Shown piece after piece: positions 1 through 64,000 of a stretch of DNA of 64,000 bases (within the stretch, counting starts at the first letter, position 1; each line of letters opens with the position of its first letter). The position numbers were made by a program, and so were the translations under genes. Below the pieces are notes generated by a model, which worked only from the letters and a program-made list of their open reading frames with translations, was not told the origin of the DNA and searched no databases. Origin of the DNA: Chryseobacterium wanjuense. Its GTDB lineage: Bacteria; Bacteroidota; Bacteroidia; Flavobacteriales; Weeksellaceae. The stretch lies in the NCBI RefSeq assembly GCF_900111495.1, contig NZ_FOIU01000002.1, forward strand, positions 558,001 to 622,000, written 5' to 3'.

Positions 1-2301
1 GTAAGGTTCAATAAAATTCACGGAACTTCCGGAGTGATAAATAAGATCCAATGTTCCCGCCAATTCTTTAAATTTTTCATCTGAAAAACCTAATGATGGC
101 AATGCAAGATCACCAATTACAGGAATAATTCTTGAGGTTTGCTCCGTTTTTCTTGGAACATTAAACTGCTGATAACATTTGCTGATTTTTTCCAGTGCGT
201 GAAATTCATCCTGAGCTCTTACCAGACAATAAATATCTGCGTCGGTTGTATCTAAAAGCTCCTGCAGCAAATGAATTCCCACAAATCCGGTAACTCCGGT
301 TAAGAATATGGATTTCGGATTTTCCAATTGTTTCGGATCAAAAGTTCCTTCAAAAACAGTTCCGGGATTGAGATATACATCATTTTGCAATTCAACATAC
401 GGCTCCACATCTTCTACGGGAATCGCTTCCCTTTCCGCTTTAGCTCTGGCAATTAAAGTATTGGCAAAATCCCTCAAAACAGGATACTGATATACATCAC
501 GGATATAAACTTTTACACCCAGTTTTTCCTGTAAAGACACGGCAGCAATCGCCACCAAAAGAGAATTCCCTCCAATATCGAAGAAATTATCGGTAATATT
601 GATGACAGGACGTTCCAGCTCTTCTGCCCAAATATCGGCAATGATTCTTTCGGTTTCATTGGTTGGCGGCTCGTGAGAGACCAAATCTTTTGCTTCTTTG
701 TCGGCGATTTCTTTTAATAAATTACCATCCGTTTTTCCGTTTGCTGTCAATGGAATTTTATCAATAAAGATGATCTGTGCAGGAATCATATATCCCGGCA
801 ATTCTTCCTTTAATTGAGTTCTTATGAAGGAAACATTTTTTTCAGCACCATCGTTTAACACAATAAAAGCCACCAGATATTTATTTCCTCCATGGTTGTC
901 TTTTGTGATGACAGAAACTTCTTTTACATCATTAATTTTTGCTAAAGCACGCTCTATTTCGCCTAATTCAACTCGGAATCCGCGAATTTTCACCTGATTA
1001 TCAATTCTCCCCAAAAACTCAATATCTCCTTCCGGCGTCCATCTTGCCAAATCTCCGGTACGGTATATTTTTTCTTTTTCCTTAAATGGATTGGAAATGA
1101 ATTTTGTATTCGTTAATTCTTCATTATTAAGATACCCTTTTGCCAGTAAATTTCCTCCGATATACAGCTCTCCCGTAGCTCCAACAGGTAATAATTCTAA
1201 ATTTTCACTTAAAATATAAGCCTGGGCATTGGCGATTGGTTTTCCGATCGACGAGATATATTGTCCGTTGATATCCTTCACTTTTTTGAAGGTTGCGTAA
1301 ACGGTACATTCTGTCGGCCCATAATAATCTACCAATTCATAGCTCAACTCTGATGTTAAAACGGGTTTCAGTTTTTCACCTGCCGTGAAAAGATATTTTA
1401 AATCTAAATCATTGTAACTCTTGGTCTTTTCTACAACAGCAGGAGCAAGAACAGTAGGTACAAAACCATGTGTAATTTTATTATTCCGGTAATAATTGAC
1501 CAACGCGGAAGCTTCTGTCCGTTCTTCATTGTCTGCGATAAAAATTGTGGCTCCGGAAGTAAGCGCAGACCAGGTTTCCCAAACCGAAATATCAAAAGCC
1601 AATCCTGCAACAAGGCTCAATTTTGAAGTATGATCAACATGAAAATATTCGTTGTGCCACGTTACCAAATGCTGGATGCTGTGATGCGAAATCATCACTC
1701 CTTTCGGATTTCCTGTAGATCCGGAAGTGTAAATCGTATAAGCCAAAGCTTCCTGATGAATCGTAATATCCTTAGGATCTGCAGCAAGGTCTGAAAGGTC
1801 TTCCATTGTGTCTACAATAAAAAATCCTGTGTTTTCCTTTCTAGTTAAAGTTCCGGCCAACAAACTATTGGTAATCAATACTTTTGCGGAAGTATCGGAA
1901 AGTATAAACTCTACTCTTTTTGCAGGATATGCAGGATCAATGGGAACATACGCTGCGCCGGTTTTAAGAACCCCAAGTATTGCAGCAACCCATTCCAGCG
2001 AGCGGTCGAGCCAGACGGGAACATACATTCCTTCTTTGATTCCCTGGGCTAAAAGTACATTCGCAATCTGGTTACTTCTTTCGTCCAGTTCCTGATAACT
2101 AATTTGCTGATTCTGAAATACTGCGGCAGTATTTTCCGGAAAGCGTTTTACTTGTTTCTGGAAAAGAGAAACCAACGTTTCTGCTTCCGGATAATCCCAA
2201 CCTGTTTTGTTGAAATCAGTTAAAAGTTTTGCTCTGTCTTCAGGAGACAATGAAACAATTGCACCGCTTGAAAGTGCCTGTGTTGACAATGTGTTTGACA
2301 T
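1..2301 (-). CDS. Nonribosomal peptide synthetase, adenylation-carrier-thioester reductase (partial, C-terminus beyond window)
   Basis: This gene starts at 2301 (ATG) and is open through position 1, so 767 residues are visible and the C-terminus lies outside. The adenylation domain spans about residues 40-510, with the ATP-binding loop SGSTGNPKGV, the core YYGPTE and the motif YRTGDLARW. A carrier domain follows, with FFDIGGNSL whose Ser580 would carry phosphopantetheine. From about residue 640 a Rossmann reductase begins with LTGVTGFVG. No condensation domain precedes the adenylation domain. Known A-T-R enzymes load one acid and release it reductively as an aldehyde or alcohol; that role is inferred here. 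Aligning by eye to GrsA gives a tentative pocket code D-I-W-F-F-A-Y-V-Y, from which no substrate is claimed. Confidence 0.9.
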   Translation of the reverse strand, partial: MSNTLSTQALSSGAIVSLSPEDRAKLLTDFNKTGWDYPEAETLVSLFQKQVKRFPENTAAVFQNQQISYQELDERSNQIANVLLAQGIKEGMYVPVWLDRSLEWVAAILGVLKTGAAYVPIDPAYPAKRVEFILSDTSAKVLITNSLLAGTLTRKENTGFFIVDTMEDLSDLAADPKDITIHQEALAYTIYTSGSTGNPKGVMISHHSIQHLVTWHNEYFHVDHTSKLSLVAGLAFDISVWETWSALTSGATIFIADNEERTEASALVNYYRNNKITHGFVPTVLAPAVVEKTKSYNDLDLKYLFTAGEKLKPVLTSELSYELVDYYGPTECTVYATFKKVKDINGQYISSIGKPIANAQAYILSENLELLPVGATGELYIGGNLLAKGYLNNEELTNTKFISNPFKEKEKIYRTGDLARWTPEGDIEFLGRIDNQVKIRGFRVELGEIERALAKINDVKEVSVITKDNHGGNKYLVAFIVLNDGAEKNVSFIRTQLKEELPGYMIPAQIIFIDKIPLTANGKTDGNLLKEIADKEAKDLVSHEPPTNETERIIADIWAEELERPVINITDNFFDIGGNSLLVAIAAVSLQEKLGVKVYIRDVYQYPVLRDFANTLIARAKAEREAIPVEDVEPYVELQNDVYLNPGTVFEGTFDPKQLENPKSIFLTGVTGFVGIHLLQELLDTTDADIYCLVRAQDEFHALEKISKCYQQFNVPRKTEQTSRIIPVIGDLALPSLGFSDEKFKELAGTLDLIYHSGSSVNFIEPY

Positions 2302-2360
2302 GTTAATAGAGTGGTTTTGGTTAAAACTTTATTTTATCAGTTGTTTTATCAAGGTGTAAA

Positions 2361-2383
2361 TCTCAACATTTAAAATATTGAGA
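2361..2383. repeat. 23-bp inverted repeat in the NRPS leader
   Basis: Arms TCTCAA and TTGAGA flank a second palindromic core ATTT-A-AAAT, with one mismatch per side. It lies 60 bp before the NRPS start and just after a possible upstream ORF. It could be an operator or an mRNA hairpin; no T-run follows, so it is not a classical terminator. Confidence 0.55.
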
Positions 2384-2400
2384 TGTGATTTAAAAAAAGC

Positions 2401-2463
2401 TTATCTACAGGGAAATAATGGGTACAGAAGATCTGCACTGTTTAAGAGTAAACGTGTTTTCAT
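2401..2463 (-). CDS. Possible 20-codon leader peptide upstream of the NRPS
   Basis: An ATG at 2463 opens a 20-residue frame that begins MKTRLLLN and ends LFPCR, followed by TAA. It has an A-rich upstream stretch, as is usual for Bacteroidota starts, and lies between a well-formed promoter and the NRPS start. The peptide is hydrophobic with a Cys-Arg end. A regulatory (attenuation-like) role is inferred only from position; no family is recognised and chance occurrence is possible. Confidence 0.35.
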   Translation of the reverse strand: MKTRLLLNSADLLYPLFPCR

Positions 2464-2503
2464 GGTAGTTTTTTTGTTTGATTATTTTACAGGTCAGGGA
2501 AGA

Positions 2504-2519
2504 TCTGCTTCAAAGCAGA
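2504..2519 (-). other. Stable hairpin at the predicted 5' end of the NRPS transcript
   Basis: TCTGCTT and AAGCAGA form a perfect inverted repeat, giving a 6-bp stem with a 4-nt loop. It starts just downstream of the predicted -7 box, so the mRNA would begin with this hairpin. It may protect the 5' end or belong to the regulatory leader. Confidence 0.45.
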
Positions 2520-2525
2520 ACGATA

Positions 2526-2555
2526 AAAACGTAACGTGTTTTTATTTTTAGTCAA
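2526..2555 (-). promoter_or_regulatory. Predicted flavobacterial promoter for the NRPS
   Basis: On the minus strand TTG (2553-2555) is followed after 19 bp by TACGTTTT (2526-2533), close to the Bacteroidota consensus TTTG-N19-TAnnTTTG. Transcription would start near 2519, giving a leader of about 220 nt before the ATG at 2301. Confidence 0.5.
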
Positions 2556-2781
2556 TAATTATTTTTGGTTTTTAATCTAACTATCGAAAATTAGTATGTA
2601 TTTAATAAATCTTTTTTTCATGGTGTAATATTTTTATGTGGTACTCAAATTTAACATAATAATTTTAACAAACAATTAAATCAATGTAATTTTTTCACAA
2701 AAAAGAGAATTACTCCGAAAAATAGACACTTCAGAGATGTTACATTTTATGATTTTTCTAATTTTATTTTAATTAAAAAAA
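2556..2781. other. AT-rich intergenic stretch, nothing recognised
   Basis: This is the spacer between the NRPS promoter and the 3' end of yifB. It has no open frame of note, no GC-rich hairpin and no match to the dispersed repeats found elsewhere in the window. Confidence 0.5.
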
Positions 2782-4317
2782 TCAAGCATTCCAAAATTCC
2801 CTATCAAGGCTTCTGTATTGTATTGCCTCTGAAACGTGCTGTGACAAGATATTTTCAGATTCTTCGAGATCGGCAATGGTTCTTGCTACCTTTAAAATTC
2901 TGTCATAAGCTCTCGCGGAGAGATTGAGTTTTTCCATCGCCAATTTGATCAGATTGAAAGACACTTCATCCAGTTCGCAAAATTTTTCGATTTCTCTTGG
3001 CCCAATTTGAGCGTTGTAACTGATTTTTAAATCTTTATATCGCTCCCGTTGAATCTCGCGGGCTATCAGAACCCGTTTTCGGATTTCTTCGCTTTTCTCG
3101 CCTTTTCTTTTTTCTGCAAGCTGTTCAAATTCAACTTTCTGAACTTCAATATGAATATCAATCCGATCTAAAAGCGGTCCCGAAAGTTTATTCATATACC
3201 GCTGCATTTCGTAAGTCGTCGACGTATTATTCGGGTCATCCGGGAAAAACCCGCTCGGACTGGGATTCATAGAGGCAACCAGCATAAAGCTTGCAGGATA
3301 ATTTACCGTAAACCTGGCTCTTGAAATCGTCACTTCGCGGTCTTCCAACGGCTGCCGCATGACTTCCAAAACCGTCCTTTTAAATTCGGGCATTTCATCT
3401 AAAAATAACACTCCATTATGCGCTAAGGAAATTTCGCCGGGTTGAGGATAGCCCCCACCACCGACGAGTGCGACGTCCGAAATCGTGTGATGAGGTGCGC
3501 GAAACGGCCGAACCGTCATCAAAGAAGTTACGGCTCCCATTTTTCCGGCTACGGAATGAATTTTTGTGGTTTCCAAAGCTTCTTTTAAACTCAATGGGGG
3601 TAAAATGCTTGGAACCCTTTTCGCCAGCATCGTTTTTCCGCTTCCGGGAGGTCCGATCAAAATGATATTGTGTCCACCTGCTGCTGCGACTTCCATCGCT
3701 CTTTTTGCGGTTTCCTGGCCTTTAACTTCAGAAAAATCGAAGGGAAAATCATTTACTTTTTCCTGGAATTCTTTTCTGGTGTCTATGGTAACTCTGTGAA
3801 GCGGTTTTCCTTCATTAAAAAAGTCGATAACTTCTTTAATATTTTCTGCTTCGTAGACTTCAAGATTGTTAACAATAGCTGCTTCGCGTGTATTTTGTTT
3901 GGGTAAAATAATTCCTTTAAAACCTTCTTCCCGAGCCTGAATGGCAATCGGCAAAACACCGCGGATAGGCTGCAAAGTCCCGTCCAGAGAAAGTTCACCC
4001 ATAATAATATAATCCTGAATATTTTCCGCAAGAATCTGATCTGAAGCTGCCAGAATACCAATCGCAATACTCAAATCATAGGCAGCACCCTCTTTCCTAA
4101 GGTCTGCAGGAGCCATATTGATCGTGATTTTCTTTCCGGGAATTTTGTATCCGACATTTTTCAACGCAGCGGAAATTCTGTAGCTGCTTTCTTTGATGGC
4201 ACTATCGGCAAGTCCTACAAGATGATATCCTATTCCTCCGGTATCTACATTTACTTCAATGGTAATGGTTTGTGCTGCAACTCCGTGAATTGCGCTTCCA
4301 AAAACTTTAATCAGCAT
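2782..4317 (-). CDS. yifB: YifB/ComM family Mg-chelatase-like AAA+ ATPase
   Basis: The 511-residue protein has the usual length and layout of the family. An N-terminal Lon-protease-like fold (about 1-170) is followed by a Mg-chelatase AAA+ core with Walker A GPPGSGKT at 222-229 and Walker B LFLDEMPEF, then a C-terminal helical domain containing RAYDRILKVARTIADLE. In Gram-negative bacteria ComM is a hexameric helicase that promotes branch migration during natural transformation; that role is known for the family and inferred here. It stands alone on the minus strand between the NRPS and a type IX secretion cargo gene. Confidence 0.93.
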   Translation of the reverse strand: MLIKVFGSAIHGVAAQTITIEVNVDTGGIGYHLVGLADSAIKESSYRISAALKNVGYKIPGKKITINMAPADLRKEGAAYDLSIAIGILAASDQILAENIQDYIIMGELSLDGTLQPIRGVLPIAIQAREEGFKGIILPKQNTREAAIVNNLEVYEAENIKEVIDFFNEGKPLHRVTIDTRKEFQEKVNDFPFDFSEVKGQETAKRAMEVAAAGGHNIILIGPPGSGKTMLAKRVPSILPPLSLKEALETTKIHSVAGKMGAVTSLMTVRPFRAPHHTISDVALVGGGGYPQPGEISLAHNGVLFLDEMPEFKRTVLEVMRQPLEDREVTISRARFTVNYPASFMLVASMNPSPSGFFPDDPNNTSTTYEMQRYMNKLSGPLLDRIDIHIEVQKVEFEQLAEKRKGEKSEEIRKRVLIAREIQRERYKDLKISYNAQIGPREIEKFCELDEVSFNLIKLAMEKLNLSARAYDRILKVARTIADLEESENILSQHVSEAIQYRSLDREFWNA

Positions 4318-4574
4318 TTGTTGTGTTTTGGCGTAAAAATAATTAATATTTCATTTTAAAAAACAGGCCGATTTGTTTATAAAATTCAATTAATTTCCTT
4401 TTTAAATGGTGTTTTTTAATGTTTTAATCTAAATTTTAATCATAAGTCTGTTTAAAGCAATTGAAAATTTTACCACAAAAGCTAATTACTGAACGATTAG
4501 AGTTTTAGTTTAAAATAATTAACGGATTGATCTTTTGTACCTTTTGCAGGTAAATAAAAACGTAGACAACTTCC
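4318..4574. other. AT-rich intergenic stretch
   Basis: It lies between the yifB start and the terminator of the next gene and would hold the yifB promoter. No clear TAnnTTTG box on the minus strand was found and no repeat was recognised. Confidence 0.4.
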
Positions 4575-4610
4575 ATAAAAAAGGCGCAAAGTAAACCTTG
4601 CGCCAAGAGA
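4575..4610 (-). terminator. Rho-independent terminator
   Basis: Read on the minus strand, GGCGCAA and TTGCGCC form a 7-bp GC-rich stem followed by six T. It sits about 50 bp after the stop of the secreted-protein gene at 4658-5620. Confidence 0.85.
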
Positions 4611-4657
4611 GAATTATTGAAAAAACTAAAATCCACTGTATTGGACTTTTTTCTTAT

Positions 4658-5620
4658 TTATTTTTTGATGAATTTATTTTTATAAACTTTTCCATCTGCA
4701 GATTTAGAAACCACCATATAAGTTCCCGGAACAAGGCTGCTCACGTCAATCGGCTCAGAAAATTTGTGATCTCTTTTTTGTTGTACCAATTTTCCTGACA
4801 TATCGATGATGGAAACTTCAGGATATTTTTTATCAGACTCTTTTCCGATGTATAAAAGCTGCGTAGTAGGGTTTGGATAAAGACTTAAAGTATTTTCTTT
4901 AGGTTTTGTTTCGCCTGTTGCCAAATTACAGAAACTGAAGTTCCCGAAATTTAATTTAATGAAAGCAATATCGCTCAGCATTTCGCATTGGCTAGGGCAA
5001 TATTCTGTACAAGCGTAAAATCCGTACACTCCCGATACAGTCGCTGTGTAAGTGTCACCTGTTGCTCCGCTGATGATACAAGGATCTGTTGGTGAAGGCG
5101 GGTTGCTGCTAGGAAGACATTTAAACCATGTATGTAATCCGTAAACGCCTCCGAAACCGTCTTGCAGTTCTACTGATGCTCCTTCGCAAACGTTATATTC
5201 ACCGTTTACTTCTTCGTATGTTCCCGGTGTGAAATTGGCCATCAAAAACGGAAGTCCGTAAGCATAGCCGTCTGCAAGGATCGATTGACTTTCTGCAGTA
5301 CAATCACCTTGAGTAACTTCTACTTTGAAATTATACAGCATATCATCCGTTCCGTTGATCGTCAGTGTCTGGGAAGTTGCTCCTGCAATCGGAACCCAAG
5401 GATTCGGATTCGGGTTTTGCCAATACCATTCCTGCTTGTACCATTGGTAGCTTGCGTAGGTCTGTGTCGTAGAAAGTGTTTCGCTTTCAGAATTACAAAA
5501 AACAACACTTCCGGGAAACATTGTTCCCAATCTCGGACTCGTGATTTCCGGGGTACATTGTGCTTTTAGATTTAAAAGACTTAAAAATAAAAGACTTAAA
5601 AAGATTAGTTTTGTTTTCAT
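4658..5620 (-). CDS. Secreted protein with type IX secretion C-terminal sorting domain
   Basis: The 320-residue protein starts with a Sec signal peptide (MKTKLIFLSLLFLSLLNLKA, cleavage near residue 20). The middle is Cys- and Trp-rich with Ig/PKD-like segments such as YQWYKQE and TLTINGTDDMLYNFKV. The last 80 residues show the type A sorting tail: LYPNPTTQ, then IIDMSGK, then VPGTYMV and the basic end KNKFIKK. Such tails direct export across the outer membrane by the Bacteroidota-specific type IX system. No catalytic motif is seen, so its extracellular role is unknown. It is 39 bp downstream of the barrel gene and may be cotranscribed with it and the sigma factor. Confidence 0.85.
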   Translation of the reverse strand: MKTKLIFLSLLFLSLLNLKAQCTPEITSPRLGTMFPGSVVFCNSESETLSTTQTYASYQWYKQEWYWQNPNPNPWVPIAGATSQTLTINGTDDMLYNFKVEVTQGDCTAESQSILADGYAYGLPFLMANFTPGTYEEVNGEYNVCEGASVELQDGFGGVYGLHTWFKCLPSSNPPSPTDPCIISGATGDTYTATVSGVYGFYACTEYCPSQCEMLSDIAFIKLNFGNFSFCNLATGETKPKENTLSLYPNPTTQLLYIGKESDKKYPEVSIIDMSGKLVQQKRDHKFSEPIDVSSLVPGTYMVVSKSADGKVYKNKFIKK

Positions 5621-5659
5621 ATAAAAGATTTATTTGTAGTCGATGTTGATGAGAATTGC

Positions 5660-7069
5660 TTAATCAAGCAACACTCTGATCCCGAATTTCAAATTGAAAT
5701 TCAGAGGTTTTTCTTTGTACACGGTATTCAGCGAACTGTTGTCGTTGAAATGATAGCTGACTCCCGGTTCCGCATAGATTCCTATGTTTTTAATCACTTT
5801 CAGCTGTAATCCGACAGCACTGTTTACAGAAACCTGAACCGGTTTTTCACTGATTTCTTCCTTAGTTTCTTCCTTCAAGACCCCGTCGACGATATATTTG
5901 GTTTTAATATCACCCGAAACGGCCTTTTCTACCAATCCGCCACCTGTAACATAGCCTGTGAAAGCTCCCTTTTGAATCACGTTATAATTAACCTGAACAG
6001 GAACTCCAACGTAATGAATATTCTGCTCGCTGGTGATAAAATTCGAGCTGGTTCCGGTGGTAAGTTCTGCGGAAAGTTTGGTGTAATTTATACCCGTCGC
6101 GATTCCCCATTTTTTTCCTAACCCATGATAAACAGAAGCTCCGAAGGTAATCGGTGTCTTATGTTTGATCTTGGCGTCTACTTTTTTATCCTGGTTTGCA
6201 ATAAGGATCGCCATTAAAGGATCATCTCCATATTCCAAGCCCCATACATCGGGAAGGCTGAGTGTCGTTCCGTTTAAAGTAGCATACCCCGGAAACTGTT
6301 CTGTTGAGTTTGAAGAAGCATTTCCTGAAAGAATACCCACCATCCAGGATTTTTTAGATTTGTTCGTTAGCTTCAATTTCTTTGTTTCTTCAAATTTTTC
6401 TTTCCACTCTTTTTCTTCCTTCGTCAGAAGCTCGTATTTCTCTACCTCCTCTCCATTGGTTTTCTCTCCTTCAATGGCATCCTTGTTTTGTCCCTGAGCC
6501 AGATTTTCATTACTCTTGCTCAATATATTTTCAGACTGATTTTTACTTTGGTTTTCAGAAGTTTTATTATTCCAAAGATCAAGGGCTGCATTTTTTGTTT
6601 TGTTTAAAATATTATTAAAAACATTTTCTTTTAAAACATTAATTATATTTGAATTAGCTGCAATTAATTCATTTCTTTCTTTAACAGCATTCTCAACAGC
6701 CTGTTTCTCTTTTTCATTTGATATTTTCTGATGATAAGAAATAGTTTCATCGATATTTGCCTTGATTTGGTCTGATGAATACGTTGGATCTTGTGAAGTG
6801 GCTTTTTTTCCATTAAAATCAATTAGTTTATCTGCAACAAAAAACATGGCAACAGCAGCGGCAATACCTCCCGCACGATAAAAGAACGTCTTATAATTCG
6901 TCTTTGAAACAGCTTTTTCCCGAGCTTTAAGATCATTAAACCCAACAACACCTTTCGCATCATTCTCTTCGAATAATTCGTTTTTGATATCTTCCCACAA
7001 CCCATCCGGAACTTCTTCCGTATGATCTTCCATTTTACGGCGCAGATCATTTAACCAATCATTACTCAT
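5660..7069 (-). CDS. Outer-membrane-barrel protein with anti-sigma-like N-terminus
   Basis: The 469-residue protein has an N-terminal segment of about 75 residues without a signal peptide (MSNDWLNDLRRKMEDH...VPDGLWEDI). A single membrane segment follows near residues 84-104 (FFYRAGGIAAAVAMFFVADK), then a long charged linker rich in Asn, Lys and Glu. The C-terminal 200 residues look like a PF13568-type barrel: repeated aromatic beta strands ending in LNFNLKFGIRVLLD. Its start overlaps the sigma-factor gene by 8 bp, which suggests translational coupling. By analogy with other Bacteroidota ECF loci the N-terminus may bind the sigma factor. How a barrel-like domain sits behind an inner-membrane anchor is unclear; it may be periplasmic. 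Confidence 0.75.
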   Translation of the reverse strand: MSNDWLNDLRRKMEDHTEEVPDGLWEDIKNELFEENDAKGVVGFNDLKAREKAVSKTNYKTFFYRAGGIAAAVAMFFVADKLIDFNGKKATSQDPTYSSDQIKANIDETISYHQKISNEKEKQAVENAVKERNELIAANSNIINVLKENVFNNILNKTKNAALDLWNNKTSENQSKNQSENILSKSNENLAQGQNKDAIEGEKTNGEEVEKYELLTKEEKEWKEKFEETKKLKLTNKSKKSWMVGILSGNASSNSTEQFPGYATLNGTTLSLPDVWGLEYGDDPLMAILIANQDKKVDAKIKHKTPITFGASVYHGLGKKWGIATGINYTKLSAELTTGTSSNFITSEQNIHYVGVPVQVNYNVIQKGAFTGYVTGGGLVEKAVSGDIKTKYIVDGVLKEETKEEISEKPVQVSVNSAVGLQLKVIKNIGIYAEPGVSYHFNDNSSLNTVYKEKPLNFNLKFGIRVLLD

Positions 7070-7628
7070 ATTGCGCTGTTTTTGACATTTTGTATTCTTT
7101 TATTTTCTGAGCAAGCAATGCTTTTGCTCTGTGAAATTGTGAGGCTGAAGAATTTTCTGCAATTCCCAGCGTTTCTGCAATTTCTTTATGGCTTTTTTCC
7201 TCGAAAACATACAGGTTGAAAACTGTTCTGTAGCCGTCGGGAAGAGAGCGGATCATCATCATGATTGTATTTTGTGATATTTCTTCAAAATTCGGTTCCT
7301 CTTCATTGGCTTCATCCGGAATTTCGAAATCATCGGAAACTGTTTTAAAATCAGGATTTTGCTTAATATGCTTTAAAGATTCGTTCACTACAATTCTTGT
7401 AATCCAGGCTCTCAGAGAACCGCTTCCCCGGTATTCGAAAGAATCGATAGAACGGAACATTTGTATAAAACTATTCTGCAAAACATCATGCACGTCTTCC
7501 TTATCAAGAATATATCGCGAACAGACATAGCTCAGACTGCCTGAATAAGCTCCGAAAAGCTCCTTCCAAGCGGCTTCTTCCTTCTGTAAAAGGCGGTGCG
7601 CCAAAATCTGCTCCTTACTTTCTTCCAT
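7062..7628 (-). CDS. ECF sigma-70 family RNA polymerase sigma factor
   Basis: The 188-residue protein has region 2 (about 20-90, with DVLQNSFIQMFRSIDSFEYRG) and region 4 (about 125-180, with YRTVFNLYVFEEKSHKEIAE as the helix-turn-helix). This is the typical size of an extracytoplasmic-function sigma factor. The final codons overlap the start of the membrane-anchored barrel protein, the usual arrangement for a sigma/anti-sigma pair. It begins at the ATG at 7628, 48 bp downstream of a TAnnTTTG box. Confidence 0.93.
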   Translation of the reverse strand: MEESKEQILAHRLLQKEEAAWKELFGAYSGSLSYVCSRYILDKEDVHDVLQNSFIQMFRSIDSFEYRGSGSLRAWITRIVVNESLKHIKQNPDFKTVSDDFEIPDEANEEEPNFEEISQNTIMMMIRSLPDGYRTVFNLYVFEEKSHKEIAETLGIAENSSASQFHRAKALLAQKIKEYKMSKTAQYE

Positions 7629-7675
7629 GCATTAATTATGATAACATCCCAATATAAACTATTGACTTAATAATG

Positions 7676-7707
7676 CAAAGATAGGCAAGCCTCACGAAGA
7701 GGCTCAA
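7676..7707 (-). promoter_or_regulatory. Predicted promoter of the ECF sigma gene
   Basis: On the minus strand TTG (7705-7707) precedes TATCTTTG (7676-7683) by 21 bp. The -7 box matches the Bacteroidota consensus exactly; the upstream element is weak. Confidence 0.5.
7688..7704. repeat. Inverted repeat inside the sigma promoter spacer
   Basis: AGCCTC and GAGGCT are separated by ACGAA. The hairpin fills the spacer between the two promoter elements, so it could be an operator. It could equally be the terminator of the lipoprotein gene upstream, although no T-run follows. Confidence 0.45.
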
Positions 7708-7730
7708 CCTACCTGACAAATAACCATTAC

Positions 7731-8306
7731 TTAATTTTTAACACTAATTGGGACATCATACTTAATTGTCTGATAAGGGGTTAACTCTACTCCATCAACG
7801 GTTATTTTCTCAGCTTCCAATCCAAATCTCAAAGACCAGTCGTATCCTACAAAGAATCCTTTTTGCTTTGCCGCCAACTTTACCACCGCATTTTTTGTGA
7901 CTCCGTCTACAGGAATCTGAAGGGCTAAAGTTTTGGGCTCAAACGTAAGTTCCACTAAGTTTTGACTGGCGTTTATTTTTGATGTATACTCTAATTTATA
8001 TTCAACTTTCCCGATGTGTGCCAGAGCTGTATCTGCCTTTACCGGATCCGTTATTATCGTTTTTACAATCTCTCTTACAGGAAAATCCTTAAAAGTGATA
8101 ATCGTATCTTTTGCCTGAAACTCAATAATCTTTTCATTGAATTTGTTTCCCTGTGATGTTACCAATCTCGCTTTATAACTTCCGTCCACATCACTCAGCT
8201 TTACTGGGATCGGCTCGTATCTTTCGTCGTTGCAGGACGTTAAAGAAAATCCTAAAAACACAATCATTGCAACTACCAGAGATTTAAGTACTGTTAATTT
8301 CTTCAT
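7731..8306 (-). CDS. Small lipoprotein, possibly DUF4840 family
   Basis: The 191-residue protein has a lipoprotein signal peptide with lipobox LTSC (Cys25), so it is probably anchored in a membrane facing the periplasm. The rest is a predicted beta-rich domain that opens with LSDVDGSYKARLV, a pattern seen in DUF4840 lipoproteins of Bacteroidota; this match is from memory and moderate. No catalytic residues stand out. It lies upstream of the sigma gene but is separated by a hairpin and a promoter, so it is probably its own unit. Confidence 0.7.
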   Translation of the reverse strand: MKKLTVLKSLVVAMIVFLGFSLTSCNDERYEPIPVKLSDVDGSYKARLVTSQGNKFNEKIIEFQAKDTIITFKDFPVREIVKTIITDPVKADTALAHIGKVEYKLEYTSKINASQNLVELTFEPKTLALQIPVDGVTKNAVVKLAAKQKGFFVGYDWSLRFGLEAEKITVDGVELTPYQTIKYDVPISVKN

Positions 8307-8483
8307 TAATTTTGATTTTTGACATTAAACATTATTCCTTGAGTACTCATTTATATAAATCGCGTTTTTAGAGAATCTTGCACCGGAATTTTAAAAAAGT
8401 TCAAAAAAAATTCATAACTAGTTGATTTTAAAATGAAAAAAATTCATTTAATTAAAAGCGTTTTCTCTTTTTTATTATTTTAA

Positions 8484-8491
8484 TACATTTG
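8484..8491 (+). promoter_or_regulatory. Possible -7 promoter box
   Basis: TACATTTG matches TAnnTTTG and lies 17 bp before the ATG at 8509. No clear upstream TTTG was found at the usual distance. Confidence 0.4.
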
Positions 8492-8508
8492 TTAAAACAT
8501 ATTTTGAG

Positions 8509-9018
8509 ATGAATTTTGAACAGATCAATCTGCACCTGGATGCCTATAAAGAACACGACCAAATCATTGACGCGGCAGAATATTTAATTCGTTCATTCGA
8601 GTTGGAGCATGAAAACTTTGCAGGATTCGGCTTCCGGGAGGAGCTTTCCCCTAATTCGATGCTTTTAACGGCGGAAGGAGAATTGGGAGGTCCGCAGAAA
8701 GTCATGATTCCTAAAAATTTATTTGATTTTGATCTGAATTTAGTCTTGAATATGGTTGCCCATGAAATGCTTCACGTAAGGCAAAAAGCACCCGGACAAG
8801 TCATTGAAGATAAGAATGAAAGGGAATTTCAGGCCTATTATGAAATGCTTTTTCATAAAGTTTTTCCACAAATTCCTGATGTTTCAGATTTCCACAGAAA
8901 ATTTTTCGGAAACAAAGCTTTGGAATATTACAGAAGAATGGGTGAAGGTTCCGAATTACAACACCAATATGCAGAACAGAAAACAGAAGTAGAACACTTA
9001 ATCAATTCATTACCATGA
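8509..9018 (+). CDS. Unrecognised protein with HExxH motif
   Basis: The 169-residue soluble protein contains MVAHEMLHVRQ (His85, Glu86, His89), the zinc-binding signature of many metallopeptidases, in a predicted helix. There is no signal peptide, so it should act in the cytoplasm. A third metal ligand is not obvious; Glu and His residues in the following helices are candidates. The family is not recognised. Its stop overlaps the ATG of the next gene by 4 bp (ATGA), so the two are translationally coupled. Confidence 0.75.
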   Translation: MNFEQINLHLDAYKEHDQIIDAAEYLIRSFELEHENFAGFGFREELSPNSMLLTAEGELGGPQKVMIPKNLFDFDLNLVLNMVAHEMLHVRQKAPGQVIEDKNEREFQAYYEMLFHKVFPQIPDVSDFHRKFFGNKALEYYRRMGEGSELQHQYAEQKTEVEHLINSLP

Positions 9019-9362
9019 TCATAAAACCCGAAATCACTTGGGCAGACTTTGAAAAAATAGACATCCGATGCGGAACCATCATTTCCGTTAATGATTTTGA
9101 AAAAGCCAGGAATCCGTCTTATCAATTGGAAATAGATTTTGGGGATTTGGGCATCAAAAAATCATCCGCACAAATTACCACATTGTATCAGAAAGAAGAA
9201 TTGATCGGGCAACAGGTTTTAGCGGTTGTTAATTTTCCGAAAAAACAGATCGCCAATTTTTTCAGCGAATGTCTTGTTTTGGGAGTTTACAGTGAAGACA
9301 AAAAAGATGTTACTCTTTTAACACCTTCATTGCCAACAAAAAACGGAATGCCGGTTGGATAA
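9015..9362 (+). CDS. csaA: CsaA-like tRNA-binding-domain protein
   Basis: The 115-residue protein is a single OB-fold tRNA-binding domain of the type found in CsaA and the MetRS C-terminus. It shows the typical opening FEKIDIRCGTI, the middle segment SSAQITTLY, the strand QVLAVVNFPKKQIANF, and the end ...TLLTPSLPTKNGMPVG. CsaA in Bacillus has export-chaperone activity; in Bacteroidota its function is not established. It forms a 4-bp overlap with the preceding HExxH gene and is followed after 21 bp by the exonuclease gene. Confidence 0.88.
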   Translation: MIIKPEITWADFEKIDIRCGTIISVNDFEKARNPSYQLEIDFGDLGIKKSSAQITTLYQKEELIGQQVLAVVNFPKKQIANFFSECLVLGVYSEDKKDVTLLTPSLPTKNGMPVG

Positions 9363-9383
9363 TAATAAAGCAGTAAAAAATAA

Positions 9384-10088
9384 ATGATACAGAATATTCC
9401 TTTAGAAAGAATCTTATTTCTTGATATTGAGACGGTTCCAGGATTTGGATCTTGGGAAGACTTATCTGAAACCGAGCAAATGCTTTGGGATAAAAAAACA
9501 AGATTTCAGCGAAAAGAAGATTTTACCGCCGAAGAATTTTATTCCGAAAGAGCCGGAATCATGGCAGAATTTGGAAAGATTATCTGCATCACGATCGGAA
9601 TGGTCGAAAAAAACGACACTTTAAAAATAAAGAGTTTTGCGGATGATGATGAGAAAAAATTGCTGCTGGAATTTGGAGAAATCTTTAACAGTCCGAGGCT
9701 TCGCGACGTCATTCTCTGTGCCCACAACGGAAAAGAATTTGACTTCCCGTGGATATCTAGAAGATTCTTAATCAACGGAATGCAGCCTCCGACTCCGTTT
9801 CAGATGTTCGGAAAAAAACCATGGGAAATTCCGCATATCGATACGATGGAACTCTGGAAATTCGGAGATTATAAAAGTTTTGTTTCTTTAGAATTATTGG
9901 CGCATCTTTTCGGGATTCCTACTCCGAAAGACGATATCGACGGCTCAATGGTTTCATCAATCTACTACATAGAAAAAGACTTGCAAAGAATAGTTGACTA
10001 TTGTGAAAAAGATGTCTTAACTTTGGCAAATATTTTCCGGCGAATGCGTCAGGAAGATTTGTTGAAAAGGTACATCAATTTAGATTAA
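9384..10088 (+). CDS. Predicted 3'-5' exonuclease (DnaQ/PolB-exo-like)
   Basis: The 234-residue protein has the three exonuclease motifs of the RNase H-like fold: ExoI LFLDIETV (Asp14, Glu16), ExoII around AHNGKEFDFPW, and ExoIII YCEKDVLTL. The spacing fits the PF10108-type polymerase-B-like exonuclease seen as a stand-alone protein in Bacteroidota. It would degrade nucleic acid from the 3' end with two metal ions; the substrate is unknown. It is followed after 3 bp by the Fe-S assembly gene, so the four genes from 8509 form one operon ending at the terminator near 10470. Confidence 0.85.
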   Translation: MIQNIPLERILFLDIETVPGFGSWEDLSETEQMLWDKKTRFQRKEDFTAEEFYSERAGIMAEFGKIICITIGMVEKNDTLKIKSFADDDEKKLLLEFGEIFNSPRLRDVILCAHNGKEFDFPWISRRFLINGMQPPTPFQMFGKKPWEIPHIDTMELWKFGDYKSFVSLELLAHLFGIPTPKDDIDGSMVSSIYYIEKDLQRIVDYCEKDVLTLANIFRRMRQEDLLKRYINLD

Positions 10089-10091
10089 AAA

Positions 10092-10418
10092 ATGAAATTT
10101 ACAGACGATCAGATTGCTGACATAGGTGAAGAAATCATCCGTGTCTTAAAAACCGTGTATGACCCTGAAATTCCGGTAGATATCTACGAATTGGGTTTGG
10201 TTTATGATGTTCAGATTTCCGACGATGCGGATGTTAAAATTATCATGACACTTACCACACCGAACTGCCCTGTTGCTGAAACGCTTCCTCAGGAGGTAAA
10301 AGATAAAGTGGCAGAAGTAGAACATGTGAAAAGTGTTGATTTAGAACTTACTTTCGAGCCAAGCTGGAACAAGGATATGATGAGCGAAGAAGCAAAATTT
10401 GAGCTGGGAATGCTTTAA
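10092..10418 (+). CDS. MIP18/SufT-type Fe-S cluster assembly factor (DUF59)
   Basis: The 108-residue protein is a single DUF59 domain with the signatures VYDPEIPVDIYELGLVY and TLTTPNCPVAETLP, where the cysteine is the conserved one. Family members (SufT, PaaD, human CIAO2) help insert Fe-S clusters into target proteins. Here it is the last gene of a small operon and not next to suf genes. It may therefore serve as a general maturation factor; this is inference. Confidence 0.9.
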   Translation: MKFTDDQIADIGEEIIRVLKTVYDPEIPVDIYELGLVYDVQISDDADVKIIMTLTTPNCPVAETLPQEVKDKVAEVEHVKSVDLELTFEPSWNKDMMSEEAKFELGML

Positions 10419-10434
10419 TTTTGGATTAAAAAAT

Positions 10435-10470
10435 AAAAAAGGCTGTCAGTTTTGGCAGCCTTTTATTTTT
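10435..10470 (+). terminator. Rho-independent terminator
   Basis: GGCTGTCA and TGGCAGCC form an 8-bp stem with one G-T pair, an A-run before and a T-rich run after. It closes the plus-strand operon starting at 8509. Confidence 0.88.
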
Positions 10471-10512
10471 ACTTCAAACAACAATCTTTGAAATTTGATT
10501 CTTTAATTTAAA

Positions 10513-10590
10513 CCATTAAGATTAATTCATCTTAAGAATCGAAGATTTGCTTGATTAAACTTAACTTCTTAACCTTTCCTTAATGGTTCA
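10513..10590. repeat. Palindromic intergenic element
   Basis: AACCATTAAG (10513-10522) and CTTAATGGTT (10581-10590) are perfect inverted arms 58 bp apart, with further CTTAA/TTAAG motifs in the loop. It lies between convergent genes. Confidence 0.55.
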
Positions 10591-10602
10591 AAAATATTTC
10601 TG

Positions 10603-11439
10603 TTAAATCTCTCTAGCAATCTCCTTTCCTTCCCTTCTGCTCCACTCACTCCAAGAGCCTACATATAAATTCGGAATGGGAAAACCTGCATAATCCAACG
10701 CTAAAATCGTGTGACAAGCCGTTACTCCCGAACCACAATGAATGATAAGATTTTGCGGTTTATCCTGTAAAAGTTTTGAATACTTTTCTTTTAAAATCTC
10801 CGGTGAAAGGAAATTTCCGTTTTCATCAAGGTTTTCAGAAAAAGGAATATTGATCGCTCCGGGAATATGACCGGCAACCAAATCGATCGGCTCAGATTCT
10901 CCTTTATAGCGGTAAGCATCTCTTACATCTATCACCGCTGAGGAAAGGTTTGTTAATTCATTTTCAACAACTTCCAGTGTCGAAGTTGGCAGAAGCCAAT
11001 TATCTTTTTTAATTAAATCTGATTTTTCAAAACTTTCTTCTCCGGATGAAAATTCTATATCTTCTTTTTCAGCATTTTGAAATCCACCATCCAAAACCTG
11101 AACATTTTTTAAACCAAATGATTTCAACATCCACCAAGCTCTTGCGGCAGCATTGGATCCGTTTTTATCGTCGTAGACCACAACATGAGAGCCTTCCGAG
11201 ATCCCGAGATTTGAAAGGGTTTCCGCAAATTTTTCAACATTGGGAAGCGGATGTCTTCCACCAAAAGCCGCATCTTCCCCAATTTCAGCCAGATCTTTAT
11301 CCAGATCGATGAATCTTGCTCCTTTGATATGTTTGTTCAGATAATTTTGATGAACGTCTTTTCCTACTCTTGCATCGAGAATGATGAGATTTTCGGATGG
11401 GAGGTTTTTTAATTCGAATGGGGAGATTATGGGTTTCAT
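10603..11439 (-). CDS. Sulfurtransferase with two rhodanese domains
   Basis: The 278-residue protein has two rhodanese domains: an N-terminal inactive one (about 1-135, with FIDLDKDLAEIG...GGRHPLP) and a catalytic one (about 150-278). The catalytic domain carries HCGSGVTAC with the active Cys235. The CGSGVTA loop is that of 3-mercaptopyruvate or thiosulfate sulfurtransferases of the SseA type. It would move sulfane sulfur to cyanide or thiols in the cytoplasm. It is a single gene, with a dispersed repeat directly upstream of its start. Confidence 0.92.
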   Translation of the reverse strand: MKPIISPFELKNLPSENLIILDARVGKDVHQNYLNKHIKGARFIDLDKDLAEIGEDAAFGGRHPLPNVEKFAETLSNLGISEGSHVVVYDDKNGSNAAARAWWMLKSFGLKNVQVLDGGFQNAEKEDIEFSSGEESFEKSDLIKKDNWLLPTSTLEVVENELTNLSSAVIDVRDAYRYKGESEPIDLVAGHIPGAINIPFSENLDENGNFLSPEILKEKYSKLLQDKPQNLIIHCGSGVTACHTILALDYAGFPIPNLYVGSWSEWSRREGKEIAREI

Positions 11440-11462
11440 TTTTGGTGATTTTAGTTAAATAT

Positions 11463-11525
11463 GTTTTGGCTAAAGCCAATTGATTTTTTAATATTTAAAG
11501 CGGGCTAAAGCCCGCTTCTATTGAT
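11463..11525. repeat. 63-bp dispersed element, copy 1 (GGCTAAAGCC type)
   Basis: It begins GTTTTGGCTAAAGCC and ends CGGGCTAAAGCCCG plus TTCTATTGAT-like bases, giving two nested palindromes. A second copy of exactly the same length lies at 19899-19961, also just upstream of a minus-strand start. Confidence 0.75.
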
Positions 11526-11540
11526 GTTTTTATTTTTTTG

Positions 11541-11619
11541 TCTCTCGCAGATTTTTTTAAAGAGAACAATAAGAGCACTTTGTTTTTTAATCTGCTTGAT
11601 CTGTTAAGTATGCGAGAGA
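11541..11619. repeat. Palindromic intergenic element (CTCTCGCA type)
   Basis: TCTCTCGCA and TGCGAGAGA are perfect arms, with inner AGATTTTTTTAA/TTTTTTAATCT also complementary. It sits directly after the stop of the HMG-CoA lyase gene and may end its transcript. Confidence 0.55.
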
Positions 11620-11626
11620 TTTTATT

Positions 11627-12475
11627 TCAAAAATGAAAAATATCCTTCGCTTTGTTATAAGAACTTTCGAAGTTTAATAAATTCAGTTTGTGATCAATTT
11701 TTTCAACGCTCATGAAGTTGATCACCTGCTCTGTCGGCATATTTCCTACCAGATCGTCTTTTGCCATCGGACATCCTCCGATTCCTTTGATGGCGCTGTC
11801 AAACCTTGTACAGCCTTTATCGTAAGCCGCTTTTAGTTTTGAGTAAGAATCTTCATATCGGTTATGAAAATGTCCCCCGAAATTGATTTCAGGATATTTT
11901 GAAGGTATTTTTTCAAATAAAAGAGCAATCGTTTCCGGGGTTGCAACTCCCGTAGTATCAGACAGTAAGATATCTTTAACTCCAATTTCTGAAAATCTCT
12001 GAGCCCAGAAATCTACATCTTCCCATTTCCACATTTCTCCATAAGGATTTCCGAAAGCCATTGAGAAATAAATATTCAGTTGTCTGCCCTCACTTTTTAC
12101 CAGCTCCAGCATTTTGACAATCTCCTGAAAAGCTTCATCCTGACTTTTGTTGGTATTCCTGTGCTGGAAGGTTTCGGAAATAGAAAACGGAAACCCGAGA
12201 ATATCCACCGACTGATGTTTCAGCGCTTTTTCAGCACCTCTATAGTTTCCTATAATTGCAGAAACTTTTGTATTTGATCTGGATTTATCGATATTTTCGG
12301 CAACCTCATCAGAGTCTGCCATTTGCGGAATCGCTTTTGGAGATACAAAACTAAGACAATCCAATACATCAAAACCAACATCCATCAAAGAGTTGATATA
12401 ATCTATTTTTTTATCTGTAGGGATAAATTCTCCCCAACCCTGCATTGCATCACGCGGACATTCAGTAAGAAACAT
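11627..12475 (-). CDS. mvaB: Hydroxymethylglutaryl-CoA lyase
   Basis: The protein shows the HMGL-like TIM barrel. The N-terminal strand TECPRDAMQGW carries the metal-binding Asp and catalytic Arg, SDTTGVATPE follows in the middle, and GGHFHNRYEDS provides the metal-binding histidines. The loop GIGGCPMAKDDLVGNMPTE matches the HMG-CoA lyase signature with its active-site cysteine. It cleaves HMG-CoA to acetyl-CoA and acetoacetate, a step in leucine breakdown. I place the start at the ATG at 12475 (282 residues) because a longer frame begins with TTG and overlaps a TATATTTG box at 12494-12501. Confidence 0.9.
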   Translation of the reverse strand: MFLTECPRDAMQGWGEFIPTDKKIDYINSLMDVGFDVLDCLSFVSPKAIPQMADSDEVAENIDKSRSNTKVSAIIGNYRGAEKALKHQSVDILGFPFSISETFQHRNTNKSQDEAFQEIVKMLELVKSEGRQLNIYFSMAFGNPYGEMWKWEDVDFWAQRFSEIGVKDILLSDTTGVATPETIALLFEKIPSKYPEINFGGHFHNRYEDSYSKLKAAYDKGCTRFDSAIKGIGGCPMAKDDLVGNMPTEQVINFMSVEKIDHKLNLLNFESSYNKAKDIFHF

Positions 12476-12533
12476 TTTTACTTTAGATTTTCTCAAATAT
12501 AATAAAACTAAACAATTTCGTATACGGCACCTA

Positions 12534-12561
12534 CAAATCTAACATTATTTTGATTCTCAAA
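12534..12561 (-). promoter_or_regulatory. Predicted promoter of mvaB
   Basis: Minus strand TTTG (12558-12561) and TAGATTTG (12534-12541) are separated by 16 bp, slightly shorter than usual. A second box TATATTTG lies nearer the gene at 12494-12501. Confidence 0.4.
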
Positions 12562-12634
12562 CATTTATATCCGATTTAAAATTTCAATACTTTATATTCA
12601 ATTACAAATAAATTATTCTGAGCAGGGAATTTGT

Positions 12635-12642
12635 TAACTTTG
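12635..12642 (+). promoter_or_regulatory. Predicted -7 box of pepT
   Basis: TAACTTTG fits TAnnTTTG, 19 bp before the ATG at 12662. The upstream element is weak. Confidence 0.45.
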
Positions 12643-12661
12643 CTGGAAATTTATACTAATA

Positions 12662-13909
12662 ATGAGTGCAATAGAATTCAACCAATTGTGGAAAGAAAAG
12701 TTACTGAACCGTTTTATTAATTATGTAAAAATATATTCAACGAGCGACGCGGAAAGCGAAACGACTCCTTCAACAGAAAGACAGTGGGATATCGCAAATT
12801 ATATCGTTGAAGAACTGAAAACGATCGGTCTTGAAAATGTATCGATAGACGACAACGGTTATATCATGGGATATGTTCCTTCTAACCTTGAAAATGATGA
12901 CAAACCGACAATTGGATTTATCTCGCATTACGACACTTCACCGGATTTTAGCGGGGAAAATGTGAAACCTCAGGTTTGGGAAAATTATGATGGGAACGAT
13001 TTGGTTTTAAATCAGACAACAGGATTTACTTTATCGCCTTCAAAATTTGAAAGTTTAAAAAAATATATCGGTCAGACTTTAATTACCACCGACGGAAACA
13101 CGCTTCTAGGAGCCGATGACAAAGCCGGCTGTGCGGAAATCGTGACGGCGGCAGAATATTTAATTGCTCATCCGGAAATCAAGCACGGAAGAATCGCTAT
13201 TGGATTCACCCCTGACGAGGAAATCGGAAGAGGAGCGCATAAATTTGACGTGGCCAAATTCGGGGCAGAATTTGCTTACACGATGGATGGCGGAGAAGTT
13301 GGAGAACTGGAATATGAAAACTTCAACGCGGCCGGAGCTGTGGTAAAAATCCACGGATTGAGTGTTCACCCTGGTTACGCGTACGGAAAAATGGTAAATG
13401 CCGCTTTATTGGCTTCTGAATTTGCCCAGATGCTTCCTGCTGATGAAACTCCGGCAACGACGAAAGGGTTTGATGGTTTTTATCATTTAATGGATTTAAA
13501 CGCGGATATTTCCGAAGCTAAATTGCAATACATCATCCGTGACCACGATGCTGATAAATTTGAGGCAAGAAAGAAATTCATGGAAGAAAAAGTGGCGGAA
13601 TTTAATCAAAAACACGGCGCCGGAACTGCCGAAATCGAAATTAAAGAGCAATACAGAAACATGAAGCAGCAGTTTGAAGGCAAAATGCACATCATAGATC
13701 TTGCAGCTCAGGCAATGAAGGAAGCAGGTATTGAACCAAAGATCAAGGCGATCAGGGGAGGAACAGATGGTGCACAATTATCTTACATGGGACTTCCTTG
13801 TCCGAATATTTTTGCGGGCGGAATCAATTTCCACGGACCGTATGAGTATGTGGCGTTGGAGAGCATGGAGAAGGCGACGGAGGTGATTATTAATATTGTG
13901 AAAGCGTAA
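12662..13909 (+). CDS. pepT: Peptidase T (tripeptide aminopeptidase)
   Basis: The 415-residue protein has the M20 dinuclear zinc layout with PepT-specific motifs: FISHYDTSPDFSG (zinc ligand His89), LLGADDKAGCAEIV, FTPDEEIGRGAHKFDV with the catalytic Glu, YTMDGGEVGELEYE, and near the end RGGTDGAQLSYMGLPCPNIF. The lid/dimerisation domain lies between. The length equals that of E. coli PepT. It removes the N-terminal residue from tripeptides in the cytoplasm. It stands alone, diverging from mvaB, and ends at a strong terminator. Confidence 0.96.
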   Translation: MSAIEFNQLWKEKLLNRFINYVKIYSTSDAESETTPSTERQWDIANYIVEELKTIGLENVSIDDNGYIMGYVPSNLENDDKPTIGFISHYDTSPDFSGENVKPQVWENYDGNDLVLNQTTGFTLSPSKFESLKKYIGQTLITTDGNTLLGADDKAGCAEIVTAAEYLIAHPEIKHGRIAIGFTPDEEIGRGAHKFDVAKFGAEFAYTMDGGEVGELEYENFNAAGAVVKIHGLSVHPGYAYGKMVNAALLASEFAQMLPADETPATTKGFDGFYHLMDLNADISEAKLQYIIRDHDADKFEARKKFMEEKVAEFNQKHGAGTAEIEIKEQYRNMKQQFEGKMHIIDLAAQAMKEAGIEPKIKAIRGGTDGAQLSYMGLPCPNIFAGGINFHGPYEYVALESMEKATEVIINIVKA

Positions 13910-13928
13910 TTTTTCAACATACAAATTG

Positions 13929-13958
13929 AAAGCCGGCTGAGTGAGCCGGCTTTTTTAT
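13929..13958 (+). terminator. Rho-independent terminator of pepT
   Basis: AAAGCCGGCT and AGCCGGCTTT form a 10-bp GC-rich stem around GAGTG, followed by a T-run. Confidence 0.9.
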
Positions 13959-14124
13959 TTACTATATATCCGGGCCTGAAAAATTGATACACATTATAAA
14001 CTAGCCATAGCACTTCCCATTTACGACCATAAAGGGATAAAAATCAAATCATTACAAATTCATCCTTCAGTTTTAAAAATTAATGGTCTGATTTTTGAAA
14101 ACTATAAAACAAAAAATTTCAAAA

Positions 14125-14412
14125 ATGAAAAAGAGATTATATTCAACTGCAGTGGTTCTTTTATTTGGAATCGGTGTATCTGCACAAAAAACTGATTCTG
14201 TAAAGCAAGAGATAAAAAAAGATGCTAAAAAAGTAGAAACAGCCGTTAAAGATGGTGCAGAATGGACTGGCAAAACTGCTGAAAAAGGTTATGACGCTAC
14301 AAAAAAAGGCGTAAAAAACGCAGTAAAATGGACTAAGAAAACAGCTAAAAAAGGAGCAAAAGCCGTAGATAAAACCTACCAGGATGTAAAAACAGATATT
14401 AAGAAAGATTAA
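14125..14412 (+). CDS. Small secreted Lys/Ala-rich repeat protein
   Basis: The start is the ATG at 14125 (MKKRLYSTAVVLLFGIGVSA, a signal peptide cut near residue 20); a frame extending to a TTG at 14095 adds only an unlikely leader. The mature part of about 75 residues is made of short degenerate repeats (KTAEKGYDATKKG, WTKKTAKKGAKAVDKT) that would form a basic amphipathic helix. The family is not recognised; similar short Lys/Ala repeat proteins occur in the periplasm of Flavobacteriia. It is an isolated gene ended by a perfect palindrome. Confidence 0.75.
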   Translation: MKKRLYSTAVVLLFGIGVSAQKTDSVKQEIKKDAKKVETAVKDGAEWTGKTAEKGYDATKKGVKNAVKWTKKTAKKGAKAVDKTYQDVKTDIKKD

Positions 14413-14434
14413 TAACAGAAAAAAATAGGATATA

Positions 14435-14462
14435 ATAAACCACTGCCATGGCAGTGGTTTAT
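14435..14462. terminator. 28-bp perfect palindrome between convergent genes
   Basis: ATAAACCACTGCC and its exact complement meet at CATG/GGCAG without a loop-free spacer. It lies between the small secreted protein and thiL and probably ends transcription from both sides. Confidence 0.65.
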
Positions 14463-14483
14463 GTATTAAAAAAATTGAATATT

Positions 14484-15545
14484 TTATATTTGCTGATTGC
14501 CCAAAAAAGCATCCCAGCCCTGCGCCGTCAAAGCCACCAATTGATTGGAACCTCTTGCTACCATAAAATTTCCTTCCTCTTTTTCCACCGCATGTCCGAT
14601 AATGGTAAAATCAGGGTGATTTTTAATTTTATCAAAATCATTCGGAGAAATTGTGAACAATAGTTCATAGTCTTCACCGCCACTCAAAGCCGCCATTACA
14701 GGATTTAAATTAAATTCATCCGCCGTCGTGATCGTCAGATTATCCATCGGAACTTTCTCTTCATACAATCTGAAACCAACTTTAGACTGATCAGAAAGAT
14801 GCAGAATTTCAGAAGCCAGACCGTCTGAAATATCGATCATAGAAGTTGGTTTGATATCCAATTGTTCTAAAATTTCTTTCACATCCGTTCTTGCTTCAGG
14901 CTTTAATTGTCTTTCCAGAATATAGTCGTAACCTTCCATTTCAGGCTGCATATTCGGGTCAGCCAGGAAAACGGCGTGCTCTCTTTCCAAAATCTGAAGT
15001 CCCATATAAGCCCCACCTAAATCTCCTGTCACAACAAGTAAATCGTTTGGTTTTGTGCCGCTTCTTTTGACAATATTTTCGTCATTTTCGATTCCGACAG
15101 CTGTAATGCTCATGACAAGTCCTGCATTTGAACTCGTAGTGTCACCACCTATCAAATCAACTTTATATCTTGCGCAAGCCGCCTGAATTCCGGAATAAAT
15201 TTCTTCCAGAGCTTCCACCGGAAAACGGTTGGAAACGGCCAAAGAAACCAAAATCTGTGTTGGAGTAGCATTCATTGCTGCAATATCACTAAGATTCACA
15301 ACAACAGCTTTATATCCCAAATGTTTCAACGGAACATATCCTAAATTGAAATGAACACCCTCTGCCAAAACATCCGTTGTAAGGACAACCTTTTTGCTTC
15401 CGGGATTAATGACCGCCGCATCATCTCCTACTCCAAGCTCCGAAGATTCGTTGGATAAAGGAAAATGCTCTGTCAAATGTTTTATTAATCCAAATTCTCC
15501 TAATTTAGAGATTGGTGTTAATTCTGGTTCTTTATCTTCAAACAT
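14484..15545 (-). CDS. thiL: Thiamine-monophosphate kinase
   Basis: The 353-residue protein has the PurM/ThiL ATP-binding fold. GVGDDAAVI carries the metal-binding aspartates near residue 40, TTDVLAEGVHF follows, then VNLSDIAAMNATP, VDLIGGDTTSS, SMIDISDGLASEI and SGGEDYELLF. All are standard ThiL motifs in the correct order. It phosphorylates thiamine monophosphate to the active cofactor thiamine diphosphate. It lies upstream of no other thi gene here; the thioesterase gene behind it is 86 bp away. Confidence 0.95.
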   Translation of the reverse strand: MFEDKEPELTPISKLGEFGLIKHLTEHFPLSNESSELGVGDDAAVINPGSKKVVLTTDVLAEGVHFNLGYVPLKHLGYKAVVVNLSDIAAMNATPTQILVSLAVSNRFPVEALEEIYSGIQAACARYKVDLIGGDTTSSNAGLVMSITAVGIENDENIVKRSGTKPNDLLVVTGDLGGAYMGLQILEREHAVFLADPNMQPEMEGYDYILERQLKPEARTDVKEILEQLDIKPTSMIDISDGLASEILHLSDQSKVGFRLYEEKVPMDNLTITTADEFNLNPVMAALSGGEDYELLFTISPNDFDKIKNHPDFTIIGHAVEKEEGNFMVARGSNQLVALTAQGWDAFLGNQQI

Positions 15546-15631
15546 ATTTTAATTATAAGTAATGAGTAATTGGTAATAAGTAATGTTTCAGCCACAAATA
15601 ACCCTGAACTCCAAACATTAAACTTTAATCC

Positions 15632-16123
15632 TTAAATAAGTTGTGCCGGATCAATATTTTCCGGACGGAAAGGCAATTTTTTAAAATCTTCCTTGGTTAA
15701 AATTACCGTATTCGGACCTTTATATTTATTCATTGCTTCTACCACATCATCCGGCGGAGTCGTCATTTTTCTCAACATCGTATCGATCCACACACCTGTC
15801 GCTTCCGAAGTCGCACAATGCTCTCCTTCCGGCGTATAAAATTTGTGCACAAAACGATAGATTGAAGAATCTTCTGCACATCCATCGATCTCAAGGCTTA
15901 CGATAACCGTCTGATCTGCAAATATTTCCTTAAAAAAAGAAAATCGTTCATGCATGATCACGGGACCAATTCCCCATCGGCTCATTTGGGTAACGCCCAT
16001 TTTTTCCTGCTTCATAAAAGCCATTCTGGTTTGTGCACAATATTGCACATAAGATGAATTTGCTAAATGTTTGTTGGCATCAAGGTCACTCCAACGTACT
16101 TCGAATTTATGGTAAAAAATCAT
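15632..16123 (-). CDS. Acyl-CoA thioesterase, hotdog fold
   Basis: The 163-residue protein begins with the 4-hydroxybenzoyl-CoA thioesterase-type pattern FEVRWSDLDANKHLANSSYV, where the Asp is the family's catalytic residue. It continues with FFKEIFADQTVIVSLEI and the hotdog strands to ATGVWID. It would hydrolyse acyl-CoA thioesters in the cytoplasm; chain-length preference cannot be read. The gene is single or the first of a unit with thiL. Confidence 0.87.
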   Translation of the reverse strand: MIFYHKFEVRWSDLDANKHLANSSYVQYCAQTRMAFMKQEKMGVTQMSRWGIGPVIMHERFSFFKEIFADQTVIVSLEIDGCAEDSSIYRFVHKFYTPEGEHCATSEATGVWIDTMLRKMTTPPDDVVEAMNKYKGPNTVILTKEDFKKLPFRPENIDPAQLI

Positions 16124-16165
16124 TTAAATTTATTTTAAGTAAGTATGAACTTTAAATTTCCTCAC

Positions 16166-16321
16166 CACAAAAGTCACAAAAGTTTTTTAACACTTTAGAA
16201 CAAAAAGCTAAAATAAATTGCAATAGAGTTCACATAAGAGGAAAATCAAAGATTTTCAAAAACTAATGTGTTCTTTTTTACTACTAAAATGCAATTAAAA
16301 AAAACTTTTGTGACTTTTGTG
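16166..16321. repeat. Long inverted-repeat element (CACAAAAGTCACAAAAG arms)
   Basis: Left arm 16166-16188 and right arm 16299-16321 are 23-bp perfect complements starting CACAAAAGTCACAAAAG. The 110-bp interior has smaller complementary pieces. The element makes up most of the 318-bp gap between two divergent genes (16124-16441). Otherwise the gap shows only a -7 box at 16400. Confidence 0.75.
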
Positions 16322-16399
16322 ATTAATAATTTTTCGGCGTTATGGTTCAAAAAATTATATTCTTCAAAATTACTCAAATAAGATGGTTTATAAAAATTG

Positions 16400-16407
16400 T
16401 AGTTTTG
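16400..16407 (+). promoter_or_regulatory. Possible -7 box for the flavoprotein gene
   Basis: TAGTTTTG matches TAnnTTTG and lies 34 bp before the ATG at 16442. Confidence 0.4.
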
Positions 16408-16441
16408 TAAAAATAATCTTGAGCATAAGATTAATCATACT

Positions 16442-17644
16442 ATGAAGCAAATTATCATTATCGGAGGCGGAGCGGCAGGATTTTTCTGCGCGGCGAACCT
16501 TGACGAAACCAAATATAAAATTACCATTCTCGAACAAAATTCGGATGTCCTTCAAAAAGTGAAAATTTCGGGAGGAGGGCGATGCAATGTGACGCACGCT
16601 TGTTTTGACCCAAGAGAATTAGTTCAGTTTTATCCCCGTGGAAACAAAGAATTATTAAGTGTTTTCACCAAGTTTCAGCCTGGTGACACGATGGATTGGT
16701 TTGACCAACGAAAAGTTTCGTTGAAGATCGAAAATGATAACAGAATTTTCCCTGAAAGTAACTCGTCGCAGACGATTATCAATACTTTTTTACACGAAAT
16801 TCAGCAAAAAAATGTTGAAGTAAAAACCAAATGTTCTGTAAAGGAAATTGAAAAATTAGACGGAAAATATTCCGTTAAAACAAGTTTGGGAGATTTCGAA
16901 GCTGATTTTGTGATTTATACTACCGGAAGTTCTCCAAAATCGTTGAAAATGATTGAAAACTTAGGTCATAAAATCATTGATCTGGTTCCTTCGCTTTTCA
17001 CATTTAATATTAAAGATGATTTACTGAAAGACCTGGCTGGAACAAGCTTTGAAATGGCAGAAACATCGATTCCAAAGTTAAAAACCGAAGAAAGTGGACC
17101 ATTATTAATTACCCATTGGGGCCTTTCGGGTCCTGCGATTCTGAAAATTTCGGCTTGGGAAGCAATCAATCTGGCGAAAGTGAAATATAATTTTGAAATT
17201 CAGGTTAATTTTATTTCAAAAGACATCGGTGATGCGGAAGAACTGTTCCAAAGCTTTAAACAATCAAACCCTAAAAAGACCATTGGACAATCGAAAATTT
17301 TTGATGTGACCAATCGTTTTTGGCAGAGAATTTTAGAAGTTTCAAAAGTTGATTTGAATAAGCAAGTAGCCAATATCTCAGGAAAAGAAATGCAGACAAT
17401 TCTTGAAAATATATGCAAAAAGAAATTTCAGGTGACGGGAAAATCGACTTTCAAAGATGAGTTTGTAACTGCGGGAGGTGTTGATTTAAAGGAAATTAAT
17501 TTCAAAAATATGTCTTCGAAGATCTTGCCTAACTTTTACGTTGCCGGAGAAGTTTTGAATATTGATGCAGTGACGGGAGGGTTTAATTTTCAGGCGTGTT
17601 GGAGTGAAGCGTGGCTGATTGCTCAGGATTTGAATTCAAAATGA
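16442..17644 (+). CDS. FAD-dependent oxidoreductase, HI0933/BaiN family
   Basis: The 400-residue protein begins with a dinucleotide-binding motif IIIGGGAAGFFCAANL and the family hallmark KISGGGRCNVTHACFDPRELV. It ends with the second FAD contact YVAGEVLNIDAVTGGFNFQACWSEAW in shortened form. The middle domain holds LITHWGLSGPAIL, also typical. Members are flavoproteins of uncertain substrate; the name BaiN (bile-acid reductase) comes from gut clostridia and should not be transferred. It is cytoplasmic and not in an obvious operon. Confidence 0.88.
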   Translation: MKQIIIIGGGAAGFFCAANLDETKYKITILEQNSDVLQKVKISGGGRCNVTHACFDPRELVQFYPRGNKELLSVFTKFQPGDTMDWFDQRKVSLKIENDNRIFPESNSSQTIINTFLHEIQQKNVEVKTKCSVKEIEKLDGKYSVKTSLGDFEADFVIYTTGSSPKSLKMIENLGHKIIDLVPSLFTFNIKDDLLKDLAGTSFEMAETSIPKLKTEESGPLLITHWGLSGPAILKISAWEAINLAKVKYNFEIQVNFISKDIGDAEELFQSFKQSNPKKTIGQSKIFDVTNRFWQRILEVSKVDLNKQVANISGKEMQTILENICKKKFQVTGKSTFKDEFVTAGGVDLKEINFKNMSSKILPNFYVAGEVLNIDAVTGGFNFQACWSEAWLIAQDLNSK

Positions 17645-17659
17645 TTTAAACACAAATCC

Positions 17660-17718
17660 CACTAATATTTTTACCACAATATTTGTGAATATCTGCGGAA
17701 AAATTTGTGATATTAGTG
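17660..17718. repeat. Palindromic intergenic element (CACTAATAT arms)
   Basis: CACTAATAT and ATATTAGTG are perfect arms enclosing ATTTGTGAATATCTGCGG. It resembles in wording the elements at 42106-42161 and 54069-54117. Confidence 0.55.
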
Positions 17719-17744
17719 TTTTAAAAAAGAACACAAATTATAAA

Positions 17745-18383
17745 ATGCTTTTAGCTAAAAAAAATATTCTGAATGCTTTTAAAATCCTTTTAACCATAGG
17801 ATTCGGGTATTTCTTTTGGCTCATGCTGAAAATCACTTTAGAATATATTCCTTTAAAAACAGATGTAAGTTTTTTAATGATCAAACAAACCGAAGTCGGC
17901 GAAAGACCGGAATATCTCTACTTTTTCTACACTCACGTTTATACAAGTATTTTTGTTTTATTGAGCGGATTTTTAGCCTTAATCAGAAAAGATTTTGGAG
18001 TAAAAAATTTTCATAAAAACGCAGGAAACATTTATATTTTTCTGATTTTAATTTTTGCTGCCCCATCAGGAATTTACATGGGAATTTTTGCCAACGGTGG
18101 AATTTTATCTAAAACTTCGTTTGTTATTCTGGGCTGTTTGTGGTGGTTTTCGACCTTTAAAGCGTATCAACTTGCGCGACAGAAAAAATTTAAAGAACAC
18201 AAGCAATGGATGTGGCGCAGTTTTGCACTCACCATTTCTGCGATCAGCCTGAGAATGTGGAAGGTCATTATTGTCTATTTATTTCACCCCAATCCGATGG
18301 ATGTTTACCAGATCATCGCATGGATGGGCTGGATTCCCAATATTATTTTAATTGAATATTTAATCACAAAAAAATACATATGA
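17745..18383 (+). CDS. DUF2306 integral membrane protein
   Basis: From the ATG at 17745 the protein has 212 residues; a longer frame from a GTG at 17685 runs through a dispersed repeat and is rejected. It has about six membrane segments, with YFFYTHVYTSIFVLLSGF, HKNAGNIYIFLILIFAAP and KEHKQWMWRSFALTISAISL. These His residues inside helices are characteristic of DUF2306 and suggest haem or metal binding. The function is unknown. It lies in the inner membrane. Confidence 0.8.
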   Translation: MLLAKKNILNAFKILLTIGFGYFFWLMLKITLEYIPLKTDVSFLMIKQTEVGERPEYLYFFYTHVYTSIFVLLSGFLALIRKDFGVKNFHKNAGNIYIFLILIFAAPSGIYMGIFANGGILSKTSFVILGCLWWFSTFKAYQLARQKKFKEHKQWMWRSFALTISAISLRMWKVIIVYLFHPNPMDVYQIIAWMGWIPNIILIEYLITKKYI

Positions 18384-18463
18384 AATCGCTCTCTCATTTT
18401 TTGTAAAACAACACTCCTTTCTGCGATTACATATGACCAATAAAAATCAATAACAAATTACAT

Positions 18464-19381
18464 ATGAAAATTTTAAAATTAACATTAATCTCCTTATTTG
18501 CAATTAGTTTCATTGCCTGTAAAAAGGATGCAAAAACTACAAGCTCTTCGAAAGACAGCCTTACAGCGAAGAAAGATTCGGTGGTCGTCCCTGAAATTTA
18601 TAAGGAATATTACGGAATTTACATGGGCGATTTTGCAGGAAAAGAAATGATTACTCCTGAGATTGGCGAGGAATACGAAGGCGAGGTTTACAAGAAAATT
18701 TCTTTAAAAATCAACAGAATCACTAAAGACAGCGTGTACGGACAAAGCATTGTCAATGGAAACCAGCGCCCTTTCCGAGGGGTTTTTAACGAAAGCACAA
18801 AATCCTTTATTCTGGATGAACCGGGCAATGATAAAACCGACGGGAGATTTGAAGTAAAATTAAACAATGACAGCCTCACCGGAAACTGGAATGCTTTCAA
18901 TAAATCTGCTGTAAAAGCTCCGGTTAAAACGTTAAAGCTTATAAAAAAAGAGTTCGTCTACAATCCAAATTTCATGTTGAGTGAAGACAATGACCTTATC
19001 GACTGGGAAAATCCGAAAAATTTTGTTGAAAAATACACCGACGAAGAAACCGGAAAAACAGAAAGCTACACTGCCTCAAAAAACAGAATTGCTTCTGATG
19101 CTGTTTTTAAACTGAATGCTTCCAAACAAAAACTTACTGAAAAAGACCTTAAAAACCTCAGAAAACTGGATCTGGAAATCATTAAAAATTCGGTTTTTGC
19201 AAGACACGGATATTCTTTCAAAAAAGCGACCTACAGAAATTTCTTTGAACAGACAGACTGGTACATTCCCGTTTCCAATAATGTAGACAATGATCTTTCG
19301 CCGATGGAGAAGGAAAATGTGGCTTTATTGAACCGTTTTATTAAATATGCGGAGGATAAATATGATAGTTTTGGAAGGTAG
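18464..19381 (+). CDS. Lipoprotein with YARHG domain
   Basis: The 305-residue protein starts with a lipoprotein signal peptide ending SFIACKK (Cys19). A beta-rich middle (about 45-165) resembles a lipocalin-like stretch with repeated strands. The C-terminal 80 residues carry FARHGYSFKKATYRNFFEQ followed by LSPMEKENVALLNRFIKYAE, the YARHG domain of unknown role found in extracytoplasmic proteins of many bacteria. It is a single gene; a dispersed repeat follows at 19412. Confidence 0.83.
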   Translation: MKILKLTLISLFAISFIACKKDAKTTSSSKDSLTAKKDSVVVPEIYKEYYGIYMGDFAGKEMITPEIGEEYEGEVYKKISLKINRITKDSVYGQSIVNGNQRPFRGVFNESTKSFILDEPGNDKTDGRFEVKLNNDSLTGNWNAFNKSAVKAPVKTLKLIKKEFVYNPNFMLSEDNDLIDWENPKNFVEKYTDEETGKTESYTASKNRIASDAVFKLNASKQKLTEKDLKNLRKLDLEIIKNSVFARHGYSFKKATYRNFFEQTDWYIPVSNNVDNDLSPMEKENVALLNRFIKYAEDKYDSFGR

Positions 19382-19411
19382 TTTTTGAAACTTTATTAAG
19401 ATTGATTATTA

Positions 19412-19515
19412 GATCCTTCGACTTCGCTCAGGATGATACTGGCAAATTATTCCGCTTAAACAGGAACACTTAGTATTAGAGATGTCATCCTGAGTGCGAA
19501 GCAGTCGAAGGATTT
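19412..19515. repeat. Dispersed palindromic element, GATCCTTCGAC type, copy 1
   Basis: Left arm GATCCTTCGACTTCGCTCAG and right arm ending AGTCGAAGGATTT are complementary apart from a short deletion in the left arm. A second copy is at 40307-40417; both share the interior TTAGTATTAG. The right arm runs into the 3' end of the gene at 19485. Confidence 0.8.
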
Positions 19516-19892
19516 ATTTTTTTAAGTTGTAATCGCACGAATACGTAAAGCAGCAAACATCCAACCGCATAACACAAAATATCAATCCACGAAAAAGAAT
19601 TTCCGACAACGATATACATCACGCTTCCAGGCTCTAAACCTAATCTATCAGCAATTTTAAAATACTGTGCCAACTCAACCATACAGGAAAAAATGAGAAT
19701 TCCGACAATCAGTTTTTGATCATTAATTTCTATAAAACTCTTAATAAAGGTGTACAAAAGCATCACCACAATAACGTCTCCAAGATAGGCTCTGATAAAG
19801 AAAATGTCTTTTAAAGCAGTGGCGATGAGAACCTCAACCAAGAAAATGAGTAGTGTTGCAACGAAATATTTTAAACTGAATCTGAATTTCAT
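19485..19892 (-). CDS. DUF2809 membrane protein
   Basis: The 135-residue protein has four membrane segments with the pattern AYLGDVIVVMLLY...VELAQYF...GNSFSWIDILCYAVGC, typical of DUF2809, a VanZ-like small family of unknown function. The last nine codons (NPSTASHSG) and the stop are encoded by the right arm of the dispersed repeat at 19412-19515, so the repeat has supplied a new C-terminus. Another dispersed repeat sits right upstream of the start. Confidence 0.82.
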   Translation of the reverse strand: MKFRFSLKYFVATLLIFLVEVLIATALKDIFFIRAYLGDVIVVMLLYTFIKSFIEINDQKLIVGILIFSCMVELAQYFKIADRLGLEPGSVMYIVVGNSFSWIDILCYAVGCLLLYVFVRLQLKKINPSTASHSG

Positions 19893-19898
19893 AGGTGT

Positions 19899-19961
19899 GT
19901 TTTGGCTAAAGCCGAACTGTTTTGTTATTAAAAAAACGGGCTAAAGCCCGTTCTTATTGAT
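19899..19961. repeat. 63-bp dispersed element, copy 2 (GGCTAAAGCC type)
   Basis: Same order and length as 11463-11525: GTTTTGGCTAAAGCC, an AT-rich middle, CGGGCTAAAGCCCG, then TTCTTATTGAT. The AT-rich middle has diverged, whereas the palindromes are kept. Confidence 0.75.
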
Positions 19962-19977
19962 CTATTTGACAAAGATA

Positions 19978-20634
19978 TTATTTCTTCACCTTCACTGTAC
20001 ATCCGATGGCCACAGTTTTTGTCATTTTTATCGGTTCGTTTTTAATTAGCGCATTTACCGCATCCTGAACATAATATTCTGAAACATCATTTGGATTTTC
20101 GTAATTGTTATCGATCGCTCCGATGTATTTTACGATATTTTTACCGTCTTCTTTTTGCAAAAGGAACACATGAGGCGTTTTTGTTGCCCCGTATTGAGGG
20201 AAAATTTTCTGACCTTCATCTACCAGATACGGAAATGTGAATCCCTTTTGTTTTGCCCTTTCGATCATTTTCTGATAGTCGTCTTCAGGCTGTACGGAAG
20301 GATCATTGGGGTTGATTGCGATCACAGGATACCCTTGAGATTTGTATTTTTTGTCTAATTCGATGATTCTGTCTTCATACTTTTTCGCGTACGGACAATG
20401 ATTGCACGTGAACACAACAATGAAACCTTTTGCCGTTTTGAAATCGCTCAGAGAAACCATTTTCCCGTCGACATTTTTAAGTTTAAAATCTGTTGCTTCA
20501 TCGCCTATTTCGTAGCCTTTTGCAGAAGAAATATTTTCTTTTTGAGGCTTGTTTTTATCCTGATTTATCGTTGTGAAGCTCAATAATCCGAGTCCAACCA
20601 TGAAAATCATTACTAAAATTTTAAAATTTTTCAT
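19978..20634 (-). CDS. Secreted thioredoxin-fold protein (redoxin/AhpC-TSA type)
   Basis: The 218-residue protein has a signal peptide or N-terminal anchor (residues 5-22) and a redoxin domain with DFKLKNVDGKMVSLSDF. FTCNHCPYAKKYEDRI is the active site (Cys77, Cys80) and KTPHVFLL carries the cis-proline. This CxxCPY variety is common in Bacteroidota envelope proteins and probably acts as a periplasmic thiol-disulfide oxidoreductase. It is the second gene of an operon, 12 bp after the TlpA-like gene. Confidence 0.87.
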   Translation of the reverse strand: MKNFKILVMIFMVGLGLLSFTTINQDKNKPQKENISSAKGYEIGDEATDFKLKNVDGKMVSLSDFKTAKGFIVVFTCNHCPYAKKYEDRIIELDKKYKSQGYPVIAINPNDPSVQPEDDYQKMIERAKQKGFTFPYLVDEGQKIFPQYGATKTPHVFLLQKEDGKNIVKYIGAIDNNYENPNDVSEYYVQDAVNALIKNEPIKMTKTVAIGCTVKVKK

Positions 20635-20646
20635 AGCATATTTGTT

Positions 20647-21141
20647 TTAAGGTAAATTTTTTACAATTGTCTTTTCAAGGTCTTCCTTGCTCATTTCTCC
20701 GTCATTGAAATGTACTTTTTCACTGTTTTTATAGAAGATCGTCACCGGAATATTTCCGTCCCAGTTTTTTTCAAAACGCGGAATCCAGGTGTTCATTCTT
20801 TTGATATCATCTAGAAGAATGACCTCGGCGGTAAGATTTTTATTTTTAATGAATTTTATCACTCTTTCTTTGTCAACCAATCTATCCAGCGAAACCAAAA
20901 TCATTTTAAAATTTGGGTTTTCAGAATACTTTTTATTGATTTCCATAAAATGCGGAAGTTCTTTCACACACGGCGCACAGGTTGTTGCCCAGAAATTCAC
21001 AACCAGAAGTTTATTTTTTTCTTCCTGAATCCGTTTTTCAAGTTCTTCATATTTCACGGCCGAAACCGTTGTCTGCTGCGCCTTTGAAATGGTAAAGCAC
21101 AACATCAGAAATAGTATTTTGATTACATTCTTCATATTCAA
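20647..21141 (-). CDS. TlpA-like periplasmic thiol-disulfide reductase
   Basis: The 164-residue protein has a signal peptide (cut after SKAQ, about residue 22) and a thioredoxin fold with VNFWATTCAPCVKELPHF (Cys55, Cys58) and the cis-proline segment GNIPVTIFY. TlpA/ResA proteins reduce disulfides of exported proteins such as apocytochromes. It pairs with the second thioredoxin-fold gene downstream. Either Met1 or Met3 may be the start. Confidence 0.9.
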   Translation of the reverse strand: MNMKNVIKILFLMLCFTISKAQQTTVSAVKYEELEKRIQEEKNKLLVVNFWATTCAPCVKELPHFMEINKKYSENPNFKMILVSLDRLVDKERVIKFIKNKNLTAEVILLDDIKRMNTWIPRFEKNWDGNIPVTIFYKNSEKVHFNDGEMSKEDLEKTIVKNLP

Positions 21142-21280
21142 AATTAATCAATTATTGTAAATCATAGTATCATTAAGAACATTCTACCTGATTTTTAACA
21201 TTTTATTCATTATTCTAATTGATTATTAATCTTATTCGGCTCTTTTTTTGCTGTGCTAAAAAACAAGCATTTTATAAATT

Positions 21281-21712
21281 ATGAAGAAAATAATTCTTTT
21301 TTTAGGTCTTTTTTTTAGTGCTGCAGTTTTTGCTCAGGAATATAGTAATGTTACTCAGCTTCCGGATTATGCCATTTTAAGAACAAAAATGAAGCTGGAT
21401 GATGCCGTTTACACCAAAGCAGACGTTCCCGCAGAATTTCCCGGCGGAATGGCCACTTTTAAAAGAAAATTTGCCGAAAGCATGGACGTAATTGATGTAA
21501 AATCAAATAAAATCGATACCCGCGTCTATTTTATCGTTGAAAAAACCGGCTATGTACGATATGTCGTTGCAACCGGGAGCGATGAGAAACATTCACATGC
21601 CGCAGAAATTGCCGTCAGAAGATTATTTGTAAAGTGGAAACCCGCAACCATCAATGGGGAACCGGTTCGTTATCTTTATACTTTTCCTTTGTCTTTGAAG
21701 AAATATGATTAA
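21281..21712 (+). CDS. Small periplasmic protein with TonB C-terminal-like domain
   Basis: The 143-residue protein has a signal peptide (cut after VFAQ) and a single domain with PAEFPGGMATFKRKF followed by TRVYFIVEKTGYVRYV and AVRRLFVKWKPATINGEPVRY. That order of motifs is the one seen in TonB C-terminal domains of Bacteroidota. It lacks the membrane anchor and Pro-rich linker, so it cannot be a full energy transducer. A receptor-binding or scaffold role is a guess. Confidence 0.8.
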   Translation: MKKIILFLGLFFSAAVFAQEYSNVTQLPDYAILRTKMKLDDAVYTKADVPAEFPGGMATFKRKFAESMDVIDVKSNKIDTRVYFIVEKTGYVRYVVATGSDEKHSHAAEIAVRRLFVKWKPATINGEPVRYLYTFPLSLKKYD

Positions 21713-21715
21713 AAT

Positions 21716-21753
21716 AAAAAATGATTGGAAACTACCCTCCAATCATTTTTTTT
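21716..21753 (+). terminator. Rho-independent terminator, bidirectional
   Basis: ATGATTGGA and TCCAATCAT form a 9-bp stem with A-run before and eight T after. It overlaps the last codons of mutS, which runs from the other side. Confidence 0.88.
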
Positions 21754-24320
21754 ATCGAATTAAGCTTCATTAAAGCTTCAATAGGTGTCAATGTATTAAT
21801 ATCAATTTTCGTTAATTCCTCACGGATATTTTCGAGAACCGGATCGTCCAACTGAAAGAAAGACAATTGCATATTTTCTTCCGTTACCCTTTTAATTTTC
21901 TCGGAAGAACCGCTTTGAGACCGGCTTGCTTCCAGCGTTTTCAGGATTTCATTGGCACGATTCACGACTTTTGCAGGCATTCCCGCTAGTTTTGCCACAT
22001 GAATACCGAAACTGTGCTCGCTTCCGCCCGAAATTAATTTTCTTAAGAAAATAATATTTCCTTTGTTTTCCTGAATAGACACGTGGAAATTTTTCACTCT
22101 TTCAAAATTCACGGTCATTTCGTTCAGCTCGTGGTAGTGTGTTGCAAATAATGTCTTGGCCTGCGTCGGATGCTGGTGAAGATATTCCGCAATCGCCCAT
22201 GCAATCGAAACCCCGTCGTAAGTGGAAGTTCCACGACCGATTTCATCTAATAAAATTAAACTTCTTTCGGAAATATTATTTAAAATATTCGCCGCTTCGT
22301 TCATTTCTACCATAAAAGTGGATTCACCTGCAGAAATATTATCCGTCGCTCCTACCCTTGTAAAAATTTTATCTAAAATTCCGATTTCCGCATGTTTTGC
22401 AGGGACAAAACTCCCGATCTGCGCCAACAGACAAACAATCGCTGTCTGACGAAGAATCGCCGATTTACCCGCCATGTTGGGTCCCGTCACCATGATAATC
22501 TGCTGAGAATCTTTGTCTAAGAAAATATCATTCGGAATATATTTTTCGCCCAGAGGAAGTGCATTTTCAATGATCGGATGCCTTGCCTCTTTTAAATCGA
22601 TGGAAAAACTTTCGTTCAAAACAGGCTTTGTATAACTCTCAGAAACAGCAAGTTCCGACAGCCCAACCGCAACATCCAATTGTGCAATAATATTCGAATT
22701 TTCCTGAATCTGATCGATATAAATCATTGTTTCAGAGCAGACATTTCTGTACAGCTCATTTTCTAAAACCCCTATTTTTTCCTCAGCTCCGAGAATCTGA
22801 TTTTCGTATTCTTTTAATTCTTCCGTAATGTAACGTTCCGCATTTACCAGCGTCTGCTTTCTTAGCCAATCGCTTGGAACCTTATCTTTATGGGTATTTC
22901 GGACTTCAATATAATATCCGAAAACATTATTAAAATCAATTTTAAGGCTTGAAATTCCTGTTCTTTCAATTTCTCTCTGGCACATTTCGTCCAGGAAACC
23001 GCGACCTTTGGACTGAAGCCCTCTTAATCGGTCAAGTTCTTCGGAAATCCCTTCTTTAATCACATTTCCTTTCGCCAGGTTTACGGGAAGCTCGTCATTC
23101 AGATGATTTTGAAGACATTTTATCAGTTCATCCTGGTCATACAAAGGATCCAACCAGGCCAAAACATCGGCATGAGGATGAAGTAACGCCTTAATTTTAT
23201 GAATATTAATCAAGCTCTGACGAAGATAGCCTAGTTCTTTCGGTGAAATTTTTTCTGCCGCCAGTTTTCCCATCAATCGATCCAAATCGGAGATGGATTT
23301 TAATAACTGGGAAATTTCATATTTAAGATGATCGTTTTCGTTTAAAAAATCAATTAAAGAAAGCCTTCTGTTGATTTCGTCAACTGATTTTAACGGTAAA
23401 ATAATTCTTCTTCTGAGCAATCTACCGCCCATCGGCGTTGATGTTTTGTCGATAATATCCAAGAGAGATTTCCCCTGTGGGTTGCTTGGATACACAATTT
23501 CAAGGTTTCTCAACGTAAAATTATCCATCATCAGATAATCCTCCTGTGGAATTACTTGAATTTTTGTGATGTGAGCTAATAAATTGTGGTGGGTATCTTC
23601 CACAAGATAAGCGAAAATAGCTCCCGCTGCCGTAATTGCTAACGGTTGATTTTCAACACCAAAACCTTTTAATGAATTGGTTTTAAATTGATTCGTCAGT
23701 TTTTCGTAAGCAAAATTATATTGATATGCCCAGTCTTCAAGTTTAAACGCATTTTTATTTTTAATCTGCTCCGGAATCTGAACGCTCCGCTGATAGATAA
23801 TCTCACTCGGATCAAAAGTATTGACAATATGAAGCAGTTTTTCTAAATTTCCTTCACTCACCAGAAATTCTCCCGTCGAAATATCCACCAAAGCAATCCC
23901 GAACTTCTCTTTTTCTTTATGAAGAGACAACAGGAAATTATTCTTTTTTGAATTTAAAACCTGATCGTTGAATGTAACACCGGGAGTCACCAGTTCGGTA
24001 ACGCCTCTCTTTACAATTCCTTTCACCGTTTTCGGATCTTCCAGCTGGTCGCAGATCGCAACCCTCATCCCAGCGCGCACCAATTTTGGCAAGTAAGAAT
24101 CTACCGAATGATGCGGAAATCCGGCCAATTCGATATGTCCTTCCCCATTCGCTCTTTTCGTAAGAACAATGCCTAAAATCTGAGAAGTTCTAACAGCATC
24201 CTGCCCGAAAGTTTCATAAAAATCGCCCACCCTGAAAAGTAAAAGCGCATCAGGATATTTCGCCTTGATGGTATTGTACTGTGTCATTAACGGGGTTTCT
24301 TTCTTCGTCGCTTTTGCCAT
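21732..24320 (-). CDS. mutS: DNA mismatch repair protein MutS
   Basis: The 862-residue protein has all MutS1 domains. The mismatch-binding N-terminus carries the Phe-x-Glu motif in FRVGDFYETFG; connector, lever and clamp follow. The ATPase has Walker A GPNMAGKS at 613-620, Walker B LILLDEIGRGTSTYDG and the ATPase His in FATHYHEL. The C-terminal helix-turn-helix dimerisation region is present to IEALMKLNSIKKM. Length fits bacterial MutS (about 855). It recognises mispaired bases and recruits MutL. The 3' end overlaps the terminator of the convergent gene. Confidence 0.98.
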   Translation of the reverse strand: MAKATKKETPLMTQYNTIKAKYPDALLLFRVGDFYETFGQDAVRTSQILGIVLTKRANGEGHIELAGFPHHSVDSYLPKLVRAGMRVAICDQLEDPKTVKGIVKRGVTELVTPGVTFNDQVLNSKKNNFLLSLHKEKEKFGIALVDISTGEFLVSEGNLEKLLHIVNTFDPSEIIYQRSVQIPEQIKNKNAFKLEDWAYQYNFAYEKLTNQFKTNSLKGFGVENQPLAITAAGAIFAYLVEDTHHNLLAHITKIQVIPQEDYLMMDNFTLRNLEIVYPSNPQGKSLLDIIDKTSTPMGGRLLRRRIILPLKSVDEINRRLSLIDFLNENDHLKYEISQLLKSISDLDRLMGKLAAEKISPKELGYLRQSLINIHKIKALLHPHADVLAWLDPLYDQDELIKCLQNHLNDELPVNLAKGNVIKEGISEELDRLRGLQSKGRGFLDEMCQREIERTGISSLKIDFNNVFGYYIEVRNTHKDKVPSDWLRKQTLVNAERYITEELKEYENQILGAEEKIGVLENELYRNVCSETMIYIDQIQENSNIIAQLDVAVGLSELAVSESYTKPVLNESFSIDLKEARHPIIENALPLGEKYIPNDIFLDKDSQQIIMVTGPNMAGKSAILRQTAIVCLLAQIGSFVPAKHAEIGILDKIFTRVGATDNISAGESTFMVEMNEAANILNNISERSLILLDEIGRGTSTYDGVSIAWAIAEYLHQHPTQAKTLFATHYHELNEMTVNFERVKNFHVSIQENKGNIIFLRKLISGGSEHSFGIHVAKLAGMPAKVVNRANEILKTLEASRSQSGSSEKIKRVTEENMQLSFFQLDDPVLENIREELTKIDINTLTPIEALMKLNSIKKMIGG

Positions 24321-24430
24321 TAAAATCGTTCTTAAGAATTAGGTCGGTAAAAGTATGAAATAAAATAGTAGAAGTAAAGTTTTTGAAAACTTACAGCTCA
24401 AAAAAGAATTTTTTTAATATTGAATACGTA

Positions 24431-24463
24431 ATCCTTGTCAAGGTTTAAAACCTTGACAAGGAT
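24431..24463. repeat. 33-bp perfect palindrome, copy 1 (CCTTGTCAAGG type)
   Basis: Arms ATCCTTGTCAAGGTTT and AAACCTTGACAAGGAT are exact complements around a single A. An almost identical 33-bp copy lies at 54007-54039. Confidence 0.85.
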
Positions 24464-24480
24464 CATTGAACTCAAAAATA

Positions 24481-25350
24481 TTATTCAGAATATTTATCCA
24501 TGGCCTTCGAACTCTTCTTATATGCCCATTTCTGTTTGTAATTCACCCACTTAGCTTTGAAAACTTTTCGCATTAATTTATCCGTATATCGCATCACAAA
24601 AACATGATACAGCATACTTGCAAAAACATTCGGTTTATTGGGAAGCGCACGAAGCGACATTGAAAATCCAGGCTCCAAATATCTGTTGAAATGCCAGAAA
24701 GCCCCGGGAATAAAGAGCGCATCACCGTGTTCCATGAAAATTTCAAAACCTTTGGCATGCTTCAGGGCGGGAAATTTTTCATAATCCGGATTTTCATAAT
24801 CCAATTCATAGATGGTATGTACAGACAACGGAACTTTATATAAAAATGCAGACTGTTTTTGATCAAATAATAAAATCCTTTTTTTTCCCTCAAAATGAAT
24901 GTGAAGAAAATCTCCCAGATCCACATCATAGTGCATTAAAACATGAGCTTCGCTACCCCCGAAAAACAAGGTTGGAAGGCGCTTAAAAAATTTCATTCCC
25001 AAATCAGGATAGGTGAAATTTTTTAACAATTCAGGTAAACGGTCGGTGATGATGTAAAAGAAAATACGCAAGTCTGAAGGTTTACTTTTAATCGTATCGA
25101 TATAATCCCGCATTTTCATATGCGTTACCGGAGCATCAGAGCTTTTGGAGGCATCTGCTGGTTTGTTATCATATAACGGAACTTCCTGATCTCCTGCTTT
25201 TTCCCTAATAAAATCAAAATTCCATTTGTCGAAAGCATCCCATCGGCTCGCAAAATTCTTGATCAAAAGAGGTCTGTGCTTTTTGAAATAATTTTTCTGA
25301 AAATCTTCTTTACTAATATCTGTTACAACATCTACGTTTTCGAGAATCAT
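24481..25350 (-). CDS. Cupin-like (JmjC-related) protein, possible Fe(II)/2-oxoglutarate hydroxylase
   Basis: The 289-residue protein fits the cupin_8 family. RPLLIKNFASRWDAFDKW is at the N-terminus, the first metal-ligand pair is in LMHYDVDLGDFLHIHFEG (His-x-Asp), and a later histidine occurs in GDALFIPGAFWHFNRYL. KKRILLFDQ supplies the Lys for a 2-oxoglutarate carboxylate. Such enzymes hydroxylate proteins or small molecules in the cytoplasm; the target is unknown. The gene is single, with a palindrome at its end. Confidence 0.85.
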   Translation of the reverse strand: MILENVDVVTDISKEDFQKNYFKKHRPLLIKNFASRWDAFDKWNFDFIREKAGDQEVPLYDNKPADASKSSDAPVTHMKMRDYIDTIKSKPSDLRIFFYIITDRLPELLKNFTYPDLGMKFFKRLPTLFFGGSEAHVLMHYDVDLGDFLHIHFEGKKRILLFDQKQSAFLYKVPLSVHTIYELDYENPDYEKFPALKHAKGFEIFMEHGDALFIPGAFWHFNRYLEPGFSMSLRALPNKPNVFASMLYHVFVMRYTDKLMRKVFKAKWVNYKQKWAYKKSSKAMDKYSE

Positions 25351-25469
25351 TTTGTGTGGTATTTTAAATGCGAAATAAAAGTAGTGTTTTTTTGAATTTT
25401 GGGGAAATTTTGAGGTTAAATTTATCTCCCGCTGATTTCACAGGTCTATACAAGCTTTTTTCTATATAA

Positions 25470-25506
25470 TGTCATTCTGAATGAAGTGAAAGCGTAGTGA
25501 AGAATA
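25470..25506. repeat. Remnant of a dispersed GTCATTCTGAATGAAGTGA-type repeat
   Basis: The segment reads TGTCATTCTGAATGAAG followed by TGAAAGCGTAGTGAAGAAT. It is a one-armed relative of the GTCAT-ended elements at 33440-33567 and 49813-49894 and abuts the tandem array. Confidence 0.45.
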
Positions 25507-25513
25507 TAATTTT

Positions 25514-26515
25514 TAATGCAAAGTTCACAAAGATTTTATTTAAATTTTTTATGAATATTTTTCGGTCACAAAGGCACTTCGTTCAGCAAATGATAGCAAT
25601 AGAAAAGTCGTTGCCATCAAAAATATTTGTAATACGAAGAAAAACATTTGAGTAAATTACGTTTAAATAAATTTTTCTTTTAATGCAAAGTTCACAAGAT
25701 TTTATTTAAATTTTTTATGAACATTTTTCGGTCGCAAAGGCACTTCGTTCAGCAAATGATAGCAATAGAAAAGTCGTTGCCATCAAAAAATATTTGTAAT
25801 ACGAAGAAAAACATTTGAGTAAATTACTTTTAAATAAATTTTTCTTTTAATGCAAAGCTCACAAAGATTTTATTTAAATTTTTTATGGACATTTTTTGGT
25901 CGCAAAGGCACTTCGTTCAGCAAATGATAGCAATAGAAAAGTCGTTGCCATCAAAAATATTTGCAATGCGAAGAAAAACATTTGAGTAAATTACTTTTAA
26001 ATAAATTTTTCTTTTAATGCAAAGCTCACAAAGATTTTATTTAAATTTTTTATGGACATTTTTCGGGCGCAAAGGCACTTCGTTCAGCAAATGATAGCAA
26101 TAGAAAAGTCGTTGCCATCAAAAATATTTGCAATGCGAAGAAAAACATTTGAGTAAATTACTTTTAAATAAATTTTTCTTTTAATGCAAAGCTCACAAAG
26201 ATTTTATTTAAATTTTTTATGGACATTTTTCGGGCGCAAAGGCACTTCGTTCAGCAAATGATAGCAATAGAAAAGTCGTTGCCATCAAAAATATTTGTAA
26301 TACGAAGAAAAACATTTGAGTAAATTACGTTTAAATAAATTTTTCTTTTAATGCAAAGCCCACAAATATTTTATTTAAATTTTTTATGAACATTTTTCGG
26401 TCGCAAAGGCACTTTGTTCAGCAAATGATAGCAATAGAAAAGTCGTTGCCATCAAAAATATTTGTAATACGAAGAAAAACACTTGAGTAAATTACGTTTA
26501 AATAAATTTTTCTAT
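25514..26515. repeat. Tandem array of six 167-bp repeats, non-coding
   Basis: Units start with TAATGCAAAG at 25514, 25681, 25848, 26015, 26182 and 26349, a constant period of 167 bp. Unit 2 has one deleted and one added base that cancel out. 167 is not a multiple of three and no frame crosses the units. Each unit has TTTATTTAAA near its start and TTTAAATAAA near its end (complementary), a TGATAGCAA/TTGCCATCA stem, and TTTGTAATACGAA. That last motif becomes TTTGCAATGCGAA in units 3 and 4, two changes that keep the pairing. The array fills most of the 1.2-kb gap (25351-26595) between divergent genes. Confidence 0.92.
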
Positions 26516-26570
26516 TTTTTTTTACCAAAATTTTAAGATTTTTATTAAAGCAAGGATAAAACGAAAAATT

Positions 26571-26578
26571 TATCTTTG
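26571..26578 (+). promoter_or_regulatory. Predicted -7 box of the bestrophin gene
   Basis: TATCTTTG is an exact TAnnTTTG match 17 bp before the ATG at 26596; no clear TTTG lies upstream. Confidence 0.5.
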
Positions 26579-26595
26579 TAAGACCAACAAATTTT

Positions 26596-27474
26596 ATGAG
26601 AGTTTACAACACTAAAAATTTCCTGAAAATCCTTTTCAGTCTGCACAAAAGCGACACCATGAAAATCCTTTTCCCGACCATGGTTCTGGTAGGGTTATAT
26701 TCGTGGGGCATCGAATTTCTGGAAGTTGAATATTTTCATCTTTCTTCAAAATCTACGGTCAGTAATGTAAGCCTGATTCATTCTCTGCTGGGTTTTGTGC
26801 TTTCTTTATTGCTTGTTTTCAGGACAAATACAGCGTATGACCGATGGTGGGAAGGGAGAAAACTTTGGGGAAAGCTGGTGAATGACACTCGGAATTTTGC
26901 GATAAAAATCAATGCAATTCTTGAAAACGACAGACAAGATGCCGAACAAATCGCAAGGTATTTAAAATATTTCCCGCATTTTCTGGCTAAACATCTTTCA
27001 AAAGAATCAACAAGACTTGCTTTGGATGAAGATTATTCTGAGATTGAAGAATACATCAAACATCATGGCCCGAGTGAAATTATCATTCTTTTAACCCATA
27101 AATTAAATCAATTAAAAAAAGAAGGAAAAATCTCAGATGTTGAAATGCTGTATCTCGACACCCAGCTTTCCGGGTTTCTTGATGTCTGCGGAGGTTGCGA
27201 GAGAATTAAAAACACTCCGATTCCGTATTCTTATTCTTCTTTTGTGAAGAAGTTTATCATTCTGTATGTTTTGGCATTACCTGTTGCTTATGTAATATCT
27301 ATCGGGTTTTTCATTATTCCGCTTACGGTTTTTGTTTATTATGTTTTAATGAGCCTTGAAATGATCGCCGAAGAAATAGAAGACCCTTTCAGTAATGATG
27401 AAAATGATATTCCGATGGAAGCTATTGCCCAAAATATTGAGAAAAGTGTTCATCAGATCATGGATTTAAAATGA
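26596..27474 (+). CDS. Bestrophin-family anion channel
   Basis: The 292-residue protein has the bacterial bestrophin layout: two N-terminal membrane helices, the signature FRTNTAYDRWWEGRKLWGKLVNDTRN near residues 77-102 (given in part), two further helices around 215-255, and the tail SLEMIAEEIEDPFSNDENDIPMEA in shortened form, which is the Ca-clasp-like segment. Bacterial homologues are pentameric ion channels, one of which (KpBest) conducts cations. It is an inner membrane protein and monocistronic. Confidence 0.92.
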   Translation: MRVYNTKNFLKILFSLHKSDTMKILFPTMVLVGLYSWGIEFLEVEYFHLSSKSTVSNVSLIHSLLGFVLSLLLVFRTNTAYDRWWEGRKLWGKLVNDTRNFAIKINAILENDRQDAEQIARYLKYFPHFLAKHLSKESTRLALDEDYSEIEEYIKHHGPSEIIILLTHKLNQLKKEGKISDVEMLYLDTQLSGFLDVCGGCERIKNTPIPYSYSSFVKKFIILYVLALPVAYVISIGFFIIPLTVFVYYVLMSLEMIAEEIEDPFSNDENDIPMEAIAQNIEKSVHQIMDLK

Positions 27475-27514
27475 TAAAATCTTTTTCAACTGAAAAATCG
27501 TAACTATTTATAAT

Positions 27515-27522
27515 TAATTTTG
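27515..27522 (+). promoter_or_regulatory. Possible -7 box close to a TTG start
   Basis: TAATTTTG matches TAnnTTTG. Transcription would begin only about 6-9 nt before the TTG start codon at 27536, giving a nearly leaderless mRNA. Confidence 0.35.
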
Positions 27523-27535
27523 TAAAAAAATAAAA

Positions 27536-28066
27536 TTGGTACACAAATTAAAACTGGAAGAGCTCAACAGGATCGATGTGGAAACATTCAAAAATGTTGA
27601 AAAAATTCCTTTGGTCGTGGTTTTGGATAATATCAGAAGTATGCACAATGTAGGAGCGACGTTCAGAACGGCGGATGCTTTTTTGATTCAGAAAATTGTT
27701 CTTTGCGGAATTACTCCTCAACCGCCACATCGTGAAATTCATAAAGCAGCATTAGGCGCAACGGAGAGCGTTGACTGGAGCCATGAAAGTGATATTAATA
27801 CAGCAATAAATGATTTAAAGTCTCAGGGTTTTGAAATTGTTGGCATTGAGCAGACCACCGACAGCCGGATGATTACTGATTTTGTGATTGATCAATCTAA
27901 AAAATATGCCATTATTTTAGGAAATGAAGTGGAAGGAATCAGTGATGAAGCCTTACAAAACATCGATTCTTTCATAGAAATTCCACAGTTGGGAACAAAG
28001 CATTCTTTGAATGTAAGTGTCTGTGGCGGAATCGTAATGTGGGAGTTTGCAAAGGCCTTAAAATAA
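27536..28066 (+). CDS. TrmH/SpoU-family RNA 2'-O-methyltransferase
   Basis: The 176-residue protein has the SPOUT knot motifs: VVLDNIRSMHNVGATFRTAD (motif 1, with the catalytic Arg), ILGNEVEGIS (motif 2) and IPQLGTKHSLNVSVCGGIV (motif 3). The N-terminal RNA-binding extension is short. It would methylate a ribose in tRNA or rRNA with S-adenosylmethionine; the target cannot be told. The start codon is TTG, as the first ATG lies inside motif 1. Confidence 0.92.
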   Translation: MVHKLKLEELNRIDVETFKNVEKIPLVVVLDNIRSMHNVGATFRTADAFLIQKIVLCGITPQPPHREIHKAALGATESVDWSHESDINTAINDLKSQGFEIVGIEQTTDSRMITDFVIDQSKKYAIILGNEVEGISDEALQNIDSFIEIPQLGTKHSLNVSVCGGIVMWEFAKALK

Positions 28067-28068
28067 AA

Positions 28069-28101
28069 AAACTGCAGAAGTCCTAATAGACAGTGCAGTT
28101 T
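28069..28101 (+). terminator. Terminator-like hairpin
   Basis: AAACTGCA and TGCAGTTT are perfect arms 17 bp apart, directly after the stop of the methyltransferase gene. The T-run is weak. Confidence 0.6.
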
Positions 28102-28236
28102 GAAATAAATCTAATAAAAAGTAAAAATGAAAGGCTACAAAGGTAAGTTTTTTTTCTTCACAAACAAATTTTAAGATTGCTTTTTTTTGAATTTTATCAA
28201 AATAAACATTTTAAATTTATTTGTAATAGATCAGCA

Positions 28237-29015
28237 TTAATCGTCAAATAAATCAATTTCGATAATGTTGTTTTCTTTTTTAATCTTATTTTTATAATAT
28301 CTTTCCATATTCTTTTTAAATTCACTACTGCTTTTTCCGTCTTGGGTTTCAAGGATATCCATACCCTGAAAATTTTTATTTGGGTTTTCCCGATATTCCT
28401 TATATAATTTTTTATATTGCTTTTGGTCTATGGGATAAAGCTTTACATTATTGGTTTTCTTACTTAAAGTTCCTTTGATTTTTTGAATTGAAATAAGCTG
28501 AAAAGTATGAGTCAAAGTGCTGTCTGTTATTTTATGATGAGTCCCGGTAAGCCGTGAAATTTATATGGTCCGTCTGATAGGGGAATATCTGTAGAAAACC
28601 ATGCCTCCTAAACTCTGCCGCCGAAATTCACAGTAGCTTTCTGTGCATTTATTTTATTGATTTCTTTTTTTTCTGAAGAAATATCCCAGTTCAAATTTCT
28701 TACATCAGAGACTGAATAAAAATCATTATTTATAGAAGTAATGAGAAAAACTTTTTGTGGATATTCCTTATAAACCCTGTCTACAAAAAGACTTAATTTA
28801 TAACCCTGAAGTGATGCAATCGAATCATTTTTATAGTTTTGAATATCATAAAAAACAGATCCTTCTTTATAAACATCCAAATACATGATTGATTTTGTAG
28901 TATCTTTTATTTTATTAATATCTTTATTGGATTTGTATTCATAAACAAATCGATTTGACTGGCAAAAAAGAAAAACTGGCAGAAAAAAACAAAATACACA
29001 TGCTTTCATTATCAA
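28237..29015 (-). pseudogene. GLPGLI-family secreted protein, inactivated by a nonsense codon and a frameshift
   Basis: The 5' half (from 29015) has a signal peptide and the start of a GLPGLI protein up to NFGGRV, then an in-frame TAG where the family has Trp (VWEAW). After the stop the same frame continues EAWFSTDIPLSDGPYKFHG and then LPGLIIK, the motif that names the family. One A is missing from the following A-run, and the rest (ITDSTLTHTFQLISIQ...) goes on in another frame to 28237. Two lesions make loss of function likely. Family members are secreted, of unknown role, and frequent in Flavobacteriia. Confidence 0.88.
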
Positions 29016-29207
29016 ATATACAATTATTCAACAACTAAGGATTTATTATTTCCTTAAAATCTGAATAGTTTCAAAGTATTAAATTTAACCATTTAAGATT
29101 TCAACATCTCTCTAAAACGAGAATGTCATAACTGTTGAGTATTTTTTCTTTTGCGAAACTTTTGCTTTTTGATAGAAATTTTATTTAATTTTTTATAAAT
29201 TAGCACT

Positions 29208-29858
29208 ATGTTTATCAAGGAATATATCTCAAAAGATTACCCGTGTTTTAGCTTGACTGACTCAATAGAATCAGCAAGAGACATGTTAGAAGCATTTGGA
29301 TATTCTCATGTTTTCATAAAAAAATCCCATCACTTTTACGGGGCACTTGCAGAAGATTTTCTTTATGAAGAAGAAGGAACGCTAAAGGATCTCGAGCATC
29401 AGATCGAGCGTTTCGCTATTCTTGAAGACAACAATATCATGGATAGCATCAGGTTGTTTTATACCTTCAATGCCAATGTAATTCCGGTGATCAACAAGGC
29501 TGAAAAGTATTTGGGATATATAAGCTGTGAAGATATTTTCCAGGATTTGTCGAAGTATCCTCTGTTTTCGGAATCGGGAGCCATTCTTACCGTGGAAGTT
29601 CCGTCCAGAAAATATTCGATGACGGAAATCGCCAACATTGTGGAAAGTAATAACTCCAAATTTTATGGTGCATTCATCAGTTTCATGTCCGATGAAGTGA
29701 TCCAGGTAACCATAAAGATCGGCAACGAAAACCTGAGCTCCATTGATGAAACATTCGACCGATATGATTATAGAATCGTTGAAAAATACTATTCTGATGA
29801 AAAATCGGATTTGTTTAAAGACAGATTCGGATTTTTACAAAAATTCATAGAAATATAA
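29208..29858 (+). CDS. CBS-domain protein
   Basis: The 216-residue protein starts with two CBS-like repeats (about 8-60 and 70-125; FSLTDSIESARDMLEAFGYSH and AILEDNNIMDSIRLFYTFNA, given in part), with VIPVINKAEKYLGYISCED as the typical end of the second. The C-terminal part (about 130-210) looks like an ACT-type fold. CBS pairs bind adenosine nucleotides as energy sensors. It precedes nadK by 6 bp, so the two form an operon, and its product may sense nucleotides related to NAD; that link is a guess. Confidence 0.85.
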   Translation: MFIKEYISKDYPCFSLTDSIESARDMLEAFGYSHVFIKKSHHFYGALAEDFLYEEEGTLKDLEHQIERFAILEDNNIMDSIRLFYTFNANVIPVINKAEKYLGYISCEDIFQDLSKYPLFSESGAILTVEVPSRKYSMTEIANIVESNNSKFYGAFISFMSDEVIQVTIKIGNENLSSIDETFDRYDYRIVEKYYSDEKSDLFKDRFGFLQKFIEI

Positions 29859-29864
29859 AAACTA

Positions 29865-30731
29865 ATGAAGGCAGCCATATATTCTCAGAAAAAAGATCTT
29901 GATACTTTTTTATATTTAAGCAAATTTATTTCCGAGTTGGAAAACCGAGGAGTAAAATCTGTTTTGTATGATGAAATGGCAGAAGCTCTTCAGTTTTCAA
30001 AAATTTTCGAAACCTTCAATTGTAAACAGGATCTTCTGGATAAGGAAGTCGATCTTTTCTTCACTTTCGGTGGAGACGGAACGATCGTTAATTCTTTAAC
30101 CTTTATCGAAGACCTTGAAATCCCGATCGTAGGGGTAAATACCGGAAGATTAGGGTTTCTGGCAAGCTTTACCAAAGAAGAAGCCTTTGCAGAGCTCGAT
30201 TCTATTCTGAAAGGTGATGTAAAAACAAGCCGCAGATCTGTCATTGAAGTCGTTTCGCCTCAATTAGAAGATTTTTTCCCTTATGCCTTAAATGATGTTA
30301 CGGTTTCCAGAAAAGAAACAACATCAATGGTAACAGTGGATTCTTATATTAATGGCGAGTTTTTAAATGTTTTCTGGGGAGACGGAGTGATCGTTTCCAC
30401 ACCGACTGGTTCTACCGCCTATTCTTTGAGCTGCGGCGGGCCGATCATCTCTCCGAACAACGAAAATTTCGTCATCACCCCCATCGCTCCCCACAACCTG
30501 AATGTGAGACCTTTGGTGGTAAACGACAGGGTAGAAATTAAATTTAAAGTGGAAAGCAGGGTTTCACAATATTCCCTTTCGCTGGATTCCCGATTGATAC
30601 ACATAGAAACGGACAAAGAAATTGTTATCAGAAAGGCCAATTTCCAGATTTTGCTGGTGCAGCCCAACAACCTGAGTTTCTATGAGACCATCCGCCAAAA
30701 GCTACTTTGGGGAAGGGATAAAAGAAATTAA
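29865..30731 (+). CDS. nadK: NAD kinase
   Basis: The 288-residue protein has the NAD-kinase signature FTFGGDGTIVNSL (GGDGT at 69-73, catalytic Asp71). GVNTGRLGFLASF and the NAD-binding STPTGSTAYSLSCGGPI follow, then IAPHNLNVRPLV. Length and motif order match family members. It makes NADP from NAD and ATP in the cytoplasm. It lies directly behind the CBS-domain gene. Confidence 0.96.
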   Translation: MKAAIYSQKKDLDTFLYLSKFISELENRGVKSVLYDEMAEALQFSKIFETFNCKQDLLDKEVDLFFTFGGDGTIVNSLTFIEDLEIPIVGVNTGRLGFLASFTKEEAFAELDSILKGDVKTSRRSVIEVVSPQLEDFFPYALNDVTVSRKETTSMVTVDSYINGEFLNVFWGDGVIVSTPTGSTAYSLSCGGPIISPNNENFVITPIAPHNLNVRPLVVNDRVEIKFKVESRVSQYSLSLDSRLIHIETDKEIVIRKANFQILLVQPNNLSFYETIRQKLLWGRDKRN

Positions 30732-30803
30732 CAATTAATCAAAAATTATTACCTTTACAGGAATTTTAAAAACACCTAATAATTTATCATTAAAAAGTAA
30801 AAC

Positions 30804-31874
30804 ATGAGCAGAATTTTCCCGGCAGGAGTTGCCACAGGTCAGTTAGTTACTGATATTTTTCAGCATGCTAAAGAAAACAAATTTGCATTACCTGCAGTAA
30901 ACGTGATTGGTTCCAGCAACGTAAATGCGGTATTGGAAACTGCAGCAAAATTAAACTCACCTGTTATTATTCAGTTCTCTAATGGTGGAGCTGCTTACAA
31001 TGCAGGAAAAGGATTAAGCAATGACGGGCAGAAAGCGGCTATTTTAGGAGGTATCGCCGGAGCAAAACATATTCATACCCTTGCAGAAGCTTACGGAGCT
31101 ACGGTAATTCTTCACACAGACCACTGTGCAAAGAAATTGTTGCCTTGGATCGACGGATTAATGGATGCTAACGAAGAATTCTTCAAGCAGACAGGAAAAT
31201 CTCTCTACTCTTCTCATATGTTGGATCTTTCTGAAGAATCTTTAGAAGAAAACCTGGAAGTTTCTGCTAAATATTTTGAAAGAATGGCTAAAATGCAGAT
31301 GACTCTTGAGGTAGAAATCGGAGTGACAGGAGGTGAAGAAGATGGTGTTGACAATTCAGATGTTGATAACTCAAAATTATATACTCAGCCGGAAGATGTA
31401 GCTTATACATATGAAAAACTGAAAGCTATTTCCGACAACTTCACGATTGCTGCTGCTTTCGGAAACGTACACGGAGTTTACAAGCCAGGAAACGTGGTTC
31501 TTACACCAAAAATCCTTGACAATTCTCAAAAGTATGTTCAGGAGAAATTCGGAACTGCTGCGAAGCCTGTTAATTTCGTATTCCACGGAGGTTCTGGTTC
31601 TACTTTGGAAGAAATCAGAGAGGCTATCGACTACGGAGTTATCAAAATGAATATTGATACTGACCTTCAGTTTGCATACACAGAAGGTATCAGAGATTAC
31701 ATGGTCAACAAAATTGATTATTTAAGAACTCAAATCGGAAATCCTGAAGGAGAAGAAGCACCAAACAAGAAATTCTACGACCCTAGAGTCTGGATGAGAA
31801 AAGGTGAAGAAACATTCTCTACAAGATTGGTAAAAGCATTTGAAGATTTAAATAACGTAAATACGCTTAAATAA
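30804..31874 (+). CDS. fbaA: Class II fructose-bisphosphate aldolase
   Basis: The 356-residue protein resembles the E. coli FbaA subfamily rather than the shorter GatY/KbaY type: FALPAVNVIGSSNVNAVLE at the start, VILHTDHCAKKLLPW with zinc-binding His, VEIGVTGGEEDG, then FGNVHGVYKPGNV and FVFHGGSGSTLEEI with further zinc ligands, and IKMNIDTDLQFA. It splits fructose 1,6-bisphosphate in glycolysis and makes it in gluconeogenesis. A TACCTTTA box lies at 30750-30757. The gene is not closely linked to other glycolytic genes. Confidence 0.97.
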   Translation: MSRIFPAGVATGQLVTDIFQHAKENKFALPAVNVIGSSNVNAVLETAAKLNSPVIIQFSNGGAAYNAGKGLSNDGQKAAILGGIAGAKHIHTLAEAYGATVILHTDHCAKKLLPWIDGLMDANEEFFKQTGKSLYSSHMLDLSEESLEENLEVSAKYFERMAKMQMTLEVEIGVTGGEEDGVDNSDVDNSKLYTQPEDVAYTYEKLKAISDNFTIAAAFGNVHGVYKPGNVVLTPKILDNSQKYVQEKFGTAAKPVNFVFHGGSGSTLEEIREAIDYGVIKMNIDTDLQFAYTEGIRDYMVNKIDYLRTQIGNPEGEEAPNKKFYDPRVWMRKGEETFSTRLVKAFEDLNNVNTLK

Positions 31875-31987
31875 ATTATAAATTTTGGATTATAGATTTT
31901 AAATATTCATCCTCAATAATTTAAATAAAATTAAAACAGGCTCTTTTACAATCTATAATTTGAAATTAAAAATCTAAAATTTCATAA

Positions 31988-32842
31988 ATGGCATTCGACT
32001 GGTTTAAAAGAAAAGCAAAAAACATTACCACCTCTACTGATGAAAAAAAGGATGTTCCCAAAGGTCTTTGGCATCAGACTCCGTCAGGAAAAGTAGTAGA
32101 ACACGATGAGTTGAAGAGAAACAACTATGTTTCTCCGGAAGACGGATTTCATGTAAGAATAGGAAGTGCAGAATTTTTTGACATCCTTTTTGATGAAGGT
32201 AAATTCACTGAACTAGATGCTAATGTTGAAAGTATAGACATGCTGAACTTCAAAGACACGAAGTCTTATACAGACCGTCTGAAAGAAGTAAAAGCTAAAA
32301 CAAAACTTACAGACTCTATCAGAAATGCCGTAGGAACCGTAAAAGGAACTGAAATGGTGGTTTCCTGTATGGATTTCGCATTTATCGGAGGTTCTTTGGG
32401 ATCTGTGATGGGCGAAAAAATCAGAAGAGCAGTAGATTATTGTATTAAAAACAAACTTCCTTATATGATCATTTGTCAGTCAGGAGGAGCGAGAATGCAG
32501 GAAGCTACATATTCTTTGATGCAGTTGGCAAAAGTACAGGCAAAACTGGCTCAGCTTTCAGAAGCAGGACTTTTATACATCGCTTACCTTTGCGACCCTA
32601 CTTTTGGAGGGATTACAGCATCTTTCGCGATGACAGCAGATATTATCATGGCTGAACCGGGAGCTTTGATCGGTTTCGCAGGGCCAAGAGTAATCCGTGA
32701 AACAATTGGTAGAGATCTACCGGAAGGGTTCCAGACATCTGAGTTCCTTCAGGAGAAAGGATTTGTTGATTTCATCGTAAAAAGAACCGAGATCAAAGAT
32801 ACCGTTGCTAAAACAGTAAATTTATTGGCGGTAAATGCTTAA
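31988..32842 (+). CDS. accD: Acetyl-CoA carboxylase carboxyltransferase subunit beta, without zinc-ribbon cysteines
   Basis: The 284-residue protein matches AccD along its length: WFKRKAKN at the start, [32 protein letters not shown] with the oxyanion-hole glycines, [10 protein letters not shown], and [21 protein letters not shown] near the end. In most AccD proteins residues 31, 34, 49 and 52 are cysteines that bind zinc (CPxC...CPxC). Here they are Thr, Gly, Ser and Asp, so the ribbon cannot hold zinc. The catalytic carboxyltransferase part is intact. It joins AccA to move CO2 from biotin to acetyl-CoA, the first step of fatty-acid synthesis. Confidence 0.95.
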
Positions 32843-32862
32843 TAATTTGTAACAAAATACTA

Positions 32863-32894
32863 TAATCTCTCTCTAATTGGGGAGAGATTTTTAT
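32863..32894 (+). terminator. Rho-independent terminator of accD
   Basis: AATCTCTCTC and GGGGAGAGATT pair over eight or more bases and are followed by TTTTATTT. It ends two bases before the next start codon. Confidence 0.75.
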
Positions 32895-32896
32895 TT

Positions 32897-33409
32897 ATGA
32901 GAACTTTTAAGATATTTTTTAATACGATTCGTACATTAAGCTTTAAAAAGATCATGCGTCTTTTATCGCTTATTCTGCCACATCCTTTATTTTCTTTATT
33001 AAGTTTTCATGCAACCGTTCAGGCATTTGCGATTGCTCAGAAAAAATTTCCTGATACTGCCTCCAACAACGGGATTGGCAATTCTTTCAGACACGCGCTT
33101 TGGTGCTGCTTTATCATGATGTACTGCTGTAAGGTTTCGTCTCCGAAAAAGGCATTGGATTTTTGTAAAAGAATTACAGATATGCACGAGGATTTGTTTC
33201 CAAATCAGCCATTGGAAACGAAAATGGATCTTCACAATAACAAAGTCGGAATGGATTATTTTATGGAATTACTTCCTGGTGTTCATCGCCAGTTCTTCGA
33301 AAAAAGTTTTTTCATTGACGGCCTTGAGAAAAAAATGAAAGACGCGAAAGTTTTGAAAAATTTAGATGATGATTTTGAAGGTTTTTTGGTTTATCTTGAT
33401 GAGAAGTAA
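32897..33409 (+). CDS. Unrecognised protein, possibly DUF6973 family
   Basis: The 170-residue protein has the segment FPDTASNNGIGNSFRHALWCC, a Cys-rich stretch, then DMHEDLFPNQP and MDLHNNKVGMDYFMEL. The Asn-His-Asp pattern recalls the DUF6973 domain, found in other Bacteroidota proteins and of unknown function; this is a modest match. The N-terminus is basic and hydrophobic but no clear signal peptide is seen. A terminator sits directly before the ATG; a second ATG at 32954 (MRLLSL) is a possible alternative start. Confidence 0.65.
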   Translation: MRTFKIFFNTIRTLSFKKIMRLLSLILPHPLFSLLSFHATVQAFAIAQKKFPDTASNNGIGNSFRHALWCCFIMMYCCKVSSPKKALDFCKRITDMHEDLFPNQPLETKMDLHNNKVGMDYFMELLPGVHRQFFEKSFFIDGLEKKMKDAKVLKNLDDDFEGFLVYLDEK

Positions 33410-33439
33410 TTTTTTCTTTTTATTAAATTACCCAGAAAG

Positions 33440-33567
33440 TTTGTCATCCCGAAAGGATCTCAACAGTGAAATACAAAACACAATTCAGGGATAGCCTGAT
33501 TTTATAGAGATTGCTTCGTCGCTTCTGAACTACGTTCGCAGACCTTCAGTCTGTTCGCGATGACAAA
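33440..33567. repeat. Dispersed element bounded by TTTGTCATC/GATGACAAA
   Basis: The ends are inverted repeats and the inside contains CGAAAGGATCTCAACAGTG and TTCGCAGACCTTCAGTC-like segments. A shorter relative is at 49813-49894. This and the next two elements fill the 477-bp gene-free gap 33410-33886. Confidence 0.65.
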
Positions 33568-33583
33568 TAGTTGTAGCGACTAG

Positions 33584-33640
33584 AATTCCCCTCCTCTGGA
33601 GGGGTGGCGAAAATTCAAAGAATTTTTGACGGGGTGGTTT
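33584..33640. repeat. 57-bp dispersed element, copy 1 (GGAGGGGTGGCGAAAATTC type)
   Basis: It starts AATTCCCCTCC, has GGAGGGGTGGCGAAAATTC and ends GGGGTGGTTTT. The same element lies in the opposite orientation at 40905-40961. Confidence 0.75.
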
Positions 33641-33701
33641 TTAAAAGTGAATGCTTTAATAGTTAATGGTTAATTTTTACAATGTTAATTATCGCCTACC
33701 A

Positions 33702-33797
33702 GCTAGCCCCGATAGAAACGGCATCCTTTTTTGTTGCGGGCGGAGCAAAGCGGAGACCGTAACAAAAAAGATACAGTGGATAGCGGGAGAAAGCTCC
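33702..33797. repeat. Palindromic element (GCCCCGATAGAAACGGCATC type)
   Basis: TTTTTTGTTGCGG and CCGTAACAAAAAA are complementary with one mismatch, flanked by GCCCCGATAGAAACGGCATC and GGATAGCGGG. Its GC-rich composition differs sharply from the surrounding AT-rich DNA. Confidence 0.6.
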
Positions 33798-33886
33798 TAA
33801 AAAAAGAAAATGAAACCTTTAAAATCTCTCGTTTCTTTGTAATCTGAAGTTTTTTTGATAAGTTTAAACAATTATAATTTAATCAA

Positions 33887-35290
33887 ATGGTTCTCAGCAG
33901 AATTTGGTCGGCATTTATCATTGTTGCCATTGCTATTGCAAGTATAAAGTACATTTCATCAAGCCATTACAAAACCATCTTCAATGATATGGTGGTCGGA
34001 AAAGGCGGTGATACGGTGCAGATTGCAACACAGAAAATGAATACACTCTCTCCTATCGTTCGGGACAGTCTGATGAAAAAACCTGATTTTGCAGACAGCA
34101 GAATTCATTATAAAACCGATTCTTTACGTCAGGATGTTAAAGTGTACCGTGTTCAGGAAGCTGACGGCGTGATAGGAACATCTGAAACCGCAGTGAAAAT
34201 CTGTCTGGGTCTGATCGGAATTATGACCTTATTCATGGGATTCATGAGTATTGCGGAAAAAGCCGGGGGAATCAACCTTTTGAGCCGATTAATTCAACCT
34301 TTTTTCTCCAAATTATTTCCTGAAATTCCTAAAAACCATCCCGCTTTCGGGCATATGTTGATGAATTTCAGTGCAAATCTTTTGGGGCTGGATAATGCTG
34401 CCACTCCATTTGGTTTAAAAGCGATGGAAAGTTTACAGACATTAAATCCAAATAAAGAAACGGCAAGCAATTCACAAATCATGTTTTTGTGTCTTCACGC
34501 CGGTGGAATGACTTTGATTCCGGTTTCCATCATTGCGATCAGGGCTTCAATGGGATCTAAAACTCCGACGGATATTTTTCTTCCGTGTATGATTGCGACC
34601 TTTGCAGCGACTTTAGCGGCAATGATTATTGTTTCTTTATATCAGAAAATCAATTTATTAAGACCTATTGTTATCACTTATGTCGGTGGAATTTCGGCTG
34701 TTATTGCTTTGCTGGTTTTGTATCTGGTTCAATTGAGTAAAGATGAACTGGATGATTTCAGCAAGGTTTTAAGTAATGGCCTGATTCTCTTTATTTTCCT
34801 AGCGATAATTTTGGGTGCGGTTTATAAAAAAATCAATGTTTTTGATGCTTTTATTGAGGGTGCAAAAGAAGGTTTCACAACCTGTGTGAAAATTATTCCT
34901 TATCTGGTCGGAATGCTGATTGCCATTTCCCTTTTAAGAACTTCAGGAGTATTTGACGTCATTATTGACGGGATGAAGTGGGTTGCTTACAATGCAAACT
35001 TAGATGCACGATTTGTAGACGGTCTTCCGACAGCTTTAATCAAACCTCTATCCGGTTCCGGAGCCCGCGGAATGATGGTCGATACCATGTCAACTTTCGG
35101 AGCAGATAGTTTCCAGGGAAAACTGGCAGCGGTTCTTCAGGGGAGCTCAGATACGACGTTCTACGTGATTGCGGTATATTTTGGAGCCGTAGCCGTAAAG
35201 AACACGAGATATACGGTAATTGCCATGCTTTTGGCCGATTTGGTGGGGATTATTACTTCGGTTGCTTTGGCTTATTTGTTTTTTGCATAA
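33887..35290 (+). CDS. Nucleoside-recognition (Gate) membrane protein, SpmA-SpmB fusion type
   Basis: The 467-residue protein has about ten membrane segments in two halves. The first half carries a Gate domain with NFSANLLGLDNAATPFGLKA, the SpmA-like signature. The second carries TTCVKIIPYLVGMLIAISLLR (in part) and ALIKPLSGSGARGMM with GSSDTTFYVIAVYFGAV, the SpmB-like signature. Bacillus SpmA and SpmB act in spore core dehydration; in non-sporulating Bacteroidota the fused form is of unknown substrate. A periplasmic loop of about 75 residues follows the first helix. Confidence 0.88.
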   Translation: MVLSRIWSAFIIVAIAIASIKYISSSHYKTIFNDMVVGKGGDTVQIATQKMNTLSPIVRDSLMKKPDFADSRIHYKTDSLRQDVKVYRVQEADGVIGTSETAVKICLGLIGIMTLFMGFMSIAEKAGGINLLSRLIQPFFSKLFPEIPKNHPAFGHMLMNFSANLLGLDNAATPFGLKAMESLQTLNPNKETASNSQIMFLCLHAGGMTLIPVSIIAIRASMGSKTPTDIFLPCMIATFAATLAAMIIVSLYQKINLLRPIVITYVGGISAVIALLVLYLVQLSKDELDDFSKVLSNGLILFIFLAIILGAVYKKINVFDAFIEGAKEGFTTCVKIIPYLVGMLIAISLLRTSGVFDVIIDGMKWVAYNANLDARFVDGLPTALIKPLSGSGARGMMVDTMSTFGADSFQGKLAAVLQGSSDTTFYVIAVYFGAVAVKNTRYTVIAMLLADLVGIITSVALAYLFFA

Positions 35291-35341
35291 AAGTTGATGG
35301 TTGTTGGTTGCTAGTTAATTGTTCTAACTGCAAAACACAAT

Positions 35342-35707
35342 ATGAGCTATACAAAACTTGACATTTACAACACTTCGTTTGAGTTATTTATCGAAACTCA
35401 TCAACTTACTTTTAAGTTGCCAACGTATGAAACTTATGAGCTGGGCAGTCAGCTGAGAAGGTCATCAGACTCCATCGTTACCAATATTGTCGAAGGATAT
35501 GGAAGAAAAGTTTACAAGGGTGAATTAATCCGCTTCTTAGTTTATTCACAAGGAAGTTGTGATGAAACAGTAAGCCATTTATCAAAATTATCAAGACTTT
35601 ATCCTGAATTAAATTCTGATTTTGAAAATAAAGCTGAACAGTACAAACTCTTAGGAGGAAAAATAAATAACTTTATAAAATATGTCCAACTAAATTGGCG
35701 TACATAA
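35342..35707 (+). CDS. Four-helix bundle protein (23S rRNA intervening-sequence protein family)
   Basis: The 121-residue protein has the pattern LPTYETYELGSQLRRSSDSI, then NIVEGYGR, RFLVYSQGSCDET and KLLGGKINNFI. This is the family first found inside rRNA intervening sequences (S23). Here it is not near any rRNA gene. Known structures are pentameric and of unclear function. It is followed after 17 bp by a hypothetical gene and could be cotranscribed with it. Low-complexity GTTGATGGTTGTTGGTTG DNA precedes it. Confidence 0.9.
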   Translation: MSYTKLDIYNTSFELFIETHQLTFKLPTYETYELGSQLRRSSDSIVTNIVEGYGRKVYKGELIRFLVYSQGSCDETVSHLSKLSRLYPELNSDFENKAEQYKLLGGKINNFIKYVQLNWRT

Positions 35708-35724
35708 AAACAAGCAACTAAACT

Positions 35725-36117
35725 ATGATCACAGATAAAGAATTCACATTACGACTAATCCGCCAGTTATCTCAGGCGTTGGAAAAACTGATTTTGGATA
35801 AACCCGAAGAAAGTTTAATGCAGAAAGAACTAGATTTTGATTCTTTGATGAGGGATATTTTTAAATTTGATTTTACCGTTCTTTCATCGAAAACAAAAGA
35901 AGAAATTATAGAAATTGTCAACGAAAGACAGGAAAGAGATCACAAAGATTACTATGAAATGTTGGGAAATCTTTTCTACTTTACAGGAAAACAAACCAAC
36001 AACACTGATTTTTTAGACAAAGCAAAAACATTCTACGAGCTGTATCTTCAAACCAGCGGAATATTTGCATTACCCGTTATCAACAGAATCTCAGAAATAA
36101 AAAAAGCACTTGAATAA
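35725..36117 (+). CDS. Unrecognised small helical protein
   Basis: The 130-residue protein is acidic, soluble and predicted all-helical, with FTLRLIRQLSQALEKLILDK at the start and a TPR-like stretch near the end (DKAKTFYELYLQTSGIF). No family is recognised. It follows the four-helix bundle gene closely. Its stop codon lies inside the loop of a terminator hairpin. Confidence 0.7.
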   Translation: MITDKEFTLRLIRQLSQALEKLILDKPEESLMQKELDFDSLMRDIFKFDFTVLSSKTKEEIIEIVNERQERDHKDYYEMLGNLFYFTGKQTNNTDFLDKAKTFYELYLQTSGIFALPVINRISEIKKALE

Positions 36118-36126
36118 AGTGCTTTT
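36102..36126 (+). terminator. Terminator overlapping a stop codon
   Basis: AAAAGCACTT and AAGTGCTTTT are perfect arms around GAATA. The stem includes the last codons of the gene at 35725 and ends 5 bp before the tonB stop codon, so it probably serves both directions. Confidence 0.85.
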
Positions 36127-36131
36127 GTATT

Positions 36132-37016
36132 TTAGAATGTGATTTTATATGTTCCGGTGGAAGATGTATTCGCTTTTTCCGCTTTTACATATTTCTTAAC
36201 CCAGGAAACCGCATTGGAAGTAATACAAGGATCAGAGGTTCCCCCCGATCTTCTTGCAGAAACTACATTTCCTGCTTTGTCAACAGTGTAGGCAACGGTA
36301 ATGGTTCCGCTCGCTGTACAGCTATTTGCGGGTTGTGCTCCACCTCTTCCCATTGTTCCCGGGATGAATCCTACCAATTTTCGGTCGATCCCGACTTTAC
36401 TGTCACCGTTTCCGTCTCCACCTAAAGGATCTCCTGCATTTCCGATTCCTGTTCCGTCGCCTTGGCTTCCTGCTTTTGTCCCTCTTCCTTTGATTAAATT
36501 TCCAATCGCTGCAGTTCCTTTTCCATCCCCATTTCCGGTTTTCGAATTGGCTGTTGTTGCGCCGGATTTCTTGGTATTTTTACTGGCAGAAGTACTGGTA
36601 GCTGTTGCTTTATCCGATTTTTTGGACTCTTCTTTTTTCGGAACAGAAACTTTCGCATTATTTCCTGTGATGATTTTCTCCTTTGCTTCAGACTTTTTGG
36701 TTTCAGGCTGTGGCTCAGGCTTTATCGCTGTTTTTGTTTCAGGAACGGGTGTTTCCACAGGTTCAGGAGTCACTTCTTCCGTTGCTGCTGCCAGGCTTCC
36801 GGGTTGCTCGGCGGGCTCCTCTGCTCCATTTCCGTTTCTGTTGTCCCCGAAATTAACCAGCATTGTGGTGACAACTTCCGGCTGTTGCTCGAGTTCAGGT
36901 TTTAATTTATATAAAAAAACAAACAGCAGGATCGCAGACCAGATCAGGATGGAAAGCAATGCGCTTTTCAACCTGTCTTTATTTTGTTCGTCTTTATTAA
37001 TTATCTGGCTTCTCAT
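36132..37016 (-). CDS. tonB: TonB-family energy transducer
   Basis: From the ATG at 37016 the protein has 294 residues; a longer frame begins with 36 implausible residues inside the exbD spacer. A membrane anchor lies near residues 17-36. A Pro/Glu-rich stretch follows with EPVETPVPETK, then Gly/Asn-rich repeats (GDGTGIGNAGDPLGGDGNGD). The C-terminal domain has GTITVAYTVDKAGNVVSA and KYVKAEKANTSSTGTYKITF. It transmits proton-motive force to outer-membrane receptors. It is the last gene of exbB-exbD-tonB. Confidence 0.93.
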   Translation of the reverse strand: MRSQIINKDEQNKDRLKSALLSILIWSAILLFVFLYKLKPELEQQPEVVTTMLVNFGDNRNGNGAEEPAEQPGSLAAATEEVTPEPVETPVPETKTAIKPEPQPETKKSEAKEKIITGNNAKVSVPKKEESKKSDKATATSTSASKNTKKSGATTANSKTGNGDGKGTAAIGNLIKGRGTKAGSQGDGTGIGNAGDPLGGDGNGDSKVGIDRKLVGFIPGTMGRGGAQPANSCTASGTITVAYTVDKAGNVVSARRSGGTSDPCITSNAVSWVKKYVKAEKANTSSTGTYKITF

Positions 37017-37050
37017 TTTAAAATGATCCTTCCCGAAATTTTCGGGTTTG

Positions 37051-37449
37051 TTATTTATCTTTAACCGTTGCAATGGCAATATTAAATTTATTCTTCTCTG
37101 CAATTTCCATTGCAAAAACAACATCTTTATGCATCGTATTTTCGTCGGCTCTTATCGTAAAAGATTTGTTGGTCTGGTTTGTTAATTTATTCACAATCGT
37201 GGCTTCAAGCTGATCTTTTGTTACCGGAACATCATCTACAAAATAAGAACCATCCGGTTTGATGCTTACCGTAAGAGGATTTGGAATATTGTCGTCAACA
37301 GCTCCGGCTTTCGGCAATTTCACATCAATGGCGCTTTGATTGGCCGCAGAAGACGTGATCATAAAGAATATCAGCATCAGCAAGATAACATCGGTCATCG
37401 CTGCCAAACTGAACTCCGGGTTCGCTTTATTTCTTCTCTGAATTTTCAT
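37051..37449 (-). CDS. exbD: Biopolymer transport protein ExbD
   Basis: The 132-residue protein has the ExbD/TolR layout: a short cytoplasmic start (MKIQRRNKANPEFSLAAMTD), one membrane helix (VILLMLIFFMIT) with the channel Asp just before it, and a periplasmic domain with VKLPKAG and FTIRADENTMHKDVVFAME. It forms the proton channel with ExbB. It lies 59 bp after exbB and 34 bp before tonB. Confidence 0.96.
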   Translation of the reverse strand: MKIQRRNKANPEFSLAAMTDVILLMLIFFMITSSAANQSAIDVKLPKAGAVDDNIPNPLTVSIKPDGSYFVDDVPVTKDQLEATIVNKLTNQTNKSFTIRADENTMHKDVVFAMEIAEKNKFNIAIATVKDK

Positions 37450-37508
37450 CTGTTTACTTTTTTATTTTTTTATCGTCAGATGGAACCTTTTGGTTTCATA
37501 TCGAAGAT

Positions 37509-38213
37509 TTATAAAGGTTTGTTGATTAAATCTAAAAATTCGCCGGACATATTCTGAGCTCTCAATACAAATTTATCAATTCTCGTTAAAAGAATATTGT
37601 AGAAAAAGTTGGCCGGAATTGCCACAGCAAGACCCACCGCCGTTTGTCCCAACGCCGTATAAATACCTTCAGACAACGTTTTTGGAGAAAAAGAACCGGA
37701 TGCATGAGAAAGATTAAAGAAAGCAATAATCATCCCGATTACCGTTCCCAAAAGCCCCAACATCGGTGCAATACTCGGAACAACCGCCAAAAGGTTTAAG
37801 TTTTTTTCCATGTTGGCAACTTCTACCTGCGCCTGAGATTCCATCGCGCTTACGATATCGGAAACAGGGCGTCCCAGTCTTGAAATTCCTTTTTCTAAAA
37901 TTCTTCCTTCCGGTGAATTCTGTCTCTTGCAGTAATCTGCCGCAGATTCTATTTTACCTTCTTTGATAAAATCTTCAATATTATCCATAAAATTGGAGTC
38001 CGTCTTTGAAGTTATCCTTTTAATAAAGAAAAATCTTTCGAAAAACAGATAGACGGAAAACACACCAAGTAACAAAACGGTTACCATCACTATTTTAGCG
38101 AAAGCTCCCCCGTGAAACATGATCTTCCAAAATGAAAATTCTAAATCGTCCACAGCTACTGCAGGTGCAGCAACCTGTGCAAATAAAATCTGAGTAAGTT
38201 CCGTTAACAGCAT
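37509..38213 (-). CDS. exbB: MotA/TolQ/ExbB proton-channel protein ExbB
   Basis: The 234-residue protein has three membrane segments: near 35-60 (IVMVTVLLLGVFSVYLFFER), and a pair at about 140-165 and 185-210 in SIAPMLGLLGTVIGMIIAF and TALGQTAVGLAVAIPANFF. The last two are the MotA/TolQ/ExbB signature. It assembles as a pentamer around ExbD. It is the first gene of the operon; an N-terminal extension with Ala/Val residues (QVAAPAVAVDD) looks like a signal or periplasmic segment, as is usual in Bacteroidota. Confidence 0.96.
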   Translation of the reverse strand: MLLTELTQILFAQVAAPAVAVDDLEFSFWKIMFHGGAFAKIVMVTVLLLGVFSVYLFFERFFFIKRITSKTDSNFMDNIEDFIKEGKIESAADYCKRQNSPEGRILEKGISRLGRPVSDIVSAMESQAQVEVANMEKNLNLLAVVPSIAPMLGLLGTVIGMIIAFFNLSHASGSFSPKTLSEGIYTALGQTAVGLAVAIPANFFYNILLTRIDKFVLRAQNMSGEFLDLINKPL

Positions 38214-38387
38214 TAAAGTGAATTTTATAAAAGTTTTAACGACAAATGTAGTGGAATATTATGAATTGATCTCTTAAAAAATGTTTAAAAACAACTTAAA
38301 AATTGTTATTTTCATAAATAGCAAATTTCTTTCCAAAAATGATTTGAAAAGAAATTTGAATATATAAACTGAGGGTAAAGATTAAAA

Positions 38388-38849
38388 TTAATCTTCGTCT
38401 ACCTCAATATCATCCTGTTTAAATTCGCATTTAAGCCTAAAAGGGATCGGCGTACCAGATCCGGTATAGAAGTCATCGATCGTTCCTTTCCAGATCACCT
38501 GAAGCTCGCCTTCTTCATTTTTCTCAAACAAAAGTTCGTTGTCGTAGATGAAAGCTTCCTCGTCATCGAAAAGGTCTACCTCTGTATAGGTATCTTCTTC
38601 CGTATCGGCAATGGTAATGGTTTTTCCTTCTATCTCTGCAGATTCGATAGGGAAATCGAAAACCTCAAGCGAAAGCTGAGGAAAGTTATATTGTAGTGAA
38701 TCATCTTCCACATGATCCAACCCGTCATCCGTAATAATCTCAACCTCTAAAAAATGCTGCTGGTTGCTATAGACCGCTTTACAATAAGTGTTTCTGATAT
38801 TGTACTTTAGCGTCTCGTCCGGATGGTAAATTTTTAAAATCCCTTTCAT
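38388..38849 (-). CDS. Unrecognised acidic protein
   Basis: The 153-residue protein is rich in Asp and Glu, has no signal peptide and is predicted to be all beta strands (KGILKIYHPDETLKYNI, then LEVEIITDDGLDHVEDD). The last 25 residues end in DDIEVDED. No family is recognised. It is a single gene with an ATG at 38849. Confidence 0.7.
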   Translation of the reverse strand: MKGILKIYHPDETLKYNIRNTYCKAVYSNQQHFLEVEIITDDGLDHVEDDSLQYNFPQLSLEVFDFPIESAEIEGKTITIADTEEDTYTEVDLFDDEEAFIYDNELLFEKNEEGELQVIWKGTIDDFYTGSGTPIPFRLKCEFKQDDIEVDED

Positions 38850-39182
38850 TTTTTCTTAAAAAAAGAACTGTAATAATATGATTGTTAAACGTTTTCAACA
38901 AAGATAAAAAATAGATTGAACGTGAAAAATTTTTTGAAAAGTATTTTTGAAAAAACACCTTTATTTAATTTACCGGAAAGCTGGGTTGAGATTAATGTCG
39001 AGATCCGGATTGACTCAAGTGGTCTCCCATTCTGTCATTCTGACGAAGGAAGGGTTTAAAAAAATGACAAACCATTGATTTGTATCTTGCTAATTGTTTG
39101 ATTTTTGACGCGCTTATTCAATGATTTTCAATATTATATCATTGGTTTTAAAATTTTAAAATAAATCAATCGTTTTAATATT
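38850..39182. other. Gene-free stretch with a repeat remnant
   Basis: The 330 bp between a minus-strand and a plus-strand gene hold GTCATTCTGACGAAGGAAGG (39034-39053), which resembles one arm of the GTCAT-type elements, and otherwise AT-rich DNA. No open frame or strong hairpin was found. Confidence 0.45.
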
Positions 39183-39190
39183 TATTTTTG
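39183..39190 (+). promoter_or_regulatory. -7 box of the DUF885 pseudogene
   Basis: TATTTTTG matches TAnnTTTG, 20 bp before the ATG at 39211. The promoter appears to have outlived the gene. Confidence 0.4.
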
Positions 39191-39210
39191 TTTTATAAAG
39201 AATTCTGAAA

Positions 39211-40268
39211 ATGAGAAACATTTTATCGAAAAGTATTTTAGGATTGGGGTTAATCGTAAGCCTTGCTTCCTGTAAAAAATCCGATTCTCCGTTAACGAAA
39301 GTGACGCCTACCAATTTAGACTCCATTGCCGCCAATTATTAACGAACAAATCTCCTGAAGAAATTAATAAAATAGGGCTTCAACAGGTTGCGATGCTTCG
39401 TGCAGAAATGGAAAAAGTAAAGCAGCAGGTTGGTTTTACAGGAACGTTGGAAGAATTCATCAATTATGTAAAAACAGATCCGAAAGCCATGCCGTACAAA
39501 ACTTCAAAAGAAGTATTGGCTGGATTTAATGGGATTTTAACGAAAATCACTCCGAAACTGAAAACCATGTTCAGTGTAACTCCGAAAACCGGTTTTGAGA
39601 TCAGACAAACGGAAAAATTCAGGGAAGCAAGTGCGAGTGCAGAATACATCCAGGGAACACCGGACGGAAAAAGACCTGGGATATTTTATGTTCCGCTTCC
39701 AGATCCTTCGAAGTTCAATGTAACCTCCGGCATGGAATCCCTTTTCCTTCATGAAGCTATTCCGGGACACCATTATCAGGTCTCTTTGCAGCAGGAAAAT
39801 ACAAAACTTCCGAAATTCATGCGTTTTGGATGGTTTGGAGCGTATGGCGAAGGCTGGGCGCACTATTGTGAAACATTAGGTCCGGAATTCGGGTTGTATA
39901 CAGATCCTTATCAAAAGATGGGGTATTTGAGCGATCAGATGTTGAGAGCGGTGAGATTAGTTGTTGACACAGGTTTACACACCGGAAAAATGACGAGAGA
40001 AGAAGCGATTAAATATTTTTTAAACAATATTTCATACGATGAAGCCGGCGCAACAGCCGAAGTGGAACGCTATATGGCGATGCCGGGACAGGCTTTAGGC
40101 TACAAAATCGGTTCTTTGAGAATCCGTGAATTGAGAGAAAAGTATCAGAAACAGCTTGGAAGTAAATTCAATCTGGCAAAATTCCATGATGAAGTTTTGA
40201 GCCAGGGCTGTCTTCCGCTGGATGTTTTGAATAGGAAGATGGAACTTTGGGCGAAAAAGCAGAAGTAA
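39211..40268 (+). pseudogene. DUF885 lipoprotein (predicted metallopeptidase), internal deletion
   Basis: An ATG at 39211 starts a lipoprotein signal peptide (lipobox SLASC) and 43 codons in all, ending at TAA after LDSIAANY. In another frame the next bases read LTNKSPEEINKIGLQQVAML and continue without a break to 40268. That part contains HEAIPGHHYQVSL with the zinc-binding HExxH-like motif, GEGWAHYCE, and the C-terminal half of a DUF885 protein. Complete members have about 590 residues, so some 250 codons are missing between the two parts and the junction shifts the frame. An internal start at 39393 would give a 291-residue fragment lacking the signal peptide. Confidence 0.88.
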
Positions 40269-40306
40269 TTTTGATTATTTTTAAATTAATAAAAGAAAAA
40301 CATTGA

Positions 40307-40417
40307 GATCCTTCGACTGCTTCGCGCTCAAGACTATACCGTAAAATTTCGCATAAAGATTGTTGCGGTTAGTATTAGCGTCTGTTATCCTGAGCGCGAA
40401 GCAGTCGAAGGATTTTT
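40307..40417. repeat. Dispersed palindromic element, GATCCTTCGAC type, copy 2
   Basis: Left arm GATCCTTCGACTGCTTCGCG and right arm CGCGAAGCAGTCGAAGGAT are perfect complements. The interior has TTAGTATTAG as in the copy at 19412-19515. It ends 18 bp before the next start codon. Confidence 0.82.
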
Positions 40418-40434
40418 TAAATAATATTAAAAAA

Positions 40435-40884
40435 ATGATATCACAAAACCTAAAATCCCTTTTTACAAGAGATTTAAATAAATTAAAAACAGAAATTGAG
40501 GCTTATCAAGATGAAGCAAATATTTGGAAAACAGATAAAAGTGTTTCCAATTCTGCAGGAAATTTATGCCTTCACCTGGTAGGAAATCTAAGCCATTTCG
40601 TTGGTGCGATTCTCGGAAATTCTGGATATGTGAGAACCCGCGAGCTTGAATTTTCTTTAAAAGATGTTCCAAGAGCGGAATTGATTAAAAAAATTGAAGA
40701 AACCTTACATATTGTAACCTCAACGTTGGACAATCTGTCTACAGAAGAACTTGAAAAAGAATATCCGCTTGAACCTTTCGGATATGCAATGACCACCGAA
40801 TATTTTTTAATGCATTTGTTTGGGCATCTGAGCTATCATTTGGGGCAGATCAATTATCATAGAAGATTGCTGGATGTAGAATAG
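40435..40884 (+). CDS. DinB-like protein (DUF1572 type)
   Basis: From the ATG at 40435 the protein has 149 residues; a longer frame runs back into the dispersed repeat. It is a four-helix DinB/YfiT-like bundle with conserved histidines in NLCLHLVGNLSHFVG, YFLMHLFGHLSYHLGQINYH and the tail RRLLD. The His residues fit a metal-binding site as in DinB and bacillithiol transferases. The substrate is unknown. The start region is directly downstream of a repeat, which may hold its promoter. Confidence 0.85.
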   Translation: MISQNLKSLFTRDLNKLKTEIEAYQDEANIWKTDKSVSNSAGNLCLHLVGNLSHFVGAILGNSGYVRTRELEFSLKDVPRAELIKKIEETLHIVTSTLDNLSTEELEKEYPLEPFGYAMTTEYFLMHLFGHLSYHLGQINYHRRLLDVE

Positions 40885-40904
40885 TTTTTAACTTGTTTTT
40901 CTTC

Positions 40905-40961
40905 ACCACCCCTTCAAAAATTCTTTGAATTTTCGCCACCCCTCCCTTGGAGGGGAATTTT
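40905..40961. repeat. 57-bp dispersed element, copy 2, inverted
   Basis: It reads ACCACCCCTTCAAAAATTC, then TTTTCGCCACCCCTCC and ends GGAGGGGAATTTT, the reverse complement of 33584-33640 with few differences. Confidence 0.75.
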
Positions 40962-40981
40962 GCGGCGGTGATTTTCTTTAG

Positions 40982-41605
40982 TTAATCTTTATCAAACATC
41001 ATTTTCGTAATAAAATCCTTTTCCCCCTTTCCTCTCGCGGGAGAATATTCTCTTCCGTAGAAAATGATCTGGAGGTGAAGTTTATTCCAAACACTTTCGG
41101 GCCAGATGCTTTTTGCATCTTTCTCTGTTTCTACAACATTTTTTCCGGAGGTGAGCTTCCATTGCGTCATCAATCGATGAATGTGTGTATCAACGGGAAA
41201 AGCAGGAAATCCGAATGCCTGACTCATTACTACCGAAGCTGTTTTATGACCAACTCCGGGAAGAGCTTCCAATTCCTCGTAAGTTTGCGGCACTACTCCA
41301 TTGTGTCTTTCCAAGAGAAGTTCGGCCATTCTTTTCAGGTTTTTAGCTTTGGTATTGGCTAGCCCGATTTCTTTGATGAGCTCTTTTATTTCAAATACTT
41401 CCAGTTTTGCCATTCTCTGTGGTGTCCCAGCAACAGCGAAAAGTTCCGGCGTCACCTGATTTACCTTTTTATCAGTCGTTTGTGCAGAAAGTGCCACAGC
41501 AACCATCAAAGTATAAGGATCGGTGTGATCCAACGGAATGGGAACCTGAGGATATAATTTTTCTAATTCTGTCTGTACAAGCTCGGCTCTTTGCTTTTTT
41601 GTCAT
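40982..41605 (-). CDS. nth: Endonuclease III, without the Fe-S cluster cysteines
   Basis: The ATG at 41605 (MTKKQRAEL) gives 207 residues, near E. coli Nth (211). The helix-hairpin-helix ALPGVGHKTASVV holds the catalytic Lys121, and FPVDTHIHRLM holds Asp139. Both match E. coli positions 120 and 138. In E. coli four cysteines near the C-terminus bind a 4Fe-4S cluster. Here the equivalent stretch reads IFYGREYSPARGKGEKDFIT and has no cysteine at all. The enzyme would still excise oxidised pyrimidines; DNA contacts normally made by the cluster loop must differ. Confidence 0.93.
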   Translation of the reverse strand: MTKKQRAELVQTELEKLYPQVPIPLDHTDPYTLMVAVALSAQTTDKKVNQVTPELFAVAGTPQRMAKLEVFEIKELIKEIGLANTKAKNLKRMAELLLERHNGVVPQTYEELEALPGVGHKTASVVMSQAFGFPAFPVDTHIHRLMTQWKLTSGKNVVETEKDAKSIWPESVWNKLHLQIIFYGREYSPARGKGEKDFITKMMFDKD

Positions 41606-41638
41606 GTAACCATTAAATTTGAGCAAAATTAAATTATT

Positions 41639-42088
41639 ATGTTGAAAGTTGGAGATAAATTACCACAATTTGAAGGAACAAATCAAGACGGAAAAACGGT
41701 AAAATCTGAAAAATTAATTGGAAAAAAATTAATTATTTTCTTTTATCCTCAGGCAAATACGCCGACCTGTACTGTGGAAGCCTGTAATCTGAGTGATAAT
41801 TATTCAAAGCTTAAAAAAAACGGATTTCAATTGTTGGGAATAAGCGGAGATTCTGTAAAAAAACAGAAAAATTTTCATAGTAAATTTGCTTTTCCTTATG
41901 ATTTAATTGCTGATGAAAATCGTGAAATCATCGAAAAGTTCGGCGTTTGGCAGGAGAAAACAACCTTCGGAAAGACGTATATGGGAATCGTAAGAACGAC
42001 TTTTATCTTCGATGAACAGGGGGTTTGTACAAGGGTAATTGAAAAAGTGACTTCTAAAACGGCGGCGGAGCAGATTTTGGAAGGATAG
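41639..42088 (+). CDS. bcp: Thioredoxin-dependent thiol peroxidase (Bcp/PrxQ)
   Basis: The 149-residue protein has LPQFEGTNQDGKTVKSEKL, the active site FYPQANTPTCTVEACNL (peroxidatic Cys44 and resolving Cys49 five residues on, the Bcp arrangement), and the C-terminal VRTTFIFDEQGV. It reduces peroxides in the cytoplasm using thioredoxin. It diverges from nth with a 33-bp gap, and both serve oxidative-damage defence. Confidence 0.94.
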   Translation: MLKVGDKLPQFEGTNQDGKTVKSEKLIGKKLIIFFYPQANTPTCTVEACNLSDNYSKLKKNGFQLLGISGDSVKKQKNFHSKFAFPYDLIADENREIIEKFGVWQEKTTFGKTYMGIVRTTFIFDEQGVCTRVIEKVTSKTAAEQILEG

Positions 42089-42105
42089 TTTTTAAACACG
42101 AATTG

Positions 42106-42161
42106 CACAAATATTTTCACAAATGACACAATTATTAGTGCTATCTGTGAAAATATTTGTG
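42106..42161. repeat. Palindromic element between convergent genes
   Basis: CACAAATATTTTCACA (42106-42121) and TGTGAAAATATTTGTG (42146-42161) are 16-bp perfect arms. It may act as a terminator for bcp and the acetyltransferase gene. Confidence 0.7.
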
Positions 42162-42176
42162 ACAGTCGTATTTCGC

Positions 42177-42719
42177 TTATTCTGTTTCGTAATACATCAA
42201 TTCCTCATTATCATCCGGAATGGTGATATATTTCTGGAATTTTAGTCCTAATTTTTCGATAAGTTTTTGGGAAGAAAAGTTATCTTTTGTGGTAATCGCA
42301 GAAAGCTTTTTTAAGCCAAAATCATCCATCCCGATGGATTTTACCTTCAAAGCCGCTTCATAAGCGTAACCTTTTCCTTCATATTCGTCTAGAAGAGAAA
42401 AACCAATATCTACAACATCCAGACCCTCCCTTTCAAAGATCCCTACTCCTCCGATTTTATGATTTCCTTCTTTTGTAAGAATTAAATAATTTCCGTAGCC
42501 CAACCTTTCAAACTGCGGAAGAAAACGGTTTGTGATATAATTTTCTGCGTCGGAAACTGTTTTGATATGACGGTCTCCGATATATTGAATAAATTTTGGT
42601 CTGTTGTAAAGATCCAATATAAAATCTCCATCCTCCAAAGACATGGGACGAATGATTAATCGCTCTGTTTCGTAGATTTTATCTGCGTTTTGTTGATTTG
42701 GCTGGTTTTTTAGGCTCAT
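42177..42719 (-). CDS. GNAT-family N-acetyltransferase
   Basis: The 180-residue protein has the RimJ/RimL-like pattern YETERLIIRPMSLEDGDFIL, GVGIFEREGLDVVDIGFSL, EYEGKGYAYEAALKV (acetyl-CoA loop) and KDNFSSQKLIEKLGLKF. It transfers acetyl groups to an amine, possibly a protein N-terminus or small molecule. It overlaps the gene upstream by 41 bp, which suggests coupled translation. Confidence 0.9.
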   Translation of the reverse strand: MSLKNQPNQQNADKIYETERLIIRPMSLEDGDFILDLYNRPKFIQYIGDRHIKTVSDAENYITNRFLPQFERLGYGNYLILTKEGNHKIGGVGIFEREGLDVVDIGFSLLDEYEGKGYAYEAALKVKSIGMDDFGLKKLSAITTKDNFSSQKLIEKLGLKFQKYITIPDDNEELMYYETE

Positions 42720-43353
42720 CTTTTGGTTCTTCTTTTTTCTCGATTTTTAAAAGCCTTGGATTGTTGGTGCATTTTTTATTGTAAAGTTCAATGTAAGATC
42801 CGTTGTCTTTTACAAAATTAATGGTTCCTGTTACCTTACTGATCGTTAAAGTATAATGCTTTTTCTGGTAAGGACATTCTTTTGATATCAGCTTTCCTAA
42901 ATCCAGGTAATAATTTGAAATATCTTCGTAATAATTTCCTGCAACATCTTTGAAATCTTCATCTACAATATACCCTTCTGTCGCTGCAAAAACCGCTGCA
43001 TCCTGAACATCATCGATCTTGCCTACAAACTTTTTCAGCCCTTCCAGATCTGTAATATATTCAGTTTTTCCGGCGGAAGAATAAACGATGTAGTAAAAGT
43101 TTCCTTCTTCGGCAATGCCTATATTAAAACCGGAATTTTGAGAAACATAATCCTTTGGCACTCCCGATTGTTTAATAATATTATCTTTCCCGTAGCTTTT
43201 TTGAATTAAAAGCCAGGAATCTGTTCTCATATTTGGTGTAATATTCTGCAGAATGCTCGCTACACTTGAAAATTGCCTCTTCTGCTGAGCGTACGAAAGT
43301 ACACCCGAAAGCATAAAAATGACTACACTAAATTTAAATATAAACTTTATCAT
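42679..43353 (-). CDS. Unrecognised secreted protein
   Basis: The 224-residue protein has a signal peptide (cut after LSYAQ, about residue 22). The body has FSSVASILQNITPNMRTDSW and later GNYYEDISNYYLDLGKLI; the last 25 residues are Lys/Pro-rich (EEPKDEPKKPAKSTKRR). It probably stays in the periplasm. The family is not recognised. It shares 41 bp with the downstream acetyltransferase gene. Confidence 0.72.
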   Translation of the reverse strand: MIKFIFKFSVVIFMLSGVLSYAQQKRQFSSVASILQNITPNMRTDSWLLIQKSYGKDNIIKQSGVPKDYVSQNSGFNIGIAEEGNFYYIVYSSAGKTEYITDLEGLKKFVGKIDDVQDAAVFAATEGYIVDEDFKDVAGNYYEDISNYYLDLGKLISKECPYQKKHYTLTISKVTGTINFVKDNGSYIELYNKKCTNNPRLLKIEKKEEPKDEPKKPAKSTKRR

Positions 43354-43386
43354 AATGCAAACAACGCAGAAAGCATACCAAATATT

Positions 43387-44469
43387 TTACATGAATTTGT
43401 CTCCCTTCTTTAAATTTTTTAGGTCGAGAACGTACTCTTTTATCAGCTGATCGTGATCTCTCGGGCAGATAAGCAGTGCCTTATCGGTGTCTACGATGAT
43501 ATAATCTTTCAGTCCGTCAATGATTACAGCTTTATTACTGTTTTTCAATCGGATAACGTTTCCTTTTGAATTGTAGGTAAGAATATGTTTCAGCTTTACG
43601 GCATTTCTGTTTTCGTCTTTTTCGGTATTCTCATACACTGAAGTCCAAGTTCCGAGATCGCTCCATCCTAAGTCTGCAGGAATTACGTATACATTTTTAG
43701 CCTTTTCTAAAATTCCGTTATCTATCGAGATTTTCTGGACTTTAGGATAAATTAATTCAATACAGCTTTTTTCACTGTCCGCATTGTATTCACAAGCCAT
43801 AAAATGCTGTGTCATCTCCGGAAGATACGTTTCAAATGCGTGATGAATGCTTTTTACGCTCCAGATAAAAATCCCTGCGTTCCAAAGAAAATCCCCACTT
43901 TCCAGAAAGCTTTTTGCAATTTCCAGAATAGGTTTTTCCGTAAAAGTTTTTACTTTGTAATAATCGGAGTCTTTTTTATCTACAAACTGGATGTAGCCAT
44001 AGCCCGTATCCGGCCTGGTCGGTGTAATCCCCAGAGTTACAAGGTATTCATGTTTTGCAGCTAAGTCAAAAGCAAGTTCTACTTTGTCCAGAAATGTTTG
44101 TTCCTTTAAGATCAAATGATCGGCAGGTAAAACAATCATGGTTGCATTCGGGTTTATTTCAGCAATTTTATTGGCCATATAAAGATTGCACGGCGCGGTA
44201 TTTTTTAATAACGGTTCGCCCACAATATTCTCTTGCGGTACTTCCGGTAACTGCTGATGAGAGAGCTCAACATATTCTTTGTTGGTAATTATAAATATGT
44301 TTTCTTTAGGAATTATTTTGCTGATTCTGTCATACGTCTGCTGAATCATTGTACGCCCAACTCCTAAAATATCCTGAAACTGTTTCGGAAATTTCTGTGT
44401 ACTCATAGGCCAGAATCTACTGCCGATTCCTCCTGCCATGATCACGCAATATCTATCTGATTTTGACAT
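43387..44469 (-). CDS. manC: Mannose-1-phosphate guanylyltransferase
   Basis: From the ATG at 44469 the protein has 360 residues; an ATG at 44481 would overlap the previous gene by 10 bp and is the alternative. The nucleotidyltransferase core has VIMAGGIGSRFWPMSTQKFPKQ in part, IVGEPLLKNTAPC, IVLPADHLI, FTEKP and WNAGIFIW. It lacks the isomerase half of bifunctional ManC/AlgA. It makes GDP-mannose for surface polysaccharide. It follows the SprT-like gene directly. Confidence 0.93.
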   Translation of the reverse strand: MSKSDRYCVIMAGGIGSRFWPMSTQKFPKQFQDILGVGRTMIQQTYDRISKIIPKENIFIITNKEYVELSHQQLPEVPQENIVGEPLLKNTAPCNLYMANKIAEINPNATMIVLPADHLILKEQTFLDKVELAFDLAAKHEYLVTLGITPTRPDTGYGYIQFVDKKDSDYYKVKTFTEKPILEIAKSFLESGDFLWNAGIFIWSVKSIHHAFETYLPEMTQHFMACEYNADSEKSCIELIYPKVQKISIDNGILEKAKNVYVIPADLGWSDLGTWTSVYENTEKDENRNAVKLKHILTYNSKGNVIRLKNSNKAVIIDGLKDYIIVDTDKALLICPRDHDQLIKEYVLDLKNLKKGDKFM

Positions 44470-44471
44470 TC

Positions 44472-45062
44472 TTAAGTGCATTTTTCTACCCTTGCCAAAG
44501 GCTTGAAAGAATACTTCCTTCCCGTAGCCAGGTTCTTACAAAGATAGTTTTTTTTAATCAGACCTTCTAATAAATACTTTTCATTTCGGTAAATAAAGAA
44601 ATCTCCTTTTTGCAGCTTTTCGATAAACTGAAGGGTATCATCTTGTCTTTCAATATGAAAATATTTCACCAAATCCGGGCTTGCCATAAAATTAGCCTTC
44701 GGTGATTTTGAAAATTTTATGATGATCGGTCTTAGTTCTTCTTCATATACATCAAGGCTTTGCAGCAGCATTTGCCTGAAGGTTTCCTTCCATTCGTTTC
44801 CGTGTGGAGAGATTCTTCTTCCGTATTTTTCAAAAGCAATAAGGTGTGCCAGCTCATGAGTAAGCACAAAGAAAAAAAGCTGCGGAACCAGGGTAGAATT
44901 TATCGTAATTTCATGAGAATGATCCGGAAGCTTACGATAATCTCCCAACTTAGAATTCCTGTTTCGTGTAATTTTTATATGAATATAATAATCTGAAAAC
45001 CAGATTTTTAAATATTGAAGCGTATTTTGTGGTAAATATTTTTCTAATGATTGGATCGACAT
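44472..45062 (-). CDS. SprT-like metalloprotease-type protein
   Basis: The 196-residue protein contains FFFVLTHELAHLIAFEKYG (His69, Glu70, His73), the SprT zinc motif, followed by HGNEWKETFRQML with the third ligand. Family members include eukaryotic Spartan, which cleaves DNA-protein crosslinks; in bacteria the role is not settled. The C-terminal zinc ribbon is degenerate, with only Cys residues in YLCKNLATGRKYSF and at the end. It begins 1 bp after the tolC-like stop and is followed by manC. Confidence 0.87.
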   Translation of the reverse strand: MSIQSLEKYLPQNTLQYLKIWFSDYYIHIKITRNRNSKLGDYRKLPDHSHEITINSTLVPQLFFFVLTHELAHLIAFEKYGRRISPHGNEWKETFRQMLLQSLDVYEEELRPIIIKFSKSPKANFMASPDLVKYFHIERQDDTLQFIEKLQKGDFFIYRNEKYLLEGLIKKNYLCKNLATGRKYSFKPLARVEKCT

Positions 45063-45063
45063 T

Positions 45064-46398
45064 TTACAAACTTAGTGGAATTCCCGCATAGAAATTCAAC
45101 AATTTAAGACTGAAAAGATAATTATATTTCGCCTGAGCAACAGAACCTTGCGCATTGGCGTAGTTGTTCCTCGCAACGTTTACATCATAGATGGTAGATC
45201 TTCCCGCTGCATAACTTTTATCTGCAAACTCCAGAGCAAGCTTGGTACTTTTCTCGGCCTGTACCGCAGATAAATAAATTTCATAATTCGCATCAACATC
45301 AAACTGAGCCTTCTGAACATTCTCTCTCACCGCCTGTTTCTGTTGCAGCAAAGTGATTTTCGCAATACTTTCATTCAGTTTCGATTGCTCTACCTGAAGT
45401 TTTGTAATTCCTTTGTTAAAAATAGGAATATTGACAGAAATGCCTACATTTTGTCCAAAGTTATCATTGTACTGACTGAAAAACGTAGGATCAATAATAG
45501 GATTACCATATTGATCATATCGCGTTAAAATATTATTGTAAAAACTTCCGATTCCTGCACTTGCCGTCACCGTAGGCCAAAAAGCTGTTTTCGAAACTTC
45601 AGTCTGAGCTTCCGCAGATCGGATTCTGCTTTCTGCCGCTTTTACCTGAGGCTGTGTTTCATAAGCTGTTGTTAAAACCTCATCCACATCTTTCAACTGA
45701 GGAGCCAACTGATCCGGAACATCAACATCTTCCACATCAAAATCTTTATACTCTTGAAGCTGTAAAAGCTGAGCCAAAGCAAACAGGCTTCTTCCCACGT
45801 TGATTTCCGCCGTTTTTAAGTTTTGCTTTTCTCTTGCCAATCCCGCTTCTGCTTCTGCTAAAACAGTCTGAGCCGTCGTTCCTACTTCTGTCGTTATTTT
45901 TGAGCGGTTGTACTGTTTTTGAGCGTTTTCAACCGCTGCCTGAGAAATTTTTACAATTTCTTTATTTAATAATGTTGTTAAATATTGCTGAGCGATCTGA
46001 AGCGAAATATCATTTTTAATAGTTTCAATATCATATTGGCTTGCTTCTACATCAAATTCAGTTTTTCTAACGGTTTTTTCCAGTCTCCCGTTGTTGTAAA
46101 CCAAGATATCCGCGCCTATATTTGAATTATTGCTGAATCTGTCATTTCTGATACTTCCCGTACCCAATGAAGCCTGCCCGAAACTCACACTATTTCCTAC
46201 ACTTGCGGAAACAGACGGAAGATAATTTCGCTTTGCAATTTTCAGATTAAGATCCTGCGTTTGTTTTGAATATTCATTTTGGATCACCTGAAGATTATGT
46301 TTTGTTGCATAATCTACACATTCTCTCAAAGACCACTTTTTCTGGGCATTGACAGCCAGGCAAGATAATCCCAAAATAACAGTCAAAACTTTTTTCAT
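45064..46398 (-). CDS. TolC-family outer-membrane efflux protein
   Basis: The 444-residue protein has a signal peptide (cut after VNAQ) and two repeats of the OEP fold: long coiled-coil helices (EIVKISQAAVENAQKQYNRS and later LALEFADKSYAAGRSTIYD) and strands such as NVGISVNIPIFNKGITK. It forms a trimeric outer-membrane tunnel for a type I or RND efflux pump. No inner-membrane pump gene is adjacent in this window. It diverges from folC with a palindromic site in between. Confidence 0.93.
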   Translation of the reverse strand: MKKVLTVILGLSCLAVNAQKKWSLRECVDYATKHNLQVIQNEYSKQTQDLNLKIAKRNYLPSVSASVGNSVSFGQASLGTGSIRNDRFSNNSNIGADILVYNNGRLEKTVRKTEFDVEASQYDIETIKNDISLQIAQQYLTTLLNKEIVKISQAAVENAQKQYNRSKITTEVGTTAQTVLAEAEAGLAREKQNLKTAEINVGRSLFALAQLLQLQEYKDFDVEDVDVPDQLAPQLKDVDEVLTTAYETQPQVKAAESRIRSAEAQTEVSKTAFWPTVTASAGIGSFYNNILTRYDQYGNPIIDPTFFSQYNDNFGQNVGISVNIPIFNKGITKLQVEQSKLNESIAKITLLQQKQAVRENVQKAQFDVDANYEIYLSAVQAEKSTKLALEFADKSYAAGRSTIYDVNVARNNYANAQGSVAQAKYNYLFSLKLLNFYAGIPLSL

Positions 46399-46460
46399 AT
46401 TAAGATTTTTCCTTATTAGACGAATTAAATATAAAAAAGTTACAGCTTCAGAAAATTATT

Positions 46461-46478
46461 GTTTCATATTTATGAAAC
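46461..46478. promoter_or_regulatory. Inverted repeat between tolC-like gene and folC
   Basis: GTTTCAT and ATGAAAC are perfect 7-bp arms around ATTT, midway between two divergent starts (46398 and 46497). This is the geometry of a regulator-binding site, but no regulator gene is next to it. Confidence 0.45.
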
Positions 46479-46496
46479 TTTTGAGAATTTTGCAGT

Positions 46497-47741
46497 ATGA
46501 CTATCGAACAATACCAGGAAGCCGTAGATTGGCTTTTCGTACAGGCCCCAAACTACCAGATCGACGGGCAGAAAGCCTATAAGCCGGGATTAGACAATAT
46601 CATCAGGCTTTGTGATTTTTTTGGAAATCCTCAGGAAAAAATAAAATGCATCCACATCGGAGGAACCAATGGGAAAGGTTCTTCGAGCAATATGCTGGCT
46701 TCTGTACTTCAGGAATCAGGGTATAAAACAGGTTTATATAACTCACCTCATCTTATTGATTTTACAGAACGTATAAAAATTAACGGTGAAAATTGTGACA
46801 AAGAGTTTGTGTATCATTTCATTCAGAAACTGAAAGATTTGCCCGAAGATATTCAGCCTTCTTTTTTTGAATTTACCACCATCATGGCTTTCGAATATTT
46901 TTACCAGCAGAATGTGGATATTGCGATAATTGAAGTTGGTTTGGGCGGAAGATTGGATTCGACAAATATTATTAAACCTTTGGTTTCAGCAATTACAAAT
47001 GTTCAGCTGGATCATCAAAATATTTTAGGAGATACGCTCGAGGAAATTGCCGGAGAAAAAGCAGGAATCATTAAAAATAGCATTCCTGTCATTTTCGGTG
47101 ATGAAAATGAGGTTGCAAAAAATATTATTAAAAATAAAGCAGAAAGAGAAAATGCACCTTTCATTGATGCTACTTTATTAAAAACTGATTTAAAATCTGA
47201 TCTAAAAGGAAATTATCAGGAGAAAAACATTAAAGTGGTGTTAGCTTTAATTGAAGAATTAAAAAAATTAAACTTCAATATTTCTGATGCCAATATTGAA
47301 AAAGGGCTTTTGCATGTTCATGAAAATACAGGCTTTATTGGCCGTTGGTTTGAGTTCTCAAAAAATCCGTTGACGATTTGTGATACAGGCCACAACCAAG
47401 CCGGTTTGGAGCATGTTTTTGAACAATTAAACTCCATTAAAAAGCATAAACACGTTATTTTGGGCTTTGTAAATGATAAAAAGATCGATGAAGTCATGAA
47501 AATCTTACCGGAAAATTCTGAATTTTATTTTGCAAAACCGTCTATCCATAGGGGAAGACACCCGGAAGATTATGAAAACTTACTTGTTGAAGCAAAAATT
47601 TCTTATAAAATTTTCGATTCTGTACAGGAAGCGTATCTTTCTGCAAAAGAGCAATGTACAAACGAAGAAATGATTTTTATCGGCGGAAGCAACTTTGTAG
47701 TCGGAGAATTTTTAGAAAAAAATTTGGAGATTTCCGAATAA
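46497..47741 (+). CDS. folC: Bifunctional folylpolyglutamate/dihydrofolate synthase
   Basis: The 414-residue protein has the Mur-ligase-like layout: P-loop HIGGTNGKGSSS near residues 53-62, LYNSPHLIDFTERIKING, IEVGLGGRLDSTN, and the C-terminal domain with CDTGHNQAG. Order and length match FolC. It adds glutamate to dihydropteroate or folates. The tRNA promoter overlaps its 3' end. Confidence 0.95.
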   Translation: MTIEQYQEAVDWLFVQAPNYQIDGQKAYKPGLDNIIRLCDFFGNPQEKIKCIHIGGTNGKGSSSNMLASVLQESGYKTGLYNSPHLIDFTERIKINGENCDKEFVYHFIQKLKDLPEDIQPSFFEFTTIMAFEYFYQQNVDIAIIEVGLGGRLDSTNIIKPLVSAITNVQLDHQNILGDTLEEIAGEKAGIIKNSIPVIFGDENEVAKNIIKNKAERENAPFIDATLLKTDLKSDLKGNYQEKNIKVVLALIEELKKLNFNISDANIEKGLLHVHENTGFIGRWFEFSKNPLTICDTGHNQAGLEHVFEQLNSIKKHKHVILGFVNDKKIDEVMKILPENSEFYFAKPSIHRGRHPEDYENLLVEAKISYKIFDSVQEAYLSAKEQCTNEEMIFIGGSNFVVGEFLEKNLEISE

Positions 47742-47753
47742 GTCGTATATTTG
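47723..47753 (+). promoter_or_regulatory. Promoter of the tRNA-Val pair
   Basis: TTTG (47723-47726), a 19-bp spacer and TATATTTG (47746-47753) match the Bacteroidota consensus exactly. It starts inside the last codons of folC and lies 30 bp before the first tRNA. Confidence 0.75.
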
Positions 47754-47783
47754 CACCACTCTAATCGAGGAAACAAAGATAGA

Positions 47784-47858
47784 GGGTTCTTAGCTCAGTT
47801 GGTTCAGAGCATCTGGTTTACACCCAGAGGGTCGGGGGTTCGAATCCCTCAGGACCCA
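47784..47858 (+). tRNA. tRNA-Val (anticodon TAC)
   Basis: The acceptor stem GGGTTCT pairs with AGGACCC. The D-arm TAGCTCAGTTGGTTCAGAGC is present, the anticodon stem CTGG/CCAG encloses TTTACAC with anticodon TAC, and the T-arm is GGGGGTTCGAATCCCTC. The 3' CCA is not encoded. Confidence 0.96.
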
Positions 47859-47890
47859 CACAAAAGGATCGAAACCTTTTAAAAAAATTC

Positions 47891-47965
47891 GGGTTCTTAG
47901 CTCAGTTGGTTCAGAGCATCTGGTTTACACCCAGAGGGTCGGGGGTTCGAATCCCTCAGGACCCA
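47891..47965 (+). tRNA. tRNA-Val (anticodon TAC), identical second copy
   Basis: The 75 bases are the same as 47784-47858; only the 32-bp spacer differs. Both should be processed from one transcript, because a terminator follows and no promoter separates them. Confidence 0.96.
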
Positions 47966-47968
47966 CAG

Positions 47969-47998
47969 AAATCTCTCAAGAAATTGGGAGATTTTTTT
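47969..47998 (+). terminator. Rho-independent terminator of the tRNA pair
   Basis: AAATCTCTCAA and TTGGGAGATTT pair over 11 bp with one G-T pair and are followed by a T-run. Confidence 0.9.
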
Positions 47999-48001
47999 AT
48001 T

Positions 48002-48031
48002 TTAAAAAAACCGCAACGTTCTGCTGCGGTT
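48002..48031 (-). terminator. Rho-independent terminator of the 55-residue lipoprotein gene
   Basis: Read on the minus strand, AACCGCA and TGCGGTT form a 7-bp stem followed by seven T. It lies 10 bp after the stop at 48041. Confidence 0.85.
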
Positions 48032-48040
48032 GTTAATATC

Positions 48041-48208
48041 TTATTTACGGTGGCCCGGCGCGTAATATTTAGCCGATTTTGCCCCGGTTACCTTTTTTAC
48101 CTGTCCCGGAGGAAGTCCATTATTTCCATTGGGTTTTAAGCGGGGAGCGCAGGAAATTACAAATAATCCTACCAAAATAACAGCTCCTATTTTTTTCAAT
48201 TTTTTCAT
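48041..48208 (-). CDS. 55-residue lipoprotein with GLPPGQxKK motif
   Basis: An ATG at 48208 opens a frame of 55 codons: a lipoprotein signal peptide with lipobox VISC (Cys20), then a short Gly/Pro/Lys-rich tail containing GLPPGQVKKVTGAKSAKYYA. Tails of this kind are frequent in small Bacteroidota lipoproteins that databases often mislabel as a quinol oxidase subunit. No function is known. Its own terminator follows. Confidence 0.8.
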   Translation of the reverse strand: MKKLKKIGAVILVGLFVISCAPRLKPNGNNGLPPGQVKKVTGAKSAKYYAPGHRK

Positions 48209-48284
48209 ATTGCTTTTTTACAATATATAAAAATATTGTGCCAATGTGGGTGATAAATAATTTTATTGTAAAGAGAAAACAGGA

Positions 48285-49253
48285 TTAAAGAATTTTATTG
48301 ACAATTTTCTGAATAGCAAGCTCTTCCAGACACGCCCAGTCACCTCGATAGCATTCTTTATCGCCGAAAACGGAACATGGTCTGCAGCTCAAATCTTTAA
48401 TCTGAACCACATCATCCTCACTCTGCCCGAATCCTAAAAATCCGGCATAAGGATGCGTCTGCCCCCAAATAGAAACACATCTCGTTCCCACAAGACTTGC
48501 CAAATGCATGTTGGCGGAATCCATAGAGATCATTAATTCTAATTCGGATATTTTGTTCAATTCTTCTGTAAGGCTTAGTTTTCCTGATAAACTCTGTGTA
48601 TTGGGGATTTCTCTTTCCCATTTTCCCAACGTTTCTGTTTCATTTTTGCCGCCTCCAAAGAAATAGATTTTATGTTTTTGAGCTAAAATTTTCGCTAATT
48701 CATAAGATTTTTCCAGCGGAAGCATTTTCCCGCGATGCTGAGCGAAAGGCGCGAAACCAATTCCTGATTTGATTACGGAAAAAGGTCTTAACTGATGCGA
48801 TAATTCAACCTTAAAGCCCATTTCCCGAAAGACATCGGCGTAGCGTTCAACAGTTTTTTTAAGCTGTGTTTTATGGAGGTTCCAGATATCGGTAAGATGT
48901 TCTTTTTCTTCCTTCCCTTTATTGATTTTAAAAACTTTTAACCCTTTTCTGCGATAAATTTTATCTAAAACTTTCGTTCTGATCACATCATGAAGATTTG
49001 CTATCAGGTCAGGATGAAATTCCTTCACCAGTTCATTTGCCAATCTCGTTAATCCAAAAAAACCTTTGTAATCATCAAGGTTCACTCCCTTGAATATAAC
49101 ATTCGGAATATCAGAGAATAAGCTTTCAAAATTTTTGCGGGAAACCATGACAATTTCTACGTCTGGATTCTGTTCTAAAAATTCCCGAAACACCGGTGCT
49201 GTCATCGCGACATCACCAAAGGCAGAAAAACGATATGCTAGAATTCTTGTCAC
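48285..49253 (-). CDS. Glycosyltransferase family 9 (heptosyltransferase-like)
   Basis: The 322-residue protein begins ILAYRFSAFGDVAMTAPVFRE, the ADP-heptose transferase N-terminal pattern. It carries GIGFAPFAQHRGKMLPLEKS for the nucleotide, LSLTEELNKISELELMISMD and NMHLASLVGTRCVSIWG near the C-terminus, and a Cys-rich end (CRPCSVFGDKECYRGDWAC). It probably adds a sugar to lipopolysaccharide core. It starts 2 bp after sufE, so the two are cotranscribed. Confidence 0.9.
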   Translation of the reverse strand: MTRILAYRFSAFGDVAMTAPVFREFLEQNPDVEIVMVSRKNFESLFSDIPNVIFKGVNLDDYKGFFGLTRLANELVKEFHPDLIANLHDVIRTKVLDKIYRRKGLKVFKINKGKEEKEHLTDIWNLHKTQLKKTVERYADVFREMGFKVELSHQLRPFSVIKSGIGFAPFAQHRGKMLPLEKSYELAKILAQKHKIYFFGGGKNETETLGKWEREIPNTQSLSGKLSLTEELNKISELELMISMDSANMHLASLVGTRCVSIWGQTHPYAGFLGFGQSEDDVVQIKDLSCRPCSVFGDKECYRGDWACLEELAIQKIVNKIL

Positions 49254-49255
49254 AA

Positions 49256-49675
49256 TTACGATTTCAACTGATAGGCAACTGCGTAAAATTTAATTTGTTT
49301 TGTCATGGCCATCAAACCGTTGGCTCTGGAAGGAGAAAGGAATTCCTGCAGCCCGATTTCAGAGATAAATTCGAAATCAGAATCTAAAATTTCCTGCGTA
49401 GAATGACCGCTGTAGATGCTCACCAAAAGAGAAACTATCCCTTTCGGCAAAATACCGTCAGAATCTGCATTGAAAAACAATTTTCCATCTTTGTACTCAG
49501 CATCGATCCAGACTTTGCTCTGGCAGCCTTTAATCAGATTTTCGTCAGTTTTCTTATCTTCCGAAAGTCCTTTCAATTCTTTTCCCAGATCAATAATATA
49601 CTCATATTTTTGTTCCCAATCGTCAAGAAATGCAAATTCGTCGATAATTTCCTGCTGTTTTTCTTTAATGGTCAT
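49256..49675 (-). CDS. sufE: Cysteine desulfuration protein SufE
   Basis: The 139-residue protein has the SufE pattern IDEFAFLDDWEQKYEYIIDL, LIKGCQSKVWI with the sulfur-accepting Cys51, ADSDGILPKGIVSLLVSIYS and LSPSRANGLMAM. It takes sulfur from SufS and passes it to SufB for Fe-S cluster assembly. Other suf genes are not in the window. Confidence 0.95.
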   Translation of the reverse strand: MTIKEKQQEIIDEFAFLDDWEQKYEYIIDLGKELKGLSEDKKTDENLIKGCQSKVWIDAEYKDGKLFFNADSDGILPKGIVSLLVSIYSGHSTQEILDSDFEFISEIGLQEFLSPSRANGLMAMTKQIKFYAVAYQLKS

Positions 49676-49812
49676 TTTAACTAATTTCTTTCTGCAAAGA
49701 TAACCAATTTATAAAAGATAATTTAATAGAGATTTAATATGAAGAAGATTTGAAATTATCCTTAGCTAGAGTTGCAGTCATTCTTTTAAACAACAGAAAA
49801 ATATACACAATG

Positions 49813-49894
49813 TTTGTCATCCTGGAAGGATCTTAGCGTTATATTAGAAAACAGTCTGGAAAGATTCGAGTCCAGATGCTTTCAGCATGACAAA
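49813..49894. repeat. Dispersed element bounded by TTTGTCATC/GATGACAAA-type ends, second copy
   Basis: It starts TTTGTCATCCTGGAAGGATC and ends TTTCAGCATGACAAAC, with inverted terminal bases as in 33440-33567. The inside contains the complementary pair TCTGGAAAGATTCGAGTCCAG in part. Confidence 0.6.
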
Positions 49895-49927
49895 CTTTAC
49901 GGAATACTTTTTAAGAGAGAAATAAAA

Positions 49928-51025
49928 TCAAAGCGAAGCCTTTTCAAAAACTTCAAGCAATTTTATTTCTTCATTTTCCCAGCAAAGAATATTTGCTGCT
50001 TTTTCAAGCTCGGGCAGATAACTTCTTCTTCCTTTATTTAAAACTCTTTTTATTGCCTCTGCAATACTTTCGGGTCTATGATCTCTGATAATTTCTCCGA
50101 TATCAAATTGAGCTTTAAGATTCTGCATTTCAGGAAGATTTGACAGAATTAAAGGAACACGTGCCTGGATACAATCCAGTACTTTATTCGGTAAAGAATA
50201 ATAATAGCTGTCCCCTCCATTTTCTTCGATGCTCATTCCACAATCTACCGTCGGTGTAATTTTCCTTAAATCTTCAGGTAATAATTTTCCTAAAAACTGA
50301 ACTTTTTGTTGAAGATTTTCTTTAATTACCAAATCTTCATATTCCTTTTTCTTGGGGCCATCTCCGGCAACTTTAAAAATGACATTTTCCAGGTGATGCA
50401 TTGCCAAAATAGCTTTATCAATACCCCGAAAAGGATTAATGACACCTTGATACAAAAGAATTTTCGGATTATTTTCAAGAATTTCTCCAGTAAAATCTAA
50501 TTTTCTGGGAGCATTTTGAACCACAACAGGCAGAATTCCGTACTGATTTTTAAACCAATTGGCATATCCTGAACTTGCCGTCATCATAAATTGGATCTTC
50601 GGGATTACATTTTTTTCCAGATAACGCCATAATTTTTGTGACATTTTGCCCTGAATTGCCGGCATTTCGGAAAAAATTTCATGACTGTCAAAAACTAGCG
50701 GAATATTTAGCTTTTTTGATATTAAATAATTCGGAAGCAGAGCATCCAGATCGTTGGCATGAAGAATCGTGTTTTTATCCGCTTTTTTCTTTAGTTCATG
50801 GTACAATTTCCAGTTGAATTCGAAATATGCGGTTTTTAAACTTGTTGAAATTAATTTTATTCTATTAAAAGCATAAGGCCGCGAAATTTTTTCACTTCCA
50901 CCCCAGTCGTTTCCTATCAATTCAATGCCGTATCCGTTTTCATGTAAAGTCCTGCAAACCTTCTCTATACGCTGATCTGTGTACAGATTACTAAAAGCAG
51001 AGGTAATGACTTTTTTTCTGTTCAT
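49928..51025 (-). CDS. Glycosyltransferase family 4-type
   Basis: The 365-residue protein has a GT-B fold: an N-terminal domain with TILHANDLDALLPNYLISKK, and a C-terminal domain with ILLYQGVINPFRGIDKAILA, VIFKVAGDGPKKKEYEDL and SLPNKVLDCIQARVPLILS. It moves a sugar from a nucleotide to an acceptor in cell-surface synthesis; specificity is unknown. It overlaps the small membrane protein upstream by 1 bp. Confidence 0.9.
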   Translation of the reverse strand: MNRKKVITSAFSNLYTDQRIEKVCRTLHENGYGIELIGNDWGGSEKISRPYAFNRIKLISTSLKTAYFEFNWKLYHELKKKADKNTILHANDLDALLPNYLISKKLNIPLVFDSHEIFSEMPAIQGKMSQKLWRYLEKNVIPKIQFMMTASSGYANWFKNQYGILPVVVQNAPRKLDFTGEILENNPKILLYQGVINPFRGIDKAILAMHHLENVIFKVAGDGPKKKEYEDLVIKENLQQKVQFLGKLLPEDLRKITPTVDCGMSIEENGGDSYYYSLPNKVLDCIQARVPLILSNLPEMQNLKAQFDIGEIIRDHRPESIAEAIKRVLNKGRRSYLPELEKAANILCWENEEIKLLEVFEKASL

Positions 51026-51249
51026 TACTTTTTTTTATCCGCTAAAAGGTGGTAAATTTGAATAAAGCAAATCATCCCGTTTGGGATGATTACCGGCCAG
51101 AGCATTCCGCTGAAGATACCATAAATGACAAAACATATACAGCCGACCATATTGACAATTCTAATTTTTCTTACATCTTTCAGGATAAAACTCAACACGA
51201 TAAAAAGTGAAGCAGAATATCCGATATAAGTAGCAGTTTCGGGGTTCAT
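51025..51249 (-). CDS. Small membrane protein (YgjV/SemiSWEET-like)
   Basis: The 74-residue protein has three predicted membrane helices in the order IGYSASLFIVLSFIL, NMVGCICFVIYGIF and PVIIPNGMICFIQIYHLL. This size and order resemble one half of PQ-loop/YgjV transporters. The exact family is uncertain. It overlaps the glycosyltransferase gene by 1 bp (TAATG), so the two are translated together. Confidence 0.72.
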   Translation of the reverse strand: MNPETATYIGYSASLFIVLSFILKDVRKIRIVNMVGCICFVIYGIFSGMLWPVIIPNGMICFIQIYHLLADKKK

Positions 51250-51401
51250 GAGAAAAATTTAGAGCAGAACAAACTTAATCATTTTCAATAAGATAATAAA
51301 ATTTTTTCTGCCATAAAGTCATTTATTGATTTTTGGTAAAATATTTGTAATTTAGATAATGAATAAATGGCAATGCTGCTTTTATTCTAATGAGATATAT
51401 T

Positions 51402-53939
51402 ATGGATTATAAGTTTTCACAAGGTTTGAGCCAAGTGTTCAAACAAAGCAAAAGCGAAGCTAAAAGGCTGAAAAGTGAATTTCTTAATACAGAACATCTA
51501 CTTTTAGGTATTATAAAAACGGAAAACTCTGCAAAAGAAATCCTTCAAAACCTTAATGCGGATTTAACACAAATCAGAAGAAAAATTGAAACTCTAAATA
51601 CAGCAAGTCTAAATCCTATTTCTGAGGAGGTTACCAATATTTCTTTCACTAAGATGGCAGATCATGCGATCAAACGTGCGGAGCTGGAATGCAGACAATA
51701 CAAAAGCAATGAGATTAATACCGTTCATTTGCTTTTAGGCATTCTATACAAATATGAGGACCCGACTTCAAATATTTTAGGAGCTTACGACATCGATTAT
51801 GAAGGAGTTTCAAAAGAGTATCAGACGATGCTGAAAAATTCCGGACAGGCACCACAGATGAGTGCTTATGACGACGATGATGAAAGAGAGGAATTTGAGC
51901 AAATGAGAAAGCCAACAGGAAATTTAGGTTCCGGAAAAAGTAAAACTCCTACTTTGGACAACTTTGGTAGAGACCTTACTTCTTTGGCAAGAGACGGGAA
52001 ATTGGACCCTGTGATCGGTCGTGAAAAAGAAATTGAGAGAGTTTCTCAGATTTTATCAAGAAGAAAGAAAAACAATCCGTTGCTTATCGGTGAACCGGGT
52101 GTTGGTAAATCTGCCATCGCTGAAGGTTTGGCCTTAAGAATTCAACAGAAGAAAGTTTCAAGAGTTCTTTATGGTAAAAGAGTGATCACTTTGGATCTGG
52201 CGAGTTTAGTTGCCGGAACAAAATACCGTGGTCAGTTTGAGGAAAGAATGAAGGCGATCATGACGGAGCTGGAGAAAAACAGAGATGTCATCTTATTCAT
52301 TGATGAGCTTCACACTATTGTCGGTGCGGGAAGTTCTACAGGAAGCTTGGATGCGTCAAATATGTTCAAACCTGCTTTGGCAAGAGGAGAAATCCAATGC
52401 ATCGGGGCAACTACCCTGGATGAATATCGTCAGTACATCGAGAAAGACGGTGCTTTAGAAAGAAGATTCCAGAAAGTAATGGTGGAGCCGACTTCGATCG
52501 AAGAAACCGTTCAGATCTTAAATCAGATTAAAGATAAATACGAAGAACATCATAATGTAATCTATACTCCGGAAGCAATTCTGGCATGTGTCAATTTGAC
52601 ATCAAGATATATTACAGACCGTTTCTTACCGGATAAAGCGATTGATGCCATGGATGAAGCCGGATCTCGTGTTTATATTAAAAACATGAAAGTTCCTACA
52701 GAAATCATTGATTTTGAAAAGAAAATCGAAGATATCAAGGAAATGAAGCAGAAAGCAGTAAAAGCTCAGGATTATCTTGAAGCAAGAAAACTGAAAGATG
52801 AAGAGGAAAGACTTCAGATGGAACTGAATGCTGCCCAGGATAAGTGGGACAAAGATGTGAAGGAGAAAAAAGAAACCGTAACAGAAGAAAATGTAGCGGA
52901 AGTGGTTTCCATGATGAGTGGTGTTCCGGTAACGAAAGTAGGTAAAAATGAGCTTGATAAATTAGCTCAGATGGACGGAAAACTGAACGGAAAAGTAATC
53001 GGTCAGGAAGACGCTGTGAAAAAAGTTGTGAAAGCAATTCAGAGAAACAGAGCCGGACTTAAAGATCCGAACCGTCCGATCGGTACTTTCATTTTCTTAG
53101 GAACAACCGGTGTCGGTAAAACGGAGCTGGCCAAAGTAATGGCAAGAGAATTATTCGATTCTGACGAAGCTTTGATCAGAATTGATATGAGTGAATACAT
53201 GGAAAAATTTGCGGTTTCAAGATTAGTTGGTGCGCCTCCGGGATACGTTGGATACGAAGAAGGTGGACAATTAACAGAAGCGGTGAGAAGAAAACCTTAT
53301 GCTGTGGTTCTTTTGGATGAGATCGAAAAAGCTCACCCTGATGTATTCAACATTCTGTTGCAGATTTTGGATGAAGGTCACGTTACGGACAGTTTAGGTA
53401 GAAAAATTGACTTCAGAAATACGATTATTATCCTTACTTCAAACATCGGTACGAGAGATCTTAAAGATTTCGGAGATGGTGTAGGATTCGGAACTTCTGC
53501 GAAAAAGTCAAACACAGATACCAGAGCAAGAAGTACCATCGAAAATGCGCTTAAAAAAGCATTTGCCCCTGAATTCCTAAACAGAATTGACGATATTATC
53601 ATCTTCAACTCTCTTGTACAAGACGATATCAAGAAAATTATTGATCTTGAATTGAACAAACTGTACAGCAGATTAGAAAAATTAGGGTACAAAGTGGAAT
53701 TAACCGAAGAAGCAAAAGACTTCATCTCTGAAAAAGGCTGGGATAAAGACTTCGGCGCAAGACCATTGAAACGAGCTATCCAGAAATATATTGAAGATTT
53801 ATTAGCCGAAATGCTGGTAAACAAACAATTGAATGAAGGAGAAACTGTAGTTCTTGACCTTAATGAAGCGAAAGATGCACTCACAGGAAAGGCTTCTAAA
53901 ACTAAGAAGTCTGCTGCTGAAAAGTCTTCTCAATCATAA
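51402..53939 (+). CDS. clpC: ATP-dependent Clp protease ATP-binding subunit ClpC
   Basis: I place the start at 51402 (MDYKFSQGL), as in relatives; an ATG 12 bp earlier is possible. The 845-residue protein has two Clp-N repeats (about 1-140), AAA-1 with GEPGVGKS at 230-237, a UVR-like segment (QDYLEARKLKDEEERL) that marks ClpC, and AAA-2 with GTTGVGKT at 567-574. It ends with D2-small and a Lys/Ser-rich tail. It unfolds substrates for ClpP. It is a single gene with its own terminator. Confidence 0.95.
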   Translation: MDYKFSQGLSQVFKQSKSEAKRLKSEFLNTEHLLLGIIKTENSAKEILQNLNADLTQIRRKIETLNTASLNPISEEVTNISFTKMADHAIKRAELECRQYKSNEINTVHLLLGILYKYEDPTSNILGAYDIDYEGVSKEYQTMLKNSGQAPQMSAYDDDDEREEFEQMRKPTGNLGSGKSKTPTLDNFGRDLTSLARDGKLDPVIGREKEIERVSQILSRRKKNNPLLIGEPGVGKSAIAEGLALRIQQKKVSRVLYGKRVITLDLASLVAGTKYRGQFEERMKAIMTELEKNRDVILFIDELHTIVGAGSSTGSLDASNMFKPALARGEIQCIGATTLDEYRQYIEKDGALERRFQKVMVEPTSIEETVQILNQIKDKYEEHHNVIYTPEAILACVNLTSRYITDRFLPDKAIDAMDEAGSRVYIKNMKVPTEIIDFEKKIEDIKEMKQKAVKAQDYLEARKLKDEEERLQMELNAAQDKWDKDVKEKKETVTEENVAEVVSMMSGVPVTKVGKNELDKLAQMDGKLNGKVIGQEDAVKKVVKAIQRNRAGLKDPNRPIGTFIFLGTTGVGKTELAKVMARELFDSDEALIRIDMSEYMEKFAVSRLVGAPPGYVGYEEGGQLTEAVRRKPYAVVLLDEIEKAHPDVFNILLQILDEGHVTDSLGRKIDFRNTIIILTSNIGTRDLKDFGDGVGFGTSAKKSNTDTRARSTIENALKKAFAPEFLNRIDDIIIFNSLVQDDIKKIIDLELNKLYSRLEKLGYKVELTEEAKDFISEKGWDKDFGARPLKRAIQKYIEDLLAEMLVNKQLNEGETVVLDLNEAKDALTGKASKTKKSAAEKSSQS

Positions 53940-53956
53940 ATAAATAATTTGATTAT

Positions 53957-53992
53957 AAAAAAAGCATCGGGAATTTTCTCGATGCTTTTTTG
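53957..53992 (+). terminator. Rho-independent terminator of clpC
   Basis: AAAAAGCATCG and CGATGCTTTTT are perfect arms around GGAATTTTCT, with T-rich DNA after. Confidence 0.92.
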
Positions 53993-54006
53993 TTTTTTAT
54001 CTTGCA

Positions 54007-54039
54007 ACCCTTGTCAAGGTTTAAAACCTTGACAAGGGT
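54007..54039. repeat. 33-bp perfect palindrome, copy 2 (CCTTGTCAAGG type)
   Basis: Arms ACCCTTGTCAAGGTTT and AAACCTTGACAAGGGT meet around a single A, as in 24431-24463. Only the outer two bases of each arm differ, and they differ in a paired way (AT/AT versus AC/GT). Confidence 0.85.
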
Positions 54040-54068
54040 CATTATTTGTATTAAAAATTGGAGGATTA

Positions 54069-54117
54069 CACAGATCTTTAACCAAAATCATATGTGCAAA
54101 TCTTGTGAAAATCTGTG
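54069..54117. repeat. Palindromic intergenic element (CACAGAT arms)
   Basis: CACAGAT and ATCTGTG are inverted arms with TGTGCAAATCTTGTGAAAAT in between. The wording resembles the elements at 17660 and 42106. Confidence 0.45.
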
Positions 54118-54128
54118 GTAGAAAATAA

Positions 54129-54656
54129 TTAAAGCCCCACCACAAAACCAATACTCGGAACCAACCCTGTTGAAAAAATACTTTCATTTTCTTTCCAGAG
54201 AACATTATACATCAAACCTATCTGCATGAAAGAATTATTCCCGATTCGCTGCATATATCCGCCACCTAGATATAAAGCATCTTCTTCTGCATTCGTTTTA
54301 TAGTCGTAATATTTATGTTTATAATTAATGAAATAATGCTGATAATTAGCACTTAAATAAAAAGTTCGGGCAATATAATAATTCAGAAACGGGCCAACAC
54401 CAAACATTGTCGAACGATAATAATCCGAAGTCTGCCACGAAACGCTTCCCACTACTCCACCTTCAAGATCATTGGTAAGCCTGTAACCTACTCTGGGAGA
54501 AGCCTGTAAGTAAAATGCGCTCTGGCTTCCGAAACCAACCCCGATTCCGCCCCCGAAAGTCCAGCGGTTGGTGCTTTCGGGTGAAGCTCCTACGGAAACC
54601 TGGGAAAAAAGAACCCCTGAAATCATTACAAATAAAGAAATAATAAACTTTTTCAT
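54129..54656 (-). CDS. Outer-membrane beta-barrel protein
   Basis: The 175-residue protein has a signal peptide (cut after GVLFSQ) and eight or so alternating strands such as FYLQASPRVGYRLTNDL and YYIARTFYLSANYQHYF, ending in VPSIGFVVGL. This is the small porin-like barrel of Bacteroidota (OmpW/OprF-like or PF13505). The substrate is unknown. It is a single gene. Confidence 0.82.
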   Translation of the reverse strand: MKKFIISLFVMISGVLFSQVSVGASPESTNRWTFGGGIGVGFGSQSAFYLQASPRVGYRLTNDLEGGVVGSVSWQTSDYYRSTMFGVGPFLNYYIARTFYLSANYQHYFINYKHKYYDYKTNAEEDALYLGGGYMQRIGNNSFMQIGLMYNVLWKENESIFSTGLVPSIGFVVGL

Positions 54657-54694
54657 ATTACATTGTTTTTATCGATGTTTAAAATTATGGTTTT

Positions 54695-54722
54695 TTTGCG
54701 AATTTATTTAGTTGTATTTTTG
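54695..54722 (+). promoter_or_regulatory. Promoter of mnmA
   Basis: TTTG (54695-54698) and TATTTTTG (54715-54722) are separated by 16 bp. The leader to the ATG at 54773 is about 45 nt. Confidence 0.5.
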
Positions 54723-54772
54723 CGGCGTCAAACTAAGAACTCCCGTTAAGAGTTTCGTAAAATTGAAATACA

Positions 54773-55960
54773 ATGAAAGTAGTAGTAGGCCTTTCCGGAG
54801 GCGTAGACTCAAGTGTAACAGCATATTTGCTGCAGCAGCAAGGTCATGAAGTGGTGGCTTTGTTTATGAGAAACTGGAATGATGCTTCCGTGACGTTGGA
54901 AGATGAATGTCCGTGGATTGAGGATAGTAATGATGCCCTGATGGTTGCCCAAAAGCTGGGAATTCCGTTTCAGGTGATCGATATGAGCGAGCTTTATAAA
55001 GAAAGAATCGTGGATTATATGTTCGATGAATATCAGAAAGGAAGAACCCCGAATCCGGATGTTTTGTGTAACCGGGAAGTAAAATTCGATGTTTTCATGA
55101 AAACGGCAATGTCATTGGGTGCTGATAAAGTAGCTACAGGACATTATGCGCAGGTAACTTCCACTTTTGATGAAAACGGAAAGGAAATTTTTCATCTTCT
55201 GGCAGGAAAGGATAATAATAAAGATCAGTCTTATTTTTTATGTCAATTAAGTCAGGATCAATTGTCTAAAGCTTTGTTTCCCATTGGAGAATTAACAAAA
55301 CCCGAAGTAAGGGAAATCGCGAAAGAAATCGGATTGGTAACCGCTGATAAAAAAGATTCTCAGGGATTATGCTTTATCGGAAAAGTGAGCCTTCCGCAGT
55401 TTTTGCAGCAGCAATTGGTTCCCAAAGAAGGAGAAATTGTAGAAATTTTCAGAGATTCTCCTATTTTCGCAGAAGAAACTCCAGTATTTTCTTCAAAACA
55501 GGAAGAACTTGAATTTTTAAGCAAAAAAATCAATTATAAAAAATCCGGCGGAAAAGTAATTGGAAAACATCAGGGAGCCCAATTTTTCACGATCGGACAA
55601 AGCAAGGGTCTAGGAATCGGCGGACACAAAGAAAGTTGTTTTATCATCTCCAGAGACATGGAAAACAATATTCTTTTTGTGGGTGAAGGTCACAGCTTCC
55701 CCGGATTGTACAAAAAAGCATTGAAAATTGACAATTCTGAAGTTCATTGGGTGCGTGAAGATTTAGCCTTAAAAAATGGAGAAACGATGGAAGTAATGGC
55801 AAGGATACGATACAGACAACCGTTGCAGAAAGCGACATTACATCAGTTTGAAGATGGCTTTTATATCGAATTTGAAGACGCCCAATCTGCCATCGCGGAA
55901 GGACAGTTTGCGTCTTGGTATATTGGTGATGAGCTTTTAGGAAGCGGAGTTATTGCGTAA
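54773..55960 (+). CDS. mnmA: tRNA-specific 2-thiouridylase MnmA
   Basis: The 395-residue protein has the ATP-pyrophosphatase loop GLSGGVDSS at residues 6-14. Cys99 in [12 protein letters not shown] and Cys200 in [10 protein letters not shown] are the two catalytic cysteines. [16 protein letters not shown] and the C-terminal beta barrel with [10 protein letters not shown] follow. It puts sulfur on U34 of tRNA for Lys, Glu and Gln. Length is slightly above E. coli (368), as an insertion after residue 220 adds about 20 residues. It ends at a strong terminator. Confidence 0.96.
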
Positions 55961-56035
55961 TGAGATACTAGATTTAAGATTAAATTTAGATTCCATTAAT
56001 TCTTAAACTTTTTAAACTAAAGGATTAAACATAAC

Positions 56036-56070
56036 AAGAGGTTTGGAAATTTCCAAACCTCTTTTATTTA
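56036..56070 (+). terminator. Rho-independent terminator of mnmA
   Basis: A 28-bp perfect palindrome (AAGAGGTTTGGAAA and complement) is followed by TTATTTA. It also lies 23 bp after the stop of the DUF4249 gene on the other strand. Confidence 0.85.
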
Positions 56071-56092
56071 TCAAAATTTGACTTTAGCTTCT

Positions 56093-56896
56093 TTATTCCT
56101 GAATTGTAATAGTTTTACTAGATGAAGTATGTGCAGAAAAATACCCCAAAGCTCCATTGCTTATATTACTCGGAGGATTAGTAGGCGTAATGGTAGCTCC
56201 TGAATTATGCAAAACGGCTTGCGGAAAAGCTTTAAAGTAATTATAAACTGAAGCATCAATACATTGCAATTCTACTGTCACATATTGATTTACTCCATAC
56301 TGAACATCAATAGAAATAGGTTTACCGTTTACTTCTCCATTCCCAATTTCGTCTGACATTACAGTATAACTAGTATCGTTATTGTCATCGTCTTTCAGTT
56401 TACTTTTAAAAAGATAATAATTCCCTTTGGCTGCCGGATCAGTAAAAATAGGAATAAGCCCTGAAACATTATTAAATCCGTCAAAAATTTTGGACTGTTT
56501 TACATCATCCAAATTCACATATTCCGGCATTTTACTCGTTGCCTTATAGGTAACTCCGTCTACAGTAACCGATAGTGTATAAATCTCTCCGTAATTGGAC
56601 ACAAGATTGACTGGTTTATAGACTCCGTTTTCATATTTCAATGTATCAACATGTCCTTGACTATCACTTACTGTCACGATTGCATTCGCCACGGGTGAGT
56701 ATTCATCATCTCCCGATGAGATTTTAACGGTTCTCGATACAGCAACAAAAGACTGCCCATTTTGATCAGAAATATTTCCTTCGATAACTATTCTCCCACT
56801 CATATTATCTAAAGGAATATCCGCATCTCTATCTCCGCAACTTAATAAAAGAAGCATAAAAGCGGAGATAATAAAATATTTTTTGTTTATCATCAT
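56093..56896 (-). CDS. DUF4249 lipoprotein, partner of the TonB receptor
   Basis: The start is ATG at 56896 (or 56893), directly followed by a lipoprotein signal peptide with lipobox LLSC. Upstream codons in the same frame lie inside the receptor gene and are not used. The 267-residue protein has RIVIEGNISDQNGQSFVAVS and an Ig-like series of strands (VANAIVTVSDSQGHVDTLKY), typical of DUF4249, which regularly follows TonB receptors in Bacteroidota. It is likely surface-exposed and helps bind the ligand. It lies 16 bp after the receptor. Confidence 0.85.
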   Translation of the reverse strand: MMINKKYFIISAFMLLLLSCGDRDADIPLDNMSGRIVIEGNISDQNGQSFVAVSRTVKISSGDDEYSPVANAIVTVSDSQGHVDTLKYENGVYKPVNLVSNYGEIYTLSVTVDGVTYKATSKMPEYVNLDDVKQSKIFDGFNNVSGLIPIFTDPAAKGNYYLFKSKLKDDDNNDTSYTVMSDEIGNGEVNGKPISIDVQYGVNQYVTVELQCIDASVYNYFKAFPQAVLHNSGATITPTNPPSNISNGALGYFSAHTSSSKTITIQE

Positions 56897-56912
56897 TTTT
56901 TTACGGTTTATA

Positions 56913-59162
56913 TTAAAATTTAAAATTATAGGCCACATTGGGAACAATGGAAAGCAGCGTCTCCTGTTTTGCCCGTATTGTATTTGTAAACATATCTTTT
57001 TCAAAACTAATGGTATAAGGATTTTGTTTGCCATAAATATTATACACTCCAAAAGACCAAGAGCTTTTAAAGCGTTTTGTTGTCTTCGGTTCATAAGTTA
57101 CATTCAGATCAAGACGGTGATAAGCCGGCATTCGATTACTGTTTCTTGCACCATATTGAAACACGGTTTGTCCGTCGATGTTATACACCCCGACCGGAAA
57201 AGTCACTGCATTTCCTGTACTGTAAACAAAAGCTCCTGAAAATGTTATTGCAGGCGTCAATTCATAGCTGGCAACCACAGATAGATTGTGGGTTTTATCA
57301 GAATTGGCATTGTACCAGTTCCCTTCATTGATTCCATCAATTTTTCTTTCCGTTTTAGATAATGTGTATGAAACCCAACCTGTAAGCCTGCCTTTTGTTT
57401 TTTTTGCTAAAAGCTCAAATCCGTAAGCTCTTCCGATACCGTTATACAAAAGGTTATTTTCCACATTATCCAGCACATCTACTACTAAACCGTCTTTATA
57501 ATCGACAAGATTTGCCATTTTTTTATAGAATACTTCGCTTGTCACTTCGTAGCCTTTATTAAATTTCTTGGTATAAGCAAGATTCACCTGATCCATCGTT
57601 AACGGTTTTTTGAGATTCAGCCAAATATCATTATTAATAAATTGGCCATACCCTCCGTTACTTAAAGTCTGTAAATTTTGTGTAAGTCTCGTGTAACCCG
57701 CCCGTATACTATTATTTTTATTAAATTCATAATTTAACATCAAACGAGGCTCAAAATTGATATACCTTTTGGAAGTTTCTCCATCCTTTTCAATGTCCTT
57801 CCCCCGATTAAGCATTGACAGCCTTACACCATAATTCATGAAAAGTTTTTCGGAAATTTTATAATCATCATTAAAATACAATGCACTTTCCCACATTGTT
57901 CTTTCTTTCTTAAGAAATTCAGAATTGATGTAATCCGGAAGTTTATTGGTGAAAAAATCATAATAAGAAGCCTGCAGTCCGTAATTAAATGTATGACTTG
58001 TTCCTACATAATTTGAAAAATCCTGCTTAAATCCCCAGTTTCTGACGTTGGGGTTAATTTCCACAATATTTCCGGTATAGCCTATGATATTCGTTCTATA
58101 ATCATAGTTACTGTATGTGAGCGATGTATTTGAAAATAAATTGCTATTGATAATACTATTCCATCTCAGTGTACCAACTAAATTTCCCCAATTGTTTTTA
58201 AACTTATCAAAAGACATAATATCTCTTCCAAGATAGCTCGAAAAGTGAATACTATTATTTTTATTAATCTGATAATTAAATTTTGCGTTTAGATCATAGA
58301 AATATAATTTAGTATTTCCTCCGTTTTCTCCAGTAGAATTCAGGAAAAGATCCAGATATGTACGTCTGGCAGAAACAATAAAAGATGATTTTCCTTTTTG
58401 GATAGGCCCTTCAAAGCTTATTCTACTGCTTATCAAACCGATCCCTCCTGCAACTCCAAAGTTCTGGTTATTTCCTTCCTTCATTTTCACATCAACAACG
58501 GAAGATAGTCTTCCCCCATATTGAGAAGGAATATTGCCTTTATACAGAGTAACACTCCTCAGCGCATCGCTGTTAAACGTACTGAAAAAGCCCGCCAAAT
58601 GAGAATTATTAAAAACCGGAGCCTCATCAAGCAGTATAAGGTTTTGGTCTAAATTTCCTCCCCGCACGCTGAATCCCGAACTTCCTTCCTGCGAGCTGAC
58701 TCCTGGCAAAAACTGTAATGTCTTCATAATATCTTTCTCGCCAAGCAAAACAGGAAGCTTAGAAATCCCCTGAATATCAAGTTTTTCAGCTCCCATTTTA
58801 GATTGTGTGGAAAAAGCTTTTGATCTTTTTACATCTTTTAGATTAATTTCTTCAATAAGGTACTCATCCTTTTTAAGAGTCCAATCTATCTTTTTTGTAG
58901 AATCAAGATGAATGTTTTGGGCAGCGTCCTTGTGCTTGTCGTGACTGATTATCAGCGTATAATCATTTTCCGGTAACGATAAGGAATAGAATCCGTATTC
59001 GTTGGTTTCAATAGAGATTTCAGGTTTTTCTTTAATTTTTATGACAGCTCCGGATATGAGCTCTCCCGTGTCTTGGTCTTTTACGACTCCGTTAATAGAA
59101 TAATTTTTTTGGGCATAGGAACATACTGACAAAAAAACTGCCATTGTTGTTATTCTCATCAT
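56913..59162 (-). CDS. TonB-dependent receptor with carboxypeptidase-like N-terminal domain
   Basis: The 749-residue protein has a signal peptide, a carboxypeptidase-regulatory-like domain (about 22-105, with YSINGVVKDQDTGELISGAV and FYSLSLPENDYTLIISHD in part), a plug domain with LPVLLGEKDIMKTLQFLPGV and GFSVRGGNLDQNLILLDE, and a barrel with many alternating strands to the end PNVAYNFKF. It imports or senses a ligand using TonB energy; the ligand is not known. The DUF4249 gene behind it is its likely partner. A strong promoter was not found. Confidence 0.93.
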   Translation of the reverse strand: MMRITTMAVFLSVCSYAQKNYSINGVVKDQDTGELISGAVIKIKEKPEISIETNEYGFYSLSLPENDYTLIISHDKHKDAAQNIHLDSTKKIDWTLKKDEYLIEEINLKDVKRSKAFSTQSKMGAEKLDIQGISKLPVLLGEKDIMKTLQFLPGVSSQEGSSGFSVRGGNLDQNLILLDEAPVFNNSHLAGFFSTFNSDALRSVTLYKGNIPSQYGGRLSSVVDVKMKEGNNQNFGVAGGIGLISSRISFEGPIQKGKSSFIVSARRTYLDLFLNSTGENGGNTKLYFYDLNAKFNYQINKNNSIHFSSYLGRDIMSFDKFKNNWGNLVGTLRWNSIINSNLFSNTSLTYSNYDYRTNIIGYTGNIVEINPNVRNWGFKQDFSNYVGTSHTFNYGLQASYYDFFTNKLPDYINSEFLKKERTMWESALYFNDDYKISEKLFMNYGVRLSMLNRGKDIEKDGETSKRYINFEPRLMLNYEFNKNNSIRAGYTRLTQNLQTLSNGGYGQFINNDIWLNLKKPLTMDQVNLAYTKKFNKGYEVTSEVFYKKMANLVDYKDGLVVDVLDNVENNLLYNGIGRAYGFELLAKKTKGRLTGWVSYTLSKTERKIDGINEGNWYNANSDKTHNLSVVASYELTPAITFSGAFVYSTGNAVTFPVGVYNIDGQTVFQYGARNSNRMPAYHRLDLNVTYEPKTTKRFKSSWSFGVYNIYGKQNPYTISFEKDMFTNTIRAKQETLLSIVPNVAYNFKF

Positions 59163-59409
59163 TGTGGTTTATCTTTTTACTTTTCACAAAGATATATAGA
59201 TTTTAACCTTCACAAAATTTATACTCAAGCAGTCAATTTTTCTCAAAAATTTAAAATATTTACTAAAAACATTTTTAAAATTATTTTTTTTTGGCTATTT
59301 AACTTAAATAACTGTATTTATTAATTTGTTTGAATATTTTACGTTTTTTTAAATAATTCAAAACAAAGATAGATTAATATTATTTTAACTTTTTGGCATC
59401 TCAACTGGG

Positions 59410-59772
59410 TTATTTTGAGGATAATTTTAACTTTTTATTAAAATAAAATAACATAAAATAAATATAAAAAACACCCTCGAAAAACAAAATGAGTAAAAGA
59501 TACCCTACTGGTTTATCTAAAATCATCCCTTTTATTAATTTCACCATTCCTAACACAAAAATGAGAATGATGAAAAGTATGGTTACTTTCGTTACTCTTT
59601 CTTTTAAAAAATTCAGGACAAAAACCGAAGTGTAAAAACATAGCAAAAGAATCAGGTAAAACTTCAGAAAATCCGGACCTTTCAAAGAAATGGGATTATA
59701 AGTTTCTTTCTCCGTAACAAGCCAGAAAAAACTTATTACTACTGAAACTGAATGAATGAGTATATTTTTCAT
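59410..59772 (-). CDS. Unrecognised small membrane protein
   Basis: The 120-residue protein has four membrane helices: ILIHSVSVVISFFWLV, FYLILLLCFYTSVFVLNF, VTILFIILIFVLGMVKLI and YLLLILFFEGVFYIYFM. The last residues are basic (NKKLKLSSK). No family is recognised. It begins 12 bp after the Gly/Cys-rich protein and probably belongs to the same transcript. Confidence 0.72.
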   Translation of the reverse strand: MKNILIHSVSVVISFFWLVTEKETYNPISLKGPDFLKFYLILLLCFYTSVFVLNFLKERVTKVTILFIILIFVLGMVKLIKGMILDKPVGYLLLILFFEGVFYIYFMLFYFNKKLKLSSK

Positions 59773-59784
59773 AGTTATATTTTT

Positions 59785-60510
59785 TTAACCTCCGCAACCA
59801 CCACATCCACCGCAGCCACCTCCACAACCACCGCCTCCACTGCAACCAGAGCCGCCTCCGCTACAGCCTCCGCCATCATTATTACCCTTATCTTTTTTGT
59901 GAGGATCTGAAACTTCATTGTCTCCGAGTATCGATTCGACGATTCCAAAAATAAAAATACTTGCACAGACAACTACCATAAACATCACACTGATAAAGCC
60001 TTCTCCATCTGAACATGAATACATCAAAAGCAAAATTATGAGTGGAGAAAAGACAGCCATTCTTTTTAACCATGACTTTACTTTGGGCTTTTCTTTCCAG
60101 ATTTCTTCCGGCGCTTCCTGCTGAAATATTTCCCGATAGCTTTTTAAAGTGTCCGAAAACCAGTTCTGATGCTTTTCTTTTTCTGCAAAACCACCTTTTG
60201 ATGGGTGATGATGAAGTTTTTTCTGTAAAATATTCGGGCAAAATTCTTCCCAATAATTCTGAGTATAAATAAGATGCATATGCCAAACTTTATCTACTAT
60301 TTCGCTTGGCGAAGCTCCGTTGGGAAGAACACAGCAGAGGTAAACGAATTTTTTATACTCTTCTATCGCTTTTTTAGTAAAATCTAAAGTCCATTTTTCT
60401 TCTTTGGCTAATTTTTTTGAGAAAGGAAAATCAACATTGGGAGTGTCTAACGAAAATTCCTGAAGTCTGCTCCAGAGGGAATCGTTTTGTAATAACATTT
60501 TTGTTTCCAT
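59785..60510 (-). CDS. Membrane protein with GRDP-like domain and Gly/Cys-rich tail
   Basis: The 241-residue protein has an N-terminal domain (about 1-140) with VDKVWHMHLIYTQNYWEEFC and the histidine run HHHPSKGG, as in glycine-rich-domain proteins and the TIGR04222 type. Two membrane helices follow near 155-195. The last 35 residues are almost only Gly and Cys with Ser (SGGGSGCSGGGGCGGGCGG, in part). Cys-Gly clusters of this kind may bind metal or be modified. The function is unknown. A small membrane protein follows in the same operon. Confidence 0.75.
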   Translation of the reverse strand: METKMLLQNDSLWSRLQEFSLDTPNVDFPFSKKLAKEEKWTLDFTKKAIEEYKKFVYLCCVLPNGASPSEIVDKVWHMHLIYTQNYWEEFCPNILQKKLHHHPSKGGFAEKEKHQNWFSDTLKSYREIFQQEAPEEIWKEKPKVKSWLKRMAVFSPLIILLLMYSCSDGEGFISVMFMVVVCASIFIFGIVESILGDNEVSDPHKKDKGNNDGGGCSGGGSGCSGGGGCGGGCGGCGGCGG

Positions 60511-60628
60511 TGTCTTAACTTTTATTTTCTACTCAAATATGGATTGAATTAAAAATATAAAAGTCTTACAACAGTCTTTTTTGGTTGTAAAAAAATCTTA
60601 AATTAGTCTTATCAATAAAACCCAATCC

Positions 60629-61525
60629 ATGAAAAAAGAAGATATCCTGCATCTGGAGAAACTGATGAACTTTTTAAGTCTTCATTTCTTAAAGAAAAAC
60701 CATTGGCACGATGTCACGAAAACCGAATGGTCATACATCGTTGCAGAGATTAATGATCTTATTGTTGCAGATCATGCGGAGAAAAACATCAAGAAAAACC
60801 CTGATTTGCTGGGATCAAATTACCTTTATGAACATTTGATTATCAATAAGCTAAAGAAATATTATCAGGACGAAAAAATTGTATTAAGCAAGCCTAATCT
60901 TGCCAAATTAAGCCTTATTGTAAAGGTATTGGGATATTCAAATTATATTGATTTTATTAATACCAATACAGAATCATTCAATTTTAATGACCTGAGAATT
61001 GATATGAATAATGCAAAACAAAATACAAAACTGTTGGATCGATTGGTTGGCAGCTGGTATTCTTACAACAGAAATCTCCCGGATAATCCTTTGCAGGCTA
61101 AAGACAACCGCATCTGGCGTTCTGCCATGGAAATCTACAAATCTGAAACTTCCGGCGAATATTTTATAGAGAGAAGCGGTGGCGATCATCACAAGTATTT
61201 TGGGAAGGTGACCGCTTATTCCGACTATGTTTTTATCATCATGAACAGCAATACTTTCATTCGCCAGAGACATTTTATTTCAAGAATAAAAGATATCAAG
61301 GAAAAGTTGAAAAATCCAGATTATAAGCTCCATGAGTTGCATTTTATAAGTACTTGTATCAGTTTTAATCAGGAGCCGATCGCTCTTTTCGAAATCTTTC
61401 AGAAGGCAGACCGAAAGACATTTCTCCCCGATTCCATCAGCTTTCCGATTGACAGCGATGAAATTCCAAAATCAATTATAAAACAACTTGAAGACACGGA
61501 GTCTAATAGGATTGATTATAGGTGA
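60629..61525 (+). CDS. Unrecognised protein with Bacteroidota-type N-terminal helical domain
   Basis: The 298-residue soluble protein has an N-terminal part (about 1-110) with LSKPNLAKLSLIVKVLGYSN then YIDFIN. That arrangement is seen at the start of several Bacteroidota proteins of unknown role, where it looks like a small DNA- or protein-binding helical domain. The C-terminal part has RLVGSWYSYNRNLPD and beta strands such as GEYFIERSGGDHHKYFGKV. No catalytic motif is apparent. It diverges from the Gly/Cys-rich protein. Confidence 0.68.
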   Translation: MKKEDILHLEKLMNFLSLHFLKKNHWHDVTKTEWSYIVAEINDLIVADHAEKNIKKNPDLLGSNYLYEHLIINKLKKYYQDEKIVLSKPNLAKLSLIVKVLGYSNYIDFINTNTESFNFNDLRIDMNNAKQNTKLLDRLVGSWYSYNRNLPDNPLQAKDNRIWRSAMEIYKSETSGEYFIERSGGDHHKYFGKVTAYSDYVFIIMNSNTFIRQRHFISRIKDIKEKLKNPDYKLHELHFISTCISFNQEPIALFEIFQKADRKTFLPDSISFPIDSDEIPKSIIKQLEDTESNRIDYR

Positions 61526-61641
61526 TGCGGGTTTCGAGTTTCGGGATGCGAGTTTTGAGTTGCGAGTTGTTGATTGATGGTTGATGGTTGATAGTTTTGA
61601 AAGTCTTGGCTCTTTTTACTTTTCCCTTTTTCCTTATAAAA
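61526..61641. repeat. Low-complexity intergenic stretch
   Basis: Degenerate GAGTT/TGCGAGTTT repeats are followed by TTGATGGTTGATGGTTGAT (short direct repeats of 8 bp). A related TTGATGGTTGTTGG stretch precedes the four-helix bundle gene at 35290-35340. Confidence 0.55.
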
Positions 61642-62385
61642 CTAATTCACTAGCCAATCTTTAAAATCTTTCACACGATCGCGGCTCACGGTAATTTCTT
61701 CCTGTGGCTGAAATTCCAGTTCTACCTTATAATTGGGCGAAGTATGAATGTTTTTGATGTAATCTGAATTGACAATAAACTGTCGGTTTACCCGGAAAAA
61801 TTTCTTTTCATCCAGAACATCTTCCAGTTCATCCAGCGTAAAGTCTGAAGGATAAGCCCGATCCTGAGTCTGCAGGTAAACAATTTTGTTTTCACTGTAA
61901 AAACAACTTACTTCCTGGGTCTGAACAATCTTCAAATTGTATCCGATCTTCACTAAAATCCGGGAAAGCGTCGTCTTATCTTTTTTTATTAATTCTTTGA
62001 TTTCCTTAGAATTGACAGAGTTATCTGAAGGAAGGAATGATTTGAATTTTTCAATCGCACCACTCAGATCTTCATCTAAAATAGGCTTTAAAAGATAGTC
62101 GATACTGTTTAGTTTAAACGCTTTTAAAGTGTATTGATCAAAAGCTGTCGTGTAAATAATAAAACCTTTGGTAGGAACTTTCTCAAAAATATCGAACGAC
62201 AGACCGTCTCCTAAAACAATGTCTGAAAAAATCAGTTGGGGATGCTCGTTATTGGAAAACCATTCCACCCCTTCTTCTACAGATTCTATCTTTGCAACCA
62301 CTTCTATTTCAGGAAATTCGCTCAGCATTCTTTCCAATTTCCTTGAAGCAGGTTTTTCGTCTTCGATAATGACTGTTTTGATCAT
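61642..62385 (-). CDS. LytTR-family response regulator
   Basis: The 247-residue protein has a receiver domain (1-115) with acidic residues VIIEDEKPA, phosphorylation Asp55 in LIFSDIVLGDG, and Lys in YLLKPI. A LytTR DNA-binding domain (about 145-245) has VSCFYSENKIVYLQTQDRAYP and FFRVNRQFIVNSDYI. It would control target genes when phosphorylated by a LytS-type kinase. No kinase gene is seen downstream or between it and the 2TM genes. Confidence 0.95.
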   Translation of the reverse strand: MIKTVIIEDEKPASRKLERMLSEFPEIEVVAKIESVEEGVEWFSNNEHPQLIFSDIVLGDGLSFDIFEKVPTKGFIIYTTAFDQYTLKAFKLNSIDYLLKPILDEDLSGAIEKFKSFLPSDNSVNSKEIKELIKKDKTTLSRILVKIGYNLKIVQTQEVSCFYSENKIVYLQTQDRAYPSDFTLDELEDVLDEKKFFRVNRQFIVNSDYIKNIHTSPNYKVELEFQPQEEITVSRDRVKDFKDWLVN

Positions 62386-62443
62386 TGAGTTCCCGTTTTT
62401 TAGTTTTAAAATTCGAATAAAAATACTTAAAAGATATCAGTTT

Positions 62444-62719
62444 TTAAAATTGAATCGGCTCTTTTGATTTTCCCATTTCTTTCTGTATAACTTTTCTTTC
62501 CCATTCGGAATCGAGAATGAATAATTTTACGGCTTTTACGGTCAAAATAATTCCCCAAATCGTAAGAATAATAGAGCCTTTAAATAAAGAGAAATCCAGT
62601 TTTCCTTGTTCAAAAATATCGTTAAAAAAAATAATTGCTGAAACAATTCCAAACCATAGAAGGCTTTTATAGAATTTTTTTAATTGATTTACTCTTTCCT
62701 GTGCTTGATTATAGTCCAT
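62444..62719 (-). CDS. 2TM-domain protein
   Basis: The 91-residue protein has YNQAQERVNQLKKFYKSLLWF and two membrane helices (GIVSAIIFFNDIF and GSIILTIWGIILTVKAVKLF), then SEWERKVIQKEM. This is the 2TM domain, which in Flavobacteriia is often fused to or next to LytS-like kinases. It lies 24 bp after the other 2TM gene and 58 bp before the LytTR regulator. Confidence 0.88.
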   Translation of the reverse strand: MDYNQAQERVNQLKKFYKSLLWFGIVSAIIFFNDIFEQGKLDFSLFKGSIILTIWGIILTVKAVKLFILDSEWERKVIQKEMGKSKEPIQF

Positions 62720-62743
62720 TGTATTAAGTTTTAAAGGTTATTA

Positions 62744-63040
62744 TTAAAGTGTTTTTGTATTTTTTCTTTCTTCTTCCATTAATTCTCTGATCTTTTTCTC
62801 TTCCCAGTTTCTTCCGATTCCGAAAGTATTGATTCCGTGTGCGACAAGACCTATTCCCCAACCCAGCATCGGCCAGTAAAACCATAATTGATCTGGAGAA
62901 GTCAAAAGATTAAGAAACACTAAAAACGGAATAACCAGGCAATATGAAGTAAGATTTCCGTAGAATCCTTTCAATTCTTTTACTCTTCTTGTTGCTCTTT
63001 CGTATGCAAGATTTTCTTTGTTGAATGATGTAGTTTCCAT
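62744..63040 (-). CDS. 2TM-domain protein
   Basis: The 98-residue protein has YERATRRVKELKGFYGNLTSY, two helices (CLVIPFLVFLNLL and WPMLGWGIGLVAHGINTF) and the tail NWEEKKIRELMEEERK. It is of the same family as the gene at 62444 and probably the first gene of an operon with it and the LytTR regulator. Confidence 0.9.
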   Translation of the reverse strand: METTSFNKENLAYERATRRVKELKGFYGNLTSYCLVIPFLVFLNLLTSPDQLWFYWPMLGWGIGLVAHGINTFGIGRNWEEKKIRELMEEERKNTKTL

Positions 63041-63343
63041 AATTGTTATGATTTAAAAAAGTTAATTTGTTTGTTTTTGTTGAGACAAATGTAGGTCGGA
63101 AAACAGGCTCAAATCAATTTTATCTTACCGAACCGTAGAAAATGCAAACTGAATTGTAAAAAATGGGGAATAATGAAAATTGTGGAGATATTTTAAGCGT
63201 GATTTTTCTTTTAAATAGATGCTTCGATAGTTCGACAAACTCACTACAAGCTTTGCTCAGCAAGACATTCCTTATACTTGTTTTATTTTAACCGTTCATT
63301 TATAACGATGCCCACTGAGCTCTATTGGTGCATTTAAAAATTT
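63041..63343. other. Gene-free stretch upstream of the 2TM operon
   Basis: The stretch holds a dispersed-repeat copy at 63221-63270 and otherwise AT-rich DNA. The promoter of the 2TM genes should lie in 63041-63120, but no exact TAnnTTTG box was found on the minus strand. Confidence 0.4.
63221..63270. repeat. Dispersed repeat (GCTTCGATAGTTCGACAAAC type), copy 1
   Basis: GCTTCGATAGTTCGACAAAC is followed by TCACTACAAGCTTTGCTCAG. It is similar base for base to 63940-63990 (TTTCGATGGTTTGACAAGCT, CACTACAGGC). Both flank the methyltransferase-like gene in direct orientation. Confidence 0.6.
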
Positions 63344-63913
63344 TTAATACATAAAAGGAATCAGCTTCTTTGTTTTTCTTCTGTATTCCAGGTATTCTTC
63401 TCCGAACTGCTCGATCAAAGTTCGTTCTTCAATTCTAATCCTGTAGCTGAATGCTACAAAAGGTGGAATGAAAGCAAAAAGCAGTGATAGCCAATTATTT
63501 AAGTATAATCCAAGTCCGAGGGAAGTCAACAAAGAAAATGAGTATGACGGATGTCTCAGATATTTGTAAAAGCCTTCTTTTTTGATTTTGTGATTTTCCC
63601 TGATCGTAACATCCACCGTGAAATATTTTCCTAAAGACCTGATAATGAAAACCCTTAAAATAATTCCAATAAGAATAAATGCTTCGCCTACATATAAAAT
63701 CCAGAGTTCATTTGTAATCGGGAATTCAGTGATGTAAGAAAATGTGACCGCCAGTGCAACCGAAAGCGGAATCGCGATCCACAAAAGATTAAGGGTAGAT
63801 TTGTCCTTGCCTTTTTTATCTTTTTCACCGGATTTTAAAATGTTTTTGTATAGAAATTCACTCAAAAACCAGGCAATCATTGAAATGGTAAATATGATTC
63901 CTAAAGTATTCAT
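63344..63913 (-). CDS. Isoprenylcysteine carboxyl methyltransferase-like membrane protein
   Basis: From the ATG at 63913 the protein has 189 residues; a frame reaching to 63982 passes through a dispersed repeat. About five membrane helices are seen, with the ICMT/phospholipid methyltransferase signature: GFYKYLRHPSYSFSLLTSLG and YRIRIEERTLIEQFGEEYLE and the end YRRKTKKLIPFMY. It would methylate a lipid or small molecule in the inner membrane using S-adenosylmethionine. The substrate is unknown. Confidence 0.88.
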   Translation of the reverse strand: MNTLGIIFTISMIAWFLSEFLYKNILKSGEKDKKGKDKSTLNLLWIAIPLSVALAVTFSYITEFPITNELWILYVGEAFILIGIILRVFIIRSLGKYFTVDVTIRENHKIKKEGFYKYLRHPSYSFSLLTSLGLGLYLNNWLSLLFAFIPPFVAFSYRIRIEERTLIEQFGEEYLEYRRKTKKLIPFMY

Positions 63914-63939
63914 TTTGTTGTTTTTATATTGTGATAAAT

Positions 63940-63990
63940 GTTTCGATGGTTTGACAAGCTCACTACAGGCTAAGCCAAGCATGACATTTC
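63940..63990. repeat. Dispersed repeat (GCTTCGATAGTTCGACAAAC type), copy 2
   Basis: TTTCGATGGTTTGACAAGCT, then CACTACAGGCTAAGCCAAGC and ATGACATT match copy 1 in order with about a quarter of bases changed. Confidence 0.6.
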
Positions 63991-64000
63991 TAATAGTACT

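Follow-up and report, generated by a model that had tools for sequence, protein, structure and literature searches.

A six-unit tandem array in Chryseobacterium wanjuense, probably amplified on the spot from a dispersed intergenic repeat

Described repeats of similar form

REP palindromes are dispersed and tied to one gene family, RAYT, and BIMEs form tandem clusters. A REP is a palindrome of 20-40 nt with a GTAG- or CGTC-like tag, by the excerpted account in PMC3733652, and the available part of PMC2817692 describes clusters of regularly spaced copies among REP/BIME repeats. The Chryseobacterium repeat considered here, R1, which makes up a six-unit tandem array in C. wanjuense, is alike, as far as the latter text goes, in having regularly spaced copies in clusters. 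It is unlike them in the length of its arms (about 85 nt), in having no arm near the Y1 genes of the C. wanjuense genome, and in its linked gene, whose predicted product is PD-(D/E)XK-like. It is scarcely credible that the array consists of REP/BIME copies and owes its mobility to a RAYT (Y1 transposase). The C. wanjuense genome does give three Y1_Tnp matches, but none of the three genes has an R1 arm within 1.5 kb on either side, on which ground the link to RAYT was rejected, and the Y1 (RAYT-like) genes L029 and L030 have, as judged by eye, other short palindromes of their own (GGAGCTCCGTAGGAGC; GGGCTTTAGCCC). An integron attC array was also considered, in view of TTTTAAC/GTTAAAA ends (by eye only), and set aside; the array holds no cassette-sized ORF.

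The intervening sequences of 23S rRNA are flanked by inverted repeats. They carry an S23/four-helix-bundle ORF, as the excerpted text of PMC4990558 has it, and on that text they share with the arm-GxxExxY-arm units described below a small ORF within a selfish element; the same description sets them apart, the protein being of another family and the site being inside rRNA genes.

Then there are the MITEs. BrickBuilt, a MITE of Porphyromonas gingivalis with a 23-bp internal minisatellite, is like R1, according to the accessible portion of PMC4596501, in that both are Bacteroidetes repeats, intergenic and multi-copy, with inverted-repeat ends and a tandem array within a repeat element. On the same portion they are unlike in the repeated unit, which in the R1 array is a whole 167-bp element plus flank and not a 23-bp minisatellite. 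R1 also differs from BrickBuilt and other MITEs, so far as that account describes them, in that its candidate parent is a GxxExxY gene and not an IS transposase, and in that solo-like arms prevail. A MITE of Cardinium is the topic of PMC9769881, to go by the part available. The open-access texts searched, in the portions accessible, yielded nothing on the R1 repeat or on inverted arms around GxxExxY genes.

The array and its setting

The window is the whole stretch of C. wanjuense DNA that was analysed, 64,000 nucleotides in length. TRF finds in it one strong array, at 25511..26513, with a period of 167, 6.0 copies, 97% matches and a score of 1843. The units lie head-to-tail on the plus strand and begin at 25511, 25678, 25845, 26012, 26179 and 26346, that is, at 25511+167n, which agrees with the six tandem 167-bp units reported in an earlier note on this DNA. 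The cancelling indels seen there in unit 2 are present in the unit alignment as one deletion and one insertion. A second, far smaller tandem repeat in the window, at 59788-59848, has two copies of a 30-bp unit (ACCTCCACAACCACCACATCCACCGCAACC), and a Flavo-1 RNA (RF01705) lies at 33701-33794 with 66.8 bits.

The array was said to be non-coding and to lie between divergent genes, and so it does. To the left, on the minus strand, is a gene for a Cupin_8 protein (24481..25350; PF13621, 92.6 bits); to the right, on the plus strand, is one for a bestrophin-family channel (26596..27474; PF25539, 248.1 bits). Between the cupin start at 25350 and the bestrophin start at 26596 there are 1245 bp. The array accounts for about 80% of this gap and contains no ORF of 60 aa or more. 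Each gene is preceded by a conserved promoter-like block outside the array, that of the bestrophin gene at 26560..26595 on the plus strand (AAAACGAAAAATTTATCTTTGTAAGAC, containing TANNTTTG, which I take to be the -7 element) and that of the cupin gene at 25351..25400 on the minus strand; their cross-species conservation was judged by eye over 15 cupin-bestrophin gaps. Directly adjoining the array, at 25470..25510 on the plus strand, is a remnant of another palindromic repeat (TGTCATTCTGAATGAAGTGAAAGCGTAGTGAAGAAT; TGTCATTCTGAATGAAG...GAAGAAT), presumably a common Bacteroidetes repeat. By eye, similar stretches occur at L074 and L258, and similar repeats lie beside or inside R1-arm copies at L018, L024, L027 and L258.

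Each unit has three parts. The first is a left arm, at 25511..25600 on the plus strand in unit 1 and at the same 90 positions in all six units, which is a member of the R1 family; the six left arms score 67-72 bits against the arm HMM, two of the units being inside that HMM. The right part resembles a decayed inverted arm, placed in unit 5 at 26270..26334 on the minus strand, with equivalents in the other five units. On the minus strand the unit tails score 4.7-6.5 bits against the arm model, weak values but found in all six, and the 5.4 bits of the unit 5 tail compare with at most 1.9 in mononucleotide shuffles, 0 of 1000 of which reach it. The last part, present once per unit, is a spacer of about 10 bp (TAAATTTTTC; 26336..26345, plus strand), which would be flank carried along by duplication. 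Since the tail is approximately an inverted arm with about 10 bp left over, the unit can be viewed as one worn copy of an element with some of its flank.

The differences among the units are a mosaic. In the left half, units 3-5 share differences, as the earlier note had it, but that grouping fails in the right half, where unit 5 joins units 1 and 6, CAATGCG is common to units 3 and 4, and ACTTTT is common to units 2, 3 and 4. Such variants fit unequal exchange or conversion, and the idea that the units spread by unequal exchange gains by this.

The dispersed arm family and the origin of the array

The earlier note overlooked that copies of the same repeat occur all over the genome. A search of unit 5 against its own genome (4.67 Mb, 9 contigs) gives 52 matches at E<=10, and at E<1e-4 all of those outside the array are confined to unit positions 1-96. 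Twenty-five arms, 23 from elsewhere in the genome and two from the array, make up alignment A1 (L012, whose left end is absent, was kept out), from which the sequence-only model R1 was built. R1 finds at least 103 places in the genome at E<=1 and at least 71 at E<1e-8, six of them the array units; these counts are lower bounds, the best 150 of 9753 first-look candidates having been scored, and the 25 model sequences, including the 23 other places in this genome, match by construction. The six units score 76-80 bits, two of them being among those 25 sequences. Position relative to genes was tested for 22 arms from 17 own-genome loci, each 3 kb long, and every one of the 22 is outside any ORF of at least 100 codons.

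Beyond this genome, R1 at E<=1e-4 has 2-78 matches in each of 18 genus genomes (the own genome included) and none in 12 genomes from other families of the order. Under the stricter limit of E<=1e-8, R1 is present in 146 of 173 genus genomes. The arm is a dispersed intergenic repeat family of Chryseobacterium. The array itself has no match among plasmids and phages.

Complete copies of the family are palindromes: an arm, a short loop and the inverted arm. Seventeen were recognized under strict limits, at 158-221 bp, and the limits overlooked L013, L016 and L035. Solo-like arms prevail, with 148 arms of at least 30 bits (some places counted twice) as against the 17 full palindromes in the loci scanned. 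Among 16 full-length copies there is no signal of target-site duplication, 286 of 500 permutations reaching the observed mean; the sole evident 9-bp direct repeat (TTTAGATCA) belongs to the L085 palindrome, 3' of the cupin gene. The R1 family has much that is expected of a MITE. It is short, non-coding, multi-copy and intergenic, with terminal inverted repeats in the 17 full copies (the right arm being decayed in the array). The ends of its copies recur in the arm-GxxExxY-arm units, which would be a candidate parent; GxxExxY is not known to be a transposase. Because the target-site-duplication signal is lacking, the family is not filed as a MITE but is MITE-like otherwise.

How old is the array at this site? 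From a search of 60 genomes, 30 bestrophin loci were inspected, that of C. wanjuense included. In none of the 29 others inspected in the genus is there an arm upstream of the bestrophin gene, and the same scan catches all six in the own locus. The cupin neighbour is kept in 27 of the 29 (it is absent in L063 and L066), and among those 27 the cupin-bestrophin gap is 133-595 bp in 26 and 1275 bp in L083. The L083 gap has an extra long ORF, presumably RhuM-like, where C. wanjuense has the array. The gap seems to accept insertions. The recent amplification put forward in the earlier note is borne out by the near identity of the units, their mosaic differences and the lack of an arm at the 29 other loci: the array is young and local.

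It is not the only array of its kind. R1 arrays occur elsewhere in the same genome at L010 (period 176, 3.8 copies), L273 (period 176, 3.1 copies) and L011 (period 118, 3.0 copies), and in genome G009 at L258 (period 231, 3.9 copies). Among the matches listed, these other arrays have the arm in common and differ in the remainder of the unit. Tandem duplication therefore recurs, and it includes whatever flank is near. Of each unit in the window's array, positions 1-90 belong to the dispersed family. The 231-bp unit of L258 (G009:C1:2009200-2010700) is a mosaic of three kinds, an R1 arm, a GCAGATT-type stretch and a TGTCATGCTGA-type repeat.

It would be natural to look for a function in so regular a structure, and the earlier note proposed a selected element, such as a small-RNA array, a protein-binding array or a replication/segregation site. 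The period is regular, the array is non-coding and flanked by the two promoter-like blocks, and the arms bear iteron-like CGCAAAG motifs. Other observations go against it. A 150-nt piece of the unit folds no better than its shuffles (z -0.82 and -0.84 for the two strands) and Rfam has no match in the array, which leaves the small-RNA array unsupported. The Bacteroidetes promoter pattern is TTTG-N17-23-TANNTTTG; the array has no instance of it, and in the window it is about as frequent as chance would give. A selected structural element finds no more favor, given the absence of that pattern within the array, an arm missing from the same place in the 29 other loci, and sister arrays alike in the arm alone. 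I consider a functional element of this kind very improbable; the array is probably without selected function.

Local tandem duplication of a dispersed repeat is enough to explain the array, which is a real but ordinary amplification of this sort. I propose, with reasonable confidence, that a single copy of the Chryseobacterium repeat, palindromic and decayed, was recently multiplied in tandem where it lay. That copy would have been placed between the promoters of the cupin and bestrophin genes. A first duplication, which included about 10 bp of flank, may have come from slippage or from illegitimate recombination at T-rich ends, and unequal exchange would then have led to six units and mixed their variants.

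GxxExxY genes and their arms

If the array is a local multiplication of one copy, there is the matter of where such copies come from. In G009 an intact GxxExxY gene of 125 aa (a 128-codon open frame) is framed by two R1 arms (L094). The sequence of this arm-framed gene places it clearly in the GxxExxY family (TIGR04256, PF13366), and it is predicted to encode a PD-(D/E)XK nuclease-like protein. TIGR04256 scores are 133.6 bits for L094, 132.8 for L120 and 133.7 for L122, with a cut-off of 35, and the gene between arms gives PF13366 (PDDEXK_3, PD-(D/E)XK_3) scores of 131.6 and 127.8 bits. The predicted nuclease-like motif D..(E/Q)xK is found by regular expression, without alignment, in 87 of 88 GxxExxY loci; in the one miss, L214, another reading frame was picked up. 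No sequence relatives of GxxExxY are found in the PDB up to E 1. The C. wanjuense genome is without an intact close GxxExxY gene, but at L014/L035 two R1 arms surround what by eye seems to be an internally deleted one.

Among the 30 best homologues in the genus, R1 arms adjoin the gene in all 30, on both sides in 18 (L122-L139). In the other 12 (L140-L151) a complete palindrome is found on the 5' side, and a weak extra 3' arm is present in L144 only. Seventeen named loci (L152-L167 and L172, largely the same genes) occupy, to judge by their neighbours, one place, between murC and the gene preceding ftsA; in L152 the murC and ftsA families are clear and the middle gene is ftsQ-like by position and by a weak POTRA match below the cut-off. 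The L035 neighbour in C. wanjuense is likewise murC (cut by the locus end). Close homologues at one orthologous place are to be read as vertically inherited and not as independent insertions. This site in a cell-wall and division cluster holds GxxExxY with arms in many Chryseobacterium and also in Epilithonimonas hispanica (L164).

Genomes with the gene are richer in arms. All 33 genus genomes with a close GxxExxY gene have R1 arms, with a median of at least 24, and of the 140 without it 113 have arms, with a median of 7 (Mann-Whitney p 5e-8, Fisher p 0.003; 173 genomes, with kinship ignored and counts taken up to 24). C. wanjuense is arm-rich despite having no intact close gene.

The 113 genomes just mentioned lend something to a different view, that the arm family is independent of GxxExxY, that the genes insert into, home to or persist beside palindromes, and that the array is a plain satellite. 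In 12 of the 30 close homologues the palindrome does not enclose the gene but stands on its 5' side, and the lack of a target-site-duplication signal is in keeping with this view as well. Nonetheless I consider it unlikely, for reasons that come from other GxxExxY groups.

Several of the clear-armed groups are flanked on each side by an arm sequence of their own. Among 19 more loci from the genus, the flanking inverted repeat scores at least 34 in 11 (L178-L184, L186, L189, L190 and L194) and less in eight (L185, L187, L188, L191-L193, L195 and L197), of which L195 holds the gene already seen as L143 and L197 only a fragment from the first group, both with one-sided palindromes. The arm sequence differs from group to group (for example TTTATCGCAAGGTTAGACTAAG in L182) and is R1-like in L180 and L181. 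Control scores are at most 31 for 29 bestrophin genes and at most 29 for 132 other ORFs; the latter remain from 134 examined, the two that scored higher being GxxExxY genes, and many are mutual orthologues.

Two GxxExxY-linked arm families are, moreover, dispersed in one genome. C. wanjuense has an intact GxxExxY gene at L120 (C1:1511858-1515208) with an inverted repeat score of 73 and arms of a different family, for which there are 29 matches at E<=1e-4 in the same genome, three of them beside the L120 gene. R1 arms are absent from both of its intact GxxExxY genes, L120 and L121, and L121 has no clear arms.

The association also holds across the phylum. PF13366 has a match in 101 of 198 Bacteroidota genomes, and in a sample of these 9 of 30 GxxExxY loci have an inverted repeat of at least 34 (median 29); of 31 control ORFs none does (median 18). 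By eye, the arms contain iterons (CGCAAAG, CACAGAG) about 9-10 nt apart and pointing inward. With the pattern CRCNRAG (C[AG]CN[AG]AG), picked after this first sample had been viewed, both flanks have inward iterons in 23 of 30 GxxExxY loci and in 0 of 71 controls (0/29 bestrophin, 0/42 other ORFs); for outward ones the numbers are 2 of 30, 0 of 29 and 2 of 42. Of the 19 genus loci (17 paralogues and the two own genes), only 6 have inward iterons on both flanks. A second sample was drawn from the order and scored with the pattern unchanged. Here both flanks have inward iterons in 14 of 28 loci and 0 of 23 controls, and outward ones in 4 of 28 and 0 of 23; an inverted-repeat score of at least 34 is reached by 14 of the 28 loci and by 0 of the 23 controls. 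The second sample overlaps earlier loci at L301 (the same gene as L191) and L315 (a likely orthologue), both negative. Inverted arms are frequently associated with GxxExxY genes.

If the arms are tied to the gene, the units of the C. wanjuense array would be non-autonomous derivatives of a GxxExxY-linked element. The short palindromes and solo arms may derive from an arm-GxxExxY-arm unit, being spread by the GxxExxY nuclease-like protein or by another factor that acts on its arms. More tentatively, and as a conjecture I would hold with less than even confidence, GxxExxY genes may stand at the centre of a class of repeat elements, widespread in Bacteroidota and without a name, each PD-(D/E)XK nuclease-like protein recognizing the inverted, iteron-bearing arms of its own subfamily and moving or copying arm-bounded DNA, so that each genome is left with tens to hundreds of non-autonomous palindromes and solo arms, some of which become arrays.

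What looked like an isolated satellite turns out to be a member of a dispersed family with a candidate agent. The lead worth pursuing lies outside the array, in GxxExxY genes so often framed by inverted, iteron-bearing arms. GxxExxY is a common protein family that so far has just a motif for a name. Were it regularly paired with inverted iteron arms, it would gain a first role open to testing, and the pairing might account for repeats dispersed over the genomes of Bacteroidota.
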